From: Candidatus Rokuibacteriota bacterium
GTDB taxonomy: Bacteria > Methylomirabilota > Methylomirabilia > Rokubacteriales > CSP1-6
Reading direction: 5' to 3'
NCBI GenBank assembly: GCA_016209425.1
Contig: JACQWA010000279.1
Coordinates: 1 to 32,083 of the forward strand
Length of the DNA stretch: 32,083 nt
In this document: positions 1-32,083 of the stretch, piece after piece
Position numbering within the stretch: position 1 is the first letter of the stretch
Layout of the letters: every line of letters starts with the position of its first letter
The notes under the pieces: generated by a model
What the model was told of the DNA's origin: nothing
Database searches by the model: none
Seen by the model: the letters and a program-made list of their open reading frames with translations, nothing else
Made by a program: the position numbers and the translations under genes

Positions 1-1
1 G

Positions 2-280
2 CTGGGGATCGCCCTCTACGGTCTCCTGCCCCAGGCCCTGCCCAACGTCATCACCTACACGCTCTACCGCTGGGAGTGCGCCATCCGCGCCTCCGCGATC
101 CTCGGGTTCGTCGGGGCCGGCGGCCTCGGCCAGCAGGTGGAGCTCTCCATGCGGATGTTCCAGTTCAACGAGGTGGTGACGATCCTGGGGCTCTTGTTTG
201 TCCTGGTGGCGGGCGTGGACTTCGTGAGCGGGAAGATCCGCGCGCGCACCCACGCCTTCGGCGCGGGTACCCGGCGGTGA
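2..280 (+). CDS. phnE: Phosphonate-type ABC transporter permease PhnE, C-terminal part
   Basis: The open frame runs in from the left edge and ends at TGA 278-280, giving about 92 residues of the C-terminal half of a PhnE-type inner-membrane permease. The visible part contains the family pattern LPQALPNVITYTLYRWE, then FVGAGGLGQQ, then a final hydrophobic helix, the usual end of the binding-protein-dependent transport permease domain. The next gene encodes a full-length paralogue with the same motifs, so this is the first of a tandem permease pair. The pair probably forms a heterodimeric channel for phosphonate, phosphate or phosphite. The ATPase (phnC) and binding protein (phnD) would be expected upstream, outside the window. 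The exact substrate cannot be told from a permease fragment. Confidence 0.85.
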   Translation: MGIALYGLLPQALPNVITYTLYRWECAIRASAILGFVGAGGLGQQVELSMRMFQFNEVVTILGLLFVLVAGVDFVSGKIRARTHAFGAGTRR

Positions 281-1110
281 GGACCGAAGCCCGGCGGGCG
301 ATGTGGCCGTGGGTCGCGTCGGCGGGGTTCGCCCTGCTGATCGTCTGGAGCTACCGGGGGACCCAGGTAGATCTGCCGGGCCTCCTGGGCGGCGAGGGGC
401 GACATCAGATCGTGACGTACGTCGTCAAGCTCTTCCCCCCTGACTTGTCGGCGAAGACGCTCAGGGACGCCGCCCTGGGGGCCGTGGAGACCTTCGCCAT
501 TTCCTTCGTCGGTTCATTCCTCGCCGTCCTCATCGCGCTGCCGCTCGCAGTGCTGACGACCCGCAGCCTGCTCTACCGGGGGATCCTCTACGAGGGGCGG
601 CGACTCGGGCCCGTGTCGAAGGGCATCCGGGTGGGAATCTTTGTGACCGCCAAGGCCAGCCTCAACATTCTCAGGACGATTCCCGAGATCGTGTGGGCGT
701 TGATCTTCGTACTCCTGGTGGGGCTCGGACCGTTTCCCGGTGTCCTGGCGCTAGGGTTTCACACGGGCGGGGTGCTCGGCAAGCTCTTCGGTGAGGTGCT
801 CGAGGACGTGAATCCCCGGCCGATCGAGGCCCTCGGGAGCTCGGGCGCGGGGCGCTTGGCGATTCTTTTCTACGGCATCCTCCCCCAGGCCGCTCCCCAG
901 TGCTTCTCCTACGCCCTCTACCGCTGGGAGGTGAACATCCGGGCGGCGGCCGTCATGGGCTTCGTGGGGGCAGGGGGCCTGGGCCAGCGGATCTACATCG
1001 CGATCAGCCTGTTCTTGGAAAACCAGCTGCTGACGCTGATCCTGGCGATCTATGTGATGGTGACGCTCGTGGACGTTCTGAGCGCCTACCTCCGGCGCCG
1101 CCTTCTCTGA
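277..1110 (+). CDS. phnE: Phosphonate-type ABC transporter permease PhnE, second copy
   Basis: A 277-residue integral inner-membrane permease. I chose the GTG at 277 because it overlaps the previous stop as GTGA, a translational-coupling arrangement. An in-frame ATG lies at 301. The protein has an N-terminal membrane helix, a periplasmic segment, and then the transport-permease core: ETFAISFVGSFLAVLIALPLAV, the loop ILRTIPEIVWALIFV, the EAA-like stretch EALGSSGAGRLAILFYGILPQA, and FVGAGGLGQR. These match PhnE permeases and parallel the upstream partner. The gene ends only three bases before a convergent minus-strand gene, with no terminator visible. The function inferred is uptake of phosphonate or related phosphorus compounds, and the specific ligand is unknown. 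Confidence 0.9.
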   Translation: MRTEARRAMWPWVASAGFALLIVWSYRGTQVDLPGLLGGEGRHQIVTYVVKLFPPDLSAKTLRDAALGAVETFAISFVGSFLAVLIALPLAVLTTRSLLYRGILYEGRRLGPVSKGIRVGIFVTAKASLNILRTIPEIVWALIFVLLVGLGPFPGVLALGFHTGGVLGKLFGEVLEDVNPRPIEALGSSGAGRLAILFYGILPQAAPQCFSYALYRWEVNIRAAAVMGFVGAGGLGQRIYIAISLFLENQLLTLILAIYVMVTLVDVLSAYLRRRLL

Positions 1111-1113
1111 AGG

Positions 1114-1413
1114 CTAGGGAATCTTGCGTTCGCGGAGGAAGGAGAGGAGCCGATCCTTGAGCTCAGGGGGGATGTCGGTTTCCTTGAGGCGCCGGGCGGC
1201 CTTGACGGTTCCCTTGTAGGTATTCACGAAGGCGACGCAGGGGGCGCAGCCCTCCAGGTGGGATCTGAGCCTCCGGGCCGTGGCAGGCTCGAGGCTGCCG
1301 TCAAGGTACTCGGCCAGCAGGTCTACGATCTCCCGGCAATTCGGCTCGGACGGCTTCTTCGCCACCCTTGCCTCCCGTCCATCTCGAATTTTCACCACCT
1401 TAGCACGGGCCAC
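1114..1413 (-). CDS. Small zinc-finger (anti-sigma-factor-like, zf-HC2) protein
   Basis: A 99-residue soluble protein starting at GTG 1413; no in-frame ATG exists further in. The centre carries the putative zinc-finger pattern of anti-sigma factors: NCREIVDLLAEYLDG, then RLRSHLEGCAPC, giving Cys, HxxxC and CxxC ligands. The C-terminal part is a charged helix with no transmembrane segment, so it would act in the cytoplasm. Such zf-HC2 proteins normally sit beside an ECF sigma factor and hold it inactive, but no sigma-factor gene is present in the visible neighbourhood. It stands alone, convergent with the phn permeases. The family assignment is good; the role as an anti-sigma factor is inference and the partner is unknown. 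Confidence 0.7.
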   Translation of the reverse strand: MARAKVVKIRDGREARVAKKPSEPNCREIVDLLAEYLDGSLEPATARRLRSHLEGCAPCVAFVNTYKGTVKAARRLKETDIPPELKDRLLSFLRERKIP

Positions 1414-1512
1414 TAAAGTTCAGCAACGCGCCCCCCGGGGAATACCCCCACCCCTTGAGATGTTTTAAGGGCAAACGGGATTCCGCGGATTTTCAAAAAA
1501 GGAGGCGTCCTG

Positions 1513-1977
1513 ATGAACGCGATGTGTCGAGTCGCTCTCCTGGTGGTACTGGCTCTGGCGGTTCTCGCGGCGCCGGTCTGGGCCCAGGGGAAGGGAAAGC
1601 CCGTCACGGTAACGGGGCGCGTGGTGGACAACGTCTGCATCTGGCCGGCTGGGCTCAAGGGGGAGAGCCACCGGGAGTGCGCCATCGGCTGCGATAAGGC
1701 CGGGGTGCGAATGGCCCTCCTGGACGAGAAGGCCAACGTCCTCTACACCGTCATGGCCGATGCGCCGTTCAAAGACCCCAACGCGCCGCTCCGCGAGCAC
1801 TTCGAGCGGATGGTGACGGTCAAGGGGACTCTCTACACGGCTCCGGGCGGCCAGCGGATCCTGGCCATCCAGGAGGTGAAGACGGCACAGGCCGCGACTC
1901 AGCCGTGCGCGGCGAAGCAACCGTGCGCTGCCAAACAGCCCTGCGCGGCCAAGCAACCCTGCGCGCCGAAAAAGTAA
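1513..1977 (+). CDS. Secreted protein with Cys-rich QPCAAK repeat tail
   Basis: A 154-residue protein with a clear signal peptide (about residues 1-25, cleavage near VWA-Q) and a strong AAAGGAGG ribosome site eight bases before ATG 1513. The mature part (about 30-125) starts with a VTGRVVDNVCIWP segment, contains CAIGCDKAGV, and has predicted beta strands resembling an OB-like secreted domain. I do not recognise a characterised family. The tail holds four tandem copies of a six-residue unit QPCAAK/QPCAPK, each with one Cys. Together with two or three Cys in the body, this could bind metal or form disulfides. The gene lies just before a five-haem cytochrome, so a periplasmic redox or metal role is plausible but not shown. 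Confidence 0.75.
   Translation: MNAMCRVALLVVLALAVLAAPVWAQGKGKPVTVTGRVVDNVCIWPAGLKGESHRECAIGCDKAGVRMALLDEKANVLYTVMADAPFKDPNAPLREHFERMVTVKGTLYTAPGGQRILAIQEVKTAQAATQPCAAKQPCAAKQPCAAKQPCAPKK
1900..1971 (+). repeat. Four tandem 18-bp coding repeats (QPCAAK units)
   Basis: Four in-frame 18-bp units at 1900-1917, 1918-1935, 1936-1953 and 1954-1971 encode QPCAAK, QPCAAK, QPCAAK and QPCAPK. Third-base differences between the copies (for example CAG/CAA and CCG/CCC) show that the amino-acid repeat is kept while the DNA drifts. Confidence 0.9.
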
Positions 1978-1996
1978 GAGGCTAGAATAGGGGGCG

Positions 1997-3229
1997 ATGG
2001 CTTGCTCCCCTCGCCCCCTCTTTCTTCTCCTCGTTGTCGCCTTCCTGCTTCTTCTCTCGGGAGCCGAAGCGCAGCAGCAGTGGACGGAGGCCGAGCAGCT
2101 GGAGTTCTTGCGCCGGCACTGGTCGCGTCCGGTGGCGCCCCAGGGCCGCCCGCCCGCCCGCTTCACCCCGCTCGAAGTTTCGCTCCTGCCCGAGAGCTGC
2201 GGCACCTGTCACCCCGCACAGCTCGCGGACTGGAAGGAGAGCCTCCACGCCAAGAGCATGGGGCCGGGGGTCAAGGGACAGCTTGTCGAGATGCTCGGCA
2301 GCGACCCCGAATCGGCTCTGGCGTGCTATACCTGCCACGCGCCGTTGAGCGAGCAGCAGGAGAAGATCTCCGGCCGGAAGGGCGGATTTGTCCCTAATCC
2401 GGTCTTCGATGCCAAGCTCCAGGCGAGGGGGCTTGCGTGCGCGGCCTGTCACGTGCGCGGGCACCAGCGCTTCGGGCCGCCGACGCGCGACGGGTTGCTC
2501 CTGAGCGAGCTGCCGCGCGAGCGCCTTCCTCATAACGGGGTGGTCCGGACGCCCGCCTTCCTCGGGGCGGAATTCTGCAAAGACTGCCACCAGTTCCCCC
2601 CAGACGGCTTCGCCCTCAACGGCAAACTGCTGGAGAACACGTACGAGGAGTGGAAGGCCGGCCCTTTCGGCCGGTCGGGGGTCCACTGCCAGGAGTGCCA
2701 CATGCCGGACCGGCGGCATCTCTGGCGCGGGATCCACGACGCGGAGATGGTCCGGTCGGGCCTGACGCTGGCCTTCTCCACCGACAAGCAGCGATACGCG
2801 CCGGGTGACACGGTGATGGCCACGCTCACGATTACGAACAGCAAGGTTGGCCACTACTTCCCCACCTACGTGACGCCCCGGGTGGTGGTATCAGGCGAGC
2901 TGGTGGACCGATCAGGCCGGATGCTGGCCGGAAGCCGTCGGGAAAAGGTCATCGCGCGCGAGGTGACCCTGGACCTCTCCCGGGAACTCTTCGACACGCG
3001 CCTTGCGCCGGGCGAAACCCTGACGTTTCAATACCGCCGGAGGCTCACCGGCGCCGGACTCACGTTGAGGATCGCCGTCACCGTCTATCCCGATCACTTT
3101 TATGCCGGCTTCTTCGAGTCGCTCCTCGCCAGCGGGGCGGGGAAGGGGACGGCGCAGATCCGGGCGGCCCTGCGGACCGCCCGGTCCTCGTCCTTCACCG
3201 TCTTTGTCCAGGAAATTCCGTTGACCTGA
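1997..3229 (+). CDS. Periplasmic pentahaem c-type cytochrome
   Basis: A 410-residue exported protein with a signal peptide of about 25 residues (hydrophobic LFLLLVVAFLLLL, cut near AEA-Q). Five haem c attachment sites CxxCH are visible: CGTCH 68-72, CYTCH 110-114, CAACH 148-152, CKDCH 194-198 and CQECH 231-235. From about residue 255 the haem part gives way to a beta-sandwich-like domain without Cys (TLAFSTDKQRYAPGDTVMATLTITN), typical of the Ig-like C-terminus in cytochrome c554-related multihaem proteins. The role is electron transfer in the periplasm; partner and substrate are unknown. It follows the Cys-repeat protein by 19 bases and precedes a DUF302 gene by 18, suggesting one transcript. 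No strong ribosome site is seen; a TAGAAT hexamer lies eight bases before the start. Confidence 0.9.
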   Translation: MACSPRPLFLLLVVAFLLLLSGAEAQQQWTEAEQLEFLRRHWSRPVAPQGRPPARFTPLEVSLLPESCGTCHPAQLADWKESLHAKSMGPGVKGQLVEMLGSDPESALACYTCHAPLSEQQEKISGRKGGFVPNPVFDAKLQARGLACAACHVRGHQRFGPPTRDGLLLSELPRERLPHNGVVRTPAFLGAEFCKDCHQFPPDGFALNGKLLENTYEEWKAGPFGRSGVHCQECHMPDRRHLWRGIHDAEMVRSGLTLAFSTDKQRYAPGDTVMATLTITNSKVGHYFPTYVTPRVVVSGELVDRSGRMLAGSRREKVIAREVTLDLSRELFDTRLAPGETLTFQYRRRLTGAGLTLRIAVTVYPDHFYAGFFESLLASGAGKGTAQIRAALRTARSSSFTVFVQEIPLT

Positions 3230-3247
3230 CGAGCACGGAGGCCCTAT

Positions 3248-3704
3248 ATGCGATCTCTTTCGCTGCTGAGTATCGCCGTGGCCTTCTTCCTCCCGGCAGC
3301 GCTCGTGACAGCCCAGGAAGGGAAGGTCATGCTGACCTCCAAGGCTCCGTTCGCCACGGTGGCAGAGGCGCTGGAAAAGGCCGTCGGCGATGCGAAGATG
3401 GCGCTCGTCTGCCACGCCAACGCCCAGCGGGGGGCGGCGGCTCGCGGCGTCAAGATCGCCGGGAACCAGGTCTTCATGCTCTTCCGAAACGATTACGCGG
3501 TGCGCATTGTGAACGCCGTTCCGGAGGCCGGGATCGAGGCCCCGCTCCGAATCTACCTCCATGAGAACCGGGACCGCGACGCTGACCTACGTAAAGCCCT
3601 CCGTGGCGTTCAAGGCCTATCCGCACCCGGAAGTCGTCAAGGTGGGCGCCGAGCTCGATCCGATTTTTGAGAAGATCGTCACCCAAGCGCTGGCCGCCCG
3701 GTGA
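3248..3704 (+). pseudogene. DUF302 family exported protein, frameshifted
   Basis: The start at ATG 3248 has a good GGAGG site, a signal peptide (cut near VTAQ) and DUF302 features: VAEALEKAVGDAKMALVCHANAQRGAAARGVKIAGNQVFMLFRN is followed by EAPLRIYLHEN. At about 3568-3573 the frame breaks. The open frame goes on as nonsense to 3670, while the expected end of the domain (TLTYVKPSVAFKAYPHP, then ELDPIFEKIVTQALAAR) reads in the +1 frame to TGA 3702-3704. One extra base in the GGG at 3570-3572 would explain this. The reconstructed protein would be about 150 residues, periplasmic and of unknown function. It is either a real frameshift or a sequencing/assembly indel. The GTG of the next (also broken) gene overlaps its restored stop. 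Confidence 0.8.
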
Positions 3705-4139
3705 CCGCCGTCGGCCTCTCGGCGGCGCTTCTTGTCATTGTCGGCCTGGCGGCCGCGCCGGGCGCTGCCCTCTGCTGCCCGGATGCGTCGCGGATGGTGC
3801 TGATCCCGCCGGGGCCTTTCTGGATGGGGAGCGATGAGGCTGAGCGTCGGCTGGACGCGCTTCCTGGGGCGTGACGCCCGGCCGCCTGCGGGGTGGGAGG
3901 ATCATCCCGTGGTGCTCGTGAGCGCGGGGGACGCCGAGGCCTACTGCCGCTGGCGTGGCCTTCGTCTCCCGAGCGAGGCTGAGTGGGAAAAGGGGGAGCC
4001 GCGTCTTCGGGCGGTCAAAGGTTGCGCCTGGGACGACGAGGCCGGCCTGTGCCGCCCGGCATTCCGTCACACGCGGCCGGCAACCAGTCGCCACATCCTG
4101 ATCGGCTTCCGCTGCGCCGGAGAGCCTTCCCGGTCATGA
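3701..4139 (+). pseudogene. Formylglycine-generating-enzyme-like (SUMF1/FGE-sulfatase) gene remnant
   Basis: Reading from GTG 3701 gives a signal-like helix and then [19 protein letters not shown], the classic N-terminal motif of FGE/SUMF1-like domains, but the frame stops at 3872-3874. The family continues in another frame: [21 protein letters not shown], then [20 protein letters not shown], then abruptly [19 protein letters not shown] and HILIGFRCA, ending at TGA 4137-4139. Between MGSD and the PPAGW segment the usual YEVT region is missing. Between EAEWEK and VKGCAWDDE the whole PWG-GNVWEW region is missing. The gene has therefore suffered at least one frameshift and two deletions and should be non-functional. 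Together with the DUF302 lesion it marks a decaying stretch at the end of this gene cluster. Confidence 0.75.
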
Positions 4140-4166
4140 GCGGAAGGGGCGGAAGGGGCCGCTCGA

Positions 4167-4195
4167 TTGCATTCGGTGAGGGGTGCGTGTAACCT
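4167..4195 (+). promoter_or_regulatory. Possible leaderless-type promoter for the glycosyltransferase
   Basis: TTGCAT (4167-4172) and TAACCT (4190-4195) are 17 bases apart, and the GTG start at 4205 lies nine bases further on, with no ribosome site between. Each hexamer matches only about half of the consensus, so this is weak support, given mainly because the spacing fits. Confidence 0.3.
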
Positions 4196-4204
4196 GGGTC
4201 AACT

Positions 4205-5302
4205 GTGCGCCTCGGCCTCTTGACTCCGTTCGACTTTCCCTCGGTCCGCGGCAATGCCATTACCGTGAACCGGGTCGCGCGCCACCTCCGGCAGCGCGGG
4301 GTGGAGCTCGGTGTCTGGGATTGCTCCGTCATCGCCGAAGCCCAGGTCGAGCGGGAAATGGAGGGGTACCGTCCCGCCCTGATCCACGCCTTCCACGCCT
4401 TCCGGGTGGGACCGCTGGCCCTCAGGATCGCGAGGAAACTCGGGGTGCCGCTGCTCGTCACGATCACCGGGACCGACGGCAACCACGATCTCTTCGATCC
4501 CGAGCGAGCCCAGACGGTCCGTCGGGTTCTCGAGGGCGCCGCGACCGTGACGGTCTTCCATGAAACGATGCTGAGCAAGATTTCCAACGCCCTCCCGGAC
4601 CTGGCCGCGAAGATCGTCGTGATCCCCCAAAGCGCCTGGCTCGAAGAGGGCTCCCCTTACCCTCTCGCCGAGCGGCTCGAGCTCCCTCCGGGGGCCGTTA
4701 TCTTCCTCTTCCCGGCGGGGATCCGGATGGTGAAGAAGCCGCTCTTTCCGCTGGCCTCCTGTGAGCGACTGGCGCCCCGTTTCCCTCACCTCCGACTGGT
4801 CTATGCCGGCCCGATCCTCGATCCGGAAGAGGGCGAGCGGTTGCTGCGGGCCCTCGCCGGGCATCGCTGGGCGGCGTACCTGGGCACGGTGCCCTACCGG
4901 CAGATGCGGTCGCTCCTGGAGGCATCCGACGTGGTGCTGAACTGTTCGCTCTCCGAGGGTGGCATGGCCAACTCCGTCCTCGAGGGCATGGCGTGCGGCC
5001 GAGCGGTTTTGGCCTCTGACATCGAAGGCAACCGCTCTCTCGTCGAGGATGGGGTGACGGGATTCCTCTTCAGGGAGCCGGGAGAGTTCGAGGCCAAGGC
5101 CGTCCGGCTCCTGGAGGATCCTGGGCTGAGGCGGTGGCTCGGGCTGATAGGGCAGACTCGGGTTCGGGCCCTCTATCCGCCGGAGAGGGAGGTGCAGGGC
5201 TACCTTGTTCAGTATCAGCGACTGGTGCCGGCCCCGTCAGCCGGCGACGTTCTCGTCCGGGAGGCGTCGAAATGGTACGGTCCTTGCTCGAACCGAGGGT
5301 GA
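4205..5302 (+). CDS. GT4-family glycosyltransferase
   Basis: A 365-residue GT-B fold glycosyltransferase starting at GTG 4205. The N-terminal domain begins MRLGLLTPFDFPSVRGNAIT with the G-N-A loop of GT4 enzymes and includes ALIHAFHAFRVGPLA and LLVTITGTDGNHD. The C-terminal domain has FLFPAGIRMVKKP, LVYAGPILDPEEG and the donor-binding block DVVLNCSLSEGGMANSVLEGMACG (residues 242-265). In that block, acidic residues E251 and E260 correspond to the EX7E motif, here with one extra residue between them. It would move a sugar from a nucleotide donor onto an unknown acceptor in the cytoplasm. No signal peptide or membrane helix is visible. It is separated from the pseudogenes upstream and from the moxR promoter downstream, so it appears to be a single-gene unit. 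Confidence 0.85.
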   Translation: MRLGLLTPFDFPSVRGNAITVNRVARHLRQRGVELGVWDCSVIAEAQVEREMEGYRPALIHAFHAFRVGPLALRIARKLGVPLLVTITGTDGNHDLFDPERAQTVRRVLEGAATVTVFHETMLSKISNALPDLAAKIVVIPQSAWLEEGSPYPLAERLELPPGAVIFLFPAGIRMVKKPLFPLASCERLAPRFPHLRLVYAGPILDPEEGERLLRALAGHRWAAYLGTVPYRQMRSLLEASDVVLNCSLSEGGMANSVLEGMACGRAVLASDIEGNRSLVEDGVTGFLFREPGEFEAKAVRLLEDPGLRRWLGLIGQTRVRALYPPEREVQGYLVQYQRLVPAPSAGDVLVREASKWYGPCSNRG

Positions 5303-5340
5303 AGGGTGCCCGGTGTCAGGAATCGGACTGGTGGGGCTCA

Positions 5341-5369
5341 TTGACTCGACCGGGGTCAAACCCCATAAT
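5341..5369 (+). promoter_or_regulatory. Sigma70-type promoter of the moxR operon
   Basis: TTGACT (5341-5346) and CATAAT (5364-5369) are separated by exactly 17 bases, each one mismatch from consensus. Transcription would start near 5376, leaving a leader of about 100 bases before the ATG at 5473. Within the spacer GGGGT-CAA-ACCCC could form a small hairpin or an operator half-site. Nothing else is recognised in the 5303-5472 gap. Confidence 0.65.
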
Positions 5370-5472
5370 GGGGCGAACTGCTCGGCCAGACTGCAAAGCT
5401 TGGCGTCTAGCGGAATAAGCTGTTAGGGTAGACCAAAGGGGTGGATGTCGGCGGCACCACCGAAGGGAGCGC

Positions 5473-6489
5473 ATGATGGGCCATGGTGATCGAGTCCAGG
5501 AGTTCGTCGGGGCGTTCGGGGGCCTGAAGGCCGAAGTCCAGAAGGTGATCGTGGGATACGATGAGGTCATCACCCACGTCCTGGTCGGTCTGTTTGCCGG
5601 GGGGCATGTCCTGCTCGAGGGGGTGCCGGGTCTCGGCAAAACTCTCCTGATCAAGACTCTGGCGGCGGGACTCGATTTCTCCTTTTCCCGAATCCAGTTC
5701 ACCCCGGACCTCATGCCCGCCGACATTATCGGGACGAACATCATCCTGGAGGACGCCGAAGGTCGCAAGCACTTCCAGTTTCAGAAGGGGCCGATCTTCG
5801 CCCATATCCGTCTGGCTGACGAGGTGAACCGGGCCACTCCCAAGACCCAGTCGGCGCTCCTGGAGGGGATGCAGGAGGGGAACGTGACGGTTTCGGGGGC
5901 TTCCCACCCCCTTCCGTCGCCGTTCTTCGTCCTGGCCACCCAGAACCCTATCGAGATGGAGGGAACGTATCCGCTCCCCGAGGCCCAGCTCGACCGGTTC
6001 CTCTTCAAGCTCCGTGTGACGTACCCGGCGCTGGAGGAGTTAAACGAGATCATTGATCGGACGACCCGGACCCGGGAGGCCGAGGTGTGGCGGGTCATGA
6101 CCGGTCCCGAAGTGCTGCGCTTCCGGGAGCTGGTCCGGGAAGTCCCGATCGCGGCGCACGTTCGGGAACTGGCTTCCCTCATCGTCATGGCCACCCAGGC
6201 TCAGTGCGAGCACGCCCCCGAGGTCGTGCGCCGGTTCGTGCGGTACGGATCGAGCCCGCGGGGAGCCCAGGCGCTGGTGCTGGGCGGCAAGGTCCGTGCG
6301 CTGGCCGAGGGCCGATACAACGTGAGCGTGGAGGATCTGCACGCCGTGGCACGGCCGGCACTCCGCCATCGGATCATCCTGAACTTCGACGGCGAAGCGG
6401 AAGGCGTGGACGTCGACCACCTGATCGGGCAGGTGCTCGAGCAGGCCGAGGGTGTGAGTCGCCGGGGAAAAGAAGTGTTTTTGCGCTAG
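5473..6489 (+). CDS. MoxR-family AAA+ ATPase
   Basis: A 338-residue AAA+ ATPase of the MoxR family. Walker A is GVPGLGKT (residues 50-57), Walker B LADEVNRA (114-121), and the family blocks GPIFAHIRLADEVNR, LLEGMQEGNVTV, LATQNPIEMEGTYPLPEAQLDRF and SPRGAQAL are all present. GGGAG seven bases upstream fits the start at 5473 or the adjacent ATG at 5476. MoxR proteins act as chaperone-like ATPases with partner proteins carrying VWA domains. Such partners follow directly: a DUF58 protein and a very large three-VWA protein. This is the first gene of a five-gene operon. The client of the system is unknown; envelope-stress or cofactor/metal insertion roles are known for relatives. Confidence 0.95.
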   Translation: MMGHGDRVQEFVGAFGGLKAEVQKVIVGYDEVITHVLVGLFAGGHVLLEGVPGLGKTLLIKTLAAGLDFSFSRIQFTPDLMPADIIGTNIILEDAEGRKHFQFQKGPIFAHIRLADEVNRATPKTQSALLEGMQEGNVTVSGASHPLPSPFFVLATQNPIEMEGTYPLPEAQLDRFLFKLRVTYPALEELNEIIDRTTRTREAEVWRVMTGPEVLRFRELVREVPIAAHVRELASLIVMATQAQCEHAPEVVRRFVRYGSSPRGAQALVLGGKVRALAEGRYNVSVEDLHAVARPALRHRIILNFDGEAEGVDVDHLIGQVLEQAEGVSRRGKEVFLR

Positions 6490-6507
6490 GCCGGAGGAGG
6501 ACCGATC

Positions 6508-7947
6508 ATGGCGGGTTCGGACGTCCTCGAGCGTCTTATCGGTCAAGTCCGCTGGCAGATCAAAAAACGCCGCGCTGAGTTCTACGGACTCCGCGGGGCG
6601 TTCTACGGGGCGATCGTCGGGCTCGTCCCGCTCCTCTTCAAGGGGGCCGTCGGTCACATCGCCCCCATCGTTTCCCTCGGCCTTGTGGGGCTTGGTGCGG
6701 CCGCCGGGGCGCTCCACGGGTTCGCGCTGCGGCTCTCCGCCGAGGATGTGGCGCGCGTGGCTGACCGGGCGTTCGCGCTTCGAGATCGGGTCGCGACGGC
6801 CTTGGAGTGGGCGAGCCGGCCTGACCGGACTCCCCTGGTGGATCTCCTGGTGGCCGACGTCACGGCTCGCATCACGGGGCTCGACGGGCGCGGCGTCGTC
6901 TCGCGCATCTGGCCCAGGGAGCTGAAGCTCCTCCCGGTCCCGGTGTTCTTGATGGTCGTCCTGGCCCTGGCCCCGTCGATCCCGCTTCCGACCGGGAGGC
7001 TGCCCGCCCTTTCGCCCCTCCAGGATTCGGAGTCGCCGGAGGAGCGGGCAGGGAAAGTCCTCACCGACGAACGGCCCAAGACGGACAAGCGGCAGCCGCT
7101 TCAGCACGTCGAGACGTTGGAGAGGACCCTTGCCGTCCGCCAGGGCTCCCCCGGCGGCAGCCACCCCGGCGACCTCTCCGCCCTCTTCAGGGATACCGCC
7201 CTCGCAGCCCAGCGCCCCGACTTCAACAGCTTCCTCAAAAAGGGTGACGAGCGGCTCCGGATGCTCGAGCAGGTTGATCGCCTTCCGGACCTGAAGCGGG
7301 ACTTCACCCAGAGCCAGTACAAATTGCTCTTCCAGAAGAGAAAGGCTCTGTTCGGGGGCCTTCGCCCTGACCAGCTCTCCCCCCAGAAACTCCGTGACCT
7401 GCTGGAGGAGATGGAGCGCATGGGGCGCAAGGGCGGCAATTGGGGCGGCGACATCGGGGAGGGGCTGGAAGCCCTGGACGCGGGGCAGACCGATCGCGCG
7501 CTGGAGGCGATGGAGAAGGCGCTCTCCAGGATGCGGGCGATGGAGGAGCGGGGTCGGGACGGCCGCGGACTCCGGGGTGGGCGCGAGGAGGACCGCGGCG
7601 GCCGCGGCCGGGGCGGCGGGGGTGAAATGGAGGCCGACTTCAGCGAGGGCGAGGGACTGTTGCCGGGCAAGGGACGCAGCCCGAACCCCAAGGGTGACGC
7701 TACGGAGCGCCTCCGCGCCATCCCTTACGATGCCGGGGTCGAGGGTGAATCCCGCTCCGGCAGGAAGGAGGGATACGACACCAACCTCCTCGGCAAGGGT
7801 GCGAGTGTCCCCTCACGGCTTCAATACCTGGGTGTGTTCGGCCAGTACCGGAAGATGATGGAAGAGGCCATGGCCCGGGAGCAGGTCCCCCGGGACTACC
7901 AGGCGCAGGTGAAGGAGTACTTCGACTCGCTGGAGGAGCGAAAATAA
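6508..7947 (+). CDS. MoxR-operon membrane protein with Gly/Arg-rich linker
   Basis: A 479-residue protein with three hydrophobic helices at about residues 28-45, 50-72 and 140-160, and a long cytoplasmic or periplasmic remainder. Residues about 225-330 are charged helices (LKRDFTQSQYKLLFQKRKALF, LRDLLEEMERMGRKGG). A low-complexity stretch follows at about 348-372 (GRDGRGLRGGREEDRGGRGRGGGG), then a short conserved-looking C-terminus (SRLQYLGVFGQYRKMMEEAMAREQVPRDYQAQVKEYFDSLEERK). Uncharacterised proteins of this type occur between moxR and DUF58/batA genes in many genomes. I know no established function. It is likely the membrane component of the MoxR/VWA complex. Its TAA overlaps the next ATG (TAATG), which supports translational coupling. 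Confidence 0.8.
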   Translation: MAGSDVLERLIGQVRWQIKKRRAEFYGLRGAFYGAIVGLVPLLFKGAVGHIAPIVSLGLVGLGAAAGALHGFALRLSAEDVARVADRAFALRDRVATALEWASRPDRTPLVDLLVADVTARITGLDGRGVVSRIWPRELKLLPVPVFLMVVLALAPSIPLPTGRLPALSPLQDSESPEERAGKVLTDERPKTDKRQPLQHVETLERTLAVRQGSPGGSHPGDLSALFRDTALAAQRPDFNSFLKKGDERLRMLEQVDRLPDLKRDFTQSQYKLLFQKRKALFGGLRPDQLSPQKLRDLLEEMERMGRKGGNWGGDIGEGLEALDAGQTDRALEAMEKALSRMRAMEERGRDGRGLRGGREEDRGGRGRGGGGEMEADFSEGEGLLPGKGRSPNPKGDATERLRAIPYDAGVEGESRSGRKEGYDTNLLGKGASVPSRLQYLGVFGQYRKMMEEAMAREQVPRDYQAQVKEYFDSLEERK

Positions 7948-8843
7948 TGGCCGTGGCGGCGGAGCGGGCGCAGGAGTTCTTCAGCGCCGAATTCCTCGCC
8001 CAACTGGAGCGGCTCGCCCTGGCCTCCAAGCGGACGTTCCGGGGTCGGGTCAAAGGCGACCGCAAGAGCCCCCACCGGGGGAGCAGCGTGGAGTTCGTGG
8101 ACTACCGCCCCTACGGGGTCGGGGACGACCTCCGCTACGTGGATTGGAACATTTACGGCCGGCTCGATCGGCTCTATCTGAAGCTCTTCGTGGACGAAGA
8201 GGACCTCTGCCTGCATCTGCTGATGGACGCCTCGGCGTCGATGGACTACGGAGAACCGACGAAGCTTCGATATGCGACCCGGCTGGCCGCCGCCCTCGGG
8301 TTTGTGGCGCTCGTGAATTATGAGCGTGTGGGGGTGGGGATCGTGAGGGAGCGGGTGACGGAGGGATGGTCGCCGGCCCGCGGCCGCGCCCAGGTGCTTC
8401 CGCTCCTCGGCTTTCTGGGTCAGCTCCGCGCAGGCGGGGCCACGTCGCTGAGCAACGGCCTCGCCAGCTATGCCCTCAGGTCCCGGGAGGCCGGGCTCGC
8501 CGTCCTGATCTCCGATCTTCTGGATCCGGCGGGGTACGAGGCCGGGCTGCGGGCGCTCCAAGAGCGACGCTTCGACGTGCATGTGGTCCATCTTCTCGCC
8601 CCGGAGGAGATGAACCCGTCCTTCGCCGGCGACCTTCGCTTGCGGGATGCGGAGACGGGGGAGATCCGCCAGCTCACCCTCGACCGCGAGGCGCTGCGGA
8701 GCTACGGCCACCGGCTCCAACAATTTCTCGAAAGCGCCGAGGCGTTCTGCCACGCCCATGAGATCAGTTATCACCGCGTGACCACGGATATCCCCGTGGA
8801 GGAGTTCGTGTTGAGACAGCTCAAAGGGCTCCTGCTCGTATGA
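7947..8843 (+). CDS. DUF58 (VWA-like) MoxR partner protein
   Basis: A 298-residue DUF58 protein. The family signature GSSVEFVDYRPYGVGDDLRYVDWNIYGR (residues 46-72) is fully present. A VWA-like fold follows with a metal-site motif DASAS (D94, S96, S98) and later LAVLISDLLDPAGYEAGL. No membrane helix is seen, so it is probably cytoplasmic or membrane-associated through partners. DUF58 genes are almost always next to moxR, as here, and are thought to be substrates or adaptors of the MoxR ATPase. The start overlaps the stop of the previous gene (TAATG) and the end overlaps the next start (ATGA), so translation through this part of the operon is tightly coupled. Confidence 0.92.
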   Translation: MAVAAERAQEFFSAEFLAQLERLALASKRTFRGRVKGDRKSPHRGSSVEFVDYRPYGVGDDLRYVDWNIYGRLDRLYLKLFVDEEDLCLHLLMDASASMDYGEPTKLRYATRLAAALGFVALVNYERVGVGIVRERVTEGWSPARGRAQVLPLLGFLGQLRAGGATSLSNGLASYALRSREAGLAVLISDLLDPAGYEAGLRALQERRFDVHVVHLLAPEEMNPSFAGDLRLRDAETGEIRQLTLDREALRSYGHRLQQFLESAEAFCHAHEISYHRVTTDIPVEEFVLRQLKGLLLV

Positions 8844-11800
8844 GCTTTCTCTCCCCCTTGGCCTTCCTGTTGTTGGCGCTGTCCGTCCCGCTGCTTCTCC
8901 TGTATTTCCTCAAGGTCCGACGGCGCGAGCGCATCGTCTCCAGCCTGCTTCTCTGGGATCCGTCCCTTCGGGATCGCGAGGCGTCGGCCTTTTTCCAGCG
9001 CCTCCAGCGTGATCCCCTCCTCCTCCTTCAGCTCCTGGCCCTCCTCGCCCTGACCGTGGCCGTGGCGCGGCCGGTTGTGACGATCACGGGGCAGGGGGCC
9101 CAGCGGACCGTCGTGATCCTGGACCCCTCCGCCTCCATGAGGGCTACCGACGTGTCGCCCTCGCGCTTTGTCGCGGCGCAGCGGGAGGCTCTGGCGTTAG
9201 TGAATCGGCTCCCCTCCGGCGCCGAGGTGATGGTGATCGAGGCGGGAATGCAGCCCCGGGTCCTCGTCCCCTTCTCCCGGGACCGCGAGCGGATCACCTC
9301 CGCCGTCAAGGCTGTCAATGGCCGAGATCTCCCGGACCGGCTGAGCGAGGCGATCCGCACGGCCCGGGCCCTGACCGCCCAAGACCCAGGCGCCGAGATC
9401 CACGTCTTCACCGACGGCGCCCATGCTCCGTCGCCGGGAGATGGGAGTGACGACCCCCGCCTGCAGTGGGTGGGAGTCGGGCGGCGCGGCCGGAACGTCG
9501 GGATCACGAACCTGGCGGTTCGGAAGGCGTTCTTCGGCGCCTTCGGCTACGAGGCGTTTGCGTCGGTGGTCAACTTCTCCGAGGAGCCTCAGTCGTTCAC
9601 CTTCACACTGGACCTGGAGGAGCAGCAGATCGCGGAGCAATCGCTGACCCTGGCCCCGCACGTGCGTCGGTCGGTCGTGCTTCCGTTCAGCCACTCGGGC
9701 GCGGGTGTGGTGCGCGCGCGCCTACACCTCACCGACGACCTCAGCTCCGACAACGTGGCCTACGCCGTCATCCCCCCGCCCGGCCAGATGCAGGTGTTGC
9801 TGGTGAGCCCGGGCAACCTGTTCCTCGAGAAAGCCCTGAAGGCCGATCCCCAGGTCACGCTGGAGGTGCGCACGCCCGAGTCTTATCAGGGGGGTATGGA
9901 GGCCTTCGACGTGGTGGTCCTGGACAGCGTGAGCCCCGCCCGAATCGGGGCGGGACGGTACGTCTTGATCAACACCACGCCGCCTGACGTTCCACTGGAG
10001 AACCTGGGCCGGCTTGAGCAGCCGGTCATCATGGACTGGGACCGATCGCACCCGATCATGCGGCACGTCGACTTTTCCAAGGTGATCGTCGAGGAAGGCC
10101 TCCGGGTGCGCCCGCTGGCGGCGGGCAAGACCCTGGTCGAAGGGGTCGGGGGCCCGCTGATCTACGTGGTGGAGGAGCCGCGGCGGAAGGCCGTCTTTTT
10201 CGGCTTCGACCTGTTCAAGACGGATTTTCCCCTTCGCGTTGCGTTTCCGGTCATGCTCTCGAACGGGCTCCGCTGGCTTCACCCGGCCGGCCTCGATCTG
10301 ACGACCTTTCAGCTGCAGGCGGGCCAGCCGATCCTTCTCCCCGTGGAGCACGGGATCACCTCCGCCCGGGTGACCACCCCGTCGGGGCGCAGTGTGGACG
10401 CACAGGTGACGCGTGGACTCGCCAGCTTCACCGAGACCGGTCAGGTCGGGGTCTACACCGTGGTCACCGCGCGTGGAGAGACCCGGGTCGCAGTGAACCT
10501 CATGAACGCCGAGGAGTCGGATATCACTCCCCGGCCCCTTCCGACGCGGAAGGGCGCCCGGCCGTCTGAAGCTCAGGCGGTCCCGCTCCAGCGCGAGCTT
10601 TGGGGGGTGTTTGTCCTCCTGGCGGCCGCCCTCCTCGTGATCGAGGGCCTGCTGTACTGGCGTCGCCAAACCGCGGGGCGCCTCACGCTTCCCCACGGGA
10701 CTGGCGACCGGTGGGCCCTCGGGCTCCGGTGCGCCCTGGTGATCCTCCTCCTTGGGGCGCTGCTGCGTCCGGTAGTCCCGCGCTGGGTGGACCGGCTGAA
10801 CGTCATGTTCTTGTTGGATATGTCCGACAGCGTCAGCCTCGCCGCCCGTGAGAATGCCTACCGGTTCGCGGTCCAGGCTTTGACCGGCATGCAGGAGGGC
10901 GATCAGGCGGGGCTCATCGTCTTCGGCCAAGAGGCGGTGCTGGACCAGCCGCTCAACCCGAAGCCGAAGCTGGAGCGCCCCCGGACCCGGGTGCCGGGCC
11001 GGGGAACTAACCTGGCCCAGGCCATCCAGCTCGCGCTGGCCACGCTGCCCGCGGGCCACGCCAACCGTCTCGTCCTGCTCACCGACGGTCGCCAGAACGC
11101 GGGCAACGCGCTGGCGGTCGCGCAGGCGGCCAAGGACGCGGGGGCCGACATCCAGTATGTCCCGACGCCCCTGACCTTCCTCCAGGAGGTCGTGGTCGAG
11201 TCCATGCTCCTGCCGCAGGAGGTGAAGTTCGGCGAGCCGTTCGACGCCAAGGTCGTCGCCTGGAGTCAGCAGGAAACCCAGGGGCGGCTCTCGCTGTTTC
11301 GCAACGGAGAGTTCCTCGGGTCTCAAGTGGTGCGGCTGTCCCCCGGCAAGAACGTCTTCACCTACCGCCAGTCGTTGGAACAGCGCGGGATCCACGTCTA
11401 CCAGGCGGCCATTGAGGTGGAAGGGGACACGATCGAGGAAAACAACCGGGCTGTGGGGACCGTGGTGGTCCGGGGACGGCCTCAAGTCCTGCTGGCCGAA
11501 AAGGACCGGTCGCATGCGCAGGCCTTGGGCGCGGCCCTCCGCACGCAGCACATCGACGTGGAGGTCGTGGACCCCGAGCGGATTCCCAAGGACATGGCGG
11601 GGCTCCAGAAGTACGACGGCCTGATCCTCTCCAATGTCTCCTCGCTCAAGCTCACGAAGAAGCAGATGGAGTACATCCGCGACTACGTGCGCGACCATGG
11701 AGGTGGGCTCATCATGCTAGGTGGGGAGGAGAGCTTCGGCCTCGGCGGCTACTACCGCACCCCCATCGAAGAAGCGCTGCCGGTCACGATGGAGGTGAAG

Positions 11801-13234
11801 CAGCGGATCGAGATCCCCAGCCTCGCCGTGGTTTTGTCCATCGATCGCTCGGGCTCCATGGCCATGTCCACCGACGAAAAGGTCACGAAGCTCGACATCG
11901 CCAAAGAGGCCGGGCACCTGGTGGTGGACCTCCTGGACGAGCGCAACGAGGTGGGGGTGATGAGCTGGGACACCGAGTTCGTGTGGGATGTCCCGATGCA
12001 GACTGCGCGGAACAGGTCGTCCATCCACCACTCCGTCGCGACGATCAAGGCGGGGGGAGGCACGGACGGCTACCCGGCGCTCAAGGAAGCGTACCGGGCC
12101 CTCTTCGACCGCCAGGCTCTGCTGAAGCACGTCATCTTCCTCTCGGACGGGCAAATGACCCGCGGCGACTTTGCCGGCCTCATCCGCCGCATGGCCAAAG
12201 ACAAGATCACCGTGTCCTCCGTCGCCATCGGCAAGGATGCCGACGTCCAGCTCATGTTCGACATCGCCAAATGGGGCCGCGGGCGCTTCTACTACACCGA
12301 GGACACCCAGACGATTCCCCGGATCTTCACCCTGGAAACCCAGCTGGCCTCGAAGGCCTCGCTGATCGAACAGCCGTTCAGGCCGATCGTGTCGAGCTCA
12401 AGCCACGAGGTTCTCCAGGATATCGACTGGAAGAATTCGCCGCCGCTGGGCGGGTACGTGGCCACGACGCTCAAGGGGACCGCCGAGCAGCTGCTCATGA
12501 CCCATCAGGAGGACCCGCTGCTGGCCACGTGGCGGTACGGGCTGGGACGGACGGCTGCGTTCACGTCGGACGCGAAGGCGAAGTGGGGGGTCCTCTGGCT
12601 CCGTTGGGGGGCCTTTAACAAGTTCTGGGGCCAGCTGACGCGCTGGACTCTCCGGACCGGCAGCCGGAGCGACACCGTGGCAACCGTCGAGCGACGGGAC
12701 GGATTCGGTGAAATAACGGTGGACGCCGTTGACGCAAGGGGAGAGTTCATCAATTTCCTGGAGGCCGAGGTCGGAGTTGTCGCCCCGGACAAGCAACGTT
12801 CCGTGGTGGAGCTGGAACAGGTCGCTCCGGGCCGCTACCGGGGGCGGTTCCCGGCGCCCGAGGAGGGCGTCTACCTCGTCGGGCTGGCCCAACGCCGAGC
12901 CGAGAGAATGGTTGGCTCCCAGCTGGCAGGGTTGGTGGTACCCTATGCTCAGGAGTTCAGGGATCTGGGGGTGGACGAAACGCTGCTGCGTGAAGTGGCG
13001 GAGCTCACCGGAGGTGGGGCTGCGGCTGAGCCGAAGGACGCGTTCCTCCAGGCTCGGCGGCACTCCCGGCTCTCGGTCGAGCTCTGGCCCTGGCTCGTCG
13101 GGTGCGTGGCGGTGATGCTGCTGCCGGAGATCGCGCTCAGGCGGATCGGCCCAGGGTTTTTCACCCGGTTGAGAGGCCTCGGGGCAGCGTGGGGAACCTC
13201 TTCGGCACAGGGAGGTCGGACCCATGGGGCGTAA
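8840..13234 (+). CDS. Giant BatA-type membrane protein with three VWA domains
   Basis: A 1464-residue protein that looks like two or three Bat/VWA proteins joined. Residues 1-80 are the BatA N-terminal region with two membrane helices (FLSPLAFLLLALSVPLLLLYF and LLLLQLLALLALTVAVARPVV). VWA domain 1 follows, with MIDAS DPSAS (D95, S97, S99). Membrane helices near 587-606 and 624-646 separate it from VWA domain 2, with DMSDS (D660, S662, S664). Residues about 880-985 resemble a glutamine-amidotransferase-like domain (RPQVLLAEKDRSHAQAL, HGGGLIMLGGEESFGLGGY). VWA domain 3 has DRSGS (D1002, S1004, S1006). A final helix lies near 1415-1437. All three MIDAS motifs are intact. It should be the large envelope-facing partner of the MoxR ATPase; the ligand is unknown. 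The start overlaps the DUF58 stop (ATGA). Confidence 0.93.
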   Translation: MSFLSPLAFLLLALSVPLLLLYFLKVRRRERIVSSLLLWDPSLRDREASAFFQRLQRDPLLLLQLLALLALTVAVARPVVTITGQGAQRTVVILDPSASMRATDVSPSRFVAAQREALALVNRLPSGAEVMVIEAGMQPRVLVPFSRDRERITSAVKAVNGRDLPDRLSEAIRTARALTAQDPGAEIHVFTDGAHAPSPGDGSDDPRLQWVGVGRRGRNVGITNLAVRKAFFGAFGYEAFASVVNFSEEPQSFTFTLDLEEQQIAEQSLTLAPHVRRSVVLPFSHSGAGVVRARLHLTDDLSSDNVAYAVIPPPGQMQVLLVSPGNLFLEKALKADPQVTLEVRTPESYQGGMEAFDVVVLDSVSPARIGAGRYVLINTTPPDVPLENLGRLEQPVIMDWDRSHPIMRHVDFSKVIVEEGLRVRPLAAGKTLVEGVGGPLIYVVEEPRRKAVFFGFDLFKTDFPLRVAFPVMLSNGLRWLHPAGLDLTTFQLQAGQPILLPVEHGITSARVTTPSGRSVDAQVTRGLASFTETGQVGVYTVVTARGETRVAVNLMNAEESDITPRPLPTRKGARPSEAQAVPLQRELWGVFVLLAAALLVIEGLLYWRRQTAGRLTLPHGTGDRWALGLRCALVILLLGALLRPVVPRWVDRLNVMFLLDMSDSVSLAARENAYRFAVQALTGMQEGDQAGLIVFGQEAVLDQPLNPKPKLERPRTRVPGRGTNLAQAIQLALATLPAGHANRLVLLTDGRQNAGNALAVAQAAKDAGADIQYVPTPLTFLQEVVVESMLLPQEVKFGEPFDAKVVAWSQQETQGRLSLFRNGEFLGSQVVRLSPGKNVFTYRQSLEQRGIHVYQAAIEVEGDTIEENNRAVGTVVVRGRPQVLLAEKDRSHAQALGAALRTQHIDVEVVDPERIPKDMAGLQKYDGLILSNVSSLKLTKKQMEYIRDYVRDHGGGLIMLGGEESFGLGGYYRTPIEEALPVTMEVKQRIEIPSLAVVLSIDRSGSMAMSTDEKVTKLDIAKEAGHLVVDLLDERNEVGVMSWDTEFVWDVPMQTARNRSSIHHSVATIKAGGGTDGYPALKEAYRALFDRQALLKHVIFLSDGQMTRGDFAGLIRRMAKDKITVSSVAIGKDADVQLMFDIAKWGRGRFYYTEDTQTIPRIFTLETQLASKASLIEQPFRPIVSSSSHEVLQDIDWKNSPPLGGYVATTLKGTAEQLLMTHQEDPLLATWRYGLGRTAAFTSDAKAKWGVLWLRWGAFNKFWGQLTRWTLRTGSRSDTVATVERRDGFGEITVDAVDARGEFINFLEAEVGVVAPDKQRSVVELEQVAPGRYRGRFPAPEEGVYLVGLAQRRAERMVGSQLAGLVVPYAQEFRDLGVDETLLREVAELTGGGAAAEPKDAFLQARRHSRLSVELWPWLVGCVAVMLLPEIALRRIGPGFFTRLRGLGAAWGTSSAQGGRTHGA

Positions 13235-14588
13235 GGGGCGAGGGTGTTGGCTGCCGGCGTGGCTCGGTGTGTTGCTCCTCTCTGCTGCCTTGCTGACAGC
13301 GGCAGAAGTTCCGGCTTCGACGACGGCGTGGTCGCTTCTGGTTCTGCCGTTCCAGCCGCTGGAACTTGAGCGGGAGGAGCAATGGCTGGGGGAGGGGGTG
13401 GCTCACCTCCTTTCGCTCGCCTTGGTGAACCATCCTGCGTTTATCCTCGTGGACCCGCTCAGGGTCCGGCGGCTGGGTCAGCCGGAGGCGTGGGGGGAGG
13501 AAGTCATCCTCCGAACCGCACGGAGCATCCGAGCGGACCTGGCCTTTTACGGCGACGTCAAGCGAGTCTCGGGCGATCTTATCGTGGTGCCACGCTATAT
13601 GGAATTCAAGGGGGGGAACGCCCAGCCGCGGGCGCTGCCGCCGCTCACCGTCCCGGAAGGGAAAATCCCGCAGCGTCTCACCGGCCTGCCGCTGGCCTAC
13701 ATCCGCGCGCTCAACCTCCCGGTGACCGATGCCGAGGTCACCAGGATCGAGAAGGCTGCCATGTCCACCAAGTCGCTGCGCGCCTTCGAGGCCTTCGTCA
13801 AAGGGCGCGGGGCCGCGCTCCTGGGAACGCAGGCTGGCCACGAGGCTGCGGCGGACCTGCTCGGCAAGGCGGTGGAGCTGGACGCGACCTTCGTCGCGGC
13901 GCAGTACTCGCTCGGGCTGGCGCATTTGTCGCTGGGGAACCGCTGGAAGGCGGCGGCGCAGTTTCGCGCCTCAACCCAACTCGACCCAACCTTCCCCGAG
14001 CCGTACAAGGCCCTCGGTGACCTCTTTCTCGCGGCCCCGCGCCGCCTCTTCGATCAGGCCGTCGAGGCCTACCAGAAAGCGCTGGAGCTCCGCCCCTTTT
14101 ACGCTGATGCCTATGTCGGACTCGGAGACGCCAGGGCCGCCAAGAGTGACGTGGACGGCGCCATCTCAAGCTACCAGAAAGCGCTCCTCTACAATCCGGG
14201 AAATCCCAAGGTGCACATGAGCCTGGGGAAGATTTACTTCGCGGAAAAGGGACTGTACTACGAGGCTGTGGGCTCCTACAAGAAGGCGATCGAGCTGGAC
14301 CCCCAGTTCCTCGAGGCGCGCATGGGGCTCGGGGAAGTCTACGAGGACAAGGGACTCTACGAGGACGCCATCCGAGAGTACCGGAAAGTGGTGGAACTCG
14401 AACCCCAACACACCGGAGCCCTCTACAACCTCGCCTTGGTCTACGAGAGAGTGGATCCCCGTGAGGCCATCGCCCAGTGGGAGCGCTACATCCAGATCGC
14501 GGTGCTGCTCCCGGCGGAAAAGGACTGGGTGGATGTGGCCCGCCAGCACCTGAGGAAGCTCAAGACCCAGGTTGAACGGGATCGCTGA
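13224..14588 (+). CDS. Exported TPR-repeat protein
   Basis: A 454-residue protein with an N-terminal signal or anchor helix (PAWLGVLLLSAALLTAAE). A domain of about 130 residues follows (SLLVLPFQPLELEREEQWLGEG, ARSIRADLAFYGDVKRVSGDLIV) that recalls the TolB/FlgO-like N-terminal domain found in front of TPRs. At least six tetratricopeptide repeats lie at about residues 225-430, such as PYKALGDLFLAAP, AVEAYQKALELRPFYADAY and AIREYRKVVELEPQHTGALY. TPRs mediate protein-protein contacts, and BatA/MoxR operons often end in TPR proteins (BatC/BatE-like). The ATG at 13224 overlaps the preceding gene by 11 bases and has GGAGG upstream. Only two bases separate its stop from the convergent selenoglutaredoxin gene. 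Confidence 0.9.
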   Translation: MGRKGRGCWLPAWLGVLLLSAALLTAAEVPASTTAWSLLVLPFQPLELEREEQWLGEGVAHLLSLALVNHPAFILVDPLRVRRLGQPEAWGEEVILRTARSIRADLAFYGDVKRVSGDLIVVPRYMEFKGGNAQPRALPPLTVPEGKIPQRLTGLPLAYIRALNLPVTDAEVTRIEKAAMSTKSLRAFEAFVKGRGAALLGTQAGHEAAADLLGKAVELDATFVAAQYSLGLAHLSLGNRWKAAAQFRASTQLDPTFPEPYKALGDLFLAAPRRLFDQAVEAYQKALELRPFYADAYVGLGDARAAKSDVDGAISSYQKALLYNPGNPKVHMSLGKIYFAEKGLYYEAVGSYKKAIELDPQFLEARMGLGEVYEDKGLYEDAIREYRKVVELEPQHTGALYNLALVYERVDPREAIAQWERYIQIAVLLPAEKDWVDVARQHLRKLKTQVERDR

Positions 14589-14590
14589 CG

Positions 14591-14830
14591 CTAGATTCCC
14601 AAGAGGCGCTGAAGCCGTCCTTTGTCGAAGCCCACGACCACTTCCTCGTCCACGAGGATCACCGGCACCGCCGTCTGACCGGTTCGCCGAACCAACTCCT
14701 CCCGGGCCTCTTGATCCTCCAGCACGTTGACGTCGGTGAAGGCGACGCCCTTGGACGAAAGAAACTCTTTCGTCGCTCGGCAGGGGGCTCAGGTTGGGGT
14801 CGAGAACACAATCACGCGCCGCGCGACCAT
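14591..14830 (-). CDS. Selenocysteine-containing glutaredoxin-like protein (UxxC), read through in-frame TGA
   Basis: From ATG 14830 (GGAGG six bases upstream) the frame encodes 79 residues with a TGA at codon 14 (14791-14789) and a natural TAG end at 14591-14593. If TGA is selenocysteine, the start reads MVARRVIVFSTPTUAPCRA, the beta strand and redox motif of glutaredoxins with U14 in place of the first Cys of CxxC and C17 kept. The rest is also glutaredoxin-like: ATKEFLSSKGVAFTDVNV, then GQTAVPVILVD with the cis-Pro at 56, then VVVGFDKGRLQRLLG. No decay is seen on either side of the TGA. A hairpin in the right place downstream supports Sec insertion. The protein would be a cytoplasmic thiol/selenol reductase. 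The alternative is a nonsense mutation (TGC to TGA) in an ordinary glutaredoxin. Standard gene callers will miss or truncate it. Confidence 0.8.
14754..14774 (-). promoter_or_regulatory. Candidate bacterial SECIS hairpin
   Basis: On the minus strand, 14 bases after the TGA, a perfect 8-bp stem (GACGAAAG pairing with CTTTCGTC) closes a 5-base loop AGTTT. The loop begins 22 bases after the TGA and has G as its second base. Bacterial SECIS elements lie inside the coding region just 3' of the UGA, with the apical loop roughly 16-37 bases away and a G in the first two loop positions; this hairpin meets each of those points. Confidence 0.72.
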
Positions 14831-14906
14831 GCCGCACCTCCCGCTGGCTGAATCATGCCCGGTCCATTCTCGCATATCCTGTGGAAAACCGACAAATGCG
14901 GCGATC

Positions 14907-14935
14907 TTGACAGCCGCGGACCCCGCCGCTATTGT
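14907..14935 (+). promoter_or_regulatory. Sigma70-type promoter upstream of galT
   Basis: TTGACA (14907-14912, consensus) and TATTGT (14930-14935) are separated by 17 bases. Transcription would start near 14942, about 205 bases before the galT ATG at 15148, so the mRNA has a long leader. Confidence 0.7.
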
Positions 14936-15147
14936 TTTGTGGGTTCATTCACAAGGGGATGATGGGAGATGAGACACTCTAGCGTCCACCGGTGGTGCGG
15001 CGCCCCGCCGGTTCGAGCGCGCACCCACGCTTCCAGCGTAGGTACAAGGTCCGCGCAACCCACCGGGAAAGGTGTCGGAAGGGGCGGGTACCCGGGCTTC
15101 CACGCCGGAGGCGTGGGGGGGCCCGGGTGGCCCCCCTCCGAGGAATC
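14936..15147 (+). other. Long structured leader of galT
   Basis: This is the transcribed part of the 317-base gap 14831-15147. It ends with a strong hairpin at 15091-15127: CCCGGGC pairs with GCCCGGG, and inside it CCACGCC pairs with GGCGTGG around a GGA loop, just before the galT ribosome site (GAGG). A 60-codon open frame from ATG 14969 ends at 15151, overlapping the galT start as ATGA, with AAGGGG ten bases ahead of it. Its sequence is Gly/Pro/Arg-rich and looks like no known protein. No tRNA or known riboswitch was recognised. Confidence 0.4.
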
Positions 15148-16131
15148 ATGAGTGACCTGAGAAAGGACCCGACCCGTTCACAGTGGGTGCTGGTGCGACC
15201 GCGGGGCGCCGTCGGGCCGGAGGGGGCCGAGTGTCCCTTCTGCCCCGGCAACGAGTCGGCCACGCCGCCGGAGATTGCTGCCTATCGAAAGGAGGGGTCC
15301 GCCCCCAATAGTCCAGGCTGGCAGGTGCGGGTCATCCCGGAAGCCGACCCTTACTTTCGTGTGGAATGGGACCTGGTTCGCGAAGGGGTGGGGATGTACG
15401 ACAAGATCACCCCCCGCGGGGCCAGCGAGCTGATTATCGAGAGTCCGAGCCACGAGGACACGCTGGCTACGATGGGCCCGGACCAGCTCGAGCGCGTACT
15501 GTGGATGTACCGGGATCGGCTCGTCGATCTGAAGCGCGACACGAAGATCCGCGACATCCTCATCACCCGGCGACACCGAAAACCCGGTTCTCGTTTGACC
15601 CATCCGTATTCCAGGGTGACAGCGATTCCGGTCATCTTCGACGACCTTCGTCGGGAGCTCTGGGAGTCCCAAGACTACTACCAGTACAAGCACCGCTGCC
15701 TCTTCTGCGACATCCTCCGCCAGGAGCTGTCCGACGATGAACGCGTCGTGCGTCTCACGCCGTTTTTCCTGCTCGTGATCCCCTACGCGGCGCGCTCTCC
15801 CTTCGAGACCTGGGTCTTGCCCCGGCAACACGCATGCGCCTATGAGACGTTGTCGCCGGAGATAGCCGCCGACCTCGCCCGCCTGCTCACCGGATATTTC
15901 GGCGCCCTGGTGACGGGGCTGGGGAATCCCTCCTTCGAGTTGAGCCTGCACACGGCGCCGAACCTCCACTCGAAGATCCTTCAGGGAGAGTGGGCGACGA
16001 TCAGCGACGATTACCACTGGCACTTCGAGATCGTCATCCAGCCCGAGCGGGCCAACCGGCTGGGGGGCATTTTCATCAACGAGGTGCCCCCCGACGAAGC
16101 CGCCCGCCGCCTCCGCGAGGCCTGGCAGTAG
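15148..16131 (+). CDS. galT: Galactose-1-phosphate uridylyltransferase family protein, altered active site
   Basis: A 327-residue HIT-superfamily nucleotidyltransferase of the GalT type, starting at ATG 15148 (MSDLRKDPTRSQWVLVRP). The zinc-site pieces ECPFCPGNE and HRCLFCDILRQE are present, as are the GalT blocks SELIIESPSHEDTLA, HTAPNLHSKI and the C-terminal YHWHFEIVIQPE (H290, H292) with FINEVPPDEAARRLRE. The catalytic motif, normally HPHxQ with the second His as uridylylated nucleophile, reads HPYSR here (residues 152-156): His is Tyr and Gln is Arg. It is therefore either a divergent subfamily with another chemistry or substrate, or an inactive homologue. Family membership is sure; Leloir-pathway activity is doubtful. 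It forms a single-gene unit between the leader above and the isc promoter region. Confidence 0.85.
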   Translation: MSDLRKDPTRSQWVLVRPRGAVGPEGAECPFCPGNESATPPEIAAYRKEGSAPNSPGWQVRVIPEADPYFRVEWDLVREGVGMYDKITPRGASELIIESPSHEDTLATMGPDQLERVLWMYRDRLVDLKRDTKIRDILITRRHRKPGSRLTHPYSRVTAIPVIFDDLRRELWESQDYYQYKHRCLFCDILRQELSDDERVVRLTPFFLLVIPYAARSPFETWVLPRQHACAYETLSPEIAADLARLLTGYFGALVTGLGNPSFELSLHTAPNLHSKILQGEWATISDDYHWHFEIVIQPERANRLGGIFINEVPPDEAARRLREAWQ

Positions 16132-16260
16132 CGCGCTCCGACGATCAGGGATACGAGGCCGCGGATCCGGAATCCCTCGGCAACGAGACGGATTCCCTCC
16201 GTGAGGGCGGTTCCCTCTTTAATCAAACTACGATTTGCTTGGCATAACAATAATTTCCTC

Positions 16261-16290
16261 TTGACAGAAAGGATGGGGGGATGGGAGAAT
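16261..16290 (+). promoter_or_regulatory. Promoter of the isc operon
   Basis: TTGACA (16261-16266) is followed after 18 bases by GAGAAT (16285-16290). The predicted start lies inside the IscR-like palindrome just downstream, as expected for a repressed promoter. The 9-base word ATCAAACTA occurs on both sides (16222-16230 and 16310-16318) and could be a further protein-binding repeat. Confidence 0.6.
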
Positions 16291-16307
16291 CCGACTAGAG
16301 TGGTCGG
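16291..16307 (+). promoter_or_regulatory. IscR-type operator
   Basis: CCGACTAGAGTGGTCGG has inverted arms CCGAC and GTCGG. It fits the core YYGACTRWWWYAGTCRR of the type 1 IscR site of enterobacteria at 14 of 17 positions. It overlaps the likely transcription start of iscR, so binding of cluster-loaded IscR would repress its own operon. Confidence 0.65.
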
Positions 16308-16348
16308 AGATCAAACTAGTCGCTGATAGGAAGGGCGGGGGAAGTCGT

Positions 16349-16783
16349 ATGCTCCGTTTCACCAAGCGGGCCGATTATGGGCTGATGGCAATCAATTATA
16401 TCGTCCTCCAGGGGGAGGACGGGGCGGTCAGCGCAAAGCGGATCGCCGAAGAGTTCGGCATGCCCCCGGAACTTCTCGCCAAGATCCTTCAGCGCCTGGC
16501 GAAGAAGGGGTTCATTGCCAGCCACAACGGCCCCAAGGGGGGCTATGTGCTGGCACGCTCGCCGGAGGAGATCACGGTGGGACAGGTCGTGCGGGCCCTG
16601 GAGGGGCCCATTCATATTGTGAGCTGTCTGGAGGACCTGGACTGCCCGCAGTATTCCCGCTGCAACCTTCGTAGCCCGGTACAGAAGATCCAGGCCAGCA
16701 TCAGCTATCTCCTGGACACGATGACCCTGGCTGAGCTGACCCGCGAAACCGTTCCCATCCAAGACCTCACCACGGTGAATTAG
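16349..16783 (+). CDS. iscR: Rrf2-family iron-sulfur regulator IscR
   Basis: A 144-residue transcription regulator with the Rrf2 winged helix (MLRFTKRADYGLMAINYI, VSAKRIAEEFGMPPELLAKILQRLAKKGFI, HNGPKGGYVLAR). The cluster-binding cysteines are C93, C99 and C105, spaced CX5CX5C as in E. coli IscR (C92, C98, C104). The His that completes the [2Fe-2S] site in E. coli (H107) corresponds to Arg108 here. It heads the isc operon and is preceded by an IscR-like operator, so negative autoregulation by the holo form is expected. The next gene starts 11 bases downstream with a good AGGAGA site. Confidence 0.93.
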   Translation: MLRFTKRADYGLMAINYIVLQGEDGAVSAKRIAEEFGMPPELLAKILQRLAKKGFIASHNGPKGGYVLARSPEEITVGQVVRALEGPIHIVSCLEDLDCPQYSRCNLRSPVQKIQASISYLLDTMTLAELTRETVPIQDLTTVN

Positions 16784-16794
16784 GAGAACCAGTC

Positions 16795-18021
16795 ATGGCG
16801 TTGAAGTTTCCCATTTTCATGGACAGCCACTCCACGACCCCGGTGGACCCGCGCGTGCTGGAGGTGATGATCCCCTACTTCACCGAGAAGTTCGGCCACC
16901 CCGGCAGCCGCAACCATCCCTTCGGCTGGGAGGCGGAGGCCGCAGCGGACAAGGCCCGCGAGCAGGTGGCCAAGCTGATCGGCGCCCGGGATCCGAAGGA
17001 AATCGTCTTCACCTCCGGGGGGACCGAGGCGATCAACCTGGCTCTGAAGGGCGTGGCCGAGATGTACCGGGAGAAGGGCACCCACATCGTCACGACCGGG
17101 ATCGAGCAGCGGGCCGGTCTCGACGTGTGCAAGCGGCTCGAGCGCCAGGGGTACCAGGTCACCTATGTCCCCGTGGGGGCTGACGGCCTCGTCGACGTTG
17201 AGGAAGTCCGCAAGGCAATTACCGACAAAACGATCCTGATCTCCGTGATGTTCGCCAACAACGAAATCGGCACGATCCAGCCGATCGCCGAGATCGGCAA
17301 GCTGGCCAAGCAGAGGGCGATCCTTTTCCACTGCGACGGGACTCAGGCCGTGGGGAAAATCCCCGTAGATGTCGAAGCCATGGCCATTGACCTCCTCTCC
17401 TGTACCGCCCACATGATCTACGGCCCGAAGGGAGTCGGGGCGCTCTACGTCCGCCGCAAGAATCCCCGGGTCCGGATCGCATCGATGATCGATGGCGGCG
17501 GCCATGAGCGTGGAATGCGGTCCGGGACGGTGCCGGTCCCCTTGACAGTGGGTTTCGGCAAGGCGGCCGAGATCTGCCGGGAAGCGATGGCTGAGGAGGG
17601 GGCCCGGTTGAAGGCGCTCAGGGACAAACTCCAGGACAAGATCCTCTCCTCGCTGGACGAGGCGTACCTGAACGGGCATCCGGAGAAGCGGCTCCCCCAC
17701 AATCTCAACGTCTCCTTCGCCTACGTGGAGGGGGAATCGGTCCTCATGGGGCTGAACAAAGAGGTGGCCCTCGCCTCGGGCTCGGCCTGCACCTCCGCGA
17801 CCCTGGAGCCCTCGTATGTGATCGCGGCGCTGGGGGTGGGATCGGAGCTGGCCCACTCGTCCATCCGGTTCGGCCTCCATCGGTTCACCATGGAGGAGGA
17901 GGTGGAGTACGTCGGGGATCGGACGGTCCAGGTCGTCACTCGACTTCGGGAAATGTCCCCCCTCTACGAGCTGGCGAAGGAGGGAGTGGACTTGAAGTCA
18001 ATCCACTGGAAGGCCGAATAG
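16795..18021 (+). CDS. iscS: IscS-type cysteine desulfurase homologue lacking the PLP lysine
   Basis: A 408-residue IscS by sequence along its full length: FTSGGTEAINLALKG, FANNEIGTIQP, CDGTQAVGKIPVD, GGGHERGMRSGTVPVP, ASGSACTSATLEPSYV with the sulfur-carrying C332, and the IscS C-terminus RLREMSPLYELAKEGVDLKSI. Two key positions are changed. Where IscS has SGHKIYGPKG, with Lys forming the Schiff base to PLP, this protein has TAHMIYGPKG, so Lys is Met207. The PLP-stacking His of TEHKAVLD is Gln105 (IEQRAGLD). It should not form an internal aldimine. It may act as a sulfur carrier or scaffold for IscU fed by another desulfurase, since the persulfide Cys loop is intact. An intact desulfurase lies 6 kb downstream. 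It sits second in the isc operon. Confidence 0.93.
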   Translation: MALKFPIFMDSHSTTPVDPRVLEVMIPYFTEKFGHPGSRNHPFGWEAEAAADKAREQVAKLIGARDPKEIVFTSGGTEAINLALKGVAEMYREKGTHIVTTGIEQRAGLDVCKRLERQGYQVTYVPVGADGLVDVEEVRKAITDKTILISVMFANNEIGTIQPIAEIGKLAKQRAILFHCDGTQAVGKIPVDVEAMAIDLLSCTAHMIYGPKGVGALYVRRKNPRVRIASMIDGGGHERGMRSGTVPVPLTVGFGKAAEICREAMAEEGARLKALRDKLQDKILSSLDEAYLNGHPEKRLPHNLNVSFAYVEGESVLMGLNKEVALASGSACTSATLEPSYVIAALGVGSELAHSSIRFGLHRFTMEEEVEYVGDRTVQVVTRLREMSPLYELAKEGVDLKSIHWKAE

Positions 18022-18049
18022 GGATCAGCGACCGATAGAGGAGGAGTCA

Positions 18050-18466
18050 ATGGCGTATAGCGAGAAAGTCATTGATCACTACAACAACCCGCGGAACGTG
18101 GGGTCCTTCCCGAAGGAGATCCCGGGCGTGGGGACGGGGCTCGTGGGGGCGCCGGAGTGCGGCGACGTCATGAAGCTCCAGATCAAGGTGAATCTGGATA
18201 CCGGGGTCATCGAGGACGCCAAGTTCAAGACCTTCGGGTGCGGCAGCGCCATCGCGTCGTCCAGCCTGGCCACCGAGTGGCTGAAGGGGAAATCCGTGGA
18301 CGAGGCGATGAAGATCAAGAACACGGACATCGTCAACGAGCTGAAGCTGCCGCCGGTGAAGATCCACTGCTCGGTGCTGGCCGAGGATGCCATCAAAGCC
18401 GCCTTGGCGGACTACCGGGGGAAGTGGGGGAAGAAGGAAGTCGCGGCAGGGGCTGCGACGTCATAA
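18050..18466 (+). CDS. iscU: Iron-sulfur cluster scaffold IscU
   Basis: A 138-residue IscU, the scaffold on which [2Fe-2S] clusters are built. The three cluster ligands are present: C37 (APECGDV, with D39), C64 (FGCGSAIASSS) and C107 (KIHCSVLAEDAI). The LPPVK motif at 100-104, recognised by the HscA chaperone, is intact, which fits the hscB and hscA genes further down the same operon. GAGGAG lies ahead of ATG 18050. All functional residues look normal, so the unusual IscS upstream is not part of a general decay of the operon. Confidence 0.97.
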   Translation: MAYSEKVIDHYNNPRNVGSFPKEIPGVGTGLVGAPECGDVMKLQIKVNLDTGVIEDAKFKTFGCGSAIASSSLATEWLKGKSVDEAMKIKNTDIVNELKLPPVKIHCSVLAEDAIKAALADYRGKWGKKEVAAGAATS

Positions 18467-18505
18467 GGATTGAGGCAACGTTCGACGAAGGAGGGTGAGT
18501 CTCAG

Positions 18506-18832
18506 ATGGCGGTGAATCTGAGCGAAGCGGCTCTGAAGCAGGTCAAGCAGCTTATGGTTGCCCAGAACCTCGAAAACGTCCATCTCCGGATGGGCGTGAA
18601 GGGAGGCGGCTGTTCGGGCCTCTCCTACTCCCTGGAGTTCGACAACGAGGTCGGGCCGCACGACAAGACCTTTGACATCGATGGGGTCAAGGTGGTCGTG
18701 GACGCCAAGAGCTATCTGTACCTGAACGGAACGACTCTGGACTACGTGACCCAGGGGCTCACGGGCGGCTTCACCTTCGTGAACCCCAGCGCCAAATCGA
18801 GCTGCGGCTGCGGGACGTCGTTCTCGGCCTAG
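18506..18832 (+). CDS. iscA: A-type iron-sulfur carrier IscA
   Basis: A 108-residue A-type carrier protein. ATG 18506 (MAVNLSEAALKQVKQLM) fits the family start; an upstream in-frame ATG at 18470 would add 12 unlikely residues. The three conserved Cys are C36 (GGGCSGLSYSL) and C100/C102 (SCGCGTSF). It passes clusters or iron to apo-proteins. A GGAGG lies about 11 bases upstream. The gene is followed by a 150-base gap with three hairpins ending in a strong terminator, so it is the last gene of the promoter-proximal half of the isc operon. Confidence 0.95.
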   Translation: MAVNLSEAALKQVKQLMVAQNLENVHLRMGVKGGGCSGLSYSLEFDNEVGPHDKTFDIDGVKVVVDAKSYLYLNGTTLDYVTQGLTGGFTFVNPSAKSSCGCGTSFSA

Positions 18833-18941
18833 GATGGGATTCCCCCGGTGGACCGGGGCCCCGGCTGTTCGGCATTCATCTCCTCCGAGGGAGGAGTGAG
18901 GGGGAGGCCGTCGTAGCGCGTCGCGCGCGACGGGCAGAGCG

Positions 18942-18973
18942 AAACGGGCCGCCGAGGGGCCCGTTTTCTTTTT
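18942..18973 (+). terminator. Intrinsic terminator inside the isc operon, with two preceding hairpins
   Basis: ACGGGCC (18944-18950) pairs with GGCCCGT (18958-18964) around a 7-base loop, followed at once by TTTTCTTTTT. Upstream in the same gap are two more perfect hairpins: CCCCGG/CCGGGG at 18843-18858, and CTCCTCC/GGAGGAG at 18880-18896. The latter contains Shine-Dalgarno-like and anti-Shine-Dalgarno-like arms. No promoter is visible between the terminator and hscB, so the downstream genes seem to depend on readthrough. Confidence 0.85.
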
Positions 18974-18982
18974 GAGTGGACG

Positions 18983-19717
18983 ATGACGGAGGCACGGAGA
19001 GGTGAGCAGGTGACCGGGTCGTCGCGGACCCTCTGCTGGAACTGCCAGTCGGCGGTGGGGGGAGAGTACTTTTGTCCCCAGTGCGTCAAGGTCCAGCCGG
19101 CGTCGGTATGGTCGGACTACTTCAGCGTGTTCGGCCTTCCCCGCAAGCTCGGGCTCGACCTCGGCGAGCTTCAGCAAAGGTTCTACGAGTGGAGTCGGAA
19201 GTTCCATCCGGATTTTTTCCAGCGGGCGACGCCCGAGGAGCAGGCCATCAGCCTGGAAAACTCCGCCCTGGTGAACACCGCCTATCGTGCCCTCCGGGAC
19301 CCGATCGCCCGCGTGGAGTACCTGATCGGGTTGGAAGAGGGGGCGGTGAAGGGGATCCCGCCCAGGGCCCCTCGGGACCTCCTGGAGGAGATGCTCGAGA
19401 TGCAGGAGGCGCTGGAGGAAGCCAAGACGTCCGCTCTCGACGCGGAGACGCGAAAGCGCCTCGAGGGCGAGCGCGAGCGCCTCGCCGAGCGACGGAAGGC
19501 CGAGGAGGCCAGGCTGATGGAGGTGGCCGGCGAGTGGGATGCGCTCGTGGGCGCGAGCGACCACGCCTCTCGCGAGCGGGACGCCGTCCGGCGCAAACTC
19601 CTTGACGGAATGAAGGAGATCCTGGCTGTGCGCGCCTATCTGACCACGGTCATCAACGATCTGAGCGAAGCGCTGGGAGAGGAAACGCACACGCATGTCT
19701 CGCATCGTCGGCATTGA
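18983..19717 (+). CDS. hscB: Co-chaperone HscB with N-terminal zinc finger
   Basis: A 244-residue J-protein that stimulates HscA and brings IscU to it. An N-terminal tetracysteine finger CWNC...CPQC (C18, C21, C31, C34) precedes the J-domain, as in mitochondrial HSCB and some bacteria; enterobacterial HscB lacks it. The J-domain includes YFSVFGLPRKLGLDLGELQQRFYEWSRKFHPDFF with HPD at 75-77. The C-terminal helices (RDLLEEMLEMQEALEEAK) match the IscU-binding domain. A long charged helix is inserted at about 150-200. The ATG lies just 9 bases after the terminator T-run with only a weak ribosome site; GTG 19010 is a possible alternative. It overlaps hscA by 23 bases. Confidence 0.92.
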   Translation: MTEARRGEQVTGSSRTLCWNCQSAVGGEYFCPQCVKVQPASVWSDYFSVFGLPRKLGLDLGELQQRFYEWSRKFHPDFFQRATPEEQAISLENSALVNTAYRALRDPIARVEYLIGLEEGAVKGIPPRAPRDLLEEMLEMQEALEEAKTSALDAETRKRLEGERERLAERRKAEEARLMEVAGEWDALVGASDHASRERDAVRRKLLDGMKEILAVRAYLTTVINDLSEALGEETHTHVSHRRH

Positions 19718-21530
19718 CCTCGGCACCACCAACAGCCTCGTCGCGTACATGGAGGGGGAGTTCCCCAGGGTCATCCCCGACGCCGAGGGGCACGTCCTCC
19801 TGCCCTCGGTGGTCGCCTTCACCGCCGACGGGATCCTGGTGGGAGAGGCGGCCAAGCGGCAGCTGGTCCGGAACCCGACGCAGACCATCTACTCGGTCAA
19901 GCGGTTCATGGGGAAGGGGTACGAGGACGTCAAGGAGGAACGGAGGTACTTCCCGTTCCAGATACTGGCCGATCACGAGGTGGTGAGGATCAGGGTGGAC
20001 GAGCGGGAGGTCACGCCGCCCGAGGTCTCGGCGCTGATTCTCAAGGCCTTGAAGGAGCGGGCCGCGACGAGCCTGGGCGAGCCAGTGACTAAGGCCGTCA
20101 TCACGGTCCCCGCCTACTTCAACGATAGCCAGCGTCAGGCGACCAAGGACGCGGGGCGGATTGCGGGGTTGGACGTTCAGCGGATCGTCAACGAGCCGAC
20201 CGCCGCGTCCCTCGCGTACGGGCTTCACCGGCTCAAGCAGGGGATCGTCGCGGTCTACGATCTGGGTGGCGGGACCTTCGACATCTCGATCCTCAGGGTG
20301 AAGGACGGGATCTTCGAGGTGCTGGCCACGAACGGCAACACCCATCTCGGCGGCGATGACTTCGACCGGGCTCTGGTGGACTGGCTCCTGGCCGACATTA
20401 GGGCCCATCACGGCGCCCACCTCGGCCAAGACCTCGAGGCGATGCAGGAACTCCGGCTCGGGGCGGAGGCCGCCAAGTGCCGCCTGTCTTTCGAGGATCG
20501 GACGGTGTTCACGATTCCGTTTCCCCAGCATGGATTCACCTACCGGCGGGAGATCCAGCGCTCGGACGTGGAGGCGCTGATCGAGCCCCTGGTCCAGCAC
20601 ACGCTGGGCCCGTGCCGGTTGGCCCTGGCCGACGCCGGCCTGGGCGCGGAGCAAATTGACGAGGTCGTCCTCGTTGGAGGCTCCACCCGGGTTCCCCTGG
20701 TGAAGCGGCGGGTCCAAGAGCTGTTCGGGAAACCTCCCCACAGCCAGCTGAACCCGGACGAGGTCGTCGCTCTCGGCGCGGCCGTCCAGGCCGACATTCT
20801 GGCGGGCGGCATCACGAACATGCTCCTGCTCGACGTCACGCCCCTCTCGCTCGGCATCGAGACGCTGGGGGGTGTCATGAGTGTGCTGATTCCGCGGAAC
20901 ACCACGATCCCGACCAGCGCCAAGGAACTGTTCACCACCTCTGTCGATGGGCAGACGGTGGTCGATATGCATGTCCTTCAAGGCGAGCGGGAACTCGCCA
21001 AAGACAACCGGTCCCTCGCCCGCTTCGAGCTCCGCGGCATCGACCCGATGCCCGCGGGGATGCCCCGGATCGAGGTGACGTTCCTCATCGACGCAAACGG
21101 CATCCTGCAGGTGCACGCGAAGGAGCTCAGGACCGGAAAGGCCGCCTCCATTGAGGTGAGGCCGTCGTACGGGCTCACCGATGGCGAGGTGGAGCAGATG
21201 ATCGAGGAATCTTTCGTTCATGCCGAAGAGGATATCGCCTCGCGGCTCCTGATCGAGACGCGCAACGAAGCGGACACGGTCGTCCGCGCCACGGAGCGGG
21301 CGCTGGGGCAGGGGAGCGGCCTGATCGCCGAGGACGAAGCGACTCGGATCCAAGAGGCGCTCGCGGCACTGAAGGCTGTCAGCGATGGGGACGACCGGGA
21401 GGCGATTCGTGAGGCAACGGAACGGCTCAACCACGCGACGCTTCACCTGGCCGAGGTCCTGATGGACTCCGCCCTCAAGGCGGCCCTGGCCTCGAAGCGG
21501 GTGACGGAGGCCCTGGAAAAGACAGAGTGA
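19695..21530 (+). CDS. hscA: Hsp70-type chaperone HscA
   Basis: A 611-residue Hsp70 specialised for iron-sulfur transfer. Hsp70 signatures are present: GIDLGTTNS (6-14), AVITVPAYFNDSQRQATKDAGRIAGL, IVNEPTAASLAYG, AVYDLGGGTFDISIL and VVLVGGSTRVPLVK. The substrate-binding domain begins near LLLDVTPLSLGIETLGG. The length fits HscA (about 615) rather than DnaK (about 640 with its acidic tail). Position between hscB and fdx, plus the LPPVK-bearing IscU in the operon, makes HscA the right call. It releases clusters from IscU at the cost of ATP in the cytoplasm. Confidence 0.96.
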   Translation: MSRIVGIDLGTTNSLVAYMEGEFPRVIPDAEGHVLLPSVVAFTADGILVGEAAKRQLVRNPTQTIYSVKRFMGKGYEDVKEERRYFPFQILADHEVVRIRVDEREVTPPEVSALILKALKERAATSLGEPVTKAVITVPAYFNDSQRQATKDAGRIAGLDVQRIVNEPTAASLAYGLHRLKQGIVAVYDLGGGTFDISILRVKDGIFEVLATNGNTHLGGDDFDRALVDWLLADIRAHHGAHLGQDLEAMQELRLGAEAAKCRLSFEDRTVFTIPFPQHGFTYRREIQRSDVEALIEPLVQHTLGPCRLALADAGLGAEQIDEVVLVGGSTRVPLVKRRVQELFGKPPHSQLNPDEVVALGAAVQADILAGGITNMLLLDVTPLSLGIETLGGVMSVLIPRNTTIPTSAKELFTTSVDGQTVVDMHVLQGERELAKDNRSLARFELRGIDPMPAGMPRIEVTFLIDANGILQVHAKELRTGKAASIEVRPSYGLTDGEVEQMIEESFVHAEEDIASRLLIETRNEADTVVRATERALGQGSGLIAEDEATRIQEALAALKAVSDGDDREAIREATERLNHATLHLAEVLMDSALKAALASKRVTEALEKTE

Positions 21531-21883
21531 TGACGTACAAGGTAACGTTTCTCCCTCAGAACATCACGGTCGAGGTGGACCCGGAGAAGTTCCCCCTCCA
21601 GGAGGACGGCCTTCCGGGCTCCATCCTGGACATCGCGCTGGGGAACAACGTCGACCTCCAGCACAACTGCGGGGGCAAATGCGCCTGCACCACCTGCCAT
21701 GTGATCGTCAGGGAGGGGGCGGGGAACCTCTCCAAGATGGAAGAGGACGAGGAAGACCGCCTCGACACTGCCGAGGGGCTGACCCTCCATTCCAGGCTGG
21801 GGTGTCAGGCCGTGGTGAACGGCGACGTGGTGGTGGAAATCCCGCTCTCCGGGCGGGGCGGGCACACGCCTCCCGGCCAATAG
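21530..21883 (+). CDS. fdx: Isc-type [2Fe-2S] ferredoxin
   Basis: A 117-residue adrenodoxin-like ferredoxin that gives electrons to cluster assembly. The ligand block HNCGGKCACTTCHV has the same C-X5-C-X2-C arrangement as E. coli Fdx, including the extra Cys between the ligands. The fourth ligand is in SRLGCQAVV. An acidic helix (SKMEEDEEDRLD) forms the usual docking surface. I prefer ATG 21530, which overlaps the hscA stop as TGATG. GTG 21527 directly in front is also possible and adds one residue. Confidence 0.95.
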   Translation: MTYKVTFLPQNITVEVDPEKFPLQEDGLPGSILDIALGNNVDLQHNCGGKCACTTCHVIVREGAGNLSKMEEDEEDRLDTAEGLTLHSRLGCQAVVNGDVVVEIPLSGRGGHTPPGQ

Positions 21884-21932
21884 CCAGGGATCCCGGCCGC
21901 GGCCGGAAGGCAGACGAAGACGAGGTGGCTTT

Positions 21933-22139
21933 ATGGGGCTGACCTGGAAGGACGCGGAAGAGATCGCCATGGCGCTCGCGGAGAAACTCCCCGAGACGGA
22001 CCCGTTGGGGATCCGGTTCACCGATCTGCATAGGTGGGTGACGGAGCTCGAAGACTTTTCGGACGATCCGAAGGCCTCCAATGAGGGAATCCTGGAGGCC
22101 ATTCAGATGGCCTGGGTCGAGGAGTACAGAAGTCGATAG
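21933..22139 (+). CDS. iscX: IscX (YfhJ) iron-sulfur assembly regulator
   Basis: A 68-residue acidic protein matching IscX: MGLTWKDAEEIAMALAEKLPETDPLGIRFTDLH, then FSDDPKASNEGILEAIQMAWVEEY. IscX binds IscS and is proposed to act as an iron-dependent regulator or iron donor. It has a GAGGTGG site and is the last isc gene. Its presence matters here because its partner, the IscS of this operon, has an altered active site. A run of seven T directly follows the stop, but no hairpin precedes it. Confidence 0.95.
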   Translation: MGLTWKDAEEIAMALAEKLPETDPLGIRFTDLHRWVTELEDFSDDPKASNEGILEAIQMAWVEEYRSR

Positions 22140-22165
22140 GTTTTTTTCCGCCGGGGGAGGACCCG

Positions 22166-22185
22166 GAGGGGGTGGGGACCCCCTC
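22166..22185. other. Perfect hairpin between convergent gene ends
   Basis: GAGGGGGT pairs with ACCCCCTC around a GGGG loop, between the end of iscX (plus) and the end of the DsrH-like gene (minus). No T-run follows it on either strand, so it is not a standard intrinsic terminator. It may still stop or stabilise transcripts from both sides. Confidence 0.4.
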
Positions 22186-22193
22186 AGGTAACG

Positions 22194-22445
22194 CTACCAG
22201 GAAATGACCTGGTCCGCGGAAAAGATCAGGTCCAGCAGATCAGCGTAGGTGAGAATGTCCGCGCCGGGGAGGGAAGACTCCTCGGCGAGACGCTGCACCC
22301 GGACGCCGGAGGGCAGGGGGGGGATTTCCGCGCCCTGCATCAGAACGACGGTGAGCGTCGTGTCGGGCTCGCGACTCTGTCGCCGGATGACCGACAGGGC
22401 GTGGGAGGGGACGGGAGCCTTGAACAGGTGAAGGACGTGGGGCAT
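22194..22445 (-). CDS. DsrH/TusB-like sulfur-relay protein
   Basis: An 83-residue protein (MPHVLHLFKAPVPSHALSVI, then GADILTYADLLDLIFSADQVISW) whose size, LHLFK-type start and final QVISW-type end resemble DsrH/TusB. It contains no Cys at all, so it cannot carry a persulfide and would be a structural subunit. It is the last gene of a three-gene minus-strand operon; its ATG overlaps the stop of the preceding gene (ATGA). DsrEFH/TusBCD complexes hand sulfur between carriers. Its location between two iron-sulfur operons fits such a role, but the exact pathway is unknown. Confidence 0.65.
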   Translation of the reverse strand: MPHVLHLFKAPVPSHALSVIRRQSREPDTTLTVVLMQGAEIPPLPSGVRVQRLAEESSLPGADILTYADLLDLIFSADQVISW

Positions 22446-22804
22446 CAGAACACGATGAACCGCCGACAGCGCCCCATGAGGTCGGCGATCTCGTCCCGGG
22501 AAACCGGGATGAGCGGGTGGCCCTCCTCGTTCCAGTCCGCCGTGTCGGTCGGGATCGCGGACTTCTCGATGTGGAACGGGACCTCCATCTTCCTGAGGGC
22601 CCCTCGGTGTCTGGCGATGTCGTCGCCGTCCACGAGGTCATCAGTGTCCGCGTCCAGCAGATGGGCGGCGGGACCCGTCAGGATGATCGTCACTTCGTTC
22701 TCGCCGGCGGCGACGCCGAGCGCGATCCGCATGGCCTCGTTGGCCCGGTGGGAGGTGCGGGGATCCTCAGAGATGAGGACCAGAACGGGAAGCGATTCGT
22801 CCAC
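22445..22804 (-). CDS. DsrE/DsrF-like family protein
   Basis: A 119-residue protein if started at GTG 22804, which lies five bases after the stop of the gene before it; the frame stays open further upstream but overlaps that gene. It begins with a Rossmann-like strand (LPVLVLISEDPRTSHRANEAMRIALG), continues VTIILTGPAAHLLDADTDDL and ends IADLMGRCRRFIVF. The alternating pattern and context fit the DsrE/DsrF/TusCD fold. The only Cys is C113 close to the C-terminus, not at the usual persulfide position, so it may be a non-catalytic subunit. The family call rests mainly on fold-like pattern and on its two neighbours. Confidence 0.6.
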   Translation of the reverse strand: MDESLPVLVLISEDPRTSHRANEAMRIALGVAAGENEVTIILTGPAAHLLDADTDDLVDGDDIARHRGALRKMEVPFHIEKSAIPTDTADWNEEGHPLIPVSRDEIADLMGRCRRFIVF

Positions 22805-22808
22805 GAGG

Positions 22809-23138
22809 CTAGTTGAGGGCGAGAAAGCGCTCACAGCCGTTGATGAGGTCTGTGAGGACGACGAGGCCGCAATAATTGAAACGATCGGGATCGGAGAGCG
22901 CGGCGTTCCGCTTCTGGCACCCGTAGGCGCAGACAAAGAGCTTGGCCCCGCGGCGGGCGAGCTCCTGGATCTCGGGCCGGTCTTTGGCGAAGACGGCGTC
23001 GTCGATCAGGTAGAGGTAGAGATCGGCACCTCGGTCGAGCGCCGCCCGCGACAGCCCGAGCGCGGTGTTCAAGTTCCCGTGCTCCGGCTTCGTGGAGAGG
23101 AGAAGCCCGAGTTTTCGCTTGGCAAGATCCATGGCCAT
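22809..23138 (-). CDS. DsrE-family sulfur-relay protein
   Basis: A 109-residue DsrE-like protein (RKLGLLLSTKPEHGNLNTALGLSRAALDRGADLYLYLIDDAV, then GAKLFVCAYGCQKRN). The two Cys in CAYGC (C70, C74) sit where DsrE/TusD proteins carry the sulfur-accepting Cys; C90 and C102 follow. Two starts are possible: ATG 23138, or ATG 23132 two codons on. The -10 hexamer ends at 23142, only a few bases from the first ATG, so the transcript probably starts around the second ATG and would be leaderless. It is the first gene of the minus-strand trio and the only one with the expected Cys arrangement. Confidence 0.72.
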   Translation of the reverse strand: MAMDLAKRKLGLLLSTKPEHGNLNTALGLSRAALDRGADLYLYLIDDAVFAKDRPEIQELARRGAKLFVCAYGCQKRNAALSDPDRFNYCGLVVLTDLINGCERFLALN

Positions 23139-23141
23139 TTG

Positions 23142-23170
23142 AGCTTAGCATCGGGTTCCCACACTGTCAA
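23142..23170 (-). promoter_or_regulatory. Promoter of the DsrE-like operon, leaderless type
   Basis: On the minus strand, TTGACA (23170-23165) and TAAGCT (23147-23142) are 17 bases apart. The -10 box ends nine bases before ATG 23132, and no ribosome site lies between, so the mRNA likely begins at or near the start codon. Confidence 0.65.
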
Positions 23171-23198
23171 CGAAGGCGAGGCTCGCGAGGTGGAGATA

Positions 23199-23227
23199 TT
23201 GACACCTGCCCGCGATCTCGATAGGGT
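23199..23227 (+). promoter_or_regulatory. Promoter of the second cysteine-desulfurase operon, leaderless type
   Basis: TTGACA (23199-23204) and TAGGGT (23222-23227) are 17 bases apart. The -10 box ends eight bases before ATG 23236 and no Shine-Dalgarno sequence fits between. It is back to back with the DsrE-operon promoter; the two -35 boxes are only about 28 bases apart, so the operons may be co-regulated. Confidence 0.7.
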
Positions 23228-23235
23228 GAATTGAC

Positions 23236-24393
23236 ATGAACCGTCGCGTCTACCTGGATCACAACGCCTCAACCCCCGTGCACCCGGAGGTGGTGGCCGC
23301 GATGCTGCCCTACTTCGGGGAGTGCTTCGGCAACCCTTCCAGCATCCACGCCTTCGGGCGGGAGGCGCGCGAAGGCCTCGAGATCGGCCGGGAGCAAATC
23401 GCGTGCTTCCTCCGCGTCGGTAAGGAGGAGGTGATCTTCACCTCGGGAGGGACCGAGTCCGACAACCTGGCCATCAAGGGCGTCGCCGGGGCCCGGGGCG
23501 CCGGGCACATCATTACGTCGCAGATCGAACACCACGCGGTGCTCCGGACGTGCCAGTTCCTCGAAAGCCAGGGGTTTGCGGTGACATATCTTCCGGTCGG
23601 CGGGGACGGGGTGGTCGATCCCGACGACGTCAGGTGGGCCATCAGACCCGACACGATCCTGATCACGATCATGCACGCCAACAGCGAGGTGGGGACGATC
23701 CAGCCCGTGGAGGCTGTCGGGGCCATCGCGCGGGAGCGGGGGATCCCGTTCCACGTCGACGCCGTCCAGACCTTCGGCAAGATCCCCATCGACCTCGACG
23801 CCTTCGGCATTGACCTCCTCTCCTTCTCGAGCCACAAGATCTACGGTCCCAAGGGCGTGGCGGGCCTCTACATCCGGAAGCGCACGAAGATGGTGGCCAT
23901 CCAGCAGGGGGGGGAGCACGAGCGCCGCCGCCGGGCGGGCACGGAGAACGTCTCGGGCATTGTGGGGTTCGGGAAGGCGGTCGAGATCCGGTCCCGCGAG
24001 ATGGACGCCGAGGCGGTCCGCCTGACGGCTCTACGGAATCGATTCTGGGCGGGAGTGAGCGCCCGGGTGCCGGAGGTCAGGCTCAACGGGCACCCGACGC
24101 GGCGGCTCCCCGGCACGCTCAACATGTGCTTCAGGCACGTGGAGTCCGAATCCATCGTGCTGGGGCTCGATCTCAAGGGCGTGGGTGTCTCGGCTGGCTC
24201 GGCCTGCACGTCGGGCAACGTGGAGCCGTCGTACGTGCTGGTGGCCATGGGGGTTCCGCTCGACTGGGCTATGGGGGCGGTGCGCGCCACCCTGGGCCGT
24301 GACAACTCGGACGCCGACATCGACTACGTCCTGGAGGTCTTGCCGCCCCTGGTCGAACGGCTCCGAAGTCTGTCCCCGGCCGCGGTGTCATGA
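23236..24393 (+). CDS. Cysteine desulfurase (NifS/IscS family) with intact active site
   Basis: A 385-residue class V aminotransferase-fold cysteine desulfurase. The catalytic residues are all in place: H99 stacking on PLP (IEHHAVL), D and Q in HVDAVQTFGKI, the Schiff-base K201 (SFSSHKIYGPKG) and the persulfide C324 in AGSACTSGNVEPSYVL. It would convert cysteine to alanine and bind the sulfur as persulfide; relatives can also use selenocysteine. It heads an operon with a NifU-like scaffold (ATGA overlap) and CysE, a nif-like grouping. Since the IscS of the isc operon has lost its PLP lysine, this enzyme may be the real sulfur donor for both systems. That is inference. Confidence 0.95.
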   Translation: MNRRVYLDHNASTPVHPEVVAAMLPYFGECFGNPSSIHAFGREAREGLEIGREQIACFLRVGKEEVIFTSGGTESDNLAIKGVAGARGAGHIITSQIEHHAVLRTCQFLESQGFAVTYLPVGGDGVVDPDDVRWAIRPDTILITIMHANSEVGTIQPVEAVGAIARERGIPFHVDAVQTFGKIPIDLDAFGIDLLSFSSHKIYGPKGVAGLYIRKRTKMVAIQQGGEHERRRRAGTENVSGIVGFGKAVEIRSREMDAEAVRLTALRNRFWAGVSARVPEVRLNGHPTRRLPGTLNMCFRHVESESIVLGLDLKGVGVSAGSACTSGNVEPSYVLVAMGVPLDWAMGAVRATLGRDNSDADIDYVLEVLPPLVERLRSLSPAAVS

Positions 24394-24794
24394 ACTATAG
24401 CGAAACGCTCATCAATCACTTCAGGCACCCCCGGAACGCTGGAATGATGCGCGACCATGACGGGGTGGGGGAAGCGACCTTCGACGGCTGTGGCGACCTC
24501 GCCCGGTTCTACCTCAAGGTCATCGATGGTCGGGTGGCCGATGTCCGGTTTCAGACCTATGGGTGCGGGCCCACGATCGCGGCCTCCAGCGCCGGCAGCG
24601 AGTTGGCGGCCGGCCGGCCGGTCGCCGAGCTCCTCACGCTCAGCGAAGCGGAGATCACGGCGGCCCTGGATGGGCTTCCGGCCGAGCGCGTGCACGCGGC
24701 GCGGGTCGTCGCGGGCGCCATTCGGACCGCGGCCCGGGACTACCTGGCGAGGCGGGAGAGGTCGAGCGAAGCGAAGGCGGGGCGGCATGTTTGA
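24390..24794 (+). CDS. NifU/IscU-like scaffold lacking the third cysteine
   Basis: A 134-residue IscU-fold protein ([52 protein letters not shown]). Cys ligands C34 and C59 and the Asp after C34 are present. The third ligand, normally in the HCSVLAEDAI segment, is gone: the sequence reads [11 protein letters not shown], with A103 after H102. The LPPVK chaperone motif is replaced by LPAER, so HscA should not recognise it. It may hold a cluster with other ligands, act as a sulfur acceptor only, or bind another metal. The start overlaps the desulfurase stop (ATGA) and its end overlaps cysE, so the three are translated together. Confidence 0.88.
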
Positions 24795-25458
24795 GCTGAT
24801 GCGGCGGGACATCCGGACGGTTTTGGAGCGTGATCCGGCGGCGCGGTCGGCGCTCGAGGTCGTGCTCTGTTACCCCGGGGTCCACGCCATCTGGCTTCAC
24901 CGCATCGCCCACCGGCTGTGGGGGTGGGGCTGGCGTACCGTGGCTCGCTTCGTGTCCCACGTGAGCCGGTTCCTGACCGGGATCGAGATTCATCCGGCCG
25001 CGAGGATCGCGCCGGGGTTGTTCATCGATCACGGCATGGGCGCGGTCATCGGGGAGACGTCCGAGATTGGGGAGAACGTGACGCTCCTCCAGGGGGTGAC
25101 GCTGGGTGGGACCAGCCTCAAGCGAGAAAAGCGCCACCCCACGCTCGGGAATAACGTGGTGGTGGGAGCCGGGGCTAAGATCATCGGCGCGTTCACGATC
25201 GGCGCCGGAAGCCGGATCGGGGCCGGGTCCGTGGTCGTCCGGGAAGTTCCCCCCAACTCGGTGGTCGTCGGGGTGCCGGGGCGCGTCACGTTCAAGGATG
25301 GTCAGCGGGTGCCGGGAGAGATCGACCTGAATCAGACCGACCTTCCGGATCCCCTCGCGAAGGCGATCGAGCAGCTGTTGGAGCGGATTCAGCACCTGGA
25401 GTCCGAGGTGCAGGCGTTGCGCAACACTCTGGACGAGGCAAAAGTCGGGCGCCTCTGA
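24787..25458 (+). CDS. cysE: Serine O-acetyltransferase CysE
   Basis: A 223-residue serine acetyltransferase, which makes O-acetylserine for cysteine synthesis. ATG 24787 ([24 protein letters not shown]) gives the short CysE form and overlaps the preceding gene by 8 bases. The hexapeptide left-handed helix carries [27 protein letters not shown], with the catalytic Asp-His pair, then [16 protein letters not shown] and [11 protein letters not shown]. The C-terminus ends in a coiled-coil-like helix ([21 protein letters not shown]). Its coupling to a cysteine desulfurase and scaffold suggests that cysteine supply is matched to sulfur mobilisation, as in nif-associated cysE genes. Confidence 0.95.
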
Positions 25459-25512
25459 TCCTGCGTCACACATCACAGACGAGCGGTGGCCGGCTGGCCA
25501 CGGAGCAGCGAC

Positions 25513-25695
25513 GTGCTTCCCAAAGATCGGATGACGGTGGTCGAGGCGTCCGCCTACCTGGCCGTGGACGTCGAGACGCTCACGCGGATGGCGTCCGAGC
25601 GGCGCATTCCGTGCGTGGAGGTGGAGGGAGAGTGGGTCTTCTCCAAGAAGTCCATCGACAAGTGGCGCCGTCAGCGGGAGACGAAAGGCCCGTAG
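25513..25695 (+). CDS. Small excisionase/MerR-like DNA-binding protein
   Basis: A 60-residue protein if started at GTG 25513, which has GGAG seven bases upstream. GTG 25486 and ATG 25531 are alternatives. MTVVEASAYLAVDVETLTRMASERRIPCVEVEGEWVFSKKSIDKWRRQR matches the excisionase-type winged helix-turn-helix (HTH_17): a recognition helix, then a wing with a conserved Trp, then a basic end. Such single-domain proteins are common as regulators and do not by themselves imply a prophage; no integrase or attachment site is seen here. The target is unknown; it could regulate the cysE operon or the HD/dinB genes it precedes. Confidence 0.75.
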   Translation: MLPKDRMTVVEASAYLAVDVETLTRMASERRIPCVEVEGEWVFSKKSIDKWRRQRETKGP

Positions 25696-25730
25696 TCGCG
25701 CCGCCCGGCCACCGAGCGGGGAATTCCGAG

Positions 25731-26327
25731 TTGGAGCGTTCAGGCACGATCGATCGAAGCGCTGCCTGGCAGATCCTCACCGAGTTCACGAAGAGCGATA
25801 GCCTCAGGAAGCACGCCTTGGCCGTGGAGGCTTCCATGCGGGCCTATGCCGCCAAGTACGCGGCGGACCCCGAGACCTGGGGAATCGTGGGCATGCTCCA
25901 CGACTTCGACTACGAGGTTCACCCGACCGCCCCGCTCCATCCCTTGAAGGGGGGAGAAATCCTGAGGATGCGGGGGGTCCCGGACCCCATCATCTACGCC
26001 ATCCTGTCCCACGCCGACTATTCGGGTTGCCCCCGCGTCTCCCTCATGGATCGGGCGATCTACGCCTGCGACGAGCTCTCGGGGTTTGTCACCGCCTGCG
26101 CCCTCGTGCGGCCGGGCAAGGCTATCGCCGGTATGGAAGTCTCATCGGTCCGGAAGAAGCTCAAGGACAAGGGGTTCGCCCGCACCGTGAATCGGGAGGA
26201 CGTCTATCGCGGCGCCGCGGAGCTCGGTGTCGACCTGGACGCCCACATTGACTTTGTGATCACGGCCCTCGAGGGCGTCGCCGCCCGGATCGGGCTCGGG
26301 GGCTCGGCCCCTAGCCCCGGCTCGTGA
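25731..26327 (+). CDS. HD-domain protein (putative phosphohydrolase)
   Basis: About 198 residues if started at TTG 25731. The frame is open further upstream but overlaps the previous gene, and no ATG or GTG fits, so the start is uncertain. The HD-domain pattern is clear: LRKHALAVEASMRAYA (H28), then GIVGMLHDFDYEVHP with the HD pair H57/D58, then ILSHADYSG (H94). Later segments read RAIYACDELSGFVTACALVRP and VSSVRKKLKDKGFA. It belongs to a widespread uncharacterised HD group, probably metal-dependent phosphohydrolases on nucleotides; the substrate is unknown. The stop overlaps the dinB start (GTGA), so the two are co-translated. Confidence 0.85.
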   Translation: MERSGTIDRSAAWQILTEFTKSDSLRKHALAVEASMRAYAAKYAADPETWGIVGMLHDFDYEVHPTAPLHPLKGGEILRMRGVPDPIIYAILSHADYSGCPRVSLMDRAIYACDELSGFVTACALVRPGKAIAGMEVSSVRKKLKDKGFARTVNREDVYRGAAELGVDLDAHIDFVITALEGVAARIGLGGSAPSPGS

Positions 26328-27505
26328 GGGCCATACCTCCGGTCCGCTCCATCATCCACATTGACATGGACGCGTTCTACGCGTCTGTGGAGCAACGCGA
26401 CCGCCCTGAGTTCCGGGGACGTCCGGTCATCGTGGGTGCCGATCCCAGGGGTCGCGGTGTCGTTGCGGCCGCTTCCTACGAGGCGCGGAGTTTTGGCGTC
26501 CACTCCGCGATGCCGATCGGGCGGGCCGCTCGCTTCTGCCCCCACGCCGCCTTCCTGCCGGTCGATATGGACAAGTACGTCCGCGTGTCGAGAGAGATCA
26601 TGGCTATCCTGTCGGAGTACTCGCCGGTGCTGGAGCCGATCTCCGTCGACGAGGCGTTCCTCGACGCCACGGGGACCGATCGCCTGCTGGGCCCGCCCCT
26701 GGAGGTCGCCAAGGCGATCAAGGCGCGCCTGCGCCAGGAGGTCGGGTTGACGGCCTCGGCGGGGGTGGCTCCCAACAAGTTCCTCGCCAAGCTCGCCTCG
26801 GATCTTGAAAAGCCCGACGGGCTCGTGGAGGTGAAAGCCGGGGAAGAGGCAGCGTTCCTCCGGGATCTCCCGATCGAATGGCTCTGGGGAGTCGGCCGGG
26901 TGACCGCTCGGGAGCTCCGAGCCATGGGAATCGAAACCATCGGGCGGCTCGCTCGGGTGCCCCAGCGGGTGCTCGTGGAGCGGTTCGGCAAGGCGGGGGT
27001 GCTCCTCCACGAGTTGTCGCACGGGAGAGACGATCGCCCGGTCGAGCCCTTCATCCTGCCCAAGTCCATGGGGGCCGAGGAGACCTTCGCCCACGACACC
27101 CGAGACCCGGGCGAGCTTCGACGGACGCTGCTCGCTCAGGCGGAGCGGGTCGCGCGAGAGCTCCGGACCGAGGGCTATGCCGGGCGCAGCGTGACGCTCA
27201 AGCTGCGGTTCGCCGACTTCCTCACGATGACGCGAAGCGTGACCGGAGAGCCCACCCACGACGGGGGTGAGATCTTCAATCGCGCGCTCGGGCTGCTGGA
27301 TCGGGTGGCGCCGATCGAGCCGGTTCGGCTGATCGGCGTCTCGGTCTCCGGGCTCATCCAGGGGGGACCGGACCAGCTCTCCCTGTTCTCGGCTGGATCC
27401 GCCAGGCGCGACCGGGTGGCCCGCGCGGCGGACAGGCTCGCCCAGCGCTTCGGCGATCACGTCCTGATTCCCGCCAGCCTTTTGGCGCGGGCGAAAAGGC
27501 GCTGA
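26324..27505 (+). CDS. dinB: DNA polymerase IV (DinB)
   Basis: A 393-residue Y-family translesion polymerase. Catalytic motifs: HIDMDAFYASVEQ (D14) and SVDEAFLD (D109, E110). Also present are YEARSFGVHSAMP, SAGVAPNKFLAKLASD, the helix-hairpin-helix LWGVGRVTARELRAMGI and the little-finger domain. A beta-clamp binding motif QLSLF is at 351-355. The GTG at 26324 overlaps the HD gene stop. No LexA-type box was recognised upstream, and being last in an operon with an HD protein it may not be a classic SOS gene here. Confidence 0.96.
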   Translation: MRAIPPVRSIIHIDMDAFYASVEQRDRPEFRGRPVIVGADPRGRGVVAAASYEARSFGVHSAMPIGRAARFCPHAAFLPVDMDKYVRVSREIMAILSEYSPVLEPISVDEAFLDATGTDRLLGPPLEVAKAIKARLRQEVGLTASAGVAPNKFLAKLASDLEKPDGLVEVKAGEEAAFLRDLPIEWLWGVGRVTARELRAMGIETIGRLARVPQRVLVERFGKAGVLLHELSHGRDDRPVEPFILPKSMGAEETFAHDTRDPGELRRTLLAQAERVARELRTEGYAGRSVTLKLRFADFLTMTRSVTGEPTHDGGEIFNRALGLLDRVAPIEPVRLIGVSVSGLIQGGPDQLSLFSAGSARRDRVARAADRLAQRFGDHVLIPASLLARAKRR

Positions 27506-27506
27506 A

Positions 27507-27524
27507 GCCAGGTGAGCCAGGTGA
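27507..27524 (+). repeat. Tandem 9-bp repeat upstream of the transporter promoter
   Basis: GCCAGGTGA occurs twice head to tail (27507-27515 and 27516-27524), ending nine bases before the -35 box. It could be an activator site, but is short enough to be chance. Confidence 0.4.
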
Positions 27525-27532
27525 CCCGCGCA

Positions 27533-27561
27533 TTGACACGCCTGGTCGATCCCCCTATAAT
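27533..27561 (+). promoter_or_regulatory. Perfect consensus sigma70 promoter of the amino-acid transporter operon
   Basis: TTGACA (27533-27538), 17 bases, TATAAT (27556-27561): every hexamer base matches consensus. Transcription would start near 27568, giving a leader of about 140 bases before ATG 27710. Confidence 0.85.
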
Positions 27562-27582
27562 CCCGCCAAAGCGACTGGCGGG
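27562..27582 (+). promoter_or_regulatory. Inverted repeat over the transcription start
   Basis: CCCGCCA (27562-27568) and TGGCGGG (27576-27582) form a perfect 7-bp inverted repeat with a 7-base centre, directly after the -10 box. The position suits a repressor operator that tames a very strong promoter; it could also be a 5'-end mRNA hairpin. Confidence 0.5.
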
Positions 27583-27709
27583 TCATTCGCGAGGAACACC
27601 GATCTCCACTCGATTCCCGGACATTTGCCCCGGGAGGAACGACACCGTGCGGCTGCCCGTTTCCTGATAAGGCGCTGCGCATCACACCCCCAACGAAGGA
27701 GGGCGAGAG

Positions 27710-28903
27710 ATGAGGTTGAAAACGCTCGGAGCTTTGCTGCTGGTTCTTCTCGTATCGAGCACGTCGGCCTGGGCGCAAGCCAAGGTCCCCGGCGTGACCG
27801 ACACCGAGGTGGTCATCGGGCTCACGACGCCGCTGTCGGGGCCTGCGGCTGCCTGGGGAAATACCGCCATCGCGATGGAGGCCTGGGCGAAGTACGTCAA
27901 TGACCAGGGAGGGGTGAATGGCCGGAAGATCCGGACGATCCTGAAGGATGACGGGTACGTCCCCGGGCGCGCCGTCGCTAACCTGACCGAGATGAAGGAC
28001 AGCGTCTTCGCCGTGGTGGGGCTCTTAGGCTCCGCCATCCTGAACGCATCCAAGGATCTGGTGGCGGAGGCGAAGATCCCGATCATTTGGCCCTACGGCA
28101 ACCCGGCGATCTGGGAGCGTCAGTCGCCGGAGAAGCGCCGCTACGTCTTCGTTATCTACCCCGACTACGTGGATGAAGGCGAGTTCCTCGTGACCCACGT
28201 CGTGAACAAGCTCGGCTCGAAGAAAGTTGCCGTCTTCTTCCAGAACGACGAGTACGGCAAGGGTGGGCTTGAGGGCGTGAAGAAGGGGGTGCGGGGACTC
28301 GGTGTAAAGGCCTCCGTCGCCGCGGAGGTCTCCTACGAGCTGGCCGATCGCGAGATGGGGACCCACGCCCTCAAGCTCAAGGATTCCGGCGCCGATACGG
28401 TCATCTTCTACTCGACGATCACCCACGGGGCGAACGTCATCAAGGAGATGGCGAAGGTCGGGTATCGACCGAGGCTCGTTTCGTCCTTCCCGCTGGGTGA
28501 CCACCATATCCTGTTCAGGCTGCTGGGCGACCTCTGGGAAGGTGCTCATGTCACTCTCCTGAACTCCGGCCGTATCGTGGGGGAACCCGAGGGAGACAGG
28601 ATCGTCGACATCCTGTTGAAGTACGAGCCCAAGCTGAAGGGAAAGGAGAGCACGGCCCTGGCGGGGGCCGGCCCGATGATCCTTGCGGTCGAGGGTCTGA
28701 AGCGGGCGGGGCGAAATCTGACGCGCGAATCCTACGTCGAGGCCATGGAGAGTCTCAAGAACTACGTGCCCGAGAAGCTCACCGCGCCGATCACGTTCGG
28801 GCCGAACCGACGCCACGGTCTGAACTCCGTCCGCCTCATGCGGGCGGAGAAAGGGAATCTGGTTGAAGTGATCGCCCACCAGGGCTTTCCGCCGCATTTC
28901 TAG
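27710..28903 (+). CDS. Branched-chain-amino-acid-type ABC transporter substrate-binding protein
   Basis: A 397-residue periplasmic binding protein of the Leu/Ile/Val-binding (type 1 fold) family. The signal peptide is MRLKTLGALLLVLLVSSTSAWAQA. The mature start VPGVTDTEVVIGLTTPLSGPAAAWG is typical, as are KYVNDQGGVNGRKIRTILKDDGYVPGRAVAN and VAVFFQNDEYGKGGLEGV. A strong GAAGGAGGG site precedes the ATG. Two cognate ATPase genes follow with almost no spacing. The family also binds amides, urea, aromatic acids and other compounds. The acyl-CoA synthetase at the end of the operon hints at an organic-acid or aromatic ligand rather than an amino acid, but this is inference. Confidence 0.92.
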   Translation: MRLKTLGALLLVLLVSSTSAWAQAKVPGVTDTEVVIGLTTPLSGPAAAWGNTAIAMEAWAKYVNDQGGVNGRKIRTILKDDGYVPGRAVANLTEMKDSVFAVVGLLGSAILNASKDLVAEAKIPIIWPYGNPAIWERQSPEKRRYVFVIYPDYVDEGEFLVTHVVNKLGSKKVAVFFQNDEYGKGGLEGVKKGVRGLGVKASVAAEVSYELADREMGTHALKLKDSGADTVIFYSTITHGANVIKEMAKVGYRPRLVSSFPLGDHHILFRLLGDLWEGAHVTLLNSGRIVGEPEGDRIVDILLKYEPKLKGKESTALAGAGPMILAVEGLKRAGRNLTRESYVEAMESLKNYVPEKLTAPITFGPNRRHGLNSVRLMRAEKGNLVEVIAHQGFPPHF

Positions 28904-29656
28904 ATGGGAGGACTCTTAGAGGTCAAGGACCTCTCGCTCAACTTCGGCGGCATCAGGGCCTTGGTCGGGGTCAGTGTGGCGATCGCCGAGGGGGAGACCC
29001 TGGCGGTGATCGGCCCGAACGGCTCCGGCAAGACCTCGCTCTTCAATTGCATCACGGGGATCTACCACCCGACGGTCGGGTCCATCGCGTTCAAGGGGGA
29101 GAGCCTGCTGAGGCTCTCTCCCGACGCGGTGACCCGGCGGGGGGTGGCCCGCACCTTCCAGAATCTTCGCCTGTTCGTGAACATGTCCGTCCTGGACAAC
29201 CTGCTTCTCGGCCGCCACCTGCACTTCAGGAAGAACTTCCTCCACGCGGTGCTCCGGCTCAGGGGGGAAGAGGTTCGCCACCGCAGGCGCTGCGAGGAGA
29301 TCATCGAGTTTCTCAACCTCGAGCCGTACCGGAAGAGCCGAGTCGCCGACTGTCCCTTTGGGATCCAGAAGAAGATCGAGCTGGCACGGGCGCTGGCCAC
29401 TGAGCCGCGGCTCCTGCTCCTCGACGAACCGGTCTCCGGGCTGACGGCCGAGGAGAAGGAGGAGGTCTCATACTGGATCCATGAGGTACGCGGCCGCTTC
29501 GGGATCACGGTGCTCCTGGTGGAGCACGATCTGCGGGTCGCCTCACGGCTGGCCAGCCGCATGGTGGCGCTGGATCACGGCCTCAAGATCGCCGAGGGGA
29601 CCCCGGATGAGGTCCAGCGGCACCCCGAGGTGATCAAAGCGTACCTCGGCGAATAA
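28904..29656 (+). CDS. livG: ABC transporter ATP-binding protein, LivG type
   Basis: A 250-residue ATPase subunit. Walker A is GPNGSGKT (37-44) and Walker B LLLLDEPVSGL. The switch His is in LLVEHDLRVASRLASRMVALD, and the LivG-type insert GVARTFQNLRLFVNMSVLDNLLLGRH is present. The signature motif is unusual, reading CPFGIQKKIELARAL instead of LSYGQQRRLEIARAL. The ATG follows the stop of the binding-protein gene directly, with GGAG absent, so coupling by reinitiation is likely. It powers import through permeases not found in the window. Confidence 0.93.
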   Translation: MGGLLEVKDLSLNFGGIRALVGVSVAIAEGETLAVIGPNGSGKTSLFNCITGIYHPTVGSIAFKGESLLRLSPDAVTRRGVARTFQNLRLFVNMSVLDNLLLGRHLHFRKNFLHAVLRLRGEEVRHRRRCEEIIEFLNLEPYRKSRVADCPFGIQKKIELARALATEPRLLLLDEPVSGLTAEEKEEVSYWIHEVRGRFGITVLLVEHDLRVASRLASRMVALDHGLKIAEGTPDEVQRHPEVIKAYLGE

Positions 29657-30432
29657 TGGCGCTCCTGAAGGTCTCGAGCATCGAGACGCTCTACTTCGAT
29701 CGCATTTACGCGTTGCTCGGGGTCTCCTTGGAAGTCCAGGAAGGGCAGATCTTCGCGGTCCTCGGTCCCAACGGGGCGGGGAAGACCACGCTCCTCAAGA
29801 CCATCGCCGGCCTCCTCAAGGACCAGCCGAAGAAGGGGGTTGTCGAATTCGCCGGCCATCGGATCGAGCGGCGGTCTCCAGAGAAGATTGCCAACCTGGG
29901 AATCGTGTACGTCCCCGAGGACCGGGGACTCTTCCGGGAGTTGACGGTGGCCGAGAACCTGGAGCTCGGGCTCTGGGGGCGGCACGACAACGGGGTCAAG
30001 CAGGACCTGGAGTTCGTGTTCGGCATGTTTCCGATCCTGAAGGAGCGCGCAAAGCAACAGGCCGAGACCCTCTCCGGCGGCGAGCAGCAGATGCTGGCGC
30101 TGGGCCGGGCGATGCTGAGACGGCCGCGGCTGCTGATGCTCGATGAGCCGTCGCTGGGTCTGGCCCCCCAGGTGGCCCGGGCGATGTTCGATGCGCTCCT
30201 CACCATCAGCCGGAGGAAGACGACGATTCTCCTGGTGGAGCAGAATGCCCGGCTCGCGCTGAAGGTGTCCCACCACGGGGCGATTTTGGAAGCCGGTCGG
30301 ATCGTCTTCCAGGGGACGCCGAAGGAGCTTGAGGAAAACGAGGACGTTCGGGAAGTGTACCTGGGACTCGGGACCGCCGAGACGACCACACCGAAAGGTT
30401 GGCGGCTCTACCGGAAACGGAGGCGATGGTGA
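29656..30432 (+). CDS. livF: ABC transporter ATP-binding protein, LivF type
   Basis: A 258-residue ATPase partner of LivG. Walker A is GPNGAGKT (37-44), the signature ETLSGGEQQMLALGRAMLRRP, Walker B LLMLDEPSLGLAP, and the H-loop region ILLVEQNARLALKVSHHGAIL has the Gln variant usual in LivF. IVYVPEDRGLFRELTVAENLELG is a LivF-type Q-loop segment. The start overlaps the LivG stop (TAATG) and its stop overlaps the next gene (TGATG). The C-terminus has a basic extension (RLYRKRRRW). Confidence 0.93.
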   Translation: MALLKVSSIETLYFDRIYALLGVSLEVQEGQIFAVLGPNGAGKTTLLKTIAGLLKDQPKKGVVEFAGHRIERRSPEKIANLGIVYVPEDRGLFRELTVAENLELGLWGRHDNGVKQDLEFVFGMFPILKERAKQQAETLSGGEQQMLALGRAMLRRPRLLMLDEPSLGLAPQVARAMFDALLTISRRKTTILLVEQNARLALKVSHHGAILEAGRIVFQGTPKELEENEDVREVYLGLGTAETTTPKGWRLYRKRRRW

Positions 30433-32083
30433 TGACAACGACCGCTCGAACCCTCCCCGAGCAGTTTCTCCAGCAGGTCCAGCGGCGCCGCGACGCGCTG
30501 GCGCTTCGGTACAAGGCCTACGGCATCTGGCACCGTGTCACCTGGAATGAGTACGCGGCGCAGGTTCGAAAGGTTGCGGCTGCCTTGCTCGCGTTCGGCC
30601 TCCGCAAGCAGGAAAATGTCGCCATCCTCGGCGACAACCGCCCGGAGTGGCCCTACTGCCATCTGGGGACCATGTCCGCGGGCGGCGTGACGTGCGGCAT
30701 CTACGCGACGTCCGCGCCCGAGCAGATCAAGTACCTCTTGAACCACTCCGAGGCGAGGGTCCTCTTCCTGGAGAACGAGGAGCAGCTCGAGAAGGCGCTC
30801 CAGGTCGTCGCCGACACGCGGGTTGAGCGGGTCGTCGTTTGGGATGCCAAGGGGCTCTGGGGGTACTCGGACGAGCGGGTGCAGTTTTTCGACGATTTCC
30901 TCAAGCAGGGCGAGAAGTACATTGACACCTACCCGGGGAGCCTGGAGGAACGCCTGGCCGCCGTCCAGCCCGACGACACCGCCATGATCATCTACACCTC
31001 CGGCACCACGGGGGCGCCCAAGGGGGCCATGCTCTCGCACCGGAGCATCATCTGGACCGTCGGCTCCGCGGCGCAGGCCATTCGCTGGAGTCCTGAGGAT
31101 GAGGTGATCTCGTTCCTGCCCTTCGCCCACATCTTCGAGAACTATACGTCGGTGTTCAACGCGATCCTTCTCGGCTACGTGGTCAACTTCGTCGAGAGCG
31201 CCGACACGCTGGCCCAGAACCTGCGCGAGGTCTCCCCCACGTACTTCGCCGGCCCGCCGCGCATCTGGGAAAAGCTTGCGTCCACGGTGGAGCTGAGGAT
31301 GGCCGATTCCACCCCCTTGAAACGCGCGACATACCGGCTGGCGGTCGGGGTGGGCCGCGCCTACGCCCGCGCCAAAGGGCGGGGGGGCGTGAACCCGCTC
31401 CTCGCGCTGGGGCACGGCCTCGCGTACGCCGCCGTTCTTCATCCCCTCAAGCGGCGGCTGGGCTTCGACCGGATCCGGGTGGCGGTGTCGGCCGCTGCGC
31501 CGGCGGCACCCGAGCTGTTCGAATTTTTCCAGGCGCTTGGGGTCCCGCTGCTCGAGGTGTACGGCCAGACCGAATCCACGGGAGTCATCTCCGCCAACCG
31601 GGCCGAGCGCGCTCGAGTCGGGACCGTCGGAGAGCCGCTTGCCGGGATCGAGGTATCCCTGGCCGACGACGGGGAGATCCTGACGCGGGGTCCTCACGTC
31701 TTCAAAGGGTACTTCAAAGATCCCGAGCTCACCGCCCAGACGATCGACAAGGACGGCTGGCTCCACACGGGGGACGTCGGCGCCTGGGAAGAAGGGTATC
31801 TCAAGATCCTGGACCGCAAGAAGGACATCATAAAAACGGCGGGGGGCAAGGGGATCACCCCGGCCTACATCGAGAACAAGCTCAAATTCAGCCCCTACAT
31901 CCAGGACGCCGTGGTGATCGGCGACCGGCAGAAGTACCTGGTCGCCCTGATCCTGATCGACGAGGATAACGTGACCAAGTTCGCCCAGGACAACCGGATC
32001 CCCTTCGCCACGTTCGCGGACCTGACCCAGAATCCGGAGGTCCGTCGCCTGATCCAGGGGGAAGTGGACAAGGTGAACAAGAC
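30432..32083 (+). CDS. AMP-dependent (long-chain type) acyl-CoA synthetase, cut by window edge
   Basis: The frame is open from ATG 30432 to the right edge, about 550 residues, with the C-terminus missing. It is an adenylate-forming enzyme of the long-chain acyl-CoA synthetase type: AMIIYTSGTTGAPKGAMLSH (P-loop, about 185-204), SFLPFAHIFENYTSVFNAI, SPTYFAGPPRIWEKL, LLEVYGQTESTGVISANR, GWLHTGDVGAWEEGYLKILDRKKDIIKTAGGKGITP. It activates a carboxylic acid with ATP and joins it to CoA. The start overlaps the livF stop (TGATG), so it belongs to the transporter operon; such ligases inside liv-type operons suggest that the imported compound is a carboxylic acid activated on entry. The acid cannot be named. 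ATG 30426 is a less likely start. Confidence 0.93.
   Translation, partial: MTTTARTLPEQFLQQVQRRRDALALRYKAYGIWHRVTWNEYAAQVRKVAAALLAFGLRKQENVAILGDNRPEWPYCHLGTMSAGGVTCGIYATSAPEQIKYLLNHSEARVLFLENEEQLEKALQVVADTRVERVVVWDAKGLWGYSDERVQFFDDFLKQGEKYIDTYPGSLEERLAAVQPDDTAMIIYTSGTTGAPKGAMLSHRSIIWTVGSAAQAIRWSPEDEVISFLPFAHIFENYTSVFNAILLGYVVNFVESADTLAQNLREVSPTYFAGPPRIWEKLASTVELRMADSTPLKRATYRLAVGVGRAYARAKGRGGVNPLLALGHGLAYAAVLHPLKRRLGFDRIRVAVSAAAPAAPELFEFFQALGVPLLEVYGQTESTGVISANRAERARVGTVGEPLAGIEVSLADDGEILTRGPHVFKGYFKDPELTAQTIDKDGWLHTGDVGAWEEGYLKILDRKKDIIKTAGGKGITPAYIENKLKFSPYIQDAVVIGDRQKYLVALILIDEDNVTKFAQDNRIPFATFADLTQNPEVRRLIQGEVDKVNK

Follow-up and report, generated by a model that had tools for sequence, protein, structure and literature searches.

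The minus-strand open reading frame at 14830-14591 of the window, by which we mean the whole 32,083-nt stretch of Candidatus Rokuibacteriota DNA analysed here, is very probably a functional selenoprotein gene. Judging from sequence comparisons, we put the probability at about 0.97 that it encodes a UxxC thiol (selenol) oxidoreductase with a glutaredoxin fold, of the YruB/Cp9/cGrx1 type, in which an in-frame TGA specifies selenocysteine (Sec). A first-pass annotation had proposed the Sec reading from the letters alone, and every test that we ran supported it. What we add to that proposal is a conserved and covarying bSECIS hairpin downstream of the TGA. As a Sec-glutaredoxin with a UxxC motif and of YruB/Cp9 type, the gene belongs to an already known kind; because UxxC Sec-glutaredoxins have been listed since 2005-2006, it constitutes a new example of a known protein type. 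Ordinary gene finding would miss the gene because its active-site residue is encoded by a stop codon.

The gene and its product

The Sec-glutaredoxin gene (14591..14830, minus strand) comprises 80 codons including the TAG stop, and thus specifies 79 amino acids with Sec at residue 14. On the minus strand its DNA reads ATG ... ACC-TGA-GCC-CCC-TGC ... ATC-TAG. The start ATG (14830-14828) is preceded at a distance of 6 nt by a Shine-Dalgarno site, GGGAGG (14837..14842, read from the sequence), the Sec codon TGA (codon 14; 14789..14791) opens the UxxC motif U-A-P-C, the codon TGC for the resolving Cys17 lies at 14780..14782, and the TAG stop at 14593-14591, all on the minus strand. The N-terminal part with the active site is MVARRVIVFSTPT-U-APC-RATKEFLSS…, and the full product, with TGA translated as U, is MVARRVIVFSTPTUAPCRATKEFLSSKGVAFTDVNVLEDQEAREELVRRTGQTAVPVILVDEEVVVGFDKGRLQRLLGI. 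The interval 14591-14830 given by the first-pass annotation was exact, although the minus strand had gone unmentioned; read on the plus strand, the same interval gives a nonsense translation and no protein of interest. The string STPT-TGA-APC on which that annotation relied is present letter for letter, the Shine-Dalgarno site that it claimed is the GGGAGG described above, and the natural stop that it placed 65 codons on is indeed separated from the TGA by 65 sense codons. At the locus, a search for a terminator found none, and a promoter-like match is present at 14907 on the plus strand, on the galT side.

The claim that glutaredoxin sequence is intact on both sides of the TGA is borne out by the domain searches. 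When the TGA is read as Cys, residues 6-65 match positions 1-60, which is the whole model, of Pfam Glutaredoxin PF00462 (E 9e-20, 71 bits; cut-off 22.9 bits). The best of all families is NCBIfam YruB TIGR02196 (86.3 bits with TGA as Cys, just under its cut-off of 88.55), and the NCBIfam family Uxx-star NF041212 matches the same region with 59.6 bits, which is below its cut-off of 66. An AlphaFold model of the protein (pLDDT 94.8) has the Trx fold, and its Foldseek matches are to glutaredoxins.

Conservation of the TGA codon

In a search of 60 relatives, 50 matches scored above 60 bits and included the site, two of them from the window's own genome; all 50 have TGA at residue 14, and each has one TGA inside. 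Base-by-base reading of 30 loci placed the TGA exactly at the UxxC position in every case (30/30), with Cys17 invariant. The nearest homologue in a scan of named genomes comes from Candidatus Rokubacteria (87% identity). Homologues that carry TGC or TGT opposite the TGA of codon 14 were found in Chloroflexota, Bacteroidota, Omnitrophota, Patescibacteria, methanogens and others, so that both the CxxC homologues and the further UxxC members that the first-pass annotation had suggested looking for by alignment were found. In total, 57 distinct Sec sequences and 38 distinct Cys sequences were gathered, the latter from other phyla. Since all 38 have Cys at this site, Sec sits at the position of the catalytic Cys.

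The sequence on both sides of the TGA is under selection. Downstream of it, in codons 28-79, dN/dS ranges from 0.04 to 0.42, and in the 13 codons upstream, which offer few sites, it is mostly below 0.6. These values bear on the possibility that the UGA serves chiefly for regulated termination, with a 13-residue peptide as the usual product and read-through as an incidental event. Sec insertion is generally inefficient and dependent on selenium, which would suit such an arrangement. However, the 65 codons after the TGA are under strong amino-acid constraint, from which it follows that selection maintains the full-length protein, and we therefore consider a mainly regulatory role of the UGA very improbable. 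Slightly less probable still is a pseudogene or an assembly error, in which case the TGA would be either a nonsense mutation of recent origin or a TGC or TGT mis-called in one metagenome-assembled genome (MAG). The window does come from a fragmented MAG and a single base separates TGA from TGC or TGT, but independent assemblies representing numerous genera and families of the class have the same TGA, and purifying selection acts on both sides of it with no further lesions; the conservation of TGA and frame throughout the class refutes this reading. Decay around the TGA in orthologues, named at the outset as an observation that would speak against Sec, was not seen; the TGA and the frame on both sides of it are kept.

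In a tree of the Sec and Cys forms, a weakly supported branch separates off a side that contains 52 Sec sequences and no Cys form, and the five other Sec sequences sit among Cys forms. The tree implies five changes between Sec and Cys in all, as against 30 expected with shuffled labels; it is built on few columns, and gain and loss cannot be separated in it. Two sequences that are near-identical or close to Rokubacterial ones stem from MAGs labelled as other phyla (L079, Elusimicrobia GWA2_69_24, and L070, Myxococcales nzgw250), and are probably misbinned contigs or the result of recent transfer. The genome of Nitrospinae AH_259_B05_G02_I21 contains a Cys form without the hairpin (L082) alongside a Sec form whose hairpin is strongly covaried (L121).

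The bSECIS hairpin

The bSECIS hairpin, GACGAAAGA-GUU-UCUUUCGUC, lies inside the coding sequence at 14754..14774 on the minus strand, with a 14-nt core, AAAGAGTTTCTTTC, at 14757-14770 on the same strand; its assignment draws on the fold, on covariation and on its absence from most Cys forms. It begins 14 nt past the UGA, at offset 17 counted from the T of TGA, and consists of 9 bp with the loop GUU, or 8 bp with the loop AGUUU, with an energy of -10.9 kcal/mol and its apical loop 23 nt after the UGA. The published bSECIS consensus has an apical loop of 3-9 nt on an upper stem of 4-16 bp, a G in the first two loop positions that is usually followed by G or U, a distance of 16-37 nt between the UGA and the apical loop, and an energy of at most -7.5 kcal/mol (PMC13188914). 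The window hairpin agrees with this consensus in all four constraints, the loop G being present whether the loop is read as GUU or as A-G-U-U-U with the closing A-U pair.

Taken alone, the window hairpin is only mildly unusual (z -1.4 to -1.8; p of about 0.03 against a synonymous-codon null, whose codon usage was taken from 14 genes, one of which, 15150-16131, was read in a frame displaced by two bases and contributed a small share). Because folding of single sequences is a weak test, we used a comparative one, and the support for the hairpin is thus comparative; this result is independent of the misframed gene. Among 55 distinct Sec sequences, 94.3% of the pair cells are formed, 16 cells are double-sided (compensatory), and 11 additional pair types are seen. 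In 2000 column shuffles the means were 88% paired, 2.1 double-sided cells and 6.4 pair types, and the observed values were reached in 0/2000, a figure that is not a probability, as the shuffles ignore relatedness. Sliding the partner strand lowered the pairing to 47-68%, compared with 94.3% in register. Compensatory changes from C-G to A-T and from A-T to G-C distinguish the Rokubacterial form (GACGAAAGA/UCUUUCGUC) from that of the Methylomirabilia (GAGAAAGA/UCUUUCUC), and the Nitrospinae Sec form L121 shows several compensatory changes in the hairpin.

The 38 distinct Cys forms, in contrast, are mostly unpaired in the same columns, and the mean fold energy is -10.4 kcal/mol for Sec forms against -2.9 kcal/mol for Cys forms. 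The codons AAA GAG TTT CTT (K, E, F, L) are kept in 91-100% of the Sec forms, compared with 14-49% of the Cys forms that have the same residue, and AAA and TTT are minority codons in the window, whose GC content is 66% (37 of 235 Lys codons and 34 of 195 Phe codons). The scan of contigs employed a peptide pattern containing KEFLS, which biases the frequency of KEFLS in locus L064 and later ones and leaves codon choice and residue 14 unbiased; the genome-search set (L022-L051) is free of this bias. In each of ten comparisons, the hairpin codons showed less synonymous change than the codons downstream; for the two nearest, for example, pS was 0.20 in the hairpin codons versus 0.58 and 0.66 downstream. 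The whole genome contains three copies of the 14-nt core, all of them within Sec-glutaredoxin genes (in the window and on contigs C393 and C161). A Cys form (TGT) from Syntrophomonadaceae (L112:3001-3228) keeps GTG AAA GAG TTT CTT TCA and a hairpin of -5.2 kcal/mol, and is found in a genome that has SelB; this hairpin is possibly a SECIS fossil left after a change from Sec to Cys.

The selenocysteine machinery

The window belongs to a MAG of 4.45 Mb in 449 contigs, with an estimated completeness of 94% and a contamination of 4.2%. The first-pass annotation had named selA, selB, selC and selD as genes to be sought, and had considered that absence of the first three would tell against it; all four are present in this assembly, on contigs other than that of the window. 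Contig C423 carries selA (584 bits), selB (381 bits) and the tRNA-Sec gene together, the last with 70.9 bits and with an anticodon identified by ARAGORN as TCA (UCA in RNA). Contig C441 carries selD (343 bits), which has an in-frame TGA near its N-terminus, within the motif AGU-ASK (G000:C441, L017). Interrupted by this TGA, the selenophosphate synthetase of the Rokubacterium genome is also a predicted selenoprotein. Of the 60 relatives, 55 gave a SelB match, which exceeded the family cut-off in 54. The other five include genomes with a TGA homologue (e.g. G021, G031 and G049), and presumably lack the sequence through incomplete assembly.

A genome-wide reassignment of TGA, for example to Trp or Gly, would also yield an in-frame TGA within an intact gene translated under a variant code, but this explanation is the least probable of those considered and can be set aside, since TGA serves as the normal stop of many genes in the window (among them those for the TPR protein and HscA), the genome encodes tRNA-Sec and SelB, the TGA codons of the redoxin genes and selD stand at catalytic Cys sites where homologues have Cys rather than Trp or Gly, and no conserved Trp or Gly position encoded by TGA was seen in the window.

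Relation to known redoxins and proposed function

The solved structure closest to the AlphaFold model is Grx1 of Clostridium (Alkaliphilus) oremlandii (cGrx1; PDB 7c10, 7c12 and 7c13), with 51% identity, 0.9 Å and a TM score of 0.91. The two proteins have the same fold, Sec at the same position of a UxxC motif, and the KEFLS and VGFD motifs in common, and they differ in the pair of residues within the active site, which is P-H in cGrx1 and A-P in the Rokubacterium protein. cGrx1, a selenoprotein in its native form with UPxC as active site, was crystallised with Cys replacing Sec, and it has been proposed to be the reductant of a Sec-containing methionine sulfoxide reductase (PMC7642778). The next profile match is Bacillus cereus BC3987 (3zij), which groups with the Cp9/YruB redoxins (PMC3720550). 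This family (TIGR02196, with Cp9 of C. pasteurianum) and BC3987 resemble the Rokubacterium protein in size (75-80 aa) and in the conserved cis-Pro and Gly-Phe positions, but have CxxC instead of UxxC. Sec-glutaredoxins with UxxC are on record from the Sargasso Sea set (PMC1088965), which contributed ten sequences, and from Geobacter, Moorella and Alkaliphilus (PMC1794560); a 2026 review lists them as established (PMC13188914). By description, these proteins are alike in being UxxC glutaredoxins with a bSECIS element after the UGA, whereas cGrx1 was compared by profile and structure. The Uxx-star family (NF041212) and the UXX-star families 1-3 are likewise glutaredoxin-like selenoproteins matched by the same region; UXX-star 1 differs in having UxxT and no resolving Cys (PMC13188914).

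With respect to the reductant, cGrx1 is described as being reduced by glutathione and paired with Sec-MsrA, whereas genes for glutathione synthesis were not found in the Rokubacterium genome. That search used models for glutathione synthetase (PF02955) and the GshA-type ligase (PF04262) on one MAG of 94% completeness, and leaves other routes uncovered. The genome does encode a thioredoxin reductase (402 bits). Taken together, this gene content suggests that glutathione is probably not the reductant of the Sec-glutaredoxin. In the mechanism that we propose, SelB and tRNA-Sec(UCA) would decode the UGA of codon 14 as Sec at the in-frame hairpin, Sec14 would act as the nucleophile, and Cys17 would resolve the mixed selenyl-sulfide. 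Thioredoxin reductase or a different dithiol system, in preference to glutathione, would then most likely return the oxidised protein to its reduced state. In C. pasteurianum, Cp9 is located between the genes for thioredoxin reductase and peroxiredoxin (PMC3720550). Our best guess, drawn from the analogous proteins Cp9 and C. oremlandii Grx1, is that the clients may be of the peroxiredoxin or methionine sulfoxide reductase type.

A wider view, which we offer tentatively and hold to be possible rather than probable, is that the Sec form has become fixed as a clade-wide, Sec-only redoxin whose hairpin froze about five codons and thereby dictates KEFLS, and which might serve, in several paralogous copies, as a glutathione-independent redox hub fed by thioredoxin reductase in a selenoprotein-rich lineage. 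In our opinion the most interesting part is the extent to which the hairpin fixes codons, and through them residues, across the whole class, and the set of 57 Sec and 38 Cys forms allows the absence of the SECIS hairpin from Cys forms to be read directly. Our understanding of the mechanism of Sec insertion is not changed by these findings. They do imply that a conserved small redox gene of a widespread uncultured lineage of soil and groundwater is likely to be overlooked or truncated wherever annotation is done without Sec recoding. In the literature on selenoproteins of Rokubacteria we found nothing specific except a single sentence, on a Methylomirabilota MAG predicted to encode 63 selenoproteins (PMC13188914), and the Sec-glutaredoxin fits the unusually large selenoproteomes reported there for this phylum.

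Genomic neighbourhood and other redoxins

The Sec-glutaredoxin gene is flanked by a convergent gene for a TPR-repeat protein (13224..14588, plus strand) and a divergent gene for a galactose-1-phosphate uridylyltransferase-like protein (15148..16131, plus strand; likely start ATG 15148). Both neighbours are kept in seven relatives, which have in common the gene order TPR protein, Sec-glutaredoxin, GalT-like protein, Rrf2 regulator and IscS. The TGA is kept in all seven of these syntenic relatives, with flanks that are about 88% identical. In a scan of 321 TGA contexts in the window, the Sec-glutaredoxin site alone was aligned to a stop in 7/7. Some other contexts showed a stop in every matched subject, with 1 to 5 subjects each, and these are, as far as inspected, shadow frames of other genes.

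An Fe-S assembly cluster for an Rrf2 regulator, IscS, IscU, IscA, HscB and HscA (window 16349-21530) lies just past the GalT gene, 1.5-7 kb from the Sec-glutaredoxin gene, and a functional link between the two is possible. Downstream of this cluster are genes for a second, NifS-like cysteine desulfurase (23236-24393) and a CysE-like serine acetyltransferase (24457-25458).

Two further Sec-glutaredoxin genes are present in the same genome, at G000:C393:5374-5607 (L052) and G000:C161:2-142 (L054), the latter cut by the end of its contig. Both are of the QPGUGSC type, the form typical of Methylomirabilia, with the hairpin GAGAAAGA/UCUUUCUC, and could represent near-duplicates or variants from different strains. 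A more distant redoxin with an in-frame TGA and a C-terminal extension, KLYYRPGUSSC..., is encoded at G000:C264:7104-7319 (L053). Its best matches, all of them below threshold, are YruB, NrdH and Uxx-star, and many relatives of the same family have similar long-frame matches that contain one TGA.

Follow-up and report, generated by a model that had tools for sequence, protein, structure and literature searches.

IscS is usually regarded as the component that generates the sulfur used by the ISC machinery. In the 32,083-nucleotide stretch of DNA analysed here (the window), which comes from a family of Rokubacteria, uncultured soil and groundwater bacteria, a complete isc operon encodes an IscS without the pyridoxal phosphate (PLP) lysine. 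Can this protein still be a desulfurase, and, if not, why is it retained? The comparisons given below point to a real, clade-wide loss of catalytic residues in a bacterial IscS, of single origin, strongly selected and set in a complete isc operon; the protein would most likely be a pseudo-desulfurase retained as a docking hub for IscU and as a persulfide acceptor or cluster ligand. No publication on this trait was found in a search limited to the open-access literature.

Substituted and retained residues of IscS

The iscS-like gene (16795..18021, coding part 16795–18018, forward strand) is the second gene of the operon, which comprises iscR, iscS, iscU, iscA, hscB, hscA, fdx, and iscX. Its uninterrupted frame encodes a predicted pseudo-desulfurase of 408 amino acids, the translation including LLSCTAHMIYGPKGVGALYVRR. 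The product scores 605.9 bits against the NCBIfam IscS model PRK14012 (cut-off 548) and 590.4 bits against TIGR02006, below the cut-off of 643.2. The AlphaFold2 model, run without E. coli IscS in the alignment, has pLDDT 85.8 and pTM 0.87, with low confidence at the Cys loop and residues 229–244, and its TM scores against human NFS1 and E. coli IscS are 0.91–0.95; in structural alignments, the identity is 55–56% to NFS1 and 53–54% to E. coli IscS.

Residue numbers were mapped by alignment of the window IscS to E. coli K-12 IscS. The motif His-Met-Ile (17410..17418, forward strand; one occurrence in the window against zero expected) has Met207 (ATG, 17413–17415) for the PLP lysine K206 of E. 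coli, and the motif IEQRAG (17101..17118, forward strand) has Gln105 (CAG, 17107–17109) for the PLP-stacking H104 and Gly108 for Val/Ile at E. coli position 107. In the motif GTEAI (17020..17034, forward strand), Thr77, which contacts the PLP phosphate, is retained, and Ile80 replaces Asn/Asp of E. coli position 79 in a family-specific manner. The equivalent of S203 is Thr, which is fixed in the family and also seen in lysine-containing relatives. All other aligned cofactor, substrate and catalytic residues are present: Thr77, Asn156, Asp181, Gln184, His206, Thr245, and Arg358 correspond to T76, N155, D180, Q183, H205, T243, and R354 of E. coli, respectively, and the Cys loop (17776..17814, forward strand) contains the persulfide Cys332 (E. 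coli C328). The C-terminal IscU-docking tail (17932..18018, forward strand; E. coli 376–404) is conserved in the family. Thus, the observations of the earlier note, made from the window sequence, that the PLP lysine is replaced by Met207 and the stacking histidine by Gln105, while the Cys loop, Asp, Gln, and the reading frame are intact, all hold in the alignment; in addition, we see further family-specific changes near the cofactor residues in sequence (E. coli positions 79, 107, and 203).

Of the features expected of an active desulfurase, the mobile loop Cys is present, and both the PLP lysine and the stacking, thiol-activating His are absent. The E. coli mutants H104Q and K206A each lack desulfurase activity (PMC9978102), and the natural substitution of the family at position 104 is identical to the assayed H104Q. 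Since each of these mutations inactivates the E. coli enzyme, it is very improbable that a protein altered at both sites still functions as a desulfurase.

Distribution, origin and constraint

Gln105 is found in all 48 distinct IscS sequences of the window's family, and residue 207 is Leu in 42 of them, comprising most relatives, and Met in six. Hence the conservation of M207 and Q105 in a clade, which the earlier note had proposed to check, holds for Gln and for the absence of Lys, but not for Met itself. Both His and Lys are present in 75 out of 75 homologues outside the family, and sister families of the same order, whose IscS is 81–83% identical, retain both residues. The trait was seen directly in 51 of the 57 family genomes, by the M/L form of the motif in 49 and by direct reading in two more (G010, G022); the remaining six assemblies contain no complete iscS, and in at least two of these (G005, G011) the contig stops between nifS and the expected iscS site. 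The M/L-form motif occurs in none of the 38 genomes from other families of the phylum.

In the tree, IscS of the family falls inside the IscS clade, and not with NifS, SufS or the archaeal type; it nests among lysine-containing bacterial IscS, its sisters being lysine-containing proteins from the same order and from Nitrospira, and thus it lost the lysine independently of the archaeal type. One change suffices on the tree built without columns 105 and 207. These comparisons place the loss of the catalytic Lys and His, as one event, in the common ancestor of a single Rokubacteria family.

Two records are mentioned separately. One genome (G024) carries two lysine-less iscS copies on separate contigs (C26, C231), either by duplication or due to a strain mixture. 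IscS from a record titled Bifidobacterium breve (L050, CALQBJ020000050.1) groups with Acidobacteriota in the tree, and the record is probably mislabelled.

The rest of the family IscS is under strong purifying selection. In pairwise comparisons of the window with three relatives, dN/dS is 0.10–0.14 for iscS, 0.07–0.28 for iscU, and 0.14–0.16 for nifS, the value for iscS being lower than that for the adjacent intact nifS in every pair. Among the positions fixed in lysine-containing IscS, 95 out of 103 still have the same fixed residue in the family. Over the family subtree, which spans 5.0 substitutions per site, not one of the nine cofactor, substrate, and Cys positions examined has changed, Gln105 and Ile80 are likewise constant, and residue 207 switches solely between Leu and Met; Cys332 is invariant in every family sequence covering the position. 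Low dN/dS, fixed sites, and the unchanged pocket mean that the gene has not been released from constraint, in line with the earlier note's statement that this is not simple decay. A sequencing error, assembly artefact, or decaying gene might be suspected given that the window's assembly consists of 449 contigs, but the identical trait recurs across many assemblies, in 48 distinct sequences, with low dN/dS and no relaxation at the sites conserved elsewhere; the probability left to this explanation is negligible, and the clade-wide conservation together with low dN/dS rules out error or decay.

Compared to the sister families, eleven changes are family-specific, including H104Q, K206L/M, V107G/S/T, N/D79I, and S203T, and these five are located in or beside the cofactor site by sequence. 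For example, E. coli position 79 is Ile in 45 out of 45 family sequences, and Asn or Asp in 31 out of 33 others. Three of the eleven changes on the family stem fall in the 11 cofactor, substrate, and catalytic sites (p = 0.002, enrichment test); a broader set of neighbouring sites, picked post hoc, is not counted as evidence.

Such a pattern bears on the possibility that, even with the Schiff-base Lys gone, the pocket still carries out PLP chemistry or senses a ligand, e.g., by holding a PLP–cysteine adduct that gates the Cys loop. Every remaining PLP and substrate residue is invariant, Arg358 among them, and the restriction of residue 207 to Leu and Met, along with the fixed Ile80, looks like remodelling; moreover, both E. 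coli mutants, K206A and H104Q, still bind some PLP and accumulate cysteine–PLP intermediates (PMC9978102). However, the proton-transfer and thiol-activation residues are both absent, no lysine has been gained near the site (most lysines that are fixed in the family also occur in lysine-containing relatives), and a structural need could explain the conservation of the pocket. We consider this explanation improbable as it stands.

The isc operon and a candidate source of sulfur

The operon starts with a gene for an iscR-like Rrf2 regulator (16349..16783, forward strand; NCBIfam rrf2_super, 118 bits, over the cut-off), which lies upstream of iscS in both lysine-lacking and lysine-containing families. 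Downstream of iscS, on the same forward strand, are genes for the scaffold IscU with all ligand residues intact (18050..18466; TIGR01999, 215.9 bits, over the cut-off), IscA (18470..18832; TIGR00049, over the cut-off), HscB (18983..19717; TIGR00714, 48.9 bits, cut-off 46.75), HscA (19695..21530; TIGR01991, 742 bits, cut-off 708), the isc ferredoxin (21527..21883; best match TIGR02007, 94.6 bits, below the cut-off of 132), and IscX (21933..22139; Pfam PF04384, 111.8 bits, cut-off 25).

Surfaces for the partners are retained as well. With the IscU interface of E. coli IscS taken from PMC2854127, the IscU contact residues and the C-terminal docking tail are kept in the family IscS, the equivalents of R379, L380, R381, S384, P385, and L386 being present in 45 out of 45 sequences; so are W45, D52, and D65 of the TusA site, and R220, R223, R225, R237, and M239 of the frataxin/IscX site. 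No family-specific change was found in IscU, IscA, or ferredoxin, and IscX has two weak family-specific sites and nothing more.

Between the isc operon and nifS, and divergent from the latter, is a group of three ORFs on the reverse strand (22194–23138): a short DsrH/TusB-like ORF (22194..22445) without a Pfam match, conserved in position and sequence and assigned to its family by eye only, a DsrF-like ORF (22445..22936, with the core from about 22790 down; Pfam DsrE, 30.3 against the cut-off of 22.7), and a DsrE-like ORF (22809..23138; Pfam DsrE, 25.4 against 22.7), in which Cys70, Cys74, and Cys90 are invariant in 20 loci. The next gene, starting about 5.2 kb downstream of the iscS end, encodes a NifS-type cysteine desulfurase in which both His and Lys are intact, the candidate sulfur source (23236..24393, forward strand; TIGR03402, 514 bits, below the cut-off of 530.75). 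Wherever the available locus extends far enough, NifS follows in this same order, and its motifs IEHHA and HKIYG are retained in every relative read. It is followed by a second scaffold of the NifU-N type (24390..24794, forward strand; TIGR03419, 118.8 bits, below the cut-off), which has RVHAA for KIHCS, with Ala at the third cluster Cys of IscU; every relative read shows the same, one sister family among them. CysE is also encoded at the nifS end of the locus, and elsewhere the genome encodes a desulfurase of the SufS kind with the lysine (G000:C71).

The retention of IscS, nearly unchanged in at least 51 genomes despite the lost residues, suggests that it probably receives or positions sulfur made elsewhere. 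According to the explanation that we prefer, and to which we give an even chance, the desulfurase chemistry was lost a single time, and IscS was retained as a homodimeric ISC docking hub whose Cys332 takes persulfide from NifS for IscU. IscS would no longer release sulfur from cysteine and would still dock IscU, ferredoxin, and IscX; the intact NifS of the locus would make the persulfide, the mobile Cys332 would accept it, directly or via a DsrE-type carrier, and the persulfide would then be passed on to IscU. PLP is likely bound without a Schiff base, and its role may be structural. Cys332 probably either accepts persulfide from NifS encoded 5 kb downstream, the source that we infer for the sulfur, or ligates the cluster as in Archaeoglobus fulgidus IscS. 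Three observations count against this explanation: the substrate arginine and the cofactor pocket are kept, which is more than pure docking seems to need, the NifS and DsrEFH genes equally adjoin the lysine-containing IscS of sister families, and NifS has no family-specific change of obvious meaning.

Sulfur liberation and delivery may also be split between two proteins, with NifS making persulfide and the lysine-less IscS, holding PLP or a PLP–cysteine adduct non-covalently, serving as a gated persulfide carrier that feeds IscU; we regard this arrangement as possible, but less likely than not. NifS, the NifU-like scaffold, CysE, and DsrEFH are present in the same arrangement in sister families keeping the IscS lysine, and hence the NifS and DsrE-region genes pre-date the loss. 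The arrival of a new sulfur donor along with the lysine loss is thus ruled out; the pre-existing genes could have made the loss tolerable.

One more use of NifS may be considered. In serine palmitoyltransferase, LCB1 is the inactive half to LCB2, and IscS might similarly pair with NifS as the inactive subunit of a heterodimer. Both genes are conserved in one locus, and Thr245, the cross-subunit PLP contact, is retained. At the same time, IscS and NifS are only 47% identical, the genes are arranged identically in loci whose IscS keeps the lysine, and NifS has no telling family-specific changes (seven weak candidate sites in a comparison with only two outgroup sequences, none of obvious meaning). 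We consider such a heterodimer highly improbable.

With a complete operon and partner surfaces kept and two catalytic residues replaced, the family is a case in which nature has set IscS as a scaffold apart from IscS as an enzyme, and it makes testable both an essential non-catalytic function of IscS and a sulfur route to IscU without the IscS desulfurase. On the practical side, annotation pipelines will label the lysine-less Rokubacteria IscS as active cysteine desulfurases.

Comparison with known systems

The earlier note mentioned an IscS without the PLP lysine from Archaeoglobus fulgidus, and this precedent is real: in that protein, Lys is replaced by Asp, desulfurase activity is absent, and the cysteine serves as a ligand to the cluster on IscU, with which IscS forms a complex; a further archaeal homologue without the catalytic lysine, IscS1 of Methanosarcina acetivorans, has an unknown function (PMC7585200). 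The A. fulgidus protein (PDB: 4eb5, 4hvk; mutant D199K, 4r5f) and the Rokubacteria IscS both lack the PLP lysine and keep the Cys loop. In the alignment, however, they are the reverse of each other: A. fulgidus IscS keeps the stacking His and has lost the equivalents of Q183, H205, and R354, whereas the Rokubacteria IscS has lost the His and keeps these three. Similarly, the archaeal type is recognized by Asn-Asp for His-Lys and the lost substrate Arg, and the window IscS has His-Met and Arg358. Hence the analogy between the two proteins is incomplete.

Still, Cys332 might be used as in A. fulgidus, as a ligand of the [2Fe-2S] cluster being formed on IscU; sulfur would then come from free sulfide and not by way of a persulfide on IscS. 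The two lysine-less archaeal proteins, the inactivity and Cys ligation of one of them, and the invariance of Cys332 in the family are consistent with this; in addition, cluster assembly on E. coli IscU can reportedly draw on H2S when IscS is absent (PMC13015791). On the other hand, the pocket residues lost in the archaeal protein are invariant in the Rokubacteria IscS, and the whole isc operon is kept, including ferredoxin, which suggests that persulfide reduction is still needed. We therefore hold this explanation to be rather unlikely, and favour Cys332 as an acceptor of persulfide.

The archaeal type itself is represented in the same genome by a separate paralog (G000:C400:8400-9635) with the motif SSNDLYG, in which K is replaced by D, H by N, and R354 is lost; its best PDB match is 4eb5. 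The paralog directly follows tusA (L129:8225-9635), and not iscU, the pairing with tusA being seen only in the window's genome; the paralog is conserved in nearly all family genomes and in two sister families. Two out of three IscS/NifS-like class I proteins in the window's genome therefore lack the lysine, by independent routes.

M. acetivorans IscS1 resembles the Rokubacteria IscS in lacking the catalytic lysine, but, unlike it, is archaeal. The closest likeness in organization is to E. coli IscS and human NFS1 (class I, ISC), with which the Rokubacteria protein shares the fold, the operon context, the Cys loop, and the IscU-docking tail; it differs from them by Met/Leu and Gln for Lys and His, respectively, and by Ile80 and Gly/Ser/Thr108, the other PLP and substrate residues being the same.
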